DNA from: Acidobacteriota bacterium
GTDB lineage: Bacteria; Acidobacteriota; Thermoanaerobaculia; Multivoradales; Multivoraceae
Direction of reading: 5' to 3'
Length of the DNA: 42,135 nt
Assembly (NCBI GenBank): GCA_026708285.1
Contig: JAPOVF010000328.1
Span: 1 to 42,135, forward strand
Part shown: one piece after another, positions 1 through 42,135 of the stretch
Layout of the letters: each line of letters begins with the position of its first letter
How positions within the stretch are numbered: position 1 is the first letter of the stretch
Program-made: the position numbers and the translations under genes
Notes under the pieces: generated by a model
Told to the model about the DNA's origin: nothing
Database searches by the model: none
What the model saw: the letters and a program-made list of their open reading frames with translations, nothing else

Positions 1-31
1 GGCTGGCGTCGGCGACGACGGTGGGGGTGTA

Positions 32-646
32 CTAGGTTCCGGCGCGATTGCGATAGAGCGACGGATCGACCACCTCGGCCATCGCCTGCTCGTCCAGGCC
101 CTCGACCAGCTCGGCGATGCGTGCGGCCGCTCCTTCCGGGTTCTGGAGCGCTTCCCGATACTCGAGTTCGACCCACTCGAACTGCGGCGCGTGGCGGAGC
201 AGGTAGTTCACGCGCCAGAGCTGGTCCTGCCACAACTCCATCATCCGCTCGTCCGGCGTGTCGTCGGTTTCGCCCCGCCGGTCGAGCATCTTGCGCTGCG
301 ATGCGAGCACCTCTCCGAGGTCGCGCCGCATCAGGATGACTTGGTAGTTCAGGTTCGGGGGCAGGTCCTTCAGCAGGAAGGAGATGACCTTGACGGCGCG
401 TCCCTTCGAAGCCCGGAGCCAGGACTTGTCCGGCTCGTTCGCCAAGTTCTTGACGCGCTCATCCTCGTAGTAGCCGCCCGGATTGTCCTCGTCGGCTAGC
501 CGCTCGCCGTCGGTCACGATCTCCATGCCGCCGGCCTCGAGCATCCGCATCGTCATCGAGGTGCCGGAGCGGGGGAGGCCGGAGACGACGACGATCGGCC
601 GGCCGTAGCGGAGGCGACGCCAGAATCGCTTGGGCGCGAAGGTCAC
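32..646 (-). CDS. Small sulfotransferase-like P-loop protein
   Basis: Protein of 204 residues. Residues about 20-35 read VVSGLPRSGTSMTMRML, the PAPS-binding P-loop form (GxPRSGTT-like) of the sulfotransferase family; these enzymes move sulfate from PAPS to a hydroxyl or amine. A later segment with RRDLGEVLASQRKML resembles the second PAPS-contacting region (Arg/Ser pair). It is shorter than typical sulfotransferases (250-300 residues) but matches a compact bacterial subfamily. The start is GTG at 646-644, and the upstream toxin gene's TGA (645-643) overlaps it as GTGA, so translation is probably coupled. The acceptor substrate cannot be read from the sequence. It could also be a sulfotransferase-fold protein without activity. 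Confidence 0.8.
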   Translation of the reverse strand: MTFAPKRFWRRLRYGRPIVVVSGLPRSGTSMTMRMLEAGGMEIVTDGERLADEDNPGGYYEDERVKNLANEPDKSWLRASKGRAVKVISFLLKDLPPNLNYQVILMRRDLGEVLASQRKMLDRRGETDDTPDERMMELWQDQLWRVNYLLRHAPQFEWVELEYREALQNPEGAAARIAELVEGLDEQAMAEVVDPSLYRNRAGT

Positions 647-1083
647 GCCGCGACCAGTGGATCGCGGGTGCGCAGTTCCGGAAAGTGGGCGAAGTCGCGG
701 TCTCGGGTCAGGAGTTCGCTGACACCGTTCGCGATACAGATGGCAGCGATGCGGGCGTCATGGACCCGGCCGCCGGTGATCCGGGGCTGAGCCGCCATAC
801 GGTGGAACACGGGCAGGAATTGCTCCGTTTCAGCGATCAGGCGCACAGATGGCGATGAAGCCCACTCCTCAAGCTGGCGCCAGGCTTCCAGCATCGGCGT
901 TGCGTCCTGGCCCCAGATGCGGCGGTTCGTCACTACGCTCAGGAACTCGCAGCAGCAGGGCCAGGGGATGGCCCAAGGCTGGTCGCCATCGGCGTAGGCC
1001 TGGACGAGCGCATGAGCTTCCTCGTTGACCGCGTCCTCGTAGCGATGGGCGTACACGAGCAGATTCGTGTCGAACGCGATCAC
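643..1083 (-). CDS. vapC: VapC-like PIN-domain toxin
   Basis: PIN-domain protein of 146 residues. It opens with MIAFDTNLLVYAHR, holding the first acidic metal ligand (Asp5), then CCEFLSVVTN with the conserved Glu, and ends with DARIAAICIANGVSELLTRDRDF carrying the last Asp residues of the active site. VapC toxins are Mg-dependent RNases that cut tRNA or rRNA and are held inactive by a cognate antitoxin. The start is GTG at 1083-1081, six bases after the antitoxin stop. Its TGA overlaps the GTG of the sulfotransferase-like gene. The RNA target is unknown. Confidence 0.88.
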   Translation of the reverse strand: MIAFDTNLLVYAHRYEDAVNEEAHALVQAYADGDQPWAIPWPCCCEFLSVVTNRRIWGQDATPMLEAWRQLEEWASSPSVRLIAETEQFLPVFHRMAAQPRITGGRVHDARIAAICIANGVSELLTRDRDFAHFPELRTRDPLVAA

Positions 1084-1089
1084 TCTGGG

Positions 1090-1329
1090 CTACCTGCCCT
1101 CGTAGATGATGTCGCGGAGTTCCTCCCAGGAGTACTTCTCCAGCGGATTCGGACCGTTGGGATTCCCGTAGCGACAGTCCTTCATCTTGTACTTCTTCGT
1201 CGGCAACGGCTTCGCCAGCAGTTGCCGCAGTCCGTCCTCGATAACGGCCCGTAGCGGCTGGCCGGTGGCCTTCGCTCGCTGTCTGGCCTGCTCAAGCAGC
1301 GCGTCGTGGATTTCAACGGTCGTCTTCAT
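1090..1329 (-). CDS. vapB: VapB-like antitoxin
   Basis: Protein of 79 residues. The N-terminal half (MKTTVEIHDALLEQARQRAK...) looks like a ribbon-helix-helix DNA-binding domain: one beta strand, then two helices ending LRAVIEDGLRQLL. The C-terminal half, rich in Lys/Tyr/Pro and ending SWEELRDIIYEGR, is the part that would bind and block the PIN toxin just downstream. This order and size match VapBC modules, in which the complex represses its own promoter. A three-half-site repeat lies directly upstream (1335-1363). Confidence 0.85.
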   Translation of the reverse strand: MKTTVEIHDALLEQARQRAKATGQPLRAVIEDGLRQLLAKPLPTKKYKMKDCRYGNPNGPNPLEKYSWEELRDIIYEGR

Positions 1330-1334
1330 AGTGA

Positions 1335-1363
1335 CCCATACTACCCATACGTAGAAGTATGGG
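1335..1363 (-). promoter_or_regulatory. Putative VapBC operator (three CCCATAC half-sites)
   Basis: On the + strand CCCATAC occurs at 1335-1341 and again at 1344-1350, followed by the inverted copy GTATGGG at 1357-1363. The last two form a 7-bp inverted repeat with a 6-base spacer. The array ends 5 bases upstream of the antitoxin ATG and covers the likely -10 hexamer TAGTAT (1338-1343). This is the arrangement expected for autorepression by an RHH antitoxin. Binding is inferred. Confidence 0.7.
1338..1343 (-). promoter_or_regulatory. -10 hexamer of the vapBC promoter
   Basis: TAGTAT on the minus strand, 8 nt from the ATG at 1329, would place transcription start at or next to the start codon (leaderless). 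It lies within the repeat array of the operator. Confidence 0.45.
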
Positions 1364-1497
1364 CAAGAAGGGCTCTATGACTTCTAGGCTTGCTGCACCT
1401 CTGGAGGCCCGGGTTGCTCGGCTCACGGCCTTGCCTCCCCTGGATTGGCTCGATGGGTCGCCGCTTCAGCAGCAGCCTGCGAGACGGCGGACACGAA

Positions 1498-1503
1498 TAG
1501 AAT
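1498..1503 (+). promoter_or_regulatory. Possible -10 hexamer (TAGAAT) for the 1578 gene run
   Basis: TAGAAT followed by CCGG, the same 10-base string found upstream of the genes at 9696 and 13175. It sits 74 nt upstream of the ATG at 1578, so this transcript would have a leader. No convincing -35 element is visible. The rest of 1364-1577 shows no gene. Confidence 0.35.
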
Positions 1504-1577
1504 CCGGCCCGTCGAGCCCAGGCCGACCGATCGGCAAGTGGCGCCGCCCAGTCCCCGACCATCTGAATCCGTAGACC

Positions 1578-3725
1578 ATGCCACTCCGCCGCCCGACCGC
1601 CATCGCTCTCTCTCTGCTTGCGGCGCTCTGCGCCGCTACGCCGGCGGCCGCCTACATTGGCCCCGGGGCCGGGTTCGCGCTGATGTCGTCGTTCCTGGTG
1701 CTGCTGGCGACGGTGGTGCTGGCCTTCCTGTCGATCCTGGCCTGGCCGATCCGCACGCTGTGGCGGGTCGTGCGTCGGAAGAAGCCGCCGAAGGCGCACG
1801 TCAAGCGACTCGTGTTCGTCGGGCTCGACGGCCAGGACCCGCGACTGACAGAGCGGATGATGGAGGAGGGCAAGCTGCCCAACTTCATGCGTCTCAGGAG
1901 GCAGGGCAGCTACCGCCGAATCGCCAGCACGTACCCGGCGCTGTCGCCGGTCGCCTGGTCGACCTTCGCGACCGGCGCCAATCCGGGCAAGCACAACATC
2001 TTCGACTTCCTCGACCGGGACCTGCGCAGCTACCTGCCGAAGCTGTCCTCGGCCCATATCGGCCGCGTGGAGCGGTTCCTGAAGCTAGGCAGATGGAAGA
2101 TCCCGCTGCAGAAGCCGGAGATCAGGATGCTGCGGCGGTCGAAGCCGTTCTGGACCGTGCTCGGCGAGCGAAACGTCTGGAGCACGGTGCTCCGCGTACC
2201 GATCACCTTCCCGCCGGACCGGTTCTACGGCGCTCAGCTGGCGGCCATGTGCGTGCCGGACCTTGTCGGCAGTCAGGGGACCTTCCTGCTCTACACGACG
2301 CGTCCGGCGACGGACGCGATCCGGGAGGGTGGATTGCGGGTGCCGCTGAGTTCCAACGGTTCTGGCCCGGACCACTTCGACTGCGTGGTCGAAGGGCCGG
2401 AGAACAGCTTCCTGGAAGGCGATCCGCCGCCTCCTCTCCGCGCGCCGGTGACGATCGAGGTCGACCGCAAGGAGAAGACCGCGACGGTCAGCGTGGCGGG
2501 GGAGACGGTGGAGCTCAGGCAGGGAGAGCTCTCCGACTGGGTGCGGCTCGAGTTCCGGGCCGCGCCGGGGATCAAGGTGCACGGCCTGACCCGGATGATG
2601 CTGACGGAGGCGGGCCAGCACACGTCGCTCTACCTGACCGCGATCCACATCGATCCCGAGAAACCCGCGATGCCGATTTCCCACCCCTCCTACTACGCTT
2701 CGTACCTGTCCAAGCGGCTGGGGGACTTCGCGACCCTCGGCCTCGCCGAGGACACGACGGCGCTCAACGAGGGTGTGACCGACGACGCGACCTTCCTCAG
2801 GCAGTCGTACGACATCGACCGCGAGCGCGAGGAGATGTTCTTCGCCGCGCTCGAGCGGCTGCGCAAGGGCTCCCTGACCTGCGTCTTCGACGCCACCGAC
2901 CGGATCCAGCACATGTTCTGGCGCTACATGGAAGACGGTCACCCAGCGGCGAACGGCCGCAAGACGGGCAAGCAGCGCCGGACGATCGAGGAGCACTACC
3001 GGCACAACGACGCCCTGGTCGGCCGGGTGATGGAGAAGCTGGGCGACGACGATCTTCTCATCGTGCTCTCGGACCACGGTTTCGCCTCCTTCCGGCGCGG
3101 CGTGAACCTGAATCGCTGGCTGCTCGACCATGGCTACCTCGTCCTTCGCGAGGACGCCGACGGCAGCGAGGAGTGGCTGGAGGGCGTGGACTGGTCGCGC
3201 ACGCGCGCCTATGCGCTCGGGCTCGCCGGCGTGTTCCTGAACCTGGAGGGCCGGGAGGCCGCCGGCATCGTGAAGCCGGGCGAAGAGGCGAGGGCGCTCA
3301 AACGCGAACTCATCACGGCCTGGACCGGCCTGCGCGACGAGGAGCGGCGCGCCGTCGGCATCAACGCCGCCTTCGACGCCGAGGACCTGTACACCGGTCC
3401 CTACAAGGGCAACGCCCCCGACCTGATCGTCGGCTACAACGACGGCTACCGGGTGTCCTGGGACTGCGCGGTCGGTGTCGTGGCGGGGCCGCTCTTCGCC
3501 GACAACACGAAAGCCTGGAGCGGAGACCACTGCGTCGATCCGCGGCTCGTGCCCGGCGTCTTCTTCAGCAGCCGGCCTGTGGACCGGGAGGACGACCTGT
3601 CGCTGCTCGACATGGCGCCTACAGCGCTGGCTCTGTTCGGAGTCGACAAACCGGACTACATGGAGGGCGAGTCGGTCTTCGACCTGGCAGGCCTTGCAGG
3701 CGGCGCGGCCGGAGCGCCGGCGTGA
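1578..3725 (+). CDS. Membrane-anchored alkaline-phosphatase-superfamily phosphodiesterase
   Basis: Protein of 715 residues. It has a signal-like segment (1-25) and a membrane helix (about 32-60) ending in a basic stop WRVVRRKKPPK, then a large alkaline phosphatase/nucleotide pyrophosphatase-type domain. Likely metal and catalytic residues: Asp84 in GLDGQDP, Ser123 in LSPVAWSTF at the position of the NPP nucleophile, Asp438, Asp441 and His445 in FDATDRIQHMF, Asp499-His500 in SDHGF, and His651 in WSGDH. Family members hydrolyse or transfer phospho-mono/diesters; the substrate here is unknown. The gene is followed with a 4-base overlap by a paralogue of the same fold. The ATG at 1578 was chosen because a signal sequence starts right there. 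Confidence 0.85.
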   Translation: MPLRRPTAIALSLLAALCAATPAAAYIGPGAGFALMSSFLVLLATVVLAFLSILAWPIRTLWRVVRRKKPPKAHVKRLVFVGLDGQDPRLTERMMEEGKLPNFMRLRRQGSYRRIASTYPALSPVAWSTFATGANPGKHNIFDFLDRDLRSYLPKLSSAHIGRVERFLKLGRWKIPLQKPEIRMLRRSKPFWTVLGERNVWSTVLRVPITFPPDRFYGAQLAAMCVPDLVGSQGTFLLYTTRPATDAIREGGLRVPLSSNGSGPDHFDCVVEGPENSFLEGDPPPPLRAPVTIEVDRKEKTATVSVAGETVELRQGELSDWVRLEFRAAPGIKVHGLTRMMLTEAGQHTSLYLTAIHIDPEKPAMPISHPSYYASYLSKRLGDFATLGLAEDTTALNEGVTDDATFLRQSYDIDREREEMFFAALERLRKGSLTCVFDATDRIQHMFWRYMEDGHPAANGRKTGKQRRTIEEHYRHNDALVGRVMEKLGDDDLLIVLSDHGFASFRRGVNLNRWLLDHGYLVLREDADGSEEWLEGVDWSRTRAYALGLAGVFLNLEGREAAGIVKPGEEARALKRELITAWTGLRDEERRAVGINAAFDAEDLYTGPYKGNAPDLIVGYNDGYRVSWDCAVGVVAGPLFADNTKAWSGDHCVDPRLVPGVFFSSRPVDREDDLSLLDMAPTALALFGVDKPDYMEGESVFDLAGLAGGAAGAPA

Positions 3726-5719
3726 ACCGGCCACTTTCGCTAGTGGCGGCGGTGCTTGCCGCCTTGGCTGTCGCCTGCGGCGGCGGTGGCGTCGGTTCGT
3801 CCGAGGGGCCGAAGGTCATCGTGCTCGGCTTCGACGGCCTGGACCCTGAACTCACCCGGCAGTTGATCGACGAAGGGAGGCTGCCGAACTTCGCCCGGCT
3901 CGAGGCGATGGGTGGCTTCACGGAGCTGGAGACGACGATCCCGCCGCACAGCCCGGTCGCCTGGTCGAGCTTCGTCACCGGCATGGACCCGGGCGGCCAC
4001 GGCATCTTCGACTTCCTGCACCGGGACCCAGAGACGATGATCCCGTACTCGTCGACGGCCGCGGCGTCGTCCGGCGGACGTTTCCTGGAGGTGGGACCCT
4101 GGCAGTTCCCGCTCACCAGCGGGGACTACGTGCAGTTCCGGCACGGCACGCCGTTCTGGGAGGTGCTGGAGGAGCACGGCGTGCGGACGCAGGTGATCCG
4201 CATGCCGGCGAACTTCCCGGTTTCCGGTACGGCCAGTCGCGAACTTTCGGGCATGGGAACGAGTGACATTCTCGGCACGGACGGCACGTTCACGTTCTAC
4301 ACCTCGGAACTCTTCGCCGACCGCGACATCAGCGGCGGCGACATCGTCGAGCTGGATATCTACGACAACGTCGTCGAGGCGGAGTTGCTTGGTCCCGAGA
4401 ATCCGCTGCTGCGGGAGCCGGTGAAACTGACCGCGCCGTTCACGGTCTACGTCGATCCCGAGGCCGGGAGCGCCAAGATCGAACTCGGTGACCAGCAGAT
4501 CGTGCTCCGGGTCGGGGAATGGAGCGACTGGCTGGAGGTCGGCTTCGAGATGATGCCGACCCAGCACCTGCGCGGTATCTGCCGGATGTACCTGCGCGCG
4601 CTCGAGCCGGAGTTCGAGCTCTACGTCAGCCCGATCGACCACGATCCGATGTCGCCCGCGGCGCCGATCTCGACTCCGCCCGACTTCGCGGCCGAACTGG
4701 CGGAGGCTGTCGACCGGTTCTACACGGAGGGGATGCCCGAGGACACGAAGACCCTGACGGAGGGCGTCTTTACTCCGGAGGAGTTCCTGGCGCAGGCCAA
4801 GATCGCCGGCGACGAGGTTGCCGAGCAGTACGGCTACGTTCTGGACCGTTACCTCGAACAGCAGGGCGGCTTCCTGTTCTACTACTTCGGCAACGTGGAC
4901 CAGATCGGCCACGTCCGCTGGCGGTCGCGCGATCCGGAGCACCCCGCTTACGACCCGGAAGCTGACGCCGTGCACGAGGACCTGATCCCGACGCTCTACG
5001 AGGGACTCGACGTCGTCGTCGGCCAGACGCTGGACCGGCTCGAGGCCGAGGCCGGCCTCGGCGACGGCGCGGCGGACGAGCCGCTGCTCATCGTCATGTC
5101 GGACCACGGCTTCGCCTCCTGGCGCCGCGCCTTCCACCTGAATGCCTGGCTGGCCGAGAACGGCTACCTGACGGCGAGAAGCCCGGATCCCTACGCGGAC
5201 GAGGGCTTCCTGCTGAACGTCGACTGGGACGAGACCCGGGCCTACGGGATCGGCTTCTCGGGTCTCTACGTCAACCTGCGCGGCCGTGAGCGCGACGGCA
5301 CGGTGACGGCGGCGGAGCGTCTCGACCTGGTCCGGGAGCTCAAGCGGGAGCTGCTGGCGGTCGTCGACCCGGAGTCGGGCGAACCCGCGATCACGGAAGT
5401 CCACCTTCGCGAGGACTACGCCTTCCAGGACCGTACGGCGATCGGCCCCGATCTGGTCGTCGGCTACGCAAAGGGGTACCGCGGGGCGACGGAGTCGGCG
5501 TCGGGCGAGGTCGTGGGTGAAGTCTTCAGCGACAACGACAGCGCCTGGAGCGGCGATCACATGATGGATCACCGGACCGTGCCGGGCGTGCTCCTGGTCA
5601 GTCGTCCGCTTGGACGCCCGGCCCGGGGCATCGTCGACCTGGCTGCCTCGATCCTGGCCGAGTACGGCGTGGAGGAGTTCCCGCCCCTCGCGGGCGGTGC
5701 CGCGAGCGGCTCGCCCTGA
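3722..5719 (+). CDS. Lipoprotein alkaline-phosphatase-superfamily phosphodiesterase (paralogue)
   Basis: Protein of 665 residues starting at GTG 3722, which overlaps the TGA of the previous gene (GTGA). The first 19 residues form a lipoprotein signal (LAALAVAC), with Cys19 followed by a glycine run. The catalytic domain parallels the upstream paralogue: GFDGLDP with Asp38, HSPVAWSSF, NVDQIGH, MSDHGFASW and WSGDH. The upstream protein has a membrane helix and this one a lipid anchor, so both probably act at the periplasmic membrane face. The reading frame stays open for about 2.3 kb upstream only because of GC bias; that extension lies inside the first paralogue and is not coding. Substrate unknown. 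Confidence 0.85.
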   Translation: MNRPLSLVAAVLAALAVACGGGGVGSSEGPKVIVLGFDGLDPELTRQLIDEGRLPNFARLEAMGGFTELETTIPPHSPVAWSSFVTGMDPGGHGIFDFLHRDPETMIPYSSTAAASSGGRFLEVGPWQFPLTSGDYVQFRHGTPFWEVLEEHGVRTQVIRMPANFPVSGTASRELSGMGTSDILGTDGTFTFYTSELFADRDISGGDIVELDIYDNVVEAELLGPENPLLREPVKLTAPFTVYVDPEAGSAKIELGDQQIVLRVGEWSDWLEVGFEMMPTQHLRGICRMYLRALEPEFELYVSPIDHDPMSPAAPISTPPDFAAELAEAVDRFYTEGMPEDTKTLTEGVFTPEEFLAQAKIAGDEVAEQYGYVLDRYLEQQGGFLFYYFGNVDQIGHVRWRSRDPEHPAYDPEADAVHEDLIPTLYEGLDVVVGQTLDRLEAEAGLGDGAADEPLLIVMSDHGFASWRRAFHLNAWLAENGYLTARSPDPYADEGFLLNVDWDETRAYGIGFSGLYVNLRGRERDGTVTAAERLDLVRELKRELLAVVDPESGEPAITEVHLREDYAFQDRTAIGPDLVVGYAKGYRGATESASGEVVGEVFSDNDSAWSGDHMMDHRTVPGVLLVSRPLGRPARGIVDLAASILAEYGVEEFPPLAGGAASGSP

Positions 5720-5744
5720 ACCGGGTCAGACGATCGCGCTAGCG

Positions 5745-5753
5745 AAGGAGGAG
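5745..5753 (+). promoter_or_regulatory. Strong ribosome binding site
   Basis: AAGGAGGAG, a near-perfect anti-16S match, ends 3 nt before the ATG at 5757. It is much stronger than the sites of its operon neighbours, which rely on overlapping stop/start codons, and it fixes the start of the small RHH-like gene. Confidence 0.75.
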
Positions 5754-5756
5754 AAA

Positions 5757-5951
5757 ATGTTCGGCGGCGGCAAGATCAAGCTCGACAAGGATCTTCTCGC
5801 GCGGGTGAAGCGCTACAGCGACATCGCGGGCTACTCATCGGTCGAGGAGTTCATCACCCACGCGCTGGAGAAGGAGCTGGCCAAGCTCGAGGGCGCCGAG
5901 TCGAGGGAGGAGATCGAGAAGCGGCTGCGCGGCCTGGGCTACATCTCCTGA
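5757..5951 (+). CDS. Small ribbon-helix-helix-like protein
   Basis: Protein of 64 residues. KIKLDKDLLARVKRYSDIAGYSSVEEFITHALEKELAKLE fits a ribbon-helix-helix pattern (strand, helix, GYSS turn, helix VEEFITHALEKEL), as in CopG/Arc-type proteins. The C-terminal part is a charged helix ending KRLRGLGYIS. The gene lies 37 nt after the second phosphodiesterase and 21 nt before the membrane protein, on the same strand, so it is probably co-transcribed with them. It could be a DNA-binding regulator or a small protein partner. No DNA target is visible. Confidence 0.75.
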   Translation: MFGGGKIKLDKDLLARVKRYSDIAGYSSVEEFITHALEKELAKLEGAESREEIEKRLRGLGYIS

Positions 5952-5972
5952 CGGCGTCCGTCTTCGCCGCCC

Positions 5973-6839
5973 ATGTCCTTCGTCAACGCCGCCCTGCGGG
6001 CCGTCTTCGACCTCGTGCTCGGGCCGTTCGCGGCCCTGCCACCGATCGTTCCGGTTTCGCTGGTTTCGCTGGTTTCGGGCATCTTCGCGCTGCTCGTCTA
6101 CCGCTGGACGTCGAATCAGGAGGCGATCGCCGCGGTCAAGCGGCGCCTCTTCGGTCACCTGCTGGAAGTACGCCTGTTCAACGACGACCTGCGCGCGGTG
6201 CTCCGGGCCCAACTGCGGCTGCTGCGGGAGAACCTGACCTACCTGCGGCTCAACCTGGTGCCGCTCCTGTGGATGATCGTTCCCTTCGTGCTGCTGATCG
6301 CCCAGCTCCAGTTCCACTACGGCTACGGGGGCCTCGAGGTGGGCGAGCGAACGCTCCTGACCGTCGACCTGGTCGCGCCGAATGCGGAGCCGTCGGCCGA
6401 CGGCGAGCAAGCGTCGCGCCCGGGTGTGGACCTCGAGGCGCCGCCGGGCGTCGCGGTCGAAACGCCGGGCGTCTGGGTGCCGAGCCTGCACCAGGTGGCG
6501 TGGCGTGTTCGCGCCCTTGATCCGGGGCGACACGAACTTGTCGTCCGAACGGGCGGGGAGGAGTTCACGAAGAGCGTCCTCGTGGTCGATCCCGATGGCG
6601 GCGCTCGCTGGGTCCGCCGCTCGCCGACGCGGCGACGGGCGGCGATCGTCGACCAGTTGCTCTACCCGGCGGAACCGTCGCTGCCCCGGGACGGGCCGGT
6701 CGACCGAATCGACATCCGGTATCCGCCAGCTTCCATCTCGTTCTTCGGCCTGTTCGACCTCCACTGGCTGATCGCGTTCCTGATCCTGTCGATCGGGCTG
6801 GCGTTCGCGCTGCGGAACCGTTTCGGCGTCACGCTGTGA
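5973..6839 (+). CDS. Multi-pass membrane protein, possibly EMC3/TMCO1-like
   Basis: Protein of 288 residues. A first membrane region (about 20-45, SLVSLVSGIFALLVYRW) is followed by a basic, helical stretch (about 47-85, with IAAVKRRLFGHLLEVRLFNDD). A second helix follows (about 92-112, LVPLLWMIVPFVLLIAQLQF), then a roughly 150-residue likely periplasmic domain, and a C-terminal helix (LHWLIAFLILSIGLAFAL). This topology recalls the DUF106/EMC3/TMCO1 branch of the Oxa1/YidC superfamily. That is an impression from layout, not a demonstrated homology. The gene overlaps the downstream glycosyltransferase by 4 bases (GTGA). Function unknown. Confidence 0.7.
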   Translation: MSFVNAALRAVFDLVLGPFAALPPIVPVSLVSLVSGIFALLVYRWTSNQEAIAAVKRRLFGHLLEVRLFNDDLRAVLRAQLRLLRENLTYLRLNLVPLLWMIVPFVLLIAQLQFHYGYGGLEVGERTLLTVDLVAPNAEPSADGEQASRPGVDLEAPPGVAVETPGVWVPSLHQVAWRVRALDPGRHELVVRTGGEEFTKSVLVVDPDGGARWVRRSPTRRRAAIVDQLLYPAEPSLPRDGPVDRIDIRYPPASISFFGLFDLHWLIAFLILSIGLAFALRNRFGVTL

Positions 6840-7531
6840 TCGCCGTCGACGTCGTCATCCCGGCTTACAACGAGGAGGATTCGATCGGGCTGGTACTCGC
6901 GGACCTGCCCCGCGACCTGGTGCGACGGGTCGTCGTCGCCGACAACAACTCGCGGGACGCGACGGCGGCGCGGGCGCGCGAAGCCGGGGCGGAGGTCGTG
7001 CCGGCGCCGGTTCAGGGCTACGGCAGCGCGTGTCTGGCCGCGCTCGACCACGTACGGCGGACCGGACCGCCGGACATCGTCGTGTTCCTCGACGCGGACT
7101 ACTCGGATCACCCCGACGAGGTGCCGCGGCTCGTGGAGCCGATCGCGCGCGACGAGGCGGACCTGGTCATTGGTTCGCGGGCGCTGGGAAACGCCGAGCC
7201 GGGCGCCGTGCTGCCGCAGGCGCGCTGGGGCAACCAGTTCGCCTGCCTGCTCGTTCACCTGCTCTACGGGCACCGCTACACCGATCTGGGTCCGTTCCGT
7301 GCCGTCTCGTGGCGGGCGCTGGAGTCGCTCGGCATGCGGGACCCGAACTTCGGCTGGACGGCGGAGATGCAGGTCAAGGCGCTGAGGCGGGGCCTGCGTG
7401 TCGTGGAGGCGCCGGTCAGCTACCGGCGCCGGACCGGAGTGTCCAAGATCACGGGCACGATCTCCGGCACAGTGCGCGCGGGTTGGAAGATCATCGCCAC
7501 GGTTCTCCGCTACAGTCGCGGCCCGATATGA
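6836..7531 (+). CDS. Family-2 glycosyltransferase (DPM1/polyprenyl-phosphate sugar synthase-like)
   Basis: Protein of 231 residues from GTG 6836. The GT-A fold is clear: VDVVIPAYNEEDSIGLVL at the N-terminus, NNSRDAT, and the metal-binding DAD motif (Asp86-Ala-Asp88, FLDADYSDHPDE). YTDLGPFRAV and the Trp-Thr-Ala-Glu-Met box follow, typical of enzymes that load a sugar onto polyprenyl phosphate. There is no C-terminal membrane domain, so it is a soluble or peripheral cytoplasmic enzyme. It overlaps the genes on both sides (GTGA before, ATGA after). With two extracytoplasmic phosphodiesterases in the same run, a lipid-linked sugar is a plausible product; donor and acceptor are not known. Confidence 0.85.
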   Translation: MIAVDVVIPAYNEEDSIGLVLADLPRDLVRRVVVADNNSRDATAARAREAGAEVVPAPVQGYGSACLAALDHVRRTGPPDIVVFLDADYSDHPDEVPRLVEPIARDEADLVIGSRALGNAEPGAVLPQARWGNQFACLLVHLLYGHRYTDLGPFRAVSWRALESLGMRDPNFGWTAEMQVKALRRGLRVVEAPVSYRRRTGVSKITGTISGTVRAGWKIIATVLRYSRGPI

Positions 7532-8001
7532 ACGGAATGACCGGGACCACCGTCAACGCCGCCGGCCAAGAGGTGCCGTCGAGCGAGGTCGAGGTCGATG
7601 TCCGCTACAAGGAGACGGACCAGATGGGCGTGGTCCACCACTCGAACTACCTGGTGTGGTTCGAGCTGGCCCGAACCCATCACTGCCGCGCAGCCGGCAT
7701 GGCCTATCGGAACATCGAGGACGAGGGCTACTGGCTGATGGTCACCGGCGTCCAGCTCAAGTACCGGGGCGCCGCCCGCTATGGCGACACGGTCCGAGTC
7801 GTCTGCTGGCTCGAGCGGCTGAAGAGCCGGGCCATGAGCTTCGGCTACCGGACGGAGGTGGACGGCAAGGTGCTGGTCGAGGGCCGGACCGACCACGTCT
7901 GGGTCGACAGGGAAAGCGGCAACCACTGCAGGATGCCGGAAGTCGTCGTCCCGATCTTCCGCTCGATGGAAAACTGGCCGCCCAGAGCGGAGCCGGCCTG
8001 A
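7528..8001 (+). CDS. YbgC/FadM-type acyl-CoA thioesterase
   Basis: Hot-dog fold protein of 157 residues. The hallmark VRYKETDQMGVVHHSNYLVWFE carries the catalytic Asp of the 4-hydroxybenzoyl-CoA thioesterase/YbgC group and the HxxNYxxWFE helix start. Such enzymes hydrolyse acyl-CoA or acyl-ACP thioesters in the cytoplasm. The ATG at 7528 overlaps the glycosyltransferase stop (ATGA), so it is the last gene of the run that starts at 1578. A strong hairpin follows at 8010-8050. Confidence 0.88.
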   Translation: MNGMTGTTVNAAGQEVPSSEVEVDVRYKETDQMGVVHHSNYLVWFELARTHHCRAAGMAYRNIEDEGYWLMVTGVQLKYRGAARYGDTVRVVCWLERLKSRAMSFGYRTEVDGKVLVEGRTDHVWVDRESGNHCRMPEVVVPIFRSMENWPPRAEPA

Positions 8002-8009
8002 CGGCCGGC

Positions 8010-8050
8010 GCGTCTACCTGGCCGCCTTCGGCGGCGGCCGGCGGAGACGC
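8010..8050. terminator. Hairpin between convergent genes, UUCG-type loop
   Basis: GCGTCT (8010-8015) pairs with AGACGC (8045-8050), and the inner GCCGCC pairs with GGCGGC around TTCG, giving a C(UUCG)G tetraloop. It lies between the stop at 8001 (+) and the stop of the SDR gene at 8077 (-). There is no clear T-run, so it may be a barrier or RNA-stabilising hairpin, not a classical intrinsic terminator. Confidence 0.55.
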
Positions 8051-8076
8051 CGGCGCACCCAGTGGGCGGCCAGTTT

Positions 8077-8847
8077 CTAGAAGCAGGCGTAGCCGCCGTC
8101 GATCACGAACTCGTCGCCGGTGTGGTACGCGGACGCCCCGCTCGCCAGATAGACGGCGATGCCGCTGAAGTCGTCGCCGACACCCCAGCGGCGCTGGGGA
8201 ATGCGGCGCAGGACCTTGGTCTGGAAGGCCTCGGTGCCCAGGGCCCGCTCCGTCATCGCGGTGTCGATCCAGCCGGGCAGGATGGAGTTGACCCGGATGC
8301 CGTGTCGCGCGTGTTCGACGGCGAGTCCGCGCACCATTGCGTTCAGGCCGGCCTTGGTGGCCGCGTAGTGCTCGCTCCGCGGGGCTCCGAAGATCGCGGA
8401 GGAACTGCTGGTCGTGACCAGGGAGCCGCCCTCGCCGCGCTCGACCATGTGCCGGATCGCCTGCTGGAACGTCTGGAACACGCCCTCCATGTTGACCTGG
8501 AAGATGCGGCGCCACTCTTCCATCGACATGTCGACGAAGGGCGTACCGCGGCCGCCGATGCCAGCGTTGGCGAAGCACGAGTCGACCTTGCCCAGCAGGT
8601 GCACGGTGCGCTCGAACGATGCGGCCACCGCGCCCGCGTCGCCGACATCGCAGATGAGCGCTTCGACCTTGGTGCCGTGGCGCTGCAACTGCTCCCTGGC
8701 GGCCGCGTTCTTCGTCTCGTTCGTTCCCCAGATGCAGATGTCTGCCCCCGCCTGGGCTAGCCCCTCGGCGAACCCCAGTCCGATGCCGGAGTTGCCGCCG
8801 GTCACCAGCCCGACGGTGCCGCTCAGGTCGAATGCGTCGTAAGCCAC
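8077..8847 (-). CDS. Short-chain dehydrogenase/reductase (SDR)
   Basis: Classical SDR of 256 residues. It has the Rossmann motif TGGNSGIG (16-23), NAG (94-96), a Ser cluster (147-150) and Tyr161-x3-Lys165 (YAATK), then the substrate-side VNSILPGWIDTAMT. It would oxidise or reduce an alcohol/ketone with NAD(P)(H); the substrate is not predictable. The start is GTG at 8847-8845, preceded by AGGGAG about 8 nt upstream. The frame is open far upstream, but that region lies antisense to other genes and is not used. The gene converges on the thioesterase. Confidence 0.87.
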   Translation of the reverse strand: MAYDAFDLSGTVGLVTGGNSGIGLGFAEGLAQAGADICIWGTNETKNAAAREQLQRHGTKVEALICDVGDAGAVAASFERTVHLLGKVDSCFANAGIGGRGTPFVDMSMEEWRRIFQVNMEGVFQTFQQAIRHMVERGEGGSLVTTSSSSAIFGAPRSEHYAATKAGLNAMVRGLAVEHARHGIRVNSILPGWIDTAMTERALGTEAFQTKVLRRIPQRRWGVGDDFSGIAVYLASGASAYHTGDEFVIDGGYACF

Positions 8848-8912
8848 GGTTGATCTCCCTGGTTCCTTGAGAGTGCGGCGCGGAGCATAGCCGTCTCCGG
8901 TTCGCTCCGGTC

Positions 8913-9656
8913 TCAACCGAACCAGAGGCGGATCGCGAACAGGATCACGGTGATCGTGACCACCCGCTGCACCCAGGCGTGCCCCTTGAGCACGGTCAGT
9001 CGCACGCCGAGCCAGCCGCCAACCATGTTCCCGGCAGCGAGCGCCAGACCGAACGCCCAGTCGACGCGGCCGGAGAGCGCGAACAGCAGCAACGAGAGGC
9101 CAGTGAAGCAGAGGATGCTGAGTACCTTGACCGCATTCCCGCGCACCAGATCCAGGCCGGCCAGCGAGGTCGCGGCGAGGATGAGGAAGCCGACCCCCGC
9201 CTGGACGAATCCGCCGTAGATGCCGACGCCGAAGAAGCCGAGCGCCAGCAGGCCGACGCGCAGGGTCGCCGGCTGGTCTTCGGGCTCGGAGCGCCGCGAG
9301 ATCAGGGTCCAGAGGGTCACCGCGACCATCAGCGCTGCCAGCACGCGGCGAAAGGCGTCGTCGCTGATGACGAGCGCGGCCCAGGCGCCCAGCCCGGCGC
9401 CGGCGGTTGCCGGCAGCGCCGCCCACAGGATTGCCCGCCGGTCGAGGACGCCGTGGCGGTGGAAGCCCCACGAAGCGACGACGTTCTGGAGCAGGATGGC
9501 GACCCGGTTCGTGCCGTTGGCGATACCTGGCGGCAAGCCGAAGAAGATGAGGATCGGCAGGGTCAGGAAGGAGCCGCCGCCAGCCACGACGTTCAAGGCT
9601 CCGGCGACGCAGCCGGCGAGCGCCAGGGCGGGGTAGACGATGGCCGGCTCGCTCAC
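8913..9656 (-). CDS. TauE/SafE-family membrane permease
   Basis: Very hydrophobic protein of 247 residues with about eight membrane helices. It begins ALAGCVAGALNVVAGGGSFLTLPIL, the duplicated N-terminal signature of the TauE/SafE (sulfite exporter/DUF81) family, with the second repeat near GVGIYGGFVQAGVGFLIL. Members export sulfite, sulfoacetate or other small organic anions; the substrate here is unknown. The start is GTG at 9656, with TAGGCT ending 6 nt upstream (9663-9668). It is divergent from the small membrane protein at 9696, with only 39 nt between them. Confidence 0.87.
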   Translation of the reverse strand: MSEPAIVYPALALAGCVAGALNVVAGGGSFLTLPILIFFGLPPGIANGTNRVAILLQNVVASWGFHRHGVLDRRAILWAALPATAGAGLGAWAALVISDDAFRRVLAALMVAVTLWTLISRRSEPEDQPATLRVGLLALGFFGVGIYGGFVQAGVGFLILAATSLAGLDLVRGNAVKVLSILCFTGLSLLLFALSGRVDWAFGLALAAGNMVGGWLGVRLTVLKGHAWVQRVVTITVILFAIRLWFG

Positions 9657-9662
9657 GGCCGC

Positions 9663-9668
9663 AGCCTA
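9663..9668 (-). promoter_or_regulatory. -10 hexamer TAGGCT, likely leaderless start
   Basis: The minus-strand hexamer TAGGCT ends 6 nt from the GTG at 9656. It shares a 39-nt divergent spacer with the + strand TAGAAT at 9682, so the two promoters must interlock. Confidence 0.5.
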
Positions 9669-9681
9669 GCCGCCCGGGCGC

Positions 9682-9687
9682 TAGAAT
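9682..9687 (+). promoter_or_regulatory. -10 hexamer TAGAAT, likely leaderless start
   Basis: TAGAAT followed by CCGG ends 8 nt before the ATG at 9696; no ribosome site fits in the gap. The same 10-base string occurs upstream of 1578 and 13175. Confidence 0.5.
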
Positions 9688-9695
9688 CCGGTCTG

Positions 9696-9950
9696 ATGGC
9701 CGATCAGCCTCCCGCGCGCGGCGGCGGCGCGTCTGTCCTTTCGTTCCTGGGCGGGTTGCGCTTCCCGCAGCTCTTCGTGCTGCTCGCGATCTTGTTCCTC
9801 GTCGACCTCTTCGTTCCCGATCTCCTGCCCTTCGTCGATGAGGCCGTGCTGGGCCTGCTGACGCTGATGGCGGGCATGTGGCGAGATCGGCGGGAGCCGC
9901 CCGACAAGCCTCCCGAGAAGAACGTGACGCCGCCGGGGGCGCGTGGATGA
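9696..9950 (+). CDS. Small single-pass membrane protein (DUF6116-like)
   Basis: Protein of 84 residues with a hydrophobic core (about 20-60, LRFPQLFVLLAILFLVDLFVPDLLPFVDEAVLGLLTLM) and a charged Pro-rich tail (RDRREPPDKPPEKN). The pattern 'LRFPxLF...DLxxPDxLPFVDE' resembles small proteins grouped as DUF6116 as I recall them; that name is tentative. Its stop overlaps the start of the next gene (ATGA), so the two are probably made together. Function unknown. Confidence 0.7.
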   Translation: MADQPPARGGGASVLSFLGGLRFPQLFVLLAILFLVDLFVPDLLPFVDEAVLGLLTLMAGMWRDRREPPDKPPEKNVTPPGARG

Positions 9951-11278
9951 GGCTACGCCGGCTCCTGTTTACCCTGGCGGCTCTGCTTGCGGCCCTACCG
10001 GGGGTCGCGGCGGCCCAGGACTGGAGCGGCGACCATGCATTCCGGATCACAGTGGCGGACGATGCCGGGCAACCGGTGCCGGAAGTCAGGGTCATCGTCC
10101 GGCTTGCGGAGGCCGACCGGTCCGGCGGTCCGCCGCCGCTGCTGACGAACGATGCGGGCGTAGTCGATGTCACCGATCTCTCGGCCGGCGAGTGGGAAAT
10201 CGAACTGATGCGCCAGGGCTTCATGATCGTGAACTCCTATCTGAGACTGGAGGACGGCAAACGGCCCCAGGTGGGGTTCACGTCGAGTCAACGAACGGGT
10301 CCTTTCTGGGCGCCCATGCACGTGAGCTACTCGAGCCTCGGCGCGGCGAGTTCGACCGCGCGCGCAGGTTCGGCTCGCGCGATGAACAGGGCCCAGCGCC
10401 GGGCGGAGCGTCGCGCTGAGCAGCGTGAGCGCCGGCTTCGGCGCGAGAACGTGGCCCGGGTCGTTGAGCCGCCGCCGGCCACGGAGGCGCCGCCACCCGA
10501 GTCGACGGATGTGGTGGAGCAACCGGCGCTGGCGCCGGTCGTCGTGGTGGAGCAGCCCGCTGAGCCCGAGCCGGTCGCGGCGGTGGAGCTACCCCCTGAG
10601 CCCGAGCCGGTCGCTGTGGCGGAGCAACCCGCGGCCGAGGCCGAACCTGAGCCGGAACCCGAACCTGAGCCGGAACCCGAACCCGAACCGGTCGTGGTCC
10701 GCCTGCTGGCGAACCCTACCCTGCTGCCCGCCGGTGCCTGCCCCGAATGCGCGCCCGGCGAGTGGTCCGTGTCGAGTCACTGGCCGGCGGAACCGAGAAC
10801 CGGTGAGACGACAGCCTGCGCGGGCGATCTCGCCGGGCGTCTGGAGCGGGTGGCCGGCATCGTCGAGCAGTCGTTGCCCGAGGAGTTCCTCGCCTACACC
10901 GGCGCGCTGGCGTCGCCCGAGGGCAACGACGTGCTGCGGCTGCTGTCGCCGGAGATCCGGGCCGAGGTCCAGGAGCTGTTGATCCCCGTCCTCGATCCGG
11001 AGCGCTCCTGTCAGGTCATCGGGGTTCTGCTGCCAAGGGATGTGAGGTTCGTCGGCTTCCAGTACGAGGCCGCCGATCTCAGTGCCCGGGGCGGTTGCCT
11101 CCCCGAGCAGCCGTGCGACATCGGCGATGCGGCGTGGCGGGGGAATCCCGTCATCCACCGTCACGATCACGGTACGTTCGTCTACGGCGTGTTCGAGAAC
11201 CTGTCTCCCGACACCCGGCGGGAAGCCAATCTGAAGGTCTACTTCCGGCCTCCGCGGGGTTGGTTGCCGCCGCGCTGA
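9947..11278 (+). CDS. Secreted protein with Ig-like N-domain, Pro/Glu repeat linker and Cys-rich C-domain
   Basis: Protein of 443 residues. A signal peptide (1-22, cut near GVAAAQD) precedes a carboxypeptidase-regulatory/Ig-like domain (about 28-100, with VADDAGQPVPEVRVIV and a TNDAGVVDVTDLSAGEWEI stretch). A basic Arg-rich helix follows (about 130-160), then an extended Pro/Glu linker (about 185-250) with 12-residue repeats and a PE run. The C-terminal domain (about 255-443) has Cys residues in ACPEC, TACAGD, RSCQV and GGCLPEQPC that could form disulfides. The ATG at 9947 gives a perfect signal sequence and overlaps the upstream stop. The linker looks suited to cross the periplasm or cell wall. 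I recognise no family for the C-domain. Confidence 0.75.
   Translation: MRLRRLLFTLAALLAALPGVAAAQDWSGDHAFRITVADDAGQPVPEVRVIVRLAEADRSGGPPPLLTNDAGVVDVTDLSAGEWEIELMRQGFMIVNSYLRLEDGKRPQVGFTSSQRTGPFWAPMHVSYSSLGAASSTARAGSARAMNRAQRRAERRAEQRERRLRRENVARVVEPPPATEAPPPESTDVVEQPALAPVVVVEQPAEPEPVAAVELPPEPEPVAVAEQPAAEAEPEPEPEPEPEPEPEPVVVRLLANPTLLPAGACPECAPGEWSVSSHWPAEPRTGETTACAGDLAGRLERVAGIVEQSLPEEFLAYTGALASPEGNDVLRLLSPEIRAEVQELLIPVLDPERSCQVIGVLLPRDVRFVGFQYEAADLSARGGCLPEQPCDIGDAAWRGNPVIHRHDHGTFVYGVFENLSPDTRREANLKVYFRPPRGWLPPR
10510..10690 (+). repeat. In-gene tandem repeats encoding a Pro/Glu-rich linker
   Basis: A 33-36 bp unit recurs. The string CTGAGCCCGAGCCGGTCGC begins at 10560 and again at 10596 (36 bp apart), and GTGGTGGAGCA begins at 10511 and 10544. 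They encode 12-residue units such as PVAAVELPPEPE, then the PE dipeptide run encoded near 10640-10690. Repeats of this type can change copy number by slippage without shifting the frame. Confidence 0.8.
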
Positions 11279-11355
11279 CGGCGGGCCTTGCGGTACGCTC
11301 GTTCGCGTTCACCGAAAGAGAACCGGCCCCAGCGAACTTCTGCGAGGAGAGTGTC

Positions 11356-12441
11356 ATGTCCTTCCGCCGCTCGAGCTTCCTGTTCACCACCTTCGTGTTG
11401 GCATCGCTTCTGACGGCGCCGCTGGCCGCCGCCGGGGACGAGGACATTCCACGCACACCGAGCGGCCGGCCGGATCTCTCCGGCAACTACGACGTCGCCA
11501 ACCTGACGCCGTTCGAGCGGGATCCCCGCTTCGGCGACAAGGAGTTCATGACCGCGGAGGAGGCGGAGGGGATCGCCGCGATGATGGCGGCGGCCAGCGC
11601 AGGCGCGAACGCGGTCAGCGACCCGGATCGCGAGGCGCCGCCGCCGGGCGGAGACGGCTCCGCGGGCGCGGCCGGCGCGGTCGGCGGCTACAACTTCTTC
11701 TGGCTCGACTTCGGCAACCAGGCGTATCCGATCGATGGCCAGTACCGGACCTCGGTCCTCACCGACCCACCGAACGGCCGCATGCCGGAACTGACCGAGG
11801 CCGGCAAGGCGCGCCGGGCCAGGGTGAACCCGTACCTCTACAAGAACACCGGCGACGCCTGGTGGATCGAGGCCGACGACGATCCCTACGACGGTCCCGA
11901 GACGCTGACGCCCGGAGACCGTTGCATCTACACCAGCGTGGCCACCACCCCGGTACGCTCTCTGCCCTACAACAACCTGAAGACGATCACCCAGACCGAG
12001 GACCACGTCGTCATCCTGGTGGAGTGGATGCACTGGGCGAAGGTCATCCGGCTGAACGCGGAGCACCCGCCGGCCGAGTACCGTTCCATGGGCGGCGACT
12101 CGATCGGTTGGTGGGATGGCGACACCCTGGTCGTGGAGACGACGAACTTCCTCGACAGTCAGAGCGATCCGCGCGACGGCCTGAAGGTCATCGAGCGTTT
12201 CAGCCGCCACGGGGCGAAGGACCTGCTCTACGGGTTCACCGTCCATGACACGGACTACGCCGCGCCCTACAGCGGTGAACTCATCTGGCCGGGAACCGAC
12301 GACCTCCTCTACGAGTACGCCTGCCACGAGGGCAACTACGCGATGGGCAACATCCTGCGCGGCGCCCGGCTGCTGGAGAAGGAGTACTACGAGAAGCAGG
12401 GGCATGGCGCGAGCACGGGCTCAGGCTCGGGCCGGGAGTAG
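11356..12441 (+). CDS. Secreted protein of the 'GRPDLSG' type, function unknown
   Basis: Protein of 361 residues with a signal peptide (1-27, ending APLAAAG) and then PRTPSGRPDLSGNYDVANLTPFERD. Other recognisable pieces are CIYTSVATTPVRSLPYNNLKTITQTEDHVVIL, a WWDGDTLVVETTNF block and an ERFSRHG segment. Proteins of this layout, usually without assigned function, are very frequent in Acidobacteriota and some marine gammaproteobacterial genomes as I remember them. The start ATG has GAGGAG 6-10 nt upstream. A Gly-rich gap (about residues 95-112) may be a flexible loop. No catalytic motif is evident; a periplasmic binding or enzyme role is possible. Confidence 0.75.
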   Translation: MSFRRSSFLFTTFVLASLLTAPLAAAGDEDIPRTPSGRPDLSGNYDVANLTPFERDPRFGDKEFMTAEEAEGIAAMMAAASAGANAVSDPDREAPPPGGDGSAGAAGAVGGYNFFWLDFGNQAYPIDGQYRTSVLTDPPNGRMPELTEAGKARRARVNPYLYKNTGDAWWIEADDDPYDGPETLTPGDRCIYTSVATTPVRSLPYNNLKTITQTEDHVVILVEWMHWAKVIRLNAEHPPAEYRSMGGDSIGWWDGDTLVVETTNFLDSQSDPRDGLKVIERFSRHGAKDLLYGFTVHDTDYAAPYSGELIWPGTDDLLYEYACHEGNYAMGNILRGARLLEKEYYEKQGHGASTGSGSGRE

Positions 12442-12449
12442 ACGCTCGG

Positions 12450-13175
12450 CTACTGCAGCGAGAAGTTGACCGTCAGGTTGATGTAGACGGGGACCGGCTC
12501 GCCGTTCAGGGTGGCGGGTTCGTAGCGCCACTGTTCGACCACCTGGACAGCGGATTCCGTGAGGCCCTCCGGAAGGCCCTTGAGGACCTTGACGTAGCCC
12601 ACGTTGCCGACGGTGTCGACCACGGCCTGGAGGATGACGACGCCCTGGATCCGGGCGCGGCGAGCCTCCTCGGTGTAGTTGGGACGGGGGGCGTAGGTTC
12701 GTTTGGGCGGCAGGACGTCCCCTTCGATCCACATGGTTCCCGGCGGACCCGACGGGGCGGGAGCTTCGGGGATGTCGAACAGCACGTCGCTGATGCCTTC
12801 GAAGTCGACCTCCGGCGCATCGAAGACCTCTTCCTGAATCAGCGGCTCCGGGTCGTCCGGAGTCGGATCCGGGATCGGTATCTTTCGCGTCTTGGGCTTC
12901 GGGATCGGCTTGGCCTGCGCCGGTGGCGGTGGCTTGAAGCGCACCGTCGTGACCAGGAAGGTCTTCTGGGCCTGCGCCGCCTGGAGCGCACGTGGCTTCG
13001 CGCGGGGAAAGGTGATCAGGAAGAGCAGCGCGTGGAAAGCGATGGTCACGGCGATGCCGACTCGCAGAGGCGTCTTGCTCTGCGGCTCGAGCTCGTAGGG
13101 TGCGCCGCCGAGATGGAGTGAAGCGGCCGCGGATCTCGACCCGGAGGTCTTGCGTTTCTCGAGCTTGAAAGCCAT
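12450..13175 (-). CDS. TonB-family energy transducer
   Basis: Protein of 241 residues: a cytoplasmic N-tail, one membrane helix (about 38-56, VGIAVTIAFHALLFLITF), and a Pro-rich periplasmic stretch (KPPPPAQAKPIPKPKTRKIP). The C-terminal TonB domain (about 165-241) has NYTEEARRARIQGVVILQAVVD, the 'YP..A...G.V' fold core, and VEQWRYEPATLNGEPVPVYINLTVNF. TonB proteins pass proton-motive force from ExbBD to outer-membrane transporters. No exbB, exbD or receptor gene lies nearby, so partners must be elsewhere. The N-terminal tail (about 37 residues) is longer than in classical TonB. It converges on the 11356 gene with 8 nt between stops. Confidence 0.88.
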   Translation of the reverse strand: MAFKLEKRKTSGSRSAAASLHLGGAPYELEPQSKTPLRVGIAVTIAFHALLFLITFPRAKPRALQAAQAQKTFLVTTVRFKPPPPAQAKPIPKPKTRKIPIPDPTPDDPEPLIQEEVFDAPEVDFEGISDVLFDIPEAPAPSGPPGTMWIEGDVLPPKRTYAPRPNYTEEARRARIQGVVILQAVVDTVGNVGYVKVLKGLPEGLTESAVQVVEQWRYEPATLNGEPVPVYINLTVNFSLQ

Positions 13176-13213
13176 AAGGGTCCCAACACGCCGGGCGCCG
13201 CTTGGCTTCCCGG

Positions 13214-13219
13214 ATTCTA
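13214..13219 (-). promoter_or_regulatory. -10 hexamer TAGAAT overlapping an upstream stop codon
   Basis: The TAG stop of the epimerase-like gene (13219-13217) is the first half of TAGAAT followed by CCGG on the minus strand, 38 nt upstream of the tonB-like ATG at 13175. This would give tonB its own promoter although it follows the epimerase gene on the same strand. Confidence 0.45.
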
Positions 13220-14101
13220 CAACTCGTGCCGGAGTGCCGAGTCGAGCGTGGGATAGCGGTAGGTGAAGCCCTCGCTCACAAGACGCGCGGGGACGACGCG
13301 GGCGCTGGCGAGCAGCGTCTCACGCGCCATCGCGCCGAACGCCACGAGGAGCGCGGGGCGGGGAACCGGGAACAGGGCCGGCCGTCGCAGGGTGGTTGCC
13401 AGCGAGCGGGTGAGTTCCGCGTTGGTGACCGGCTCCGGCGCGGTGAGGTTGACGGGGCCTTCGCCTCGTGCGAGCAGGTGGAGGATGGCGGCTACGGCGT
13501 CCTCGAGGTGAATCCACGGGAAGTACTGCTTGCCCGAGCCGAGGCGGCCGCCGACGCCGAGGCGGAACGGCGTCAGCATCCGGGGCAGCGCACCGCCGGC
13601 GGCTGACAGGACGACGCCGAAGCGGAGGATCACCACCCGGTCGCATACGGTCGCCGCGGTCGCGGCGGCGGCTTCCCAGTCCCGACAGACGGAGGCCAGA
13701 AAACCGCTGCCGGCGGAGGAGTCCTCCTCCAACAGCTCGTCTCCCCGGTCGCCGTAGTAGCCGACGGCGGAGGCGCAGACGAAGACGCGCGGCGGCCGCT
13801 CGATCGTGCTCAGGGACTCCACGAGGCGCAGTGTCGCCGGGATCCGGGAAGACCGTATTCGGTGGCGCCTTTCGGCGGTCCAGCGGCCGCCGGCGACGCT
13901 CTCGCCGGCCAGGTGGACGACGGCGTCGAATCCCTCGACGGCCGTGGGCTCGGCCAGGCCGCGCTCGGGGCGCCACTCCAGTTCGTCCGGGTGGCGCGGG
14001 GCGCCGCGTATCAGCCGGCCGCAGTCGTGACCGGACTCCAGAAGCGCGCGGATCAGAGCGCTGCCGATCAGGCCCGAGGCCCCGCTGATTGCGACCTTCA
14101 T
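13217..14101 (-). CDS. TIGR01777/YfcH-like NAD(P)-dependent epimerase
   Basis: Extended-SDR protein of 294 residues. The nucleotide-binding motif is VAISGASGLIGSAL at the N-terminus, followed by VVHLAGESVAGGRWT, the subfamily hallmark, and ASAVGYYGDRGDELLEE holding the active-site Tyr region. FPWIHLEDAV and a C-terminal domain (ALLASARVVPARLVSEGF-like) are also typical. The E. coli relative YfcH has no firm reaction. GTG (14104) and ATG (14101) are adjacent possible starts; ATG is preferred because TACCTT ends exactly 6 nt before it. Confidence 0.87.
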   Translation of the reverse strand: MKVAISGASGLIGSALIRALLESGHDCGRLIRGAPRHPDELEWRPERGLAEPTAVEGFDAVVHLAGESVAGGRWTAERRHRIRSSRIPATLRLVESLSTIERPPRVFVCASAVGYYGDRGDELLEEDSSAGSGFLASVCRDWEAAAATAATVCDRVVILRFGVVLSAAGGALPRMLTPFRLGVGGRLGSGKQYFPWIHLEDAVAAILHLLARGEGPVNLTAPEPVTNAELTRSLATTLRRPALFPVPRPALLVAFGAMARETLLASARVVPARLVSEGFTYRYPTLDSALRHEL

Positions 14102-14107
14102 CACTTC

Positions 14108-14113
14108 AAGGTA
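14108..14113 (-). promoter_or_regulatory. -10 hexamer TACCTT, likely leaderless start
   Basis: TACCTT on the minus strand ends 6 nt from the ATG at 14101, matching the spacing seen at other starts in the window. The match to the consensus is weak by itself. Confidence 0.4.
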
Positions 14114-14155
14114 ACAGCAGTTTGGGGCGTCGCTATTGCCTCCGACCGTGCTCCG

Positions 14156-14184
14156 TTGCGTTCCGTGACGCGTGTTCCTATTCT
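14156..14184 (+). promoter_or_regulatory. Promoter candidate for endonuclease III
   Basis: TTGCGT (14156-14161) and TATTCT (14179-14184) are separated by exactly 17 nt. The -10 ends 9 nt before the GTG at 14194, so the transcript would be leaderless or nearly so. Confidence 0.45.
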
Positions 14185-14193
14185 GGCTCCACT

Positions 14194-14871
14194 GTGCCCG
14201 AGCAGCCGACGCCTCCGTCGAACCGCCGTCTGGCGGCGATGCTTCGCCGCATCCGGCGACACCTCGAGGGTTCCCGGCTCCCGATCGTGACGTTGATCGC
14301 CGAGACCGAGCGGGATCCGTTCAAGGTCCTGGTGTCGACGATTCTGAGCGCGCGGACGAAGGACGAGGCGACCGCTGCCGCGACGCGGCGGCTGTTCGAC
14401 GTGGCGTCGACGCCGGAGGAGATCGCGGGCCTGCCGGCCGCCGAGATCGAGCGCCTCATCTTCCCGGTGGGCTTCTACCGCACGAAGGCGAAGAACATCC
14501 GCCTGGCGATGAGAGTGCTGCTCGACCGGTTCGGCGGCGAAGTGCCCGAGACAGTCGAGGAACTGATCGAGTTGCCGGGCGTCGGGCGCAAGACCGCGAA
14601 CCTCGTCGTCACGGAGGGCTTCCGGCGGCCCGGCATCTGCGTCGACACGCACGTGCATCGGATCACGAACCTCTGGGGCTACGTGGACACGAAGACCCCG
14701 CTTGAGACGGAAATGGCGTTGCGGGCGAAGCTGCCGCGGAGCCAGTGGATCGGCCTGAACAAGACACTGGTCAGCTTCGGCCAGAAGCTGTGCGTGCCGG
14801 TGAGTCCCTGGTGTTCCCGCTGCCCGGTCGAGGAGTGGTGTCCGAAGCTGGGCGTCGACCGGAGCCGGTAG
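14194..14871 (+). CDS. nth: Endonuclease III (DNA glycosylase/AP lyase)
   Basis: Protein of 225 residues (E. coli Nth has 211). It removes oxidised pyrimidines from DNA and nicks the abasic site in base excision repair. The helix-hairpin-helix LPGVGRKTANLVV contains catalytic Lys133, and VDTHVHRI contains catalytic Asp151. Both are offset by 13 from E. coli Lys120 and Asp138. The C-terminus carries the [4Fe-4S] ligands Cys200, 207, 210 and 216 with the exact spacing C-x6-C-x2-C-x5-C. The GTG start at 14194 was chosen because it gives normal family length and follows a promoter-like pair; the open frame to 14089 adds an unconserved 35 residues. Confidence 0.95.
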   Translation: MPEQPTPPSNRRLAAMLRRIRRHLEGSRLPIVTLIAETERDPFKVLVSTILSARTKDEATAAATRRLFDVASTPEEIAGLPAAEIERLIFPVGFYRTKAKNIRLAMRVLLDRFGGEVPETVEELIELPGVGRKTANLVVTEGFRRPGICVDTHVHRITNLWGYVDTKTPLETEMALRAKLPRSQWIGLNKTLVSFGQKLCVPVSPWCSRCPVEEWCPKLGVDRSR

Positions 14872-14884
14872 GGCCACCGGCGGC

Positions 14885-17029
14885 TCAAGCGTCCTGAAGC
14901 GACCACAGCCGTTCCCACTCGCTGAGCAGACTGCGGTCGACCCCGATCAGCAGGGCGTGGAAGTAACGGAGCTGATCGAACACCGCGTCCGTCTTGAACC
15001 GGTCCGGCACGCCGCGGCTCAGGACCTTGAACAGCCGGCTCAGGTAGCGGAGAACGATCCCTTCGGAGCGCTCCAGCCGGTACCGACGAATGAACTCGTC
15101 GAAGCTCAGGCCGTCCTCGTAGACCTCGCGGCCGACGCGCTTCGGCTGGACCCCAACGCCTGGAACCCAAGGGTGGGAGCGACGGAACTCCTCGAACGTC
15201 GGTTCGATGAGATCGGCCAGCGGTCTCGGATGGGTGACCTCGCGGAGCCGTTCCATCCGCTCCTCGAAGGGCACTCTCCGTGCCTTGAGCCTGGCGGCCA
15301 GCTCATCGCGCAGCTTCCGGGCCTGCTGGCGGAGCACGATCTCGGGATTCTCGAGGATCGCCTCGACCAGACTGAGCAGGTCGAGGTGGTACTCGGGATC
15401 CTCGGGGTCGAGCAGCTCCAGGGTGGAGACCAGGTAGAGCGACAGGTCCTGGTGCATCGAGAACTCGAGCTGGAGGTTCTGGTCCGCCTCGAGCCGGTAG
15501 CCGTTGCCGCGTGAGGGCGCCATGCAGACGATGCCCGCTCGGTGGAGTGACCGGACCAGCTCGGCCGATTGCCCGATCAGGCGCCTTTTCCTGGCCGGTT
15601 GTTCGTGGCAGGCGGCGATCAGCCGCCGGATCGAACGGAAGTTCCGGTGGGGGTGGCCGTTGCCGGTCGCCTCGTCGGCCAGGATCAGGTCGAACACCAT
15701 GCCGTGACTGAGCCGGAACCGGGATTCGAGCGTCTCCGGCGGACTGTGGATCAGGCGCCGGAACGTGCTCTCGTCCCAGGGCACGAATCCGCGTGGCGGA
15801 GGCCGCCTGCGGAACTGCCTGCGGCTTCGGCCGTGAGGCGAGGCTTGCGCTTTCTCCCGGCGGCGCCTGTTGTCGATCTCGTGTTCGGGCGCCTGGCAGA
15901 CGACCCAGCCCCGCTCGTCGAACCCCTTGCGCCCGGCTCGTCCGGCGATCTGCTGGAAGTCGCGGACCTTGAGGATGGCGACCTCCTGGCCGTCGTACTT
16001 GCTGAGCTGACTGAAGAGCACGGTGCGGATGGGCACGTTGACGCCGACGCCGAGGGTGTCGGTCCCGGTGATGACCTTGAGCAGACCGAGTTGCGCCAGC
16101 TGTTCGACCAGCAGCCGGTACTTCGGCAGCAGACCGGCGTGGTGGATGCCGATCCCGAAGCTCAGAAAGCGCCTTACCTGTCTGCCGTAGGCGGTGTCGA
16201 AACGGAAGTCGGAGGTGGCTTCGAAGATCGCCTTTCTCTCGGAGCGGGTGCAGAGCCTCAGACTGGTCAGGCTCTGGGCGAGGCGCGCGCAGTCGCGCTG
16301 CGTGAAGTTGACGACGTATATGGGCGCCTTGCCATCTCTGACGAGCTCGTCGATCGTCACGCCGAGCCGCGTTGCGCGGTACTCGTACTCGAGCGGCACC
16401 GGCCGGACCCGGCTGCTGATCAGCGCCACCGGCCGCCCGGTGGCCCGCTCGAGTTTCTCGCTGATGGGAGCCATGTTGCCCAGCGTCGCGGACATCAACA
16501 GGAAGGTGGTCCTGGGAAGCGTGATCAGAGGCACCTGCCACGCGACGCCGCGCTCCGGGTCCGAGTAGTAGTGGAATTCGTCCATGACCACGTCGTCGAC
16601 CGGCAGCGCGGCACCTCGTCGTAGCGCCATGTTCGCGAGCACCTCGGCGGTGCAGCAGATGATCGGTGCGTCCGTGTTGATGCTGGCGTCGCCGGTGAGC
16701 ATCCCCACGCGCTCGGCGCCGAAGTCGTCGCACATGCGGAAGAACTGCTCCGAGGCGAGGGCCTTCACGGGCGCCGTGTAGAAGGCCGTTCGTCCTTCGC
16801 ACAAGGCTCTGAAGAGAAGAGCCATCGCGACCAGGGACTTCCCGGATCCGGTCGGCGTGTCGAGGACCACATGGCGCCCGGCCATCAGCTCGATCAGAGC
16901 CTCTTCCTGGGCGGGGAAGAGGTCGAAGCCGAGGCCTGCGACCCAGTCGAGGAACCGTTCCAGGATGTCGTCGGAGGAGATCTCCCCTCGGGTCTGGGGC
17001 AGGCGGTCCCCCAGGCTGGGCGGCGTCAC
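14885..17029 (-). CDS. Ski2-like DEAD/DEAH helicase with DUF3516-type C-terminal region
   Basis: Superfamily-2 helicase of 714 residues. It has Q-like FDLFPAQEEALIELM, Walker A DTPTGSGKS (about 58-66), TAPVKALASE, motif II DEFHYY, motif III LLMSATLG, and motif VI QIAGRAGRKGFDE. GVGVNVPIRTVLF is typical of Ski2/Mtr4-like enzymes. A basic insertion (RRRREKAQASPHGRSRRQFRRRPPPRG, in pieces around residue 390-420) separates the helicase core from a helical C-terminal region resembling DUF3516 of actinobacterial homologues. A role as ATP-driven RNA or DNA unwinding enzyme is known for the family; the target here is unknown. GTG start with TAGGCT 6 nt upstream. Confidence 0.87.
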   Translation of the reverse strand: MTPPSLGDRLPQTRGEISSDDILERFLDWVAGLGFDLFPAQEEALIELMAGRHVVLDTPTGSGKSLVAMALLFRALCEGRTAFYTAPVKALASEQFFRMCDDFGAERVGMLTGDASINTDAPIICCTAEVLANMALRRGAALPVDDVVMDEFHYYSDPERGVAWQVPLITLPRTTFLLMSATLGNMAPISEKLERATGRPVALISSRVRPVPLEYEYRATRLGVTIDELVRDGKAPIYVVNFTQRDCARLAQSLTSLRLCTRSERKAIFEATSDFRFDTAYGRQVRRFLSFGIGIHHAGLLPKYRLLVEQLAQLGLLKVITGTDTLGVGVNVPIRTVLFSQLSKYDGQEVAILKVRDFQQIAGRAGRKGFDERGWVVCQAPEHEIDNRRRREKAQASPHGRSRRQFRRRPPPRGFVPWDESTFRRLIHSPPETLESRFRLSHGMVFDLILADEATGNGHPHRNFRSIRRLIAACHEQPARKRRLIGQSAELVRSLHRAGIVCMAPSRGNGYRLEADQNLQLEFSMHQDLSLYLVSTLELLDPEDPEYHLDLLSLVEAILENPEIVLRQQARKLRDELAARLKARRVPFEERMERLREVTHPRPLADLIEPTFEEFRRSHPWVPGVGVQPKRVGREVYEDGLSFDEFIRRYRLERSEGIVLRYLSRLFKVLSRGVPDRFKTDAVFDQLRYFHALLIGVDRSLLSEWERLWSLQDA

Positions 17030-17035
17030 CTGTGT

Positions 17036-17041
17036 AGCCTA
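17036..17041 (-). promoter_or_regulatory. -10 hexamer TAGGCT, likely leaderless start
   Basis: The minus-strand TAGGCT ends 6 nt before the GTG at 17029. Hexamer and spacing are identical to those upstream of the permease at 9656. Confidence 0.5.
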
Positions 17042-17056
17042 CCGGGCTGAGGCGCG

Positions 17057-17929
17057 ATGGCCGGTCGAGGAACAGACGCGGAAGAAGCCGGGACTACGGC
17101 GGACGCTCAGGTGGAGGCTACCGCGGATTCCCGGCAACCCGCGATCGTCCTGGTGGGCCCCCAGTTGGGGGAGAACGTCGGGGCGGCGGCTCGGGCGATG
17201 CTCAACTGTGGACTGACCGAGTTGCGGCTGGTGGCGCCGCGTGACGGCTGGCCCAACGAGCGCGCACAGGCGATGGCCACCGGGTCTTCGCGTGAGATCG
17301 TCGACCGTGCGACGGTGTTCGGGTCCACGGCCTCGGCAGTCGCCGATCTGCACCGGGTCTACGCGACGACCGCGCGCCGCCGCGACCTGCTCAAACCGGC
17401 GATCGGACCCCGTGAACTGGCGGCGGAGGTGCGAGAGGGCGCCGCTCGTGGGCTCCGTTCGGGGGTGCTGTTCGGTCCGGAGCGGGCGGGACTCGACAAC
17501 GACGATGTGGCCCTGGCGTCGCACATCGTGCACATTCCCCTGAATCCGACGTACTCCTCGCTCAATCTGGCGCAAGCTGTGTTGCTGGTTGCCCACGCCT
17601 GGTTCGAGGCCGGGGATCACCCGGTGACGACGGGCGGCCCGAGATCGACGACGCCGCCCGCCACCGCGGCGGAGCTCGTCAACCTCTTCGAGCACCTGGA
17701 GCAGGAACTCGACGCTTCCGGTTTCCTGCGCGTGGTGGAGAAGCGTGGCATCATGGTTCGCAACCTGCGGAGTATCCTGCACCGGGCCGAGCTGAGGGAG
17801 CACGAGGTGCGGGCGCTCCATGGCGTCGTGAGTTCACTGTCCGGTCGGCGCAAGGACGGCAGACCGGTGGGGCGGCCCGCTCACCGCGCTGAGGCAAACC
17901 CGGAAGATGGTGAACCTGGATCGGGTTGA
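17057..17929 (+). CDS. trmJ: TrmJ-type tRNA 2'-O-methyltransferase (SpoU/TrmH family)
   Basis: Protein of 290 residues. The three SPOUT motifs are present: NVGAAARAMLNCG (motif 1), LFGPERAGL (motif 2) and IPLNPTYSSLNLAQAV (motif 3), which build the knotted SAM site. Length and the C-terminal helical tail (ELVNLFEHLEQELDASGFL, then HRAELREHEVRALHG) fit TrmJ, which methylates the 2'-hydroxyl of nucleotide 32 in tRNA anticodon loops. The first 25 residues precede the SPOUT fold and look disordered, so a later start is possible. It is divergent from the helicase with 27 nt between, and its stop is 9 nt before the next gene. Confidence 0.9.
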   Translation: MAGRGTDAEEAGTTADAQVEATADSRQPAIVLVGPQLGENVGAAARAMLNCGLTELRLVAPRDGWPNERAQAMATGSSREIVDRATVFGSTASAVADLHRVYATTARRRDLLKPAIGPRELAAEVREGAARGLRSGVLFGPERAGLDNDDVALASHIVHIPLNPTYSSLNLAQAVLLVAHAWFEAGDHPVTTGGPRSTTPPATAAELVNLFEHLEQELDASGFLRVVEKRGIMVRNLRSILHRAELREHEVRALHGVVSSLSGRRKDGRPVGRPAHRAEANPEDGEPGSG

Positions 17930-17938
17930 ACCGGAACG

Positions 17939-19960
17939 ATGAAGCTGCGCAGCCAACTCATCCTCGCCTTCCTGGTGCTGGCGGTCCTGCCCTTGGGTGG
18001 CATCGTCGGCTATTCCTACGTGTCGTCGGCAACGGCCTTTCGAGCGGCCGTGCGTGCCGAGTCGGAAGACATCGCAAGGCAGATTTCGATCGGGCTGATC
18101 CGCGCCCGTGAGGACCTGCGGCTGCACGTCGGAAGGCTCGGCACGATGCTGCCCTTCGACGACCCCCAGTACGTCGACCGGGAGGCGCTCGCGGAGTTCA
18201 TCATCGGCAGCATGGGCGACGGCGCGGACCTTTTCGATGCGCTCGAGCTCGTGCCGACGGATCCGTCCGAGCCCGGACGGGACCTGCGCGAGCGCGGGCG
18301 TCCGGGCGACGGCGACGGTGAGCCCGGCTTGAGGGCGCGGGAAGCCCGACGCTTCCTCTGGTCTCGGCCAGGCGGTCCGGGTCGGTTTCCGATGCGGGGC
18401 GCTGCCGGAGAACCGCCCGCTGGGCAGGGCGACGAAACGGCCGGGGACACGGAGGAGGTCGAGTGGGCGCGCGAGGCGCGGGAGTGGGCGGCGCGAACGT
18501 TCGGTGGTCCGATCTCGACTCCCGTGCACCGGGACGGTCATCTGGTCGGCCACCTGGAAGCCGCGGTCCGGCCGGAGCGCCTGATGCGGGATGTCCTGCG
18601 CCGGATCCCGCGCCGCGCCGGTGCAGTGCCGTTCGCGATCGACGCGGAAGGCGAGATCTACACCTCCGAGCCCGAGGACCTGGATCTGCTCCAGGGCGTG
18701 CAATGTCCTGGTGGGCAGCCCCTCCTGGAGGCTCTGGCCGCGGGCGACGAAGAACTCTGGCAGGGCATGAGTGATTGGGTGGTCGTGACCCAGGCTGCGG
18801 CGACGGGCGATCTGGTCTACGGCATCGTGCGTCCCATCGGTGAATCGCTGGCCGAGATTCGCAGCGCCTCGCTGCGGAACTTCGGTGTCGGTGTCGGGCT
18901 GATGAGCCTGTCCTTGCTGGCTGCCGCTCCGCTGGCCAACCGCCTCACCCACCGGCTCAGCCACCTGACCAGGCAGGTCGACCGCCTGGCCAGGGGCGAC
19001 GCCGCGGCGCGGGCGCGTCTCGGAGGGCGCGACGAGGTCGGCAAGCTGGGCGAGGCGTTCAATCGCATGGCCCGCGACCAGGAGAAGAACCGGCGGCAGT
19101 TGCTGGAGCAGGAACGGCTCCGTCGTCAGCAGGAGGTGGACCGCCGGCTGCTCGAAGCGGAGAACGAGCGGCAGACGAGCGAACTCGAGGAGGCGCGAAC
19201 GTTCCAGCTCTCGCTGCTGCCCGCCGGCATCCCCGAGCACCCGGACCTGGAGATCGCCGTATTCCTGCGCACGGCCTCGGAGGTCGGGGGCGATTACTAC
19301 GACTTCAGCCGGCTCCGGCCGGACGGTTTGCTGACCATCGCGGTCGGCGACGCAACCGGCCACGGCGCCCGCGCGGGGACGATGGTGACGGTGGTGAAGT
19401 CGCTGCTGTCGTCGGCTGACATGGGCCACTTCCGCTCGGTCAGCGGCACGGCCTCGCCGGCGCCCGCGGCACCCGGTGCTCCCGCACTGCTTGACCTGGC
19501 CGACTTCCTGTCCCACGCGACAGCGACGATCCGCTCGATGAACCTGGGGCGGCGGGCGATGGCCCTGGTGCTGGCGCGCTACCGGGACGGGCAGCTCGAC
19601 CTGGCGTCGGCCGGCATGCCGCCGGTGCTGGTAAGCCGCTCCCCGGCGGGTGAGGTCGAGGAGATCATGACGTCCGGCGTGCCGCTCGGCACTCTGGCGA
19701 ACGCGTCCTACGAGAACCGCCGGGTGTGGCTTGAACCCGGCGACGCGGCCCTGCTGATGAGCGACGGTTTGCCGGAGATGCTCGGCGAGGACGGCGAGCC
19801 GATCGGCTACGCGGCGGTCGCCGAGCGCTGGCGGGAAGTGGGCCAGCTTCCCGCGGCAGAGGCGGTCGCGGAGTTCGAGGGCTGGGTCGAGGACCTCTCG
19901 CCTGGGGGAATCCCGGCCGACGACGTGACCTTCGTCGTGATCCGGCGGCGCCCGGAGTAG
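17939..19960 (+). CDS. Membrane PP2C/SpoIIE-family serine phosphatase with HAMP domain
   Basis: Protein of 673 residues. An N-terminal helix (8-30, LILAFLVLAVLPLGGIVGYSY) begins an extracytoplasmic sensor region (about 30-310) containing an acidic, Gly/Pro/Arg-rich insert. A second helix (about 315-335) and a HAMP region (LTHRLSHLTRQVDRLARGD) follow, then a Gln/Glu/Arg coiled coil, and a C-terminal SpoIIE phosphatase domain. Metal-binding motifs are GGDYYDF, VGDATGHG and LMSDGLPE. RsbU-like enzymes dephosphorylate anti-sigma-factor antagonists in partner-switching pathways. No such partner lies next to it, so the pathway is not visible here. A weak purine-rich leader precedes the ATG. Confidence 0.9.
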   Translation: MKLRSQLILAFLVLAVLPLGGIVGYSYVSSATAFRAAVRAESEDIARQISIGLIRAREDLRLHVGRLGTMLPFDDPQYVDREALAEFIIGSMGDGADLFDALELVPTDPSEPGRDLRERGRPGDGDGEPGLRAREARRFLWSRPGGPGRFPMRGAAGEPPAGQGDETAGDTEEVEWAREAREWAARTFGGPISTPVHRDGHLVGHLEAAVRPERLMRDVLRRIPRRAGAVPFAIDAEGEIYTSEPEDLDLLQGVQCPGGQPLLEALAAGDEELWQGMSDWVVVTQAAATGDLVYGIVRPIGESLAEIRSASLRNFGVGVGLMSLSLLAAAPLANRLTHRLSHLTRQVDRLARGDAAARARLGGRDEVGKLGEAFNRMARDQEKNRRQLLEQERLRRQQEVDRRLLEAENERQTSELEEARTFQLSLLPAGIPEHPDLEIAVFLRTASEVGGDYYDFSRLRPDGLLTIAVGDATGHGARAGTMVTVVKSLLSSADMGHFRSVSGTASPAPAAPGAPALLDLADFLSHATATIRSMNLGRRAMALVLARYRDGQLDLASAGMPPVLVSRSPAGEVEEIMTSGVPLGTLANASYENRRVWLEPGDAALLMSDGLPEMLGEDGEPIGYAAVAERWREVGQLPAAEAVAEFEGWVEDLSPGGIPADDVTFVVIRRRPE

Positions 19961-19995
19961 AGTCGGAACCGGTGCCGCCGAGGGCGGAAGTGGTG

Positions 19996-20001
19996 TAGAA
20001 T
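19996..20001 (+). promoter_or_regulatory. -10 hexamer TAGAAT upstream of ppk
   Basis: TAGAAT ends 11 nt before the GTG at 20013, leaving room for only a few transcribed bases. The 52-nt gap after the phosphatase stop thus seems to hold an independent promoter. Confidence 0.5.
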
Positions 20002-20012
20002 CAGCGGTTACC

Positions 20013-22214
20013 GTGGCGAATCCAGAATCCGCAGCCGCCGAGAACCTGATCGAACCGCCGCTCAAGCCGGTCCCGGAGCCGGCTGGCGATCCCGCGCCCG
20101 AAACGGGGACCGAAGCGCCGCGGCCGACGATCGCGCCGGGCCTGCCCGAGCACTACAACAACCGGGAGCTGAGCTGGCTGCAGTTCAACAGCCGGGTTCT
20201 GGAGGAAGCGCGCGATTCGCGGCATCCCTTGCTGGAGCGAGTCAAGTTCCTGTCGATCTACGGGAGCAACCTGGACGAGTTCTTCATGGTCCGGGTGTCG
20301 GGACTCTGCCGGCAGTTGGAGCGCGGCGCGCTCGAGGCGCCGCCCGACGGCATGACCCCGTCCGAGCAGTTGGCCGGCATCCGTTCCCAGCTCAAGCGGG
20401 AGCGGGAACTCGTCTACGGCTGCTGGCACGAGGATCTCCTGCCCCAGCTCAGGGATGCCGGGATCGAGATCGTCTCCCACGACTCGCTCTCGGCCAAGAA
20501 GAAGCGCAAGCTGCGCGCGTACTTCGAGCGTGAGATCTTCCCGGTTCTGACGCCGCTCGCGTTCGATCCCAGTCATCCCTTCCCCCACGTTTCCAACCTG
20601 AGCCTGAACCTGGCGGTCGTCATCGACGACGGCAGCCAGGGCGAGCGTTTCGCCCGCGTTAAGGTTCCCCAGGTCCTGCCGAGGCTGGTGCGGGCGCCCG
20701 GCGGCAGCCGCGACGAACTCGGTCTGGGCAAGTCGGGGCGCGGCAAGTTCGTCTGGATCGAGGAGTTGATCGCGGCCAATCTCGACCTACTCTTTCCGGG
20801 CTTCAAGGTAGAGGCCGCCTACACCTTCCGGGTCAGCCGCGACGCGGACCTCGAGGTCGAGGAAGACGAAGCAGACGATCTGCTGACGGCGATCGTGGAG
20901 GTCGTCGGCCAGCGGCACTTCGGTTCCGTCGTCCGTCTCGAGGTGCGCGAGGACATGCCCAAGCGGATCCGCACCCTCCTTGAGCAGAACATGGGCTTGG
21001 CGCCGTTCCAGGTCGACACCTTGCCGTCGCCCCTCGGCCTGGCCGACCTGAGCGAGATCGCCTTCCTCGACCGGCCGGAGCTTCGCGACAGTGGGATCCG
21101 GCCGGTGCGGCCGGCCGCCCTCAGGAGCGAGGAGTCCCTGTTCGGCGCCATTCGCCGACGCGATCACCTCCTGTACCACCCCTACGACAGTTTCTCTCCA
21201 GTGGTGCGGCTGCTACGGGAAGCGGCTGCCGATCCCGACGTGATCGCGATCAAGCAGACTCTCTACCGCGTGGGCGCGAACTCGCCGGTGGTCGAAGCGC
21301 TGATGGAGGCGCGCCAGAACGGCAAGCAGGTTTCGGTCCTGGTCGAGTTGAAGGCGCGCTTCGACGAGGAGTACAACATCGGTTGGGCGAGGGCGCTGGA
21401 GGCGGCGGGCGTTCATGTGGTGTACGGCGTGATGGGGCTCAAGACGCACGCCAAGATGTGTCTCGTCGTGCGTCGTGAGGGAGGAAAGCTGCACTCCTAC
21501 GTTCACGTCGCGACGGGCAACTACAACCCGGTCACGGCGCGCATCTACACCGACATCGGAATCCTGACTGACGACGCGGAGATCGCCTCGGACGTCGCCA
21601 AGCTGTTCAACGCGATCACCGGTTACGTCCGTGAGGAGCGCTACAGCCGGCTGCTGGTCGCGCCTCACCAGATGCGTCGGGAACTCATCCGGCGAATCGA
21701 CCGGGAGATCGAGGGCCACCGGCTACGCGGAGACGGTCGCCTGATCTTTAAGATGAACTCGCTGGTGGACCGGGAGTGCATCGACGCCCTGTACCGTGCC
21801 TCCCAGGCCGGCGTCGAGGTGCTCCTGCAGGTGCGAGGAATCTGCTGCCTGCGGCCCGGGGTGCCGGGCCTGTCCGAGAACATCTCGGTGACGTCCATCG
21901 TCGGCCGGTTCCTCGAGCACTCGCGCCTCTACTACTTCCGCAACGGCGGCGACGAGGAGTTGTTCACCGGCAGCGCGGACCTGATGCCCCGCAACCTGAA
22001 CGGACGCGTCGAGCTGCTCTGCCCGATCCTCGAACCGGACCTGCGCCGGGCGGCTCTGCGCGACATCCTGGCGCCTCACCTGATGGACACGGCGAACTGC
22101 CGCCGCCTCGAGTCCGACGGCCGCTACGTTCGGGTCGAGCCCGAGGCAGGGGAACCACCGTTCGACTCACAGCGCGCGCTGCTCCAGGACAGCCACGGCT
22201 GGCACCTGGAGTAG
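20013..22214 (+). CDS. ppk1: Polyphosphate kinase 1
   Basis: Protein of 733 residues (typical PPK1 is about 690-720). It makes polyphosphate from ATP reversibly at the membrane. The family opening NNRELSWLQFNSRVLEEA, FLSIYGSNLDEFFMVRV, the active-site core GLKTHAKMCLVVRR (His479, at the position of the E. coli phospho-His) and SYVHVATGNYNP (His498, 19 residues later as in E. coli) are all present. So are GICCLRPG and the C-terminal phospholipase-D-like half (SIVGRFLEHSRLYYFRNGG). An extra Pro/Glu-rich leader of about 45 residues precedes the core. GTG start. It converges on the enoyl-CoA hydratase gene over a 23-nt gap with a hairpin. Confidence 0.95.
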   Translation: MANPESAAAENLIEPPLKPVPEPAGDPAPETGTEAPRPTIAPGLPEHYNNRELSWLQFNSRVLEEARDSRHPLLERVKFLSIYGSNLDEFFMVRVSGLCRQLERGALEAPPDGMTPSEQLAGIRSQLKRERELVYGCWHEDLLPQLRDAGIEIVSHDSLSAKKKRKLRAYFEREIFPVLTPLAFDPSHPFPHVSNLSLNLAVVIDDGSQGERFARVKVPQVLPRLVRAPGGSRDELGLGKSGRGKFVWIEELIAANLDLLFPGFKVEAAYTFRVSRDADLEVEEDEADDLLTAIVEVVGQRHFGSVVRLEVREDMPKRIRTLLEQNMGLAPFQVDTLPSPLGLADLSEIAFLDRPELRDSGIRPVRPAALRSEESLFGAIRRRDHLLYHPYDSFSPVVRLLREAAADPDVIAIKQTLYRVGANSPVVEALMEARQNGKQVSVLVELKARFDEEYNIGWARALEAAGVHVVYGVMGLKTHAKMCLVVRREGGKLHSYVHVATGNYNPVTARIYTDIGILTDDAEIASDVAKLFNAITGYVREERYSRLLVAPHQMRRELIRRIDREIEGHRLRGDGRLIFKMNSLVDRECIDALYRASQAGVEVLLQVRGICCLRPGVPGLSENISVTSIVGRFLEHSRLYYFRNGGDEELFTGSADLMPRNLNGRVELLCPILEPDLRRAALRDILAPHLMDTANCRRLESDGRYVRVEPEAGEPPFDSQRALLQDSHGWHLE

Positions 22215-22215
22215 T

Positions 22216-22232
22216 GGCCGGCGCACCCGGCC
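22216..22232. terminator. Short hairpin between convergent genes
   Basis: GGCCGG (22216-22221) and CCGGCC (22227-22232) form a 6-bp GC stem with loop CGCAC. It sits in the 23-nt gap between the ppk1 stop and the enoyl-CoA hydratase stop, so it could act on both transcripts. No T-run. Confidence 0.5.
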
Positions 22233-22237
22233 GGGCT

Positions 22238-23065
22238 TCAGTCGACGTCGGCGAAGTCCGGCGCTCGCTTCTGCATGTTCGCCGTCACCGCTTCGACCTG
22301 ATTCGGTGAACCGATCAGGCCGACCTGTAGCCGCTCCTCGGTTTCGAGTCCCTCGCGGATGTTGACCGTCCGGGCGGTGTCGAGCACCTGCTTGGCGGCC
22401 CGGATCGCGTGAGGCGAGTTGCCGGCGATCTCGCGCGCCAGGGCGAGGGCGTCGTCGAGCGGCTGTTCGGACAGCCGGGTGGCGAGGCCGAGCTCCGCGG
22501 CCTCCACGCCGCTGATCACGCGGCCGGTGAAGGTGAGTTCCTTGGCGATGTCGGAGCGCACAAGGTGTTGCAGCAACTGGGGGCCGGCCATGTCCGGAAT
22601 CAGACCCCAGACGATCTCGCGCACAGAGAGCCGGGCTTCCGGGTGGACGACGCGGAGATCGGCGCCTAGCGCGATCTGAAAACCGCCGCCGTAGGCCACG
22701 CCGTGGACCGCCGCGATCACCGGAACGGGCATCGCGTGCCAGCCCCAGGCGGCGAACTGAGCGCGGTTGGCGGGGTTCTCGTCGGTGCGCCGTACGAGTT
22801 CGCGCGACGACGAACTGCTTCCTGCGTTCTGCTGCATGGCGCGGAAACTGCCGAAGTCGAGGCCGGCGCAGAAGGCACGGCCGTTGCCGGAAAGCACGAC
22901 GGCGCGCACGGACGAATCGTCGGCCAGCTCGCGGGCAGTGCTGCCCAGGGCGTCGAACATCGCGCCGTCCAGCGCGTTCAGCTTGTCCGCGCGGTCGAGA
23001 CGCACGTCGGCGACGCCGGCTTCGATGTCGACGATGAGGCGGGGGCGGGCGGCTACATCGGTCAT
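22238..23065 (-). CDS. Enoyl-CoA hydratase/isomerase (crotonase) family
   Basis: Protein of 275 residues. Crotonase features: ADKLNALDGAMFDAL, the oxyanion-hole AFCAGLDFGSF, AAVHGVAYGGGFQIALGADLRV, and LSVREIVWGLIPDMAG, where Glu usually stands in hydratases. The catalytic set is incomplete for a classical hydratase, so isomerase or another CoA reaction is equally possible. The ATG at 23065 has GGAG 5 nt upstream, which decides it over a longer open frame. It lies 99 nt downstream of glycerol kinase on the same strand; no functional link is obvious. Confidence 0.87.
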   Translation of the reverse strand: MTDVAARPRLIVDIEAGVADVRLDRADKLNALDGAMFDALGSTARELADDSSVRAVVLSGNGRAFCAGLDFGSFRAMQQNAGSSSSSRELVRRTDENPANRAQFAAWGWHAMPVPVIAAVHGVAYGGGFQIALGADLRVVHPEARLSVREIVWGLIPDMAGPQLLQHLVRSDIAKELTFTGRVISGVEAAELGLATRLSEQPLDDALALAREIAGNSPHAIRAAKQVLDTARTVNIREGLETEERLQVGLIGSPNQVEAVTANMQKRAPDFADVD

Positions 23066-23164
23066 TGGATCTCCGGATGCGTGGTGGGTCTGGCTGGCAG
23101 GGGACCGCGAGTTGCCGGCCAAGCGGCCGGCCGCGCGGACTCAAGGGGCGAGAGCGTACCTCAG

Positions 23165-24652
23165 CTACGGCTCAGCCCAGCCTCGCGATCTCTCGACGGC
23201 GCGCTGCCAGCCGGCGGCGAGGTGCTCCCGCTCGGTCGTTGAGGACCGCGGTTCGAACTCACGGTCGAGCGCCCAGTTCCTCGTCACGTCGTCCTGGTCG
23301 GCCCAGACGCCGGTCGCAAGCCCGGCTAGGTAGGCGGCGCCCAGCGCTGTGGTTTCGGCGACCACCGGCCGCTGGACCCGCGTGCCCAGCAGGTCGGCCT
23401 GGAACTGCATCAGGTCGTCGTTGACCGCCGCCCCGCCGTCGACCCGCAGGCCGCTCATGCCGGCCCCGGCGTCGGCCTCCATGGCGCGGACGACGTCGAG
23501 GCTCTGGTAGGCCATCGATTCGACCGTGGCTCTGGCCACGTGGCCGGCGGTGGTCGACCGCTCCAGGCCGATCAGGAGGCCCCGCGCGTAGGGGTCCCAG
23601 TAGGGAGCGCCCAGGCCGACGAAGGCGGGTACGAGGTAGACACCGCCGCTGTCCTCTTCGCTCGCCGCGAGTTCCTCGACCTGCTCGGACCTTTCGATCA
23701 GGCCCAGGCCGTCGCGCAGCCACTGTACCGCGGCTCCGCCGACGAAGACCGACCCCTCCAGGCAGTAGGTGGGCTGTCCGTCGAGTACCCAGCCGACGGT
23801 GGAGAGCAGGCCGTTCTCCGATGCAACCGCCCGGCTGCCCGTGTTCATCAGGATGAAACAGCCGGTTCCGTAGGTGTTCTTCACCATGCCACGTTCGAAG
23901 CAGCCCTGCCCGAAGGTCGCTGCCTGCTGGTCTCCGGCAATGCCGGCGACCTTGATCGGACGACCGAACAGACCCGGCTCGGTATGGCCGAAATCGCCGC
24001 TCGAATCGCGGACCTCGGGCAGCATGGCCCGCGGCACGCCCAGGATCCCGAGCAGCTCGTCGTCCCAGTCCAGCCTGTGGATGTCGAACAGCAGGGTGCG
24101 CGAGGCGTTGCTTGCATCGGTGGCGTGAACCCGGCCGCCGGTCAGCCGCCAGAGCAGGAAGCTGTCGATCGTTCCCGCCAGGATCTCGCCCCGCGCCGCC
24201 CGCCCGTGGAGGTCGTGCTTCTCCAGGAGATGAGCGATCTTCGTGCCGGAGAAGTAGGGGTCGAGCACGAGCCCCGTCCTGGCGCGGAACAGGTCCTCGT
24301 GCCCCTGCTGCTTCAACTCTTCGCACAGCGGAGCGGTGATGCGGCTCTGCCAGACGATCGCGTTGTCGACCGGTTTACCGCTGTCGCGCTCCCAGAGCAC
24401 GACCGTCTCGCGCTGGTTGGCGATGCCGATGGCGGCGAGGTCCGAGGCGTCCGCGACGGCCTTCCGGATGGCCGCGCGCGCTGTCTCGAGTTGCGTGTTC
24501 CAGATGGCCTCGGGGTCGTGTTCGACGTGACCGGGGGAGGGGTAGATCTGCGGGAACTCCTCCTGCGCGGAGGCGGCGGCGGTTCCCTGGCGCTCGAACA
24601 GGATGGAGCGGCTGGACGTGGTGCCCTGGTCGAGGGCGAGAACGTAGACCAT
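23165..24652 (-). CDS. glpK: Glycerol kinase
   Basis: Protein of 495 residues, the normal length (E. coli GlpK about 500). It phosphorylates glycerol with ATP to sn-glycerol 3-phosphate. FGGY-family signatures: [14 protein letters not shown] at the N-terminus, [21 protein letters not shown], the [14 protein letters not shown] phosphate loop, [14 protein letters not shown], and [23 protein letters not shown] near the C-terminus. It follows the glycerol facilitator by 12 nt, so uptake and trapping are encoded together. No GlpD or GlpR gene lies in the window. Confidence 0.96.
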
Positions 24653-24664
24653 GTTCGGCTTTGT

Positions 24665-25414
24665 CTACCAGCCGAGGGCCTGGAAGGCCAGCGCGCCGAG
24701 GACCCCTCCGGCCAGCGGCCCCACCACGGGCACCCACGCGTAGCCCCAGTCCGAACCGCCCTTGCCGGGGATCGGCAGCACCGCGTGAGCGATGCGCGGT
24801 CCGAGGTCGCGAGCCGGGTTGATCGCGTAGCCCGTCGGACCGCCCAGAGAGAGTCCGATCCCCCAGACCAGGAAGCCGACGAGGAGCGGGTTGATCCCGG
24901 TGGCGAACACGGCGGAGAGGTCGATCTCGCCGCCGGAGAGTTCCGAGGCGTTGGCCGCGATCGCCAGTACGCCGAAGACCAGCACCGCCGTGCCGACGAT
25001 CTCGGTGATGAGGTTCGCGCCCCGGCGTCCGGGAATCTCCGGCGCCGTGCAGAAGACGCCCAGCTTGGCGCCCTGGTCGGAGGTGGCGCTCCAGTGCGGG
25101 CGGTAGGTGAGCCAGACGACGACCGCTCCCGCGAAGGCGCCGAGGAGTTGAGCTCCGATGTAGGTCGGTAGCAGGGCGGGGTCGAGTTCGCCGATCGCCG
25201 CCAGGCCGACGCTGACCGCAGGGTTGATATGGGCGCCGCTGATCCGTCCGACGGAGTACACGGCGAGCGCGACGGCCAATCCCCAGCCGGTCGCGATGAC
25301 GATCCAGCCGCTGCCGTTGCCCTTGGTTCGAGCCAGGACCACATTGGCCACCACGCCGTCGCCCAGGATGATCAGAAGCGCGGTGCCGACCAGTTCGGCA
25401 ACGAAGATGTCCAT
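24665..25414 (-). CDS. glpF: Glycerol facilitator (aquaglyceroporin)
   Basis: Protein of 249 residues with six membrane helices and the two pore half-helices: GAHINPAVS and GYAINPARDLGPR. An Asp follows the second NPAR, a feature of glycerol-conducting channels as opposed to water-only aquaporins. The start ATG at 25414 has AGGAGGGG about 4 nt upstream, which excludes the longer open frame. It is first in a glpF-glpK unit. The 90-nt divergent gap to 25505 holds TATTCT on this strand as a weak -10. Confidence 0.94.
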   Translation of the reverse strand: MDIFVAELVGTALLIILGDGVVANVVLARTKGNGSGWIVIATGWGLAVALAVYSVGRISGAHINPAVSVGLAAIGELDPALLPTYIGAQLLGAFAGAVVVWLTYRPHWSATSDQGAKLGVFCTAPEIPGRRGANLITEIVGTAVLVFGVLAIAANASELSGGEIDLSAVFATGINPLLVGFLVWGIGLSLGGPTGYAINPARDLGPRIAHAVLPIPGKGGSDWGYAWVPVVGPLAGGVLGALAFQALGW

Positions 25415-25504
25415 GCGGCCCCTCCTTGTTCTGCGGCGCGATCCTGGAGAATACACTTCGCGCCGGCAAGCCGCCCCGGTGCCGGAACCGTGAAGGAGAA
25501 TCCC

Positions 25505-26197
25505 ATGGCCAACTGGAAGAACCCGTTTTCGCGCGAGACGTTCGCCTTCCTCCGCGACCTCAGAGAGAACAACGACCGCGACTGGTTCAAGGCGAACAGC
25601 GAGCGCTACGAGGACGTCGTGCGGGAGCCGGCGCTCCAGTTCATCAGCGATTTCGGCACGAGGCTGGACACGGTCTCCACCCACTTCCTGGCGGTCCCGA
25701 AGAAGGTCGGCGGTTCGCTCTTCCGCATCCACCGCGACGTCCGGTTCTCGCGCGACAAGCGTCCCTACAAGACCCACCTGGGCATTCACTTCCGCCACAA
25801 GCAGCACAAGGACGCCCACGCGCCCGGCTTCTACCTCCACATCGAGCCCGGCAGCGTGTTCATGGGCGGTGGCATGTGGCGGCCCCATCCCGAGGCCCTG
25901 CGGGCGATCCGGCAGCAGATCGTCGCGGACGGCGCCGGCTGGCGGGAAGTGACGGTCGACCCCGGTCTCGGCGACTCTCTGGAACTCGGTGGCGAGAGCC
26001 TGAAGCGGGCGCCGCGGGGATTCGACGCGGGTCACCCGCGCATCGACGACATCAAGCGCAAGTCCTTCATGGCGGTGGCCCGCCTGAACCAGACGCGTCT
26101 CTTGAGCCGCGGCTTCCTCGACGAGTTCACGGGGCTTTGCGGGGAGGTCTCGCCCCTGATGCGCTTCGTCTGCCGGGCGACCGGCGTTCCGTTCTGA
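25505..26197 (+). CDS. DUF2461 (TIGR02453) family protein
   Basis: Protein of 230 residues. It matches the family from its first residues: FSRETFAFLRDLRENNDRDWFKANSERYE, then RIHRDVRFSRDKRPYKTHLGIHFRH, YLHIEPGSVFMGGGMWRPHPEALRAIRQ, and LKRAPRGFDAGHPRIDDIKRKSFMA (pieces quoted in order). Family members are widespread and have no established biochemical role. The ATG has AAGGAG 7 nt upstream. It diverges from glpF and its stop is 27 nt from the convergent MutS-like gene. Confidence 0.92.
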   Translation: MANWKNPFSRETFAFLRDLRENNDRDWFKANSERYEDVVREPALQFISDFGTRLDTVSTHFLAVPKKVGGSLFRIHRDVRFSRDKRPYKTHLGIHFRHKQHKDAHAPGFYLHIEPGSVFMGGGMWRPHPEALRAIRQQIVADGAGWREVTVDPGLGDSLELGGESLKRAPRGFDAGHPRIDDIKRKSFMAVARLNQTRLLSRGFLDEFTGLCGEVSPLMRFVCRATGVPF

Positions 26198-26224
26198 GGC
26201 CGCGCTCGTCCCGGGCGCAGCCTC

Positions 26225-27847
26225 CTAGCCGGCCGGCGCCCGGCGGCCGTCAACCGCGGCCGACAGGTTCTCGAAGGTCACGCCGAGCCGTTCGGCGGTG
26301 AGCGCCGCGAGGGATGTGCGCGCGACGCCATCCTTGAACTGATAGGTGCTCCGGCGTTCGTCGTCGAGTTGCACCTGGAGAAACTCGAGGCCGAGCTTCG
26401 TGTGGTTCTGCTGCAGGGCGCGGGCGTGGTCGAGAAAGTGCGTGGTGACGTAGGCCACGGGCTCCACCCGCCTGAGGAGCTGGAGCACGAGCGTGAAGAC
26501 CTCGATTCCCTCGGAGGGATTCGTGCCGGAGCACAGCTCGTCCAGGACCACCATCGAGCCGTGCTCCATCTCTTCGAACAGGGTGCGGATGCGCACGAGT
26601 TCGCGCCCCAGGCGGCCCTCGGTTTGATCCGCACTCTCGCGCTCGATCAGGGAAACGAACAGCCCCCGCTGGACGCGTAGGCGGGCGCGGCTGCAGGGTG
26701 CGTAGAGGCCGGATTGGCCCAGCAGTTGAGCCAGTGCGATGGCCTGGATCAAACGCGTCTTGCCCCCCGAGTTCGGTCCCGTGACGACCGTGATCGGCAC
26801 GTTCCCCGTGGTCCTGACGGTGCAGGGTACGGGCGCCTCCTCCTGTCCGAGCAACAGCGGGTTGAACAGGTGTTCGCACTCGATCGCGGGACCGGGATCG
26901 TCGACCGGCCGGAACTCGGGAATGCACATCGAGAGGCCACGCTCGCCGCAGCGGTCCCGAAAAGCCCGGGCGGCGAGATAGAGCTCCAGTTGACCCAGCA
27001 TCTGGATCAGGGGAATCAGGGCGGGCGAGAGGGAGACGTAGACGCGCTCCACGACCCGGTTCAGGAGTTCCCGGTTGCTCATCGAGTAACCGCCCATGCC
27101 GAGCCGCAGGCGGCTCCAGAGGCGCCTTATGGGGCGGGCCCAGAACGGGTTGTCGCGGCATTCCTCGAGTGAGCGCACGTCGAGGCCGCGGATGCGCCCG
27201 TCGGCGCCCAGGGTGATATCCAGGTTCAGTTCGGCAAGCCGGCTCTCGTAGTCGAGGAGGGCGACCAGCGTCGCATACTCGTCGGTCTCGCGGATGGCTA
27301 CGGCGCCTTCGTGAAGACGCCGTAGCCCCGAGCGGGCCGACTCGAAGAGGTCATGCATCAGGTCGATGACCAGCCGGCTCTGCTTCAGGATGTCGAGGTT
27401 GTGGGCCGCCGAGTCCAGGACGCGGTGGTAGCGGGGCGTCTTGTGGAGCGAGAGGAGGCCGAACAGCTCACGGTAGAGACGCTGTGCCGCGGCGAGGAGC
27501 TTCTCGTCCTCGTCCAGTTCGCGCAGCACCTCCTGCCGGAACAGGGTGGTCTCCAGATCGGTGGGCGTCGCGGCCAGGACGCGGCGCAGGAAGCGCTCGT
27601 TGATCGGGTAGTGAACTCCGTCGATCTGAAGCTCGAAACTCTCCTCGATCAGGCGGTCGACGAACAGGTCCTCTTCGAAGAACTCGGGCCGCCAGGTGCT
27701 GTCGGGGGTTTCGGCATCCGCCATGGCGTCGTGGAACTCGGTGCCGATCTCGCGACCGAGAATGGCGAGACCCAGCAGGTCGGACAGAGCCTTCCGGTCG
27801 ATGCCGAGGAAGGGCTCCCGGTTGAGCAGGTCCGGGATGGGGAGCAT
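26225..27847 (-). CDS. MutS-like ABC-type ATPase without mismatch-recognition domain
   Basis: Protein of 540 residues. The C-terminal third is a MutS domain V ATPase with Walker A GPNSGGKT (about 356-363), Walker B VVLDELCSGTNPSEG (about 432) and VTTHFLDHA. The N-terminal two thirds are helical and resemble MutS clamp/lever regions. The MutS domain I Phe-x-Glu mismatch reader is absent, as is the Smr nuclease tail of MutS2. It therefore belongs to one of the poorly studied MutS side branches. It lies 3 nt after the DEAD-box helicase stop, so they are co-translated. Role in recombination or RNA/DNA structure handling is only inference. Confidence 0.88.
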   Translation of the reverse strand: MLPIPDLLNREPFLGIDRKALSDLLGLAILGREIGTEFHDAMADAETPDSTWRPEFFEEDLFVDRLIEESFELQIDGVHYPINERFLRRVLAATPTDLETTLFRQEVLRELDEDEKLLAAAQRLYRELFGLLSLHKTPRYHRVLDSAAHNLDILKQSRLVIDLMHDLFESARSGLRRLHEGAVAIRETDEYATLVALLDYESRLAELNLDITLGADGRIRGLDVRSLEECRDNPFWARPIRRLWSRLRLGMGGYSMSNRELLNRVVERVYVSLSPALIPLIQMLGQLELYLAARAFRDRCGERGLSMCIPEFRPVDDPGPAIECEHLFNPLLLGQEEAPVPCTVRTTGNVPITVVTGPNSGGKTRLIQAIALAQLLGQSGLYAPCSRARLRVQRGLFVSLIERESADQTEGRLGRELVRIRTLFEEMEHGSMVVLDELCSGTNPSEGIEVFTLVLQLLRRVEPVAYVTTHFLDHARALQQNHTKLGLEFLQVQLDDERRSTYQFKDGVARTSLAALTAERLGVTFENLSAAVDGRRAPAG

Positions 27848-27850
27848 CGG

Positions 27851-29122
27851 TTAGCGGCGGAGCGGGGAACGCCGGCGACGCTCCTGGAGGGACTGCATCT
27901 CTCGGTATGGGGCTACGCCGTCCGCCTCGCAGCGGGGCAGAGGGTGTCCGAGCGCGGTTTCGATCTGCCGGATCAGCGACTTGTCGAGCCAGGTACCGAT
28001 CGACGACACGACGCCTTCCGCGGCGCCGCGGGCGGTGCGGCCGGCCCGGTGGATGTAGTCCTCGGGCGTGTCGGGGAGGTCGTAGTTCAGGATGTGCTCG
28101 ATGCCCACGACGTCGATGCCGCGAGCGGCGATGTTCGTCGCAACGAGGATGCGGTGACGGCCGGCGCGGAAGCTCTCCAGGGCGGCGACCCGGTGCCGCT
28201 GCGAGCGGTCGGAGTGGATGCGCGCGACGCTGTGCTCTCCGCGCTCCAGGACTCTGCAAAGCCACTCGGCGTCGGACCGGCGCTTGGTGAACACAAGCGT
28301 CGACCCGGGCACCTTCTCGAGGAGGGTCAGGGCGCAGCGCTTCTTGTCCTTCTCGTCGACCAGGTAGAGGCGGTGCTCGATCCCCGACGCGGCCCCCTTG
28401 GGCGAAAGGTCGATGCGAAGCGGATCCTTCATGTAGCGCTGCGCGAGGCGTTCGATCGGCGGCGGCATGGTGGCGGAGAAGAGCATGGTGTGCCGCTGTC
28501 TCGGCAGTTGGCTCACGATGCGCTGGATCTGAGGCATGAATCCCAGGTCGAGCATGTGGTCGGCCTCGTCGAGAACCAGCTCCTCGACTCCACCCAGGCT
28601 CACGGTGCCCCGTTCGGAATGATCCAGGAGCCGTCCGGGGGTGACCACGAGCACATCGGGATCTCTGCGCAACTGGTCGAACTGCGGGCCGATCTTCACG
28701 CCGCCGATCAGACAGACGGAGTTCACGCGCAGCCGGCTCTTCCGGAACAGGTCCAGGAAGGCCTTCGTCTGGAGGGCGATCTCCCTGGTCGGAGAGACGA
28801 TCAGCCCGCGCACACCCCTGCCGCGCCGGAGGCGCTGTACGATCGGCAGCACGAAGGCGGCCGTCTTGCCCGAGCCGGTTTCCGCCAGGCCGATCAGATC
28901 CTTGCCGGCGACCGCATCCGGAATCACGGAAGCCTGAATCGGCGTCGGGTGTTCGAAGCCGATCCGGGCCACGACCTCCAGGACCGCCGGTTCGAGGCCC
29001 AGGCCGAGAAAGTCGCGATCCGTGGTTTCGACAGGATGTTGGGGAATCGCGGCGAGGGCATCCCGCACCTCAGGATCTTCCGCCCGAGGGCTTTCATGGT
29101 CCGACACGACGGCCGTCATCAT
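27851..29122 (-). CDS. DEAD-box RNA helicase
   Basis: Protein of 423 residues with the full motif set: Q motif GFEHPTPIQASVIP, AETGSGKT (Walker A), PTREIA, TPGRLLD, DEAD, SAT, FTKRRSDAEWL, ARGIDVVGIEHILNYDLP and HRAGRTARG. It is the RhlE/DeaD-like core with a short basic tail and no RNA-binding accessory domain. Such enzymes remodel RNA in ribosome assembly or decay, often at low temperature. Its start overlaps the stop of the upstream membrane-anchored gene (ATGA) and it is followed after 3 nt by the MutS-like gene. Confidence 0.93.
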   Translation of the reverse strand: MMTAVVSDHESPRAEDPEVRDALAAIPQHPVETTDRDFLGLGLEPAVLEVVARIGFEHPTPIQASVIPDAVAGKDLIGLAETGSGKTAAFVLPIVQRLRRGRGVRGLIVSPTREIALQTKAFLDLFRKSRLRVNSVCLIGGVKIGPQFDQLRRDPDVLVVTPGRLLDHSERGTVSLGGVEELVLDEADHMLDLGFMPQIQRIVSQLPRQRHTMLFSATMPPPIERLAQRYMKDPLRIDLSPKGAASGIEHRLYLVDEKDKKRCALTLLEKVPGSTLVFTKRRSDAEWLCRVLERGEHSVARIHSDRSQRHRVAALESFRAGRHRILVATNIAARGIDVVGIEHILNYDLPDTPEDYIHRAGRTARGAAEGVVSSIGTWLDKSLIRQIETALGHPLPRCEADGVAPYREMQSLQERRRRSPLRR

Positions 29123-30501
29123 ATTCCGCGCCGCAGGCCGAGCCGCCGGAGGAAACCGCGACGCTCCGGCGCGAGCTCGCCTTCGGCGCTTCGTGAAGCA
29201 CGCCCGCCGCGGTCCGCCGCCTCGGCCCAGAACTGCAGGTTACGGCCCTGATGTTCGCCGACGGAGATCGTGACCTCGAACTCCACTTCAGCCGTCTCGG
29301 CGCCTGCCGCGCCCGCTGGGGCCGGCAATGGTGTCGGAGTCGCCGGCCGCAGGGCCGCCTCGACGACCTCACCGGTGCCGTCCTCGTCGAACCAGCGCCA
29401 GAAGAACCGCACCGAGAGCACGTCGTAGTCGTCCGTGGCGCGTACACGCAGGACGACGTCCTCGTCCCGGTCGTAGACGCCGGGAGCCTTTTCCGGGTCC
29501 TCCGGGATCAGAATCTCCACCTCCGGTCCGTTCTGATCGAGATCCTCCATCAGCATCGTGAGGGTCGATTGCAACTGGGCGAAGCGATCCCGGTTCTCCG
29601 GAGTGCGCTCCATCCCGGCAAGGAGTTGCAGGGCCTCGTGCGGCCTCTTCCAACCGAGGACCTCGATCTGGCGGACCGTGGCGTCCAGGTCGTCGCGGCG
29701 CCTGAAGACCGCCTCGATGGCAGCCAGTTTGGCCTCGACGTGGGGACTCTCCCCTGCCTCGTCGCCGCGCAGGGCCTTGAGTTCCAGTAGCAGAGTCCTC
29801 GCTTCATCGAGGCGATTCGCCGCGATCAACCGTCCGGCGGTCTCGTCGATCGCGGCGGCGGCCCGCCGTTCGAAGTCGAGGCCGGCAGCGAATCTCGGGT
29901 GGCGACGACGGAAATCCTGAGCCAGCCGGAGCGCCGCCAGACGGTCGCTGGCGAGACGGGCTTCGATTGCGTCGACCTCGGCGGTCAACCGCCGCGCGTC
30001 GTCGACGCGGCGGGCCGCTTGCGGATCGCGCCGCAGGGAGATCATCTGCTGCCGCGCCAGCGAGCCCAGTGTCCGGCGGAGCCGGTTCAAGTCGGCGTCT
30101 TGGAAGCCCTCCTCCAGTTCGATGGCCGCGGCGAGCACTGGATCGTGCGCGAGCCGGCCGAGCATCGCCGTCATCGTTTCCCGATGTTCGGGCGGCAGCG
30201 CTTCGGCGCCGGGGCCGCGGCTGAAGTCCAGCATCAGGCGCTGAGCCTCTTGCAGCCGGCCGATCGCCATCAGATCCAGTGCTTCGCTGAGCTGTGCCGG
30301 CAGCGGCGCGATGGGAGTCGGCTCCGGCCTTGGCGGCAGAGGTGGTGGGGTGACCGCGGTGCGGTCGTCAAGTGCCGTCGGGGCCGCGTCGGGTGCTGTC
30401 CATCGGAGCAGAAGCACGGCCGCCGCAATGCCGATGGCGGCCGCTGCCAACATCTGTCGCAGCCGTGGCCGCGCAGCCGGATCGGGTTCACTTACCGGCA
30501 T
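29119..30501 (-). CDS. Membrane-anchored helical-repeat protein of unknown function
   Basis: Protein of 460 residues: a short Pro/Arg-rich cytoplasmic tail, one helix (about 17-35, LAAAAIGIAAAVLLLRW), and a Pro-rich linker (PPPLPPRPEPTPIAPLP). About 250 residues of alpha-helical, TPR-like or coiled segments follow (LAAEV/LARQ/LLELKALRGDEA pattern), then a C-terminal beta-like domain (about 325-450, with VYDRDEDVVLRVRATDDYDVLSVRFFWRW) resembling an Ig-like fold. I do not recognise a family. It is the first gene of a coupled trio with the DEAD-box helicase and the MutS-like ATPase. TAGGAT ends 6 nt before its ATG. Confidence 0.75.
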   Translation of the reverse strand: MPVSEPDPAARPRLRQMLAAAAIGIAAAVLLLRWTAPDAAPTALDDRTAVTPPPLPPRPEPTPIAPLPAQLSEALDLMAIGRLQEAQRLMLDFSRGPGAEALPPEHRETMTAMLGRLAHDPVLAAAIELEEGFQDADLNRLRRTLGSLARQQMISLRRDPQAARRVDDARRLTAEVDAIEARLASDRLAALRLAQDFRRRHPRFAAGLDFERRAAAAIDETAGRLIAANRLDEARTLLLELKALRGDEAGESPHVEAKLAAIEAVFRRRDDLDATVRQIEVLGWKRPHEALQLLAGMERTPENRDRFAQLQSTLTMLMEDLDQNGPEVEILIPEDPEKAPGVYDRDEDVVLRVRATDDYDVLSVRFFWRWFDEDGTGEVVEAALRPATPTPLPAPAGAAGAETAEVEFEVTISVGEHQGRNLQFWAEAADRGGRASRSAEGELAPERRGFLRRLGLRRGI

Positions 30502-30507
30502 GCGGTC

Positions 30508-30513
30508 ATCCTA
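30508..30513 (-). promoter_or_regulatory. -10 hexamer TAGGAT, likely leaderless start of a three-gene unit
   Basis: TAGGAT on the minus strand ends 6 nt from the ATG at 30501. The gap holds no ribosome site. Confidence 0.5.
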
Positions 30514-30574
30514 GCTTTAGGGTTGATAGTCTCCACGGTCCGCTCTTGAGGACTGCGGAGGAGGCGCCATCAAG

Positions 30575-31300
30575 ATGACGAAGAGACTTCTGTTTCCGTT
30601 GCTGCTCGCTCCAGCGCTGCTCGTGGCCGTGCCTTTGCTGGCCCAGGAACAGCCGGTCAATGCGGGTGCCGACCTGCGTGGTGGTGATGTCACTGGCGCG
30701 GTCGGCGGCCGTGACAACACCCGCGTTTTCGGGACGATCCTGGACTCGAGCGGACAACCGCTCTCCGATGTCGACATCTGGCTTCAGAACGACAACTCGC
30801 CCGCGGCGAGAGTACGGGCCAAGGGGCGCAAGACGGGGACGTATCTGCTGCGGAACATGGGGCGCCTATACAGCCGGGACGACTACGAGGGCATCGTGCT
30901 GCGGATCACGTTCGAGCGCGACGGCTACCGCTCCGTGCTGACGCGAGTCGCGGTGCAGCGCGGCGGTTCCCAGCAGGTCTATCCGATCCTGTTCCGGGAA
31001 GGCGAGTCGATGGAGCCGGAGGGTGTTCGCACGGTGCTCGTCGGCCGGGTGGAAGACAAACGGGGCAAGGCGGTCAAGGGCGGAGGCGAGGTCACGATCA
31101 CGTCCGGCGACGGCGAGTTCTCGGCCGCTGGCCCGATCGAGAAGAACGGTGAGTTCGCGGTCGTGCTCTGGGATGCCCCGGAACGCGTCAACGCCTCGTT
31201 CAAGATGTCCAAGGGCGGCGTGCGCGACGAGATCATCGACCTCAAGCCGTCGCCGTTGCCCGACATCGCGGTCGCGCAGTACTTCAATCCGGTGATGTAG
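30575..31300 (+). CDS. Secreted protein with carboxypeptidase-regulatory-like domain
   Basis: Protein of 241 residues. A signal peptide (1-23, LLFPLLLAPALLVAVPLLAQ) precedes a beta-rich region with TRVFGTILDSSGQPLSDVDIWLQND, a typical start of a CarboxypepD_reg-like/PEGA-like domain. A second, similar segment is VRTVLVGRVEDKRGKAVKGGGEVTI, so two Ig-like repeats are likely. There is no enzyme motif. These domains occur in cell-surface and TonB-receptor proteins. GGAGGAGG lies about 10 nt upstream of the ATG. It diverges from the 30501 gene and is followed by a hairpin. Confidence 0.75.
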   Translation: MTKRLLFPLLLAPALLVAVPLLAQEQPVNAGADLRGGDVTGAVGGRDNTRVFGTILDSSGQPLSDVDIWLQNDNSPAARVRAKGRKTGTYLLRNMGRLYSRDDYEGIVLRITFERDGYRSVLTRVAVQRGGSQQVYPILFREGESMEPEGVRTVLVGRVEDKRGKAVKGGGEVTITSGDGEFSAAGPIEKNGEFAVVLWDAPERVNASFKMSKGGVRDEIIDLKPSPLPDIAVAQYFNPVM

Positions 31301-31326
31301 CGGAGCGCCCGCGGGCAGCGGCTCCG
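31301..31326 (+). terminator. GC-rich hairpin after the 30575 gene
   Basis: CGGAGC (31301-31306) pairs with GCTCCG (31321-31326), enclosing an inner GCCC/GGGC pairing. It begins right after the TAG and is followed by a few T residues (CTTTGTTG). Confidence 0.6.
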
Positions 31327-31348
31327 GGTCGCTTTGTTGCCGAGCCGC

Positions 31349-31612
31349 CTACCAGCGCGGCCGCCGCTCCTCGCGGGGTCTGGCTTCGTTGACGCGAAGC
31401 GTCCGCCCGCCGAACTGCTGTTGATCCAGAGCAGAGATGGCTTCCGGGCCGCCGGTCGCCATCTCGACGAAGCCGAACCCCCGGGGACGTCCGGTTTCCC
31501 GGTCGTTGATCAGCGAAACCTCGCTGACCTCGCCGTAGGATTGGAAGAGATTCCGCACCGCCTCTTCCGTCGTGTCGAAGGGCAGGTTGCCCACGTAGAT
31601 TCTCACTGCCAT
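31349..31612 (-). CDS. Single-RRM RNA-binding protein
   Basis: Protein of 87 residues consisting of one RNA-recognition motif: RNP2 IYVGNLPF at residues 5-12 and RNP1 RGFGFVEM near 44-51, with the aromatic residues that stack on RNA. A charged tail ends RPREERRPRW. Bacterial RRM proteins of this size bind single-stranded RNA and are often cold-induced (known for cyanobacterial Rbp proteins). AGGAG lies 6 nt upstream of the ATG, and the 129-nt leader holds two inverted repeats, which fits post-transcriptional control. Confidence 0.93.
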   Translation of the reverse strand: MAVRIYVGNLPFDTTEEAVRNLFQSYGEVSEVSLINDRETGRPRGFGFVEMATGGPEAISALDQQQFGGRTLRVNEARPREERRPRW

Positions 31613-31623
31613 CTGCTGCTCCT

Positions 31624-31664
31624 GTTCTCGGCCTCGGGTTCCACATCAATCAACACTCGAGAAC
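31624..31664 (-). promoter_or_regulatory. Inverted repeat next to the RRM gene ribosome site
   Basis: GTTCTCG and CGAGAAC (7 bp) frame a 27-nt loop in the leader of the RRM gene. The 3' arm ends one or two bases upstream of the AGGAG site, so folding could limit access to it. Regulatory use is inference. Confidence 0.35.
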
Positions 31665-31697
31665 GACAGGCGCATCCTGGTTCGTCGCGTGAGCTCT

Positions 31698-31717
31698 GCA
31701 CCCACTGCCTTGGGTGC
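31698..31717 (-). terminator. Hairpin downstream of the carboxylesterase gene
   Basis: On the minus strand GCACCCA and TGGGTGC form a perfect 7-bp stem with a 6-nt loop, starting 24 nt after the esterase stop at 31742. No T-run. It could terminate or attenuate transcription between the esterase and the RRM gene. Confidence 0.5.
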
Positions 31718-31741
31718 GGCAGGCTAGCACAAAGACCGGCG

Positions 31742-33352
31742 CTACCCGCCGCTTCGCAGGTCTTCGTAGTAGGCGTCGAAGACGTCGAGGCGATCCTTGA
31801 GCAGGTCCTGGATCAAGCCGATGGTGTCTCCGAGCTCGAGGACGCCGTCAGCGCTCGGGTCGTACACTGGCCAGTTGGGCAGTCCGTCCCCGTTCGGGTC
31901 GCCGGTGGCGGCGAAGTTGACCCAATAGGCCGACATGGTGTTGGCGAGCGCCCGGTCGGTGTCGTCCCAGGCGTGATTGAACGGCCCGATCCCGTCACGC
32001 ATCTCGCCGCTCCTGTGAAGGTTGTCGAAGGCGTAGATGATCTCTGCGGCGTGGTAGGAGCCGTACGTCTCGGCTTCGTCCCAGGGCGGAACGCGGGAGA
32101 AGTAGTACATGCGCGCGGGGCTTGAGCCGGTACTGCTTTGCAAACGGGCCCACGTCCGCATCTGCCAGGCGAAGAAGTTGTCGGCCGTGTTCTCGTAGGC
32201 GGCAACGTGCGCTTGCTCATCGGTCTCGGCTGGATACACCGAGAACATCGCGTCGGCATGCTCGGCGTAGGTGTCCTCGAGGGACTGTCGATAGTCGGCG
32301 AGGGTGACGGCGCCGGCGCCCGCGAAGAGGGCGGTGCCCTCGTCGCTGTTGAAGCCGATGATCGTGTCGACATCGTTCTGCTCGCCGGCAGCGAAGATGT
32401 CGTAGATGTCGCGCGGAAAGACGTGGCCGTCGCTGACGCCGACATACTGTAGTGCTTCGGCTTCGCTCGCCGCCTGGTAGACCTCCTCGACGGAAGCAGC
32501 GCGCATTGCCGCAAGGTCGCTGGCGGCGAGCCGCTCGGCCACCCGCACGCCCTCGGACTCCGCGTCCGCAAGCTGTGGCATGGGCCAGAAAACACCGCCG
32601 CTGTGCCCGATCGCACGCTGGAACAGGCCTGCCGCCAGCGGCGTCGCGGTCATGTAGTTGACGCTCCAGGAGCCGGCCGACTCGCCGAAGATCGTGACCC
32701 GGCCCGGATCGCCGCCGAAGCGCGCGATGTTCGCCTGCACCCACTGGAGTGCGGCGACCTGGTCGAGGATGCCGTAGTTGCCGGAGGCTCCCGATTCGTT
32801 CTCGGCCGAGAGCTCCGGATGAGCCATGAAGCCAATCGGTCCGAGCCGGTAGTTGATCGTCACCAGGACGACGCCCTGTCCCGCCAGACTCTCTCCGTCG
32901 TAGAGAATCGTGCTGCCGGAGCCGGTCTGGAGTCCGCCGCCGTGGATCCAGACCATGACCGGCAGCGCGGCCTCGGCGTGCGCGGCGCCAGTCCAGACGT
33001 TCAGGTAGAGACAGTCCTCGCTGCGTTCGATGTCGCCGGATTCGTAGAACGAGCCGGGGGGAGACAGCGGTTGCCAGCAGCTCGCCGAGAAGACGGTCGC
33101 GTCGCGGCTGCCCTCCCAGGTTGCGATTGGCTGGGGAGCCTTCCAGCGCAAGTCACCGACCGGCGGCGCCGCGTAGGGTATGCCGCTGAACTTGAGAACT
33201 CCGGACGGAAGCGTCGCACCCTCGAGGACGCCGGACTCCGTCGCCACGGTCGACGTCAGGGGCTCGACCGATTCGCCGCCACAGGCCAGCGTCAGTACGA
33301 GGGCAGCGGAAACCCCGACCGCGGCGTGGCGGGTGTTCAGGGTGGGCGACAT
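31742..33352 (-). CDS. Type-B carboxylesterase lipoprotein
   Basis: Protein of 536 residues. A lipoprotein signal (SAALVLTLAC, lipid on the Cys) precedes a full carboxylesterase/para-nitrobenzyl-esterase domain: GIPYAAPPVGDLRWKAP, EDCLYLNVW, the oxyanion HGGGLQTGS, and nucleophile GESAGSWSVNYM. FNSDEGTALF carries the acid residue, and the catalytic His is in GSYHAAEIIYAF. It hydrolyses carboxylic esters, probably in the periplasm; the substrate is unknown. The ATG at 33352 begins 2 nt after the msrB stop, so translation is coupled. The frame continues upstream only inside msrB in another phase. Confidence 0.92.
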   Translation of the reverse strand: MSPTLNTRHAAVGVSAALVLTLACGGESVEPLTSTVATESGVLEGATLPSGVLKFSGIPYAAPPVGDLRWKAPQPIATWEGSRDATVFSASCWQPLSPPGSFYESGDIERSEDCLYLNVWTGAAHAEAALPVMVWIHGGGLQTGSGSTILYDGESLAGQGVVLVTINYRLGPIGFMAHPELSAENESGASGNYGILDQVAALQWVQANIARFGGDPGRVTIFGESAGSWSVNYMTATPLAAGLFQRAIGHSGGVFWPMPQLADAESEGVRVAERLAASDLAAMRAASVEEVYQAASEAEALQYVGVSDGHVFPRDIYDIFAAGEQNDVDTIIGFNSDEGTALFAGAGAVTLADYRQSLEDTYAEHADAMFSVYPAETDEQAHVAAYENTADNFFAWQMRTWARLQSSTGSSPARMYYFSRVPPWDEAETYGSYHAAEIIYAFDNLHRSGEMRDGIGPFNHAWDDTDRALANTMSAYWVNFAATGDPNGDGLPNWPVYDPSADGVLELGDTIGLIQDLLKDRLDVFDAYYEDLRSGG

Positions 33353-33354
33353 GT

Positions 33355-33825
33355 TCAGTCCTCCTTGCCTGGGGCGGGGTGCATGGCCGGCCGGAAGCGC
33401 AAGGCGACTCCGTTGTTGCAGTAGCGCAGTCCCGTAGGCGCGGGACCGTCGCTGAACACGTGTCCCTGATGTCCACCACAGCGTGTGCAGTGGTACTCGG
33501 TGCGCGGCACGAACAGCTTGAAGTCGCGTTGCGTTTCGAGCGCGCCGGGCATCGATTCGTAGAAGCTGGGCCAACCGGTGCCGCTTTCGTACTTCCACTC
33601 GGAGCGGAACAGTTCGGCGCCGCACCCGGCGCAGACGAAGACGCCGTCCCGATGTTCCCCGTTGAGGGGCGACGTGAAGGCCCGTTCCGTCCCTTCCCGG
33701 CGCAGGACGCGGAACTCGTCGTCAGCCAGTCTGGCGCGCCACTCGGATTCGGCCAGGTCGATCCGCTCGTTCTGCGGAACGCCTTCAGAGTCGGGTTCCG
33801 CAGGTCGCGGGTGGTCTTCGCTCAT
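33355..33825 (-). CDS. msrB: Peptide methionine-(R)-sulfoxide reductase
   Basis: Protein of 156 residues. It reduces methionine-R-sulfoxide in oxidised proteins. Zinc-binding pairs are Cys65/Cys68 (CAGC) and Cys113/Cys116 (CTRCGGHQGHVF). The catalytic Cys136 is in LRYCNNGVALRF, where most family members have YC(I/V)NS; here Ser is replaced by Gly. No signal peptide, so it is cytoplasmic. The N-terminal 20 residues look flexible. It is transcribed divergently from the selenoprotein gene (48 nt between starts) and is followed by the esterase. Confidence 0.95.
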   Translation of the reverse strand: MSEDHPRPAEPDSEGVPQNERIDLAESEWRARLADDEFRVLRREGTERAFTSPLNGEHRDGVFVCAGCGAELFRSEWKYESGTGWPSFYESMPGALETQRDFKLFVPRTEYHCTRCGGHQGHVFSDGPAPTGLRYCNNGVALRFRPAMHPAPGKED

Positions 33826-33834
33826 TCGGCTGGC

Positions 33835-33840
33835 ATCCTA
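33835..33840 (-). promoter_or_regulatory. -10 hexamer TAGGAT for msrB
   Basis: The minus-strand TAGGAT ends 9 nt before the ATG at 33825. It lies in the 48-nt spacer shared with the divergent selenoprotein promoter. Confidence 0.45.
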
Positions 33841-33860
33841 TCGCCGCGTCAGGTTTGGGG

Positions 33861-33866
33861 CAGAAT
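33861..33866 (+). promoter_or_regulatory. -10 hexamer CAGAAT for the selenoprotein gene
   Basis: CAGAAT ends 7 nt before the ATG at 33874. First base differs from TAGAAT; otherwise spacing and sequence match the leaderless pattern seen elsewhere in the window. Confidence 0.4.
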
Positions 33867-33873
33867 CGGGAAC

Positions 33874-34770
33874 ATGGGAACACGAAGAGCGCCGGTCGAC
33901 CACATCGTCCGCACCCGGGAGCTGTATTCGAGCCTTGGACACGAACCCTACCGGTGGGTCCAGAACGTCGATCCGCCTTCGTGGGCCCGGCCGGCGAAGC
34001 CGCTTGCGGAATGTCGGATCGCCCTGGTGGCCTCCGGTGGCGTGTATCGGACGGGGCAGGTTGCCTTCCATCATCGGGACGACCTTTCCCTGCGCATCAT
34101 CGACACCCGCGTACCTGCGGCGGAACTGCGGACGAGCCACTTCGCCTACGACCAGACGGACGCCCGGATCGATCCGAACGTGGTCTTTCCCGTCGACACG
34201 CTGCGCGCTCTGGCGAGGGATGGCGTGATCGGGGAGTTGTCCCGCCGCGCGTACACCTTCATGGGTGGCATCTACTCGGCGCGTCGGGTACGCGAGACGC
34301 TGGCACCGGAAGTGAGCCGGCGACTGGCGGAAGACCAGGTCGATCTGGCGTTGCTGGTCCCCGTGTGACCGGTCTGTCATCAGTCCGTGGGACTGATAGC
34401 TCGCCGCATCGAGGCGGATGGCATTCCGACGCTCTCGATGACTTCGGCTTTCTCGATTACGAGATCGGTCAATCCTCCCCGCGCGGTGTTTCTCGACTAT
34501 CCCCTGGGTCACACGACGGGCAAGGCGCTGGACGCTAGCCTGCAGCGGGACATCATGATGGCGTCTCTCGCCGCCCTCCACGAGCTGGATACGCCGGGAG
34601 CGGTCAAGATGCTGCCGTTTCGTTGGTCGGATGACGACGACTGGAAGCGAGAAGTGATGGAGAGCGGCGATGCGAGGACAGGACGCTCGGCTGAGCCTGT
34701 CTACCAGTGCGAAGCCGACCGCAGGCTGGCGCAGGACGCAAGCGATTGCCCCACCTGCGTCTTCCTCTGA
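33874..34770 (+). CDS. Selenoprotein, glycine/betaine/sarcosine reductase B (GrdB)-like family
   Basis: Read as one protein of 298 residues with selenocysteine at position 165, encoded by TGA 34366-34368. Before the TGA the frame gives ...VDLALLVPV; after it PVCHQSVGLIARRIEADGIPT continues without a break to the TAA-less stop TGA at 34770. The UxxCH motif (Sec165, Cys168, His169) matches, from memory, the redox centre of the GrdB-like selenoproteins of the glycine/betaine/sarcosine/D-proline reductase family. Cys pairs at the C-terminus (DCPTCVFL) add a second thiol site. A SECIS-type hairpin follows the TGA. The protein is a stand-alone short form; no grdA, grdC or grdD is nearby, so an amino-acid reductase role is not shown. 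A conventional caller would give two fragments (33874-34368 and 34387-34770). Confidence 0.88.
34366..34368 (+). other. In-frame UGA read as selenocysteine
   Basis: The frame is intact on both sides. The codon sits in a conserved UxxCH context, where Cys-containing family members would have Cys, and is followed at the right distance by a hairpin. A sequencing error or ordinary stop is much less likely. Confidence 0.85.
34379..34397 (+). promoter_or_regulatory. Bacterial SECIS element (selenocysteine insertion hairpin)
   Basis: ATCAGTCC (34379-34386) pairs perfectly with GGACTGAT (34390-34397) around loop GTG. The loop starts 18 nt after the UGA, within the 16-37 nt window described for bacterial SECIS elements, and has the G/GU expected at its start for SelB. 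The hairpin lies inside coding sequence, so codon choice there must serve both functions. Confidence 0.82.
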
Positions 34771-34775
34771 ACTGC

Positions 34776-34800
34776 GGCTCCTGATCCGTCGTCAGGAGCC
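34776..34800 (+). terminator. Terminator-like hairpin after the selenoprotein gene
   Basis: GGCTCCTGA (34776-34784) and TCAGGAGCC (34792-34800) form a perfect 9-bp stem with a 7-nt loop, starting 5 nt after the stop codon. No clear T-run follows. Confidence 0.65.
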
Positions 34801-35061
34801 GTCGTAGAAGATGGCGCCGGGCGGTACGACACGCTCGCACCGCCCGACGCCGACCGGATCCGTGCCTTGCCCCTTTAGGGCACGAACCCGACCTTGTCTA
34901 CGAAAAGAAACAACTGGGGTTACAGGCGGATTCCCCGATTGGTCGTTCTGGACGTCATTCTCGCGATCGGCAGCGGAAGTCGGGCTGACCTGTTGCTGAC
35001 CGGAACCTGACCGGGGGCTCGGCGCGCGCCGCTGGGCGCTTCAGGGCGGGCGGAAGTCCTT
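34801..35061. other. Non-coding gap with no assigned gene
   Basis: About 260 bases between the terminator hairpin and the stop of the small membrane protein. One 7-bp inverted repeat (GGGCGGT 34819-34825, ACCGCCC 34839-34845) and a short GCCC/GGGC hairpin near 34870 are visible. I looked for a tRNA, including selC because of the neighbouring selenoprotein, and found no T-arm or acceptor match. Confidence 0.5.
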
Positions 35062-35430
35062 CTAGAAGGGCTTGTACATCGCCAGGTAGGAGGCGATGGC
35101 GGCCAGGAGCGGCAGTGCGATCACGAGTGCTCTCGCCAGCGAGGTGCTGCGGTAGGGCAGCGTCAGCGCGGCTCCGAAGAAGAGCCAGATCACGAGCTTC
35201 GCCCAGGCCCATGGCGGCGGCATGGCGCCTGCTCCGAGCTTGGCCAGCAGGCCGAAGCCGGCCACGACGCTCAGGATCAGGCCGATGCCGTGCATCGAAG
35301 CGAGGACGCCCCTCAGATCGTTGTCCTCGCGCCGGCCACCGTTCGCGGCGTGGAGCGCGACACCGCCGGCTGCCGCCAGCACCAGTAGCGCACCGAGCAC
35401 GTGCAGCAGCTTGTAGGCGAGATACGACAT
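35062..35430 (-). CDS. Small four-helix membrane protein
   Basis: Protein of 122 residues with four predicted membrane helices (about 5-28, 40-65, 73-92 and 99-120). It starts MSYLAYKLLHVLGALLVLAA and carries conserved-looking LASMHGIGLILSVVAGFGLLAKLG and PPPWAWAKLVIWLFFGA. It resembles small SirB/CopD-like membrane proteins in layout, but no heme or metal ligand set is obvious. The ATG at 35430 has GGAGAG upstream; the longer frame runs antisense into the inositol oxygenase gene and is rejected. Divergent from that gene, 75 nt between starts. Function unknown. Confidence 0.78.
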   Translation of the reverse strand: MSYLAYKLLHVLGALLVLAAAGGVALHAANGGRREDNDLRGVLASMHGIGLILSVVAGFGLLAKLGAGAMPPPWAWAKLVIWLFFGAALTLPYRSTSLARALVIALPLLAAIASYLAMYKPF

Positions 35431-35505
35431 CGTGCTCTCCCGTCCTGGACCGTGTCTCGTCGACCCTGCTGACCGCGACCTGCGGCTGCTAGCGTAGGTC
35501 CCCTG

Positions 35506-36354
35506 ATGCCGCTCGAGCGACTCGACGACTGGGACGACTTCGTGGCGGAACTCTACCCCGAGCCGGCGGAGGCCGGCGGAAAGCGCCGCGAGGACTACCG
35601 GGACTTCGAACAGCCGCCGCGCGACACGGTGCGCGAGTTCTACCGGCTGAACCACCGCCACCAGACCTGGGACTTCGTTCAGGACAAGAAGGCGGAGTAC
35701 CTCACGCTCGACCGGGCTGAACTCCCGGCCTGGGAGGCGCTCGAGTTCCTGAACACCCTGGTGGACGACTCGGACCCGGATCTGGACCTCTCGCAGCTCG
35801 ACCACCTGTTACAGACGGCCGAGGCGATCCGGGCCGACGGACACCCGGACTGGTTCGTGCTCGCCGGACTGGTACACGACCTGGGCAAGGTGCTCTGCCT
35901 GTGGGGCGAGCCGCAGTGGGCGGTGGTCGGCGACACCTTCCCGGTCGGCTGCGCGTTCTCGGACCGGATCGTCTACCCGGAGCTGTTCGAGGGCAACCCT
36001 GACACCGCGAATGCCACGTACTCGACGCAGCTTGGGGTGTACGAAGCCGGCTGCGGGCTGGACCAGGTTCACCTGTCCTGGGGGCACGACGAGTACCTCT
36101 ACCAGGTGCTCAGCGACTACCTGCCGGAACCGGCCCTCTACATGATCCGCTACCACTCCTTCTACGCATGTCATCGCGAGGGCGCGTACCGGGAGTTGAT
36201 GAACGACCGTGACCGCGAGATGTTCGGCTGGGTGCGACTCTTCAACGGCTACGACCTGTACTCCAAGAGCGACCGTCCGCCGGATGCCGCCGAATTGCGG
36301 CCGTACTACCAGGGGCTGATCGACCGGTACCTGCCGGCGAAGCTGAGCCTGTAG
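35506..36354 (+). CDS. myo-Inositol oxygenase
   Basis: Protein of 282 residues, the length of animal MIOX. It converts myo-inositol and O2 to D-glucuronate with a di-iron centre. All six iron ligands of the mouse/human enzyme are matched: His100 ([11 protein letters not shown]), His124-Asp125 (LVHDLGK), His194 (SWGHDEYLY), His217 (IRYHSFY) and Asp250 ([10 protein letters not shown]). The substrate-contacting region [13 protein letters not shown] is also kept. Bacterial MIOX is comparatively uncommon. The downstream sugar ABC genes (39775 onward) could supply inositol, but they are 3.4 kb away with other genes between. TAGCGT lies 10 nt upstream of the ATG. Confidence 0.95.
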
Positions 36355-36379
36355 CCGGTTGACAGATGGGCTGGCTGCC

Positions 36380-37765
36380 CTACTCGAAGCGCATCAGGGC
36401 GGCGACAGCAAGCACCACCATTGCGACCAGGTAGAGCTTGACGATGGCCGGCAGGATGAACCGCAGCCACCGTTGGTAGGGGATGCGCGCCAGGAGCAGC
36501 ATGCCCATCAGCAGGGCGTTCGTCGGCACGATCAGGTTCATCAGCCCGTCGCCGAGCTGATACGCCAGCACCGACGTCTCGCGGCCGACTCCGGTGAGGT
36601 CCGCGAGTGGCGCCATGATCGGCATCGTCACGTAAGCCTGTCCGCTGCCGGAGGGGATCAGGAAGTTACAGACGCTCTGCACGGCCAGCATGCCCCAGGC
36701 GGAGACGACCGCGGCGCCGGAACCCAGAGCCTCCGCCCGCTGGAGCAGGGAGGCGATGCCGTGGATCACGGTGTCGATGACCCGGGCGTCCGAGAGCACG
36801 ACCTCGATCGTGCGCGCGAAGCCGATCAGCAGGGCGGTCCCGGTCAGTTCGGCGGCGCCGCTGGTGAAGGCCCTGGCGGTCCGGTTCGCCGACACCCGGC
36901 CCAGCACGGCCGAGATGATCGTCACGCCCAGGAAGAGCGCCGCGAGTTCGACCAGGTACCAGCCGTGCACGTTGACGCCCCAGATGAAGACGCCGATCAT
37001 CGCTGCGAAGGAGACGAGGATGCCGAGCCGGGCCGGCGTGAGTTCGGCCGCGCTCAGTTCATGGGCCCCGCCGGAGTAGTCGATGTCGCGCACGAGGCTG
37101 CGTTCCGGGTCGTCGGCGATGCGGCGGGCGTAGCGCAGGACGTGGTGGACACCGACCACTAGCATGACCGCCAGCAGCGCCCAGCGGAGCCCGAAGCCGG
37201 TACTAGGATCCTGGCCGGCGATGTCCTTGGCGATCATCACGGTGAAGGGGTTGATCGCCGCGGTGCCGTAGCCGATCCCGGCGCCGAGGTAGACGATGCC
37301 GAGGGCGACCACGGCGTCCATCTTGAGCGCGATGCACATGGCGACGAGGATCGGCACGAAGGGCATGTACTCCTCGGCCATGCCGATCGTCGACGAGCCG
37401 ACCGCGAACAGGGCGGTCATTCCTCCGACCAGCAGGACCGGCCGGCCGCCCAGGGTCTTGATCGCCGCGCCGATCGCCGCGTCGATCGCTCCGGTTGTCC
37501 GGATGACCCCGATCGCGCCGCCGACCAGGAAGACGAAGAAGATGATCTCGGCGGCAGCTTCGAGCCCGCGGGGCACCTTGGTCAGGGCGGCATGCCAGGG
37601 CAGGGGTTCCGCTTCGACCGCGTGGTACGTGCCGGCGAGCACCTGGCGGCCGTCGCGCTCGTACTCGCCGGCCGGCAGCAGGTAGGTGAGGACCTGCGCC
37701 GCCACGATCATGGCGAAGATCAGCACCAGGGCTTCCGGAAACCGGCTTCCGCTGGCGCTGGTCAT
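36380..37765 (-). CDS. YfcC/DcuC-type membrane carrier
   Basis: Protein of 461 residues with about 11-12 membrane helices. The motif [26 protein letters not shown] and the upstream [18 protein letters not shown] are the paired signatures of the YfcC (DUF1504, DcuC/AbgT-related, ion transporter superfamily) group. Relatives move C4-dicarboxylates, short-chain acids or arginine/ornithine-type substrates; none can be chosen here. It converges on the inositol oxygenase gene (25 nt between stops), so a role in exporting or importing a carboxylate product is conceivable but unproven. Confidence 0.87.
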
Positions 37766-37784
37766 ACGGTCGCTTGCGGAGTGG

Positions 37785-39677
37785 TCAGTTCGCCTGGCGA
37801 CGCCTTCGCGCCTCGCGGCGTTGCTGCTGGCGGCTCTCGATGTTGGTGATCGAGTCGTCCGGGACGGCCTCGATCAGGCGGCGTGTGTACTCCTCGCGCG
37901 GTGTCATGTAGATCGCCTCGGACGGTCCCTGTTCCACGATCTTGCCGTCGAGCATCACCGCCATCATGTCGGACATGAACTTGACCACCGACAGGTCGTG
38001 GCTGATGAAGATGTAGGTCAGGTCGCGTTCTTCCTGCAGGTCCTTGAGCAGGTTCAGCACCTGCGCCTGCACCGAAACGTCGAGCGCGGACACCGATTCG
38101 TCGCAGATGATCAGCTTCGGCTGGACCGCCAGTGCGCGGGCCACCGATATCCGCTGGCGCTGGCCGCCAGAGAACTCGTGGGGGTAGCGGCGGAGGTGGC
38201 CGGTCTCCATGCCGACCTCTTCGAGCAGTCGGGCGGCCCGGTCACGGCGGTCGCTCCGGCTCTCGCCGATCTTGTGGATCGCCATGGCTTCGCTGAGCAT
38301 GGCCTCGACGGTCATCCGCGGGTTCAGTGACGAGTAGGGGTCCTGGAGGATGATCTGCATCTTGCCGCGCAGAGACCTCAAGCGGCTCGCCGGGATCGTG
38401 GTCACGTCCTGGTCCTCGAACTGGACCGTTCCGCCGGTGATGTCGATCAGTCGCAGCAGCGCCAGCCCAGTGGTCGTCTTGCCGCAGCCGGATTCCCCGA
38501 CCAATCCCAGGGTTTGGCCCGGATAGACGTCGAAGGAGATGCCGTCGACGGCTTTGACGTCGCCCACCTGCCGGCGCAGGAAGCCGCTCTTGATCGGGTA
38601 GTAGACCTTCAGATCGCGGACCCGCAGCAGGGGTTCGGTGCCGCCCGCGACCTGGTCGCCGGGTCCAGGGTTCTCGGCATAGCCCAGGTCCTCGAGCGCG
38701 CTCCGCGGGTGCAGCAGCCGTCCCCGTCCGCGCCCGACGAGTTCGGCGAGGGACTCCGGCGTCAGTTCGCGCTCGGTGATCCGGATCTCGCCTCCGTCGC
38801 CCTCGTCGTCCACATCCATGAAGTCGGCGACGGTGGGCAGACGGCGGAAGTCGCGGTCGAGGTGCGGCCGGCAGGCGAGCAGCCCCTTGGTGTAAGGGTG
38901 CTGGGGGTTGCTGAACACGTCGGTCACCGAGCCGCGCTCGACGATCCGGCCCCGGAACATGACCGCGATCCGGTCGGCGATCTCGGCGATCACGCCCAGG
39001 TCGTGGCTGATGAACAGGATCGACATGCCGCGCTCGTCGCGCAGCCGGCGGATCAGGTCGAGAATCTGGGCCTGGATCGTGACGTCCAGCGCCGTCGACG
39101 GCTCGTCGGCGATCAGCAGCTTCGGGTTGCAGGACAGCGCCATGGCGATCATCACGCGTTGCTTCTGGCCGCCCGACATCTCGTGCGGATAGGTATCGAT
39201 CCGGCGCTCGGGCTCCGGGATGCCGACCTCTTCGAACAGTTCGATCGTTCGCTGGCGGGCCTGTTTGCGGTTCATGCCGAGATGGACGCGCAGCGCCTCG
39301 CCCACCTGGTCGCCGACCCGGAACACGGGGTTCAGCGACGTGCCCGGCTCCTGGAAGATCATCCCGATGTCCTTGCCGCGCAGGTCCCGCATCTCGCGGT
39401 TGGGAAGATGGACCAGATCGCGGCCGAACCAGGCGATCTCGCCGGTCTCGATGTTCGCCGTGCTCTCGAGCAGCCGCATCACCGAAAGCGAGGTCACCGA
39501 CTTGCCCGAGCCGGACTCGCCGACGAGGCCGAGCGTCTCGCCCTCCTTGATCACCAGGTCGATGTCGTCGACCGCGCGAACGGTCTCGTGTTTGCCGTGG
39601 AAGTAGGTGCGGAGCTCCCGTATCTGGAGAAGGGGCGGCGTCGCGGCCGGCGACGAGGACACACCGCTTTCGGTCAT
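37785..39677 (-). CDS. Fused dipeptide/oligopeptide ABC ATPase (DppD-DppF type)
   Basis: Protein of 630 residues with two ABC domains in one chain, as in GsiA or YejF. First domain: Walker A GESGSGKS (about 54-61), [18 protein letters not shown], signature [11 protein letters not shown], Walker [24 protein letters not shown]. Second domain: GESGCGKT (about 392), [28 protein letters not shown] and [18 protein letters not shown]. The [11 protein letters not shown] and PxxEYTRRLI tails mark the peptide/nickel subfamily. ATP hydrolysis drives import of peptides through permeases that are not in this window. An acidic linker (about 290-320) separates the domains. ATG 39677 is preferred over TTG 39695; TAGAGT ends 7 nt before it. 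Confidence 0.93.
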
Positions 39678-39684
39678 CGGCGTG

Positions 39685-39690
39685 ACTCTA
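39685..39690 (-). promoter_or_regulatory. -10 hexamer TAGAGT, likely leaderless start
   Basis: The minus-strand TAGAGT ends 7 nt before the ATG at 39677, supporting that start over the upstream TTG. Confidence 0.45.
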
Positions 39691-39774
39691 TCCAAGCCCC
39701 TTCGCGCTGCGTGTCACAATCCGGCGTTCAGGTGCCAGGATGTCGAGGGAGGTTGTAGCCATGGGGAACGGATC

Positions 39775-40749
39775 GTGAAGCGGATGCTGACGTGGATGCT
39801 CGTGGCAATGTCCTTTGCCGCGCTTGGCGCCTGCGGCGGTGGCACGGACGGGGGCGACGGCAGCGGCAGCGTCGCCCGGGGCACGATCGGCTTCTCGGCG
39901 ATGACGCTCAAGAACCCCTTCTTCAAGATCATCGCGGACAGTCTGACCGCCGAGGCGGAGCGCCACGGCTTCGAGGTCGTGGTCACCGATGCCGAGCGCG
40001 ACGTGAACCGGCAGTCGCAGCAGGTCGATAACTTCCTGGCTTCCGGCGTTGCCGCGATCGTGCTCAACCCGGTGGACCGGATCGCCATCGGACCCGCGGT
40101 GCGGCGGGCGAACGAAGCCGGGGTGCCGGTGTTCACGTCCGACCTCCAGGCCGTCGCCGAGGGTGTCGAGATCGCCGGTCACGTCGGCACCGACAACTAC
40201 CAGGGCGGGCTGCTCGCCGGCGAAGCGATGATCGAGGCGCTCGGAGAGGCCGGCGGCGAGGTGCTCGTGCTGCACTTCAAGCAAGCCAACTCCTGCGTCC
40301 TGCGCGTGGACGGCTTCCGTCACGCGATCGGCGAGTACAACCGCGATCGGGCCGGGGGCCGGATCGAGATCGTGGCTGAACTCGAGGGCGGCGGCCTGCG
40401 CGACGAGGGTTACCGGGCGATGGCGGACGGCATCCAGGCCTATCCGGACCTCGCCGGCGTGTTCGCGATCAACGATCCCTCGGCGCTGGGCGCGCGCACC
40501 GCGCTCGAGCAGGCGGGACGCGCGGACCAGGTCAGGATCGTCGGCTTCGACGGTGAGATCGCGGGCCGGCAGGCGATCCGGGAAGGGAAGATCTATGCCG
40601 ATCCGATCCAGTACCCGGATCGGATGGGGGTCATGACGGTGCAGAACATCGTGAGCTACCTCGACGGCGAGGACTTCGAGCGCGTCCACCTGATCCCGAC
40701 GGAGCTCTACCGGCAGGCCGACGCCGAGCAGGATCCGACACTCGACTAG
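39775..40749 (+). CDS. Sugar/polyol ABC transporter substrate-binding lipoprotein (RbsB-like)
   Basis: Protein of 324 residues. A lipoprotein signal (AMSFAALGAC, Cys about residue 20) and a Gly/Asp linker are followed by a LacI/RbsB-type periplasmic fold: IGFSAMTLKNPFFKIIADSLTAEAERHG, FLASGVAAIVLNPVD, VPVFTSDL, VGTDNYQGGLLAGEAM, and AINDPSALGARTALEQAG. It binds a sugar or polyol and hands it to the ABC permease. GTG 39775 was chosen for a complete signal sequence; ATG 39784 is an alternative. An RbsA-type ATPase gene follows after 22 nt. The ligand is not evident; inositol is one guess given the nearby inositol oxygenase. Confidence 0.92.
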   Translation: MKRMLTWMLVAMSFAALGACGGGTDGGDGSGSVARGTIGFSAMTLKNPFFKIIADSLTAEAERHGFEVVVTDAERDVNRQSQQVDNFLASGVAAIVLNPVDRIAIGPAVRRANEAGVPVFTSDLQAVAEGVEIAGHVGTDNYQGGLLAGEAMIEALGEAGGEVLVLHFKQANSCVLRVDGFRHAIGEYNRDRAGGRIEIVAELEGGGLRDEGYRAMADGIQAYPDLAGVFAINDPSALGARTALEQAGRADQVRIVGFDGEIAGRQAIREGKIYADPIQYPDRMGVMTVQNIVSYLDGEDFERVHLIPTELYRQADAEQDPTLD

Positions 40750-40771
40750 GGCTCGGCCGGCCGGCGGTCAC

Positions 40772-42135
<1,364 letters not shown>

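Follow-up and report, generated by a model that had tools for sequence, protein, structure and literature searches.

A PrdB-like protein with an in-frame UGA and a C-terminal CxxC tail in an Acidobacteriota genome lacking matches to the PrdA/GrdE family

The closest described systems are PrdB, the selenocysteine (Sec) subunit of clostridial D-proline reductase, and GrdB, the Sec subunit of glycine reductase; D-proline reductase is still listed with a UxxC motif, and the GrdB motif is given as UxxCxxC (PMC13188914). The first published UxxC selenoproteins of PrdB type cited here date from 2005, when 42 such genes were reported from the Sargasso Sea metagenome (PMC1088965), and 235 PrdB-like UxxC selenoproteins have been counted in the GOS metagenome (PMC2398784), so the family itself is not new. 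In these surveys, PrdB ranks among the more abundant marine selenoproteins and is glossed as proline reductase (PMC1088965, PMC2398784). The two sets come from marine and aquatic samples and share the family name and the UxxC motif with the gene described here; likened by description, they very likely include its subfamily. As far as the available text goes, both papers give counts and the motif, and the main text of PMC2398784 contains neither the word PrdA nor C-terminal, which leaves the missing partner and the C-terminal tail described below undiscussed there. We found no mention of either feature in the literature searched, which took in few subscription papers.

The gene lies in a window of 42,135 nucleotides (the whole stretch of DNA analysed) from an Acidobacteriota bacterium (Table 1). 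One frame of 298 sense codons runs through a single TGA at codon 165, in the context VPV-U-PVCHQSV, to the next stop, a TGA at codon 299. The initial annotation had recognized the frame, the TGA and its VPV-Sec-PVCH context but had counted 299 codons, the last of which is the stop; it had also stated that automated calling splits the gene in two, and without recoding (translation table 11) the frame does fall into two pieces.

Table 1. Positions in the window of the PrdB-like gene, its elements and its recognized neighbours.
Feature	Position	Strand	Basis
msrB (methionine sulfoxide reductase B, with SelR domain), transcribed divergently, starts 48 bp apart	33355..33825	-	Domain match
prdB-like selenoprotein gene (predicted), 298 sense codons and a stop, in-frame UGA as codon 165	33874..34770	+	Translation, profile match, homologues, substitution ratio
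Codon 165 (TGA), taken to encode selenocysteine; motif VPV-U-P-V-C-H-Q	34366..34368	+	Frame, homologues, conserved TGA
Cys168, UxxC partner of Sec165	34375..34377	+	Invariant in 94-row alignment
Bacterial SECIS-like hairpin, 8-bp stem AUCAGUCC/GGACUGAU, 3-nt loop GUG, loop 18 nt after UGA	34379..34397	+	Folding, published constraints
C-terminal CxxC tail, Cys292-P-T-Cys295, then VFL and stop	34747..34758	+	Sequence, homologue comparison
Myo-inositol oxygenase, next Pfam-recognized gene downstream	35506..36354	+	Domain match

Homologues of the joined reading extend across the UGA. Of 949 found, 120 were listed, 45 of them at least 240 residues long and 75 shorter than 240. The 45 listed long homologues (278–347 residues) showed 42–54% identity to the joined reading over 84–97% of the query, and because these full-length proteins align across the UGA, the joined frame is more than a chance arrangement. 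At the Sec165 site they carry Cys (40) or Thr (5), bearing out the expectation of Cys orthologues at this position, and a larger set of 69 non-Sec homologues of at least 270 residues has Cys in 63, Thr in 5 and Arg in 1. Several close full-length homologues (P0003, P0004, P0007, P0009 and P0011) have Thr at the Sec position, in the motif T-P-V-C-H-Q. All but one (P0062) of the 75 listed short homologues stop just before the Sec site, indicating that these 74 are the same gene cut at the UGA. In DNA, the codon equivalent to 165 was TGA in 80 of 80 loci, the best 80 of 325 GTDB contig loci that encode a relative. The gene, again with a single TGA, was present in all 20 of the 20 genomes from the same genus. 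The closest named relatives, at 83–91% identity, are Acidobacteriota.

Selection appears to act on both sides of the UGA. The window gene was compared with 24 near relatives, of which about 20 are distinct and the rest close duplicates. Its substitution ratio (omega) had a median of 0.15 before the UGA and 0.22 after it, the latter value indicating that the second half is translated in frame and is under purifying selection. Four residues beyond the UGA (W257, R271, P275 and D282) are invariant in the 94-row alignment, as is Cys168, which pairs with Sec165 in the UxxC motif, in agreement with the centre proposed initially. The initial annotation had considered that homologues might end at the UGA with nothing conserved after it; instead, the omega of 0.22 and the conserved residues carry the gene past that point.

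A candidate recoding signal follows the UGA. Folding of the 47 nt that start at the UGA gave -18.9 kcal/mol (z -2.2 versus dinucleotide shuffles); over 81 nt, z was only -1.0. Bacterial SECIS elements, as set out in PMC13188914, have a loop of 3–9 nt, a stem of 4–16 bp, a G in the first two loop positions, a distance of 16–37 nt from the UGA and a minimum free energy of -7.5 or lower; the window hairpin (GUG loop, 8 bp, 18 nt, -18.9 kcal/mol) falls within every one of these published limits (PMC13188914). We surveyed the hairpin in 83 loci, that is, the 102 with a Sec form minus 19 same-genus loci (L020–L038). Its loop started 17–18 nt past the UGA in 80 of the 83, and in 79 the first two loop bases were GU or GG. 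Set against synonymous recodings, the natural fold was the stabler one in 75 loci (mean z -1.3, window z -1.5; Wilcoxon p 9e-14, uncorrected for kinship).

The initial annotation had predicted a selenocysteine machinery elsewhere in the genome, and all of its parts were found. The selA (431 bits), selB (355 bits with its neighbour in frame) and selD (253 bits) matches each exceeded the curated cut-off. The tRNA-Sec (selC) scored 74.1 bits and was confirmed by ARAGORN with anticodon tca; a second match, at 51.9 bits, came from the same tRNA-Sec family search, which is unspecific (matches in 14 of 14 control genomes, above cut-off in 5). Thus, the genome is not one without selB and selC, which the initial annotation had named as evidence against its own reading. 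The window genome holds further genes with one in-frame TGA each, one SelW-like and three UGSC-like, one of the latter scoring above cut-off. These UGSC-like and SelW-like genes lie at C255:19820-20251, C164:2704-3123, C145:7597-8016 and C22:1689-1898.

Together these observations bear on whether the UGA could be an ordinary stop, so that the product would be a 164-residue N-terminal piece and the remainder a remnant or a separate gene. Automatic annotation agrees with such a stop, as do the 74 of 75 listed short matches that end at the site, but the frame and residues conserved after the UGA (omega 0.22; W257, R271, P275, D282), the intact Cys homologues, the SECIS hairpin, the full sel machinery and the other UGA selenoprotein genes of the same genome all argue against it, and we consider it highly improbable. 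On the evidence of sequence, we put the probability that the gene encodes a UGA-coded selenoprotein at about 0.97.

Profile searches placed the predicted protein in the GrdB/PrdB superfamily, with 54 bits against PF07355 (cut-off 22) and 71.8 bits against TIGR01918 (cut-off 65.45). Its score against TIGR04483 (PrdB) was 154.9 bits, below the equivalog cut-off of 300, with residues 33–252 matching positions 16–235 of the 238-position profile; against TIGR01917 (GrdB) it was 67.6 bits, below the cut-off of 602.2. Scores for NF040794 (69.6 bits versus 800) and NF040795 (66 bits versus 775) were likewise below cut-off, and no TIGR04483 match above the equivalog cut-off was found in any of the 60 genomes searched. 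Because the protein falls below both equivalog cut-offs, with PrdB the best equivalog by far, on profile scores it is a PrdB-like superfamily member that we file as neither PrdB nor GrdB. The nearest named family is PrdB (154.9 versus 67.6 bits for GrdB), which changes the initial label of GrdB-like.

Like PrdB, the predicted protein has its Sec in a UxxC motif, and the match to TIGR04483 covers 220 residues with no net gap; it is, however, about 17 residues longer than the profile N-terminally and 43 residues longer C-terminally, the latter including the CxxC tail. The window genome also differs from clostridia with PrdB in having no PrdA family, and the nearest named relatives are Acidobacteriota. 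The PF07355 domain is shared with GrdB, but the window motif, UPVCHQS, does not have the third Cys, and the GrdA and GrdE families are missing from the window genome.

We searched for PF09338 (PrdA/GrdE) in 40 gene-bearing genomes, namely the window genome and the genomes of 39 of the 80 loci, picked for spread. There was no match in 36 of the 40, the window genome (402 contigs, 93.6% complete) among them; the remaining four gave matches of 321–340 bits, which shows that the search works. PF04723 (GrdA) had no match in the window genome or in two same-genus genomes (G012 and G014) and, as a positive control, was present in the same four genomes that have PF09338. The Sec forms of these four genomes are tailless in three cases (L094, L103 and L116) and tail-bearing in one (L085). 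No grd or prd genes lie adjacent, as the initial annotation had said. That neither the PrdA/GrdE nor the GrdA family was found anywhere in the genome supports, rather than proves, its proposal of a probable redox protein that has a role of its own.

A catalytic subunit of a true D-proline reductase, with a PrdA partner that is too diverged or missing from the assembly, would also give a PrdB match spanning nearly the whole profile, as the 154.9-bit match does. That score is nevertheless only about half of the equivalog cut-off of 300, prd genes are absent nearby, and PF09338 was not found in the window genome by the very search that was positive in 4 of 40 genomes. Since 36 of the 40 genomes are without PF09338, assembly gaps are an unlikely cause of its absence, and the gloss of proline reductase is probably wrong for the window's branch. 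We regard a true D-proline reductase as improbable.

In thioredoxin reductase and other enzymes, the main redox centre is supplemented by another thiol pair at the extreme C-terminal end, and in Sec-containing thioredoxin reductases the Sec itself sits in this C-terminal tail. The window protein, which ends in ...DCPTCVFL, may be likened to them by analogy, differing in that its predicted Sec is in the core and its tail is a plain CxxC. The structure model is confident through the C-terminal end (mean pLDDT 95; last block 96). Neither this pair (Cys292/Cys295) nor the SECIS hairpin or the divergent msrB had figured in the initial annotation.

The tail was compared across 102 Sec forms read from loci L020–L129, excluding eight loci of other subfamilies (L041 and L043–L049). 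A CxxC lay within the last 45 residues in 95 of these 102, one of the other seven having a CxxxC, and in none of 69 Cys/Thr/Arg forms of at least 270 residues; the two sets differ in source, as Sec forms were read from DNA and non-Sec forms from a protein database that cuts Sec forms at the UGA, and the 171 forms do not each count as a separate event. In a 155-row tree built with the tail columns removed, the Sec/Cys/Thr/Arg states changed 5 times and the tail 5 times; in two contrasts on starred branches, the tail changed the same way in 1.6 (mean), the opposite way in 0 and showed no difference in 0.4 (p 0.5). Sec/non-Sec changed 13 times on a wider tree to which 48 Alphaproteobacterial rows were added and in which long branches meet. 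All 79 tail-bearing rows of the wider tree were Sec, and 46 of its 125 Sec rows were tailless; seven contrasts gave 1.4 the same way, 0 opposite and 5.6 without difference (p 1). A strict rule that equates Sec with a C-terminal CxxC, nearly perfect in the first set, was thereby ruled out by the tailless Alphaproteobacterial Sec forms, and the independent contrasts were too few for the pair tests to reach significance. Because 46 of 125 Sec rows are tailless, the tail is not a rule for Sec but a clade trait; from the sequences sampled, a fair statement is that it characterizes the window's clade and that the sampled Cys and Thr members within or beside this clade are tailless. That most close homologues carry this second redox motif at their end, and that it is confined to Sec forms, is new as far as the literature was searched.

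The divergent msrB adjoins the gene in 21 of 21 same-genus loci (L020–L040) and in 4 of 4 close named contigs (L050–L053), some of which are near-copies of same-genus loci. It adjoins none of the other 85 loci of L020–L129, among which the flanks of L041–L049 do not exceed about 1.5 kb and those of many more loci are cut short. The divergent msrB suggests a role in redox repair or detoxification within this genus. Myo-inositol oxygenase, too, was found as a neighbour solely within the genus and the named contigs close to it. A family-wide operon partner was sought by clustering the neighbours of 80 loci and the window, which gave clade-level neighbours only. Outside the genus, 5 of 76 loci have a DUF427 (PF04248) gene upstream on the same strand, no more than 25 bp away. 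A DUF2799 gene follows downstream in 7 loci, and the titles of the loci with either neighbour name Gammaproteobacteria or Pseudomonadales. The DUF427 genes (L060, L070, L076, L111 and L119) range from a 6-bp overlap with the Sec gene to a 21-bp gap before it. A second, remoter PrdB-like gene with one TGA is present in 10 of 20 same-genus genomes (G001–G003, G005–G007, G009, G013, G016 and G017), and pieces of it in G008 and G020; the window genome shows one PrdB-like gene only.

Relatives were also found in 35 of 289 Alphaproteobacterial genomes, with up to six PrdB-like matches per genome, most of them with one TGA. We re-read 52 distinct Alphaproteobacterial matches, two of which are GrdB-type (L130 and L131): the Sec site was TGA in 42, Cys in 9 and uncovered in 1. 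UAG as a Sec codon was considered for two matches and rejected, as both have Cys at the site and the TAG falls elsewhere or outside the re-read stretch. One subfamily with the motif U-P-L-D-H (L140, L141, L164, L165 and L166) keeps Sec and has Asp in place of the resolving Cys, so the UxxC pair is not required in all relatives. L142, a member of this subfamily, has Cys instead of Sec, and L164 and L166 each contain two different PrdB-like Sec genes a few kilobases apart. A longer PrdB-like subfamily (L155–L161 and L163) has the motif U/C-P-x-C-T-R and a C-terminal extension; L048, of the window's own family, has a gene with a similar motif.

The surroundings of the Alphaproteobacterial genes offer a possible view of substrates. 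Among 40 PrdB-like loci, several of them from one genome, 11 have a CoA-transferase family III gene (PF02515, one representative checked) no more than 400 bp away, which shares the strand in 10 of them (L164, L166, L170, L174, L176, L179, L182, L194, L195 and L201), and 2 have one further off; genes for acyl-CoA dehydrogenase, AMP-binding ligase and enoyl-CoA hydratase recur nearby. Around genes of the window's type outside the genus, enoyl-CoA hydratase occurs in 22 of 76 loci and CoA-transferase in 15 of 76. These neighbours and the presence of up to six PrdB-like matches per genome are consistent with substrates that are CoA-linked or carnitine/betaine-like, the non-clostridial PrdB-like family then being selenoreductases of acyl-CoA degradation operons with one substrate per paralogue. 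However, the CoA-transferase adjacency belongs to subfamilies other than the window's, and a search with a single representative of each family (E 1e-12) detected no such gene up to 10 kb either side of the window gene and its counterparts in four close loci, three of these five loci having one shorter flank. Near genes of the window's type elsewhere, 2 CoA-transferase and 5 enoyl-CoA hydratase genes lie within 400 bp, six of the seven on the opposite strand, and their presence may reflect no more than how common they are in the genomes concerned. We therefore think acyl-CoA-type substrates rather unlikely.

The reading that we favour for the window protein, at roughly even odds, is a self-contained selenol/dithiol reductase, with the chemistry at Sec165, Cys168 as the resolving residue, electron entry at Cys292/Cys295 and a thiol donor. 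By sequence criteria, the 298-residue protein is made by UGA recoding through the in-frame SECIS hairpin, SelB and tRNA-Sec. In the proposed enzyme, the substrate, oxidized or of C-heteroatom type, would be attacked by the Sec165 selenolate within a pocket of the protein itself, Cys168 would resolve the Sec165 intermediate as a selenenylsulfide, and the Cys292/Cys295 pair would take in electrons from thioredoxin or a similar thiol donor; neither the pyruvoyl partner PrdA nor GrdA would be needed.

More tentatively, and with the odds somewhat against it, the window's gene may represent a self-sufficient branch of the proline/glycine reductase superfamily in which one polypeptide replaces a multi-subunit machine, Sec165 carrying out the chemistry and the Sec-only CxxC tail bringing the electrons, and forming with its paralogues a large selenoreductase class outside Stickland fermentation. 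If so, members of this class would so far have been annotated as proline reductase or as truncated fragments; a genome may have as many as six of the paralogues, Asp stands in for the resolving Cys in some, and many adjoin a CoA-transferase gene. Gene callers that stop at the UGA hide Cys168 and the tail. The Sec-only CxxC tail offers a mechanism specific enough to be tested, and the CoA-transferase genes next to the paralogues are a first lead on substrates.
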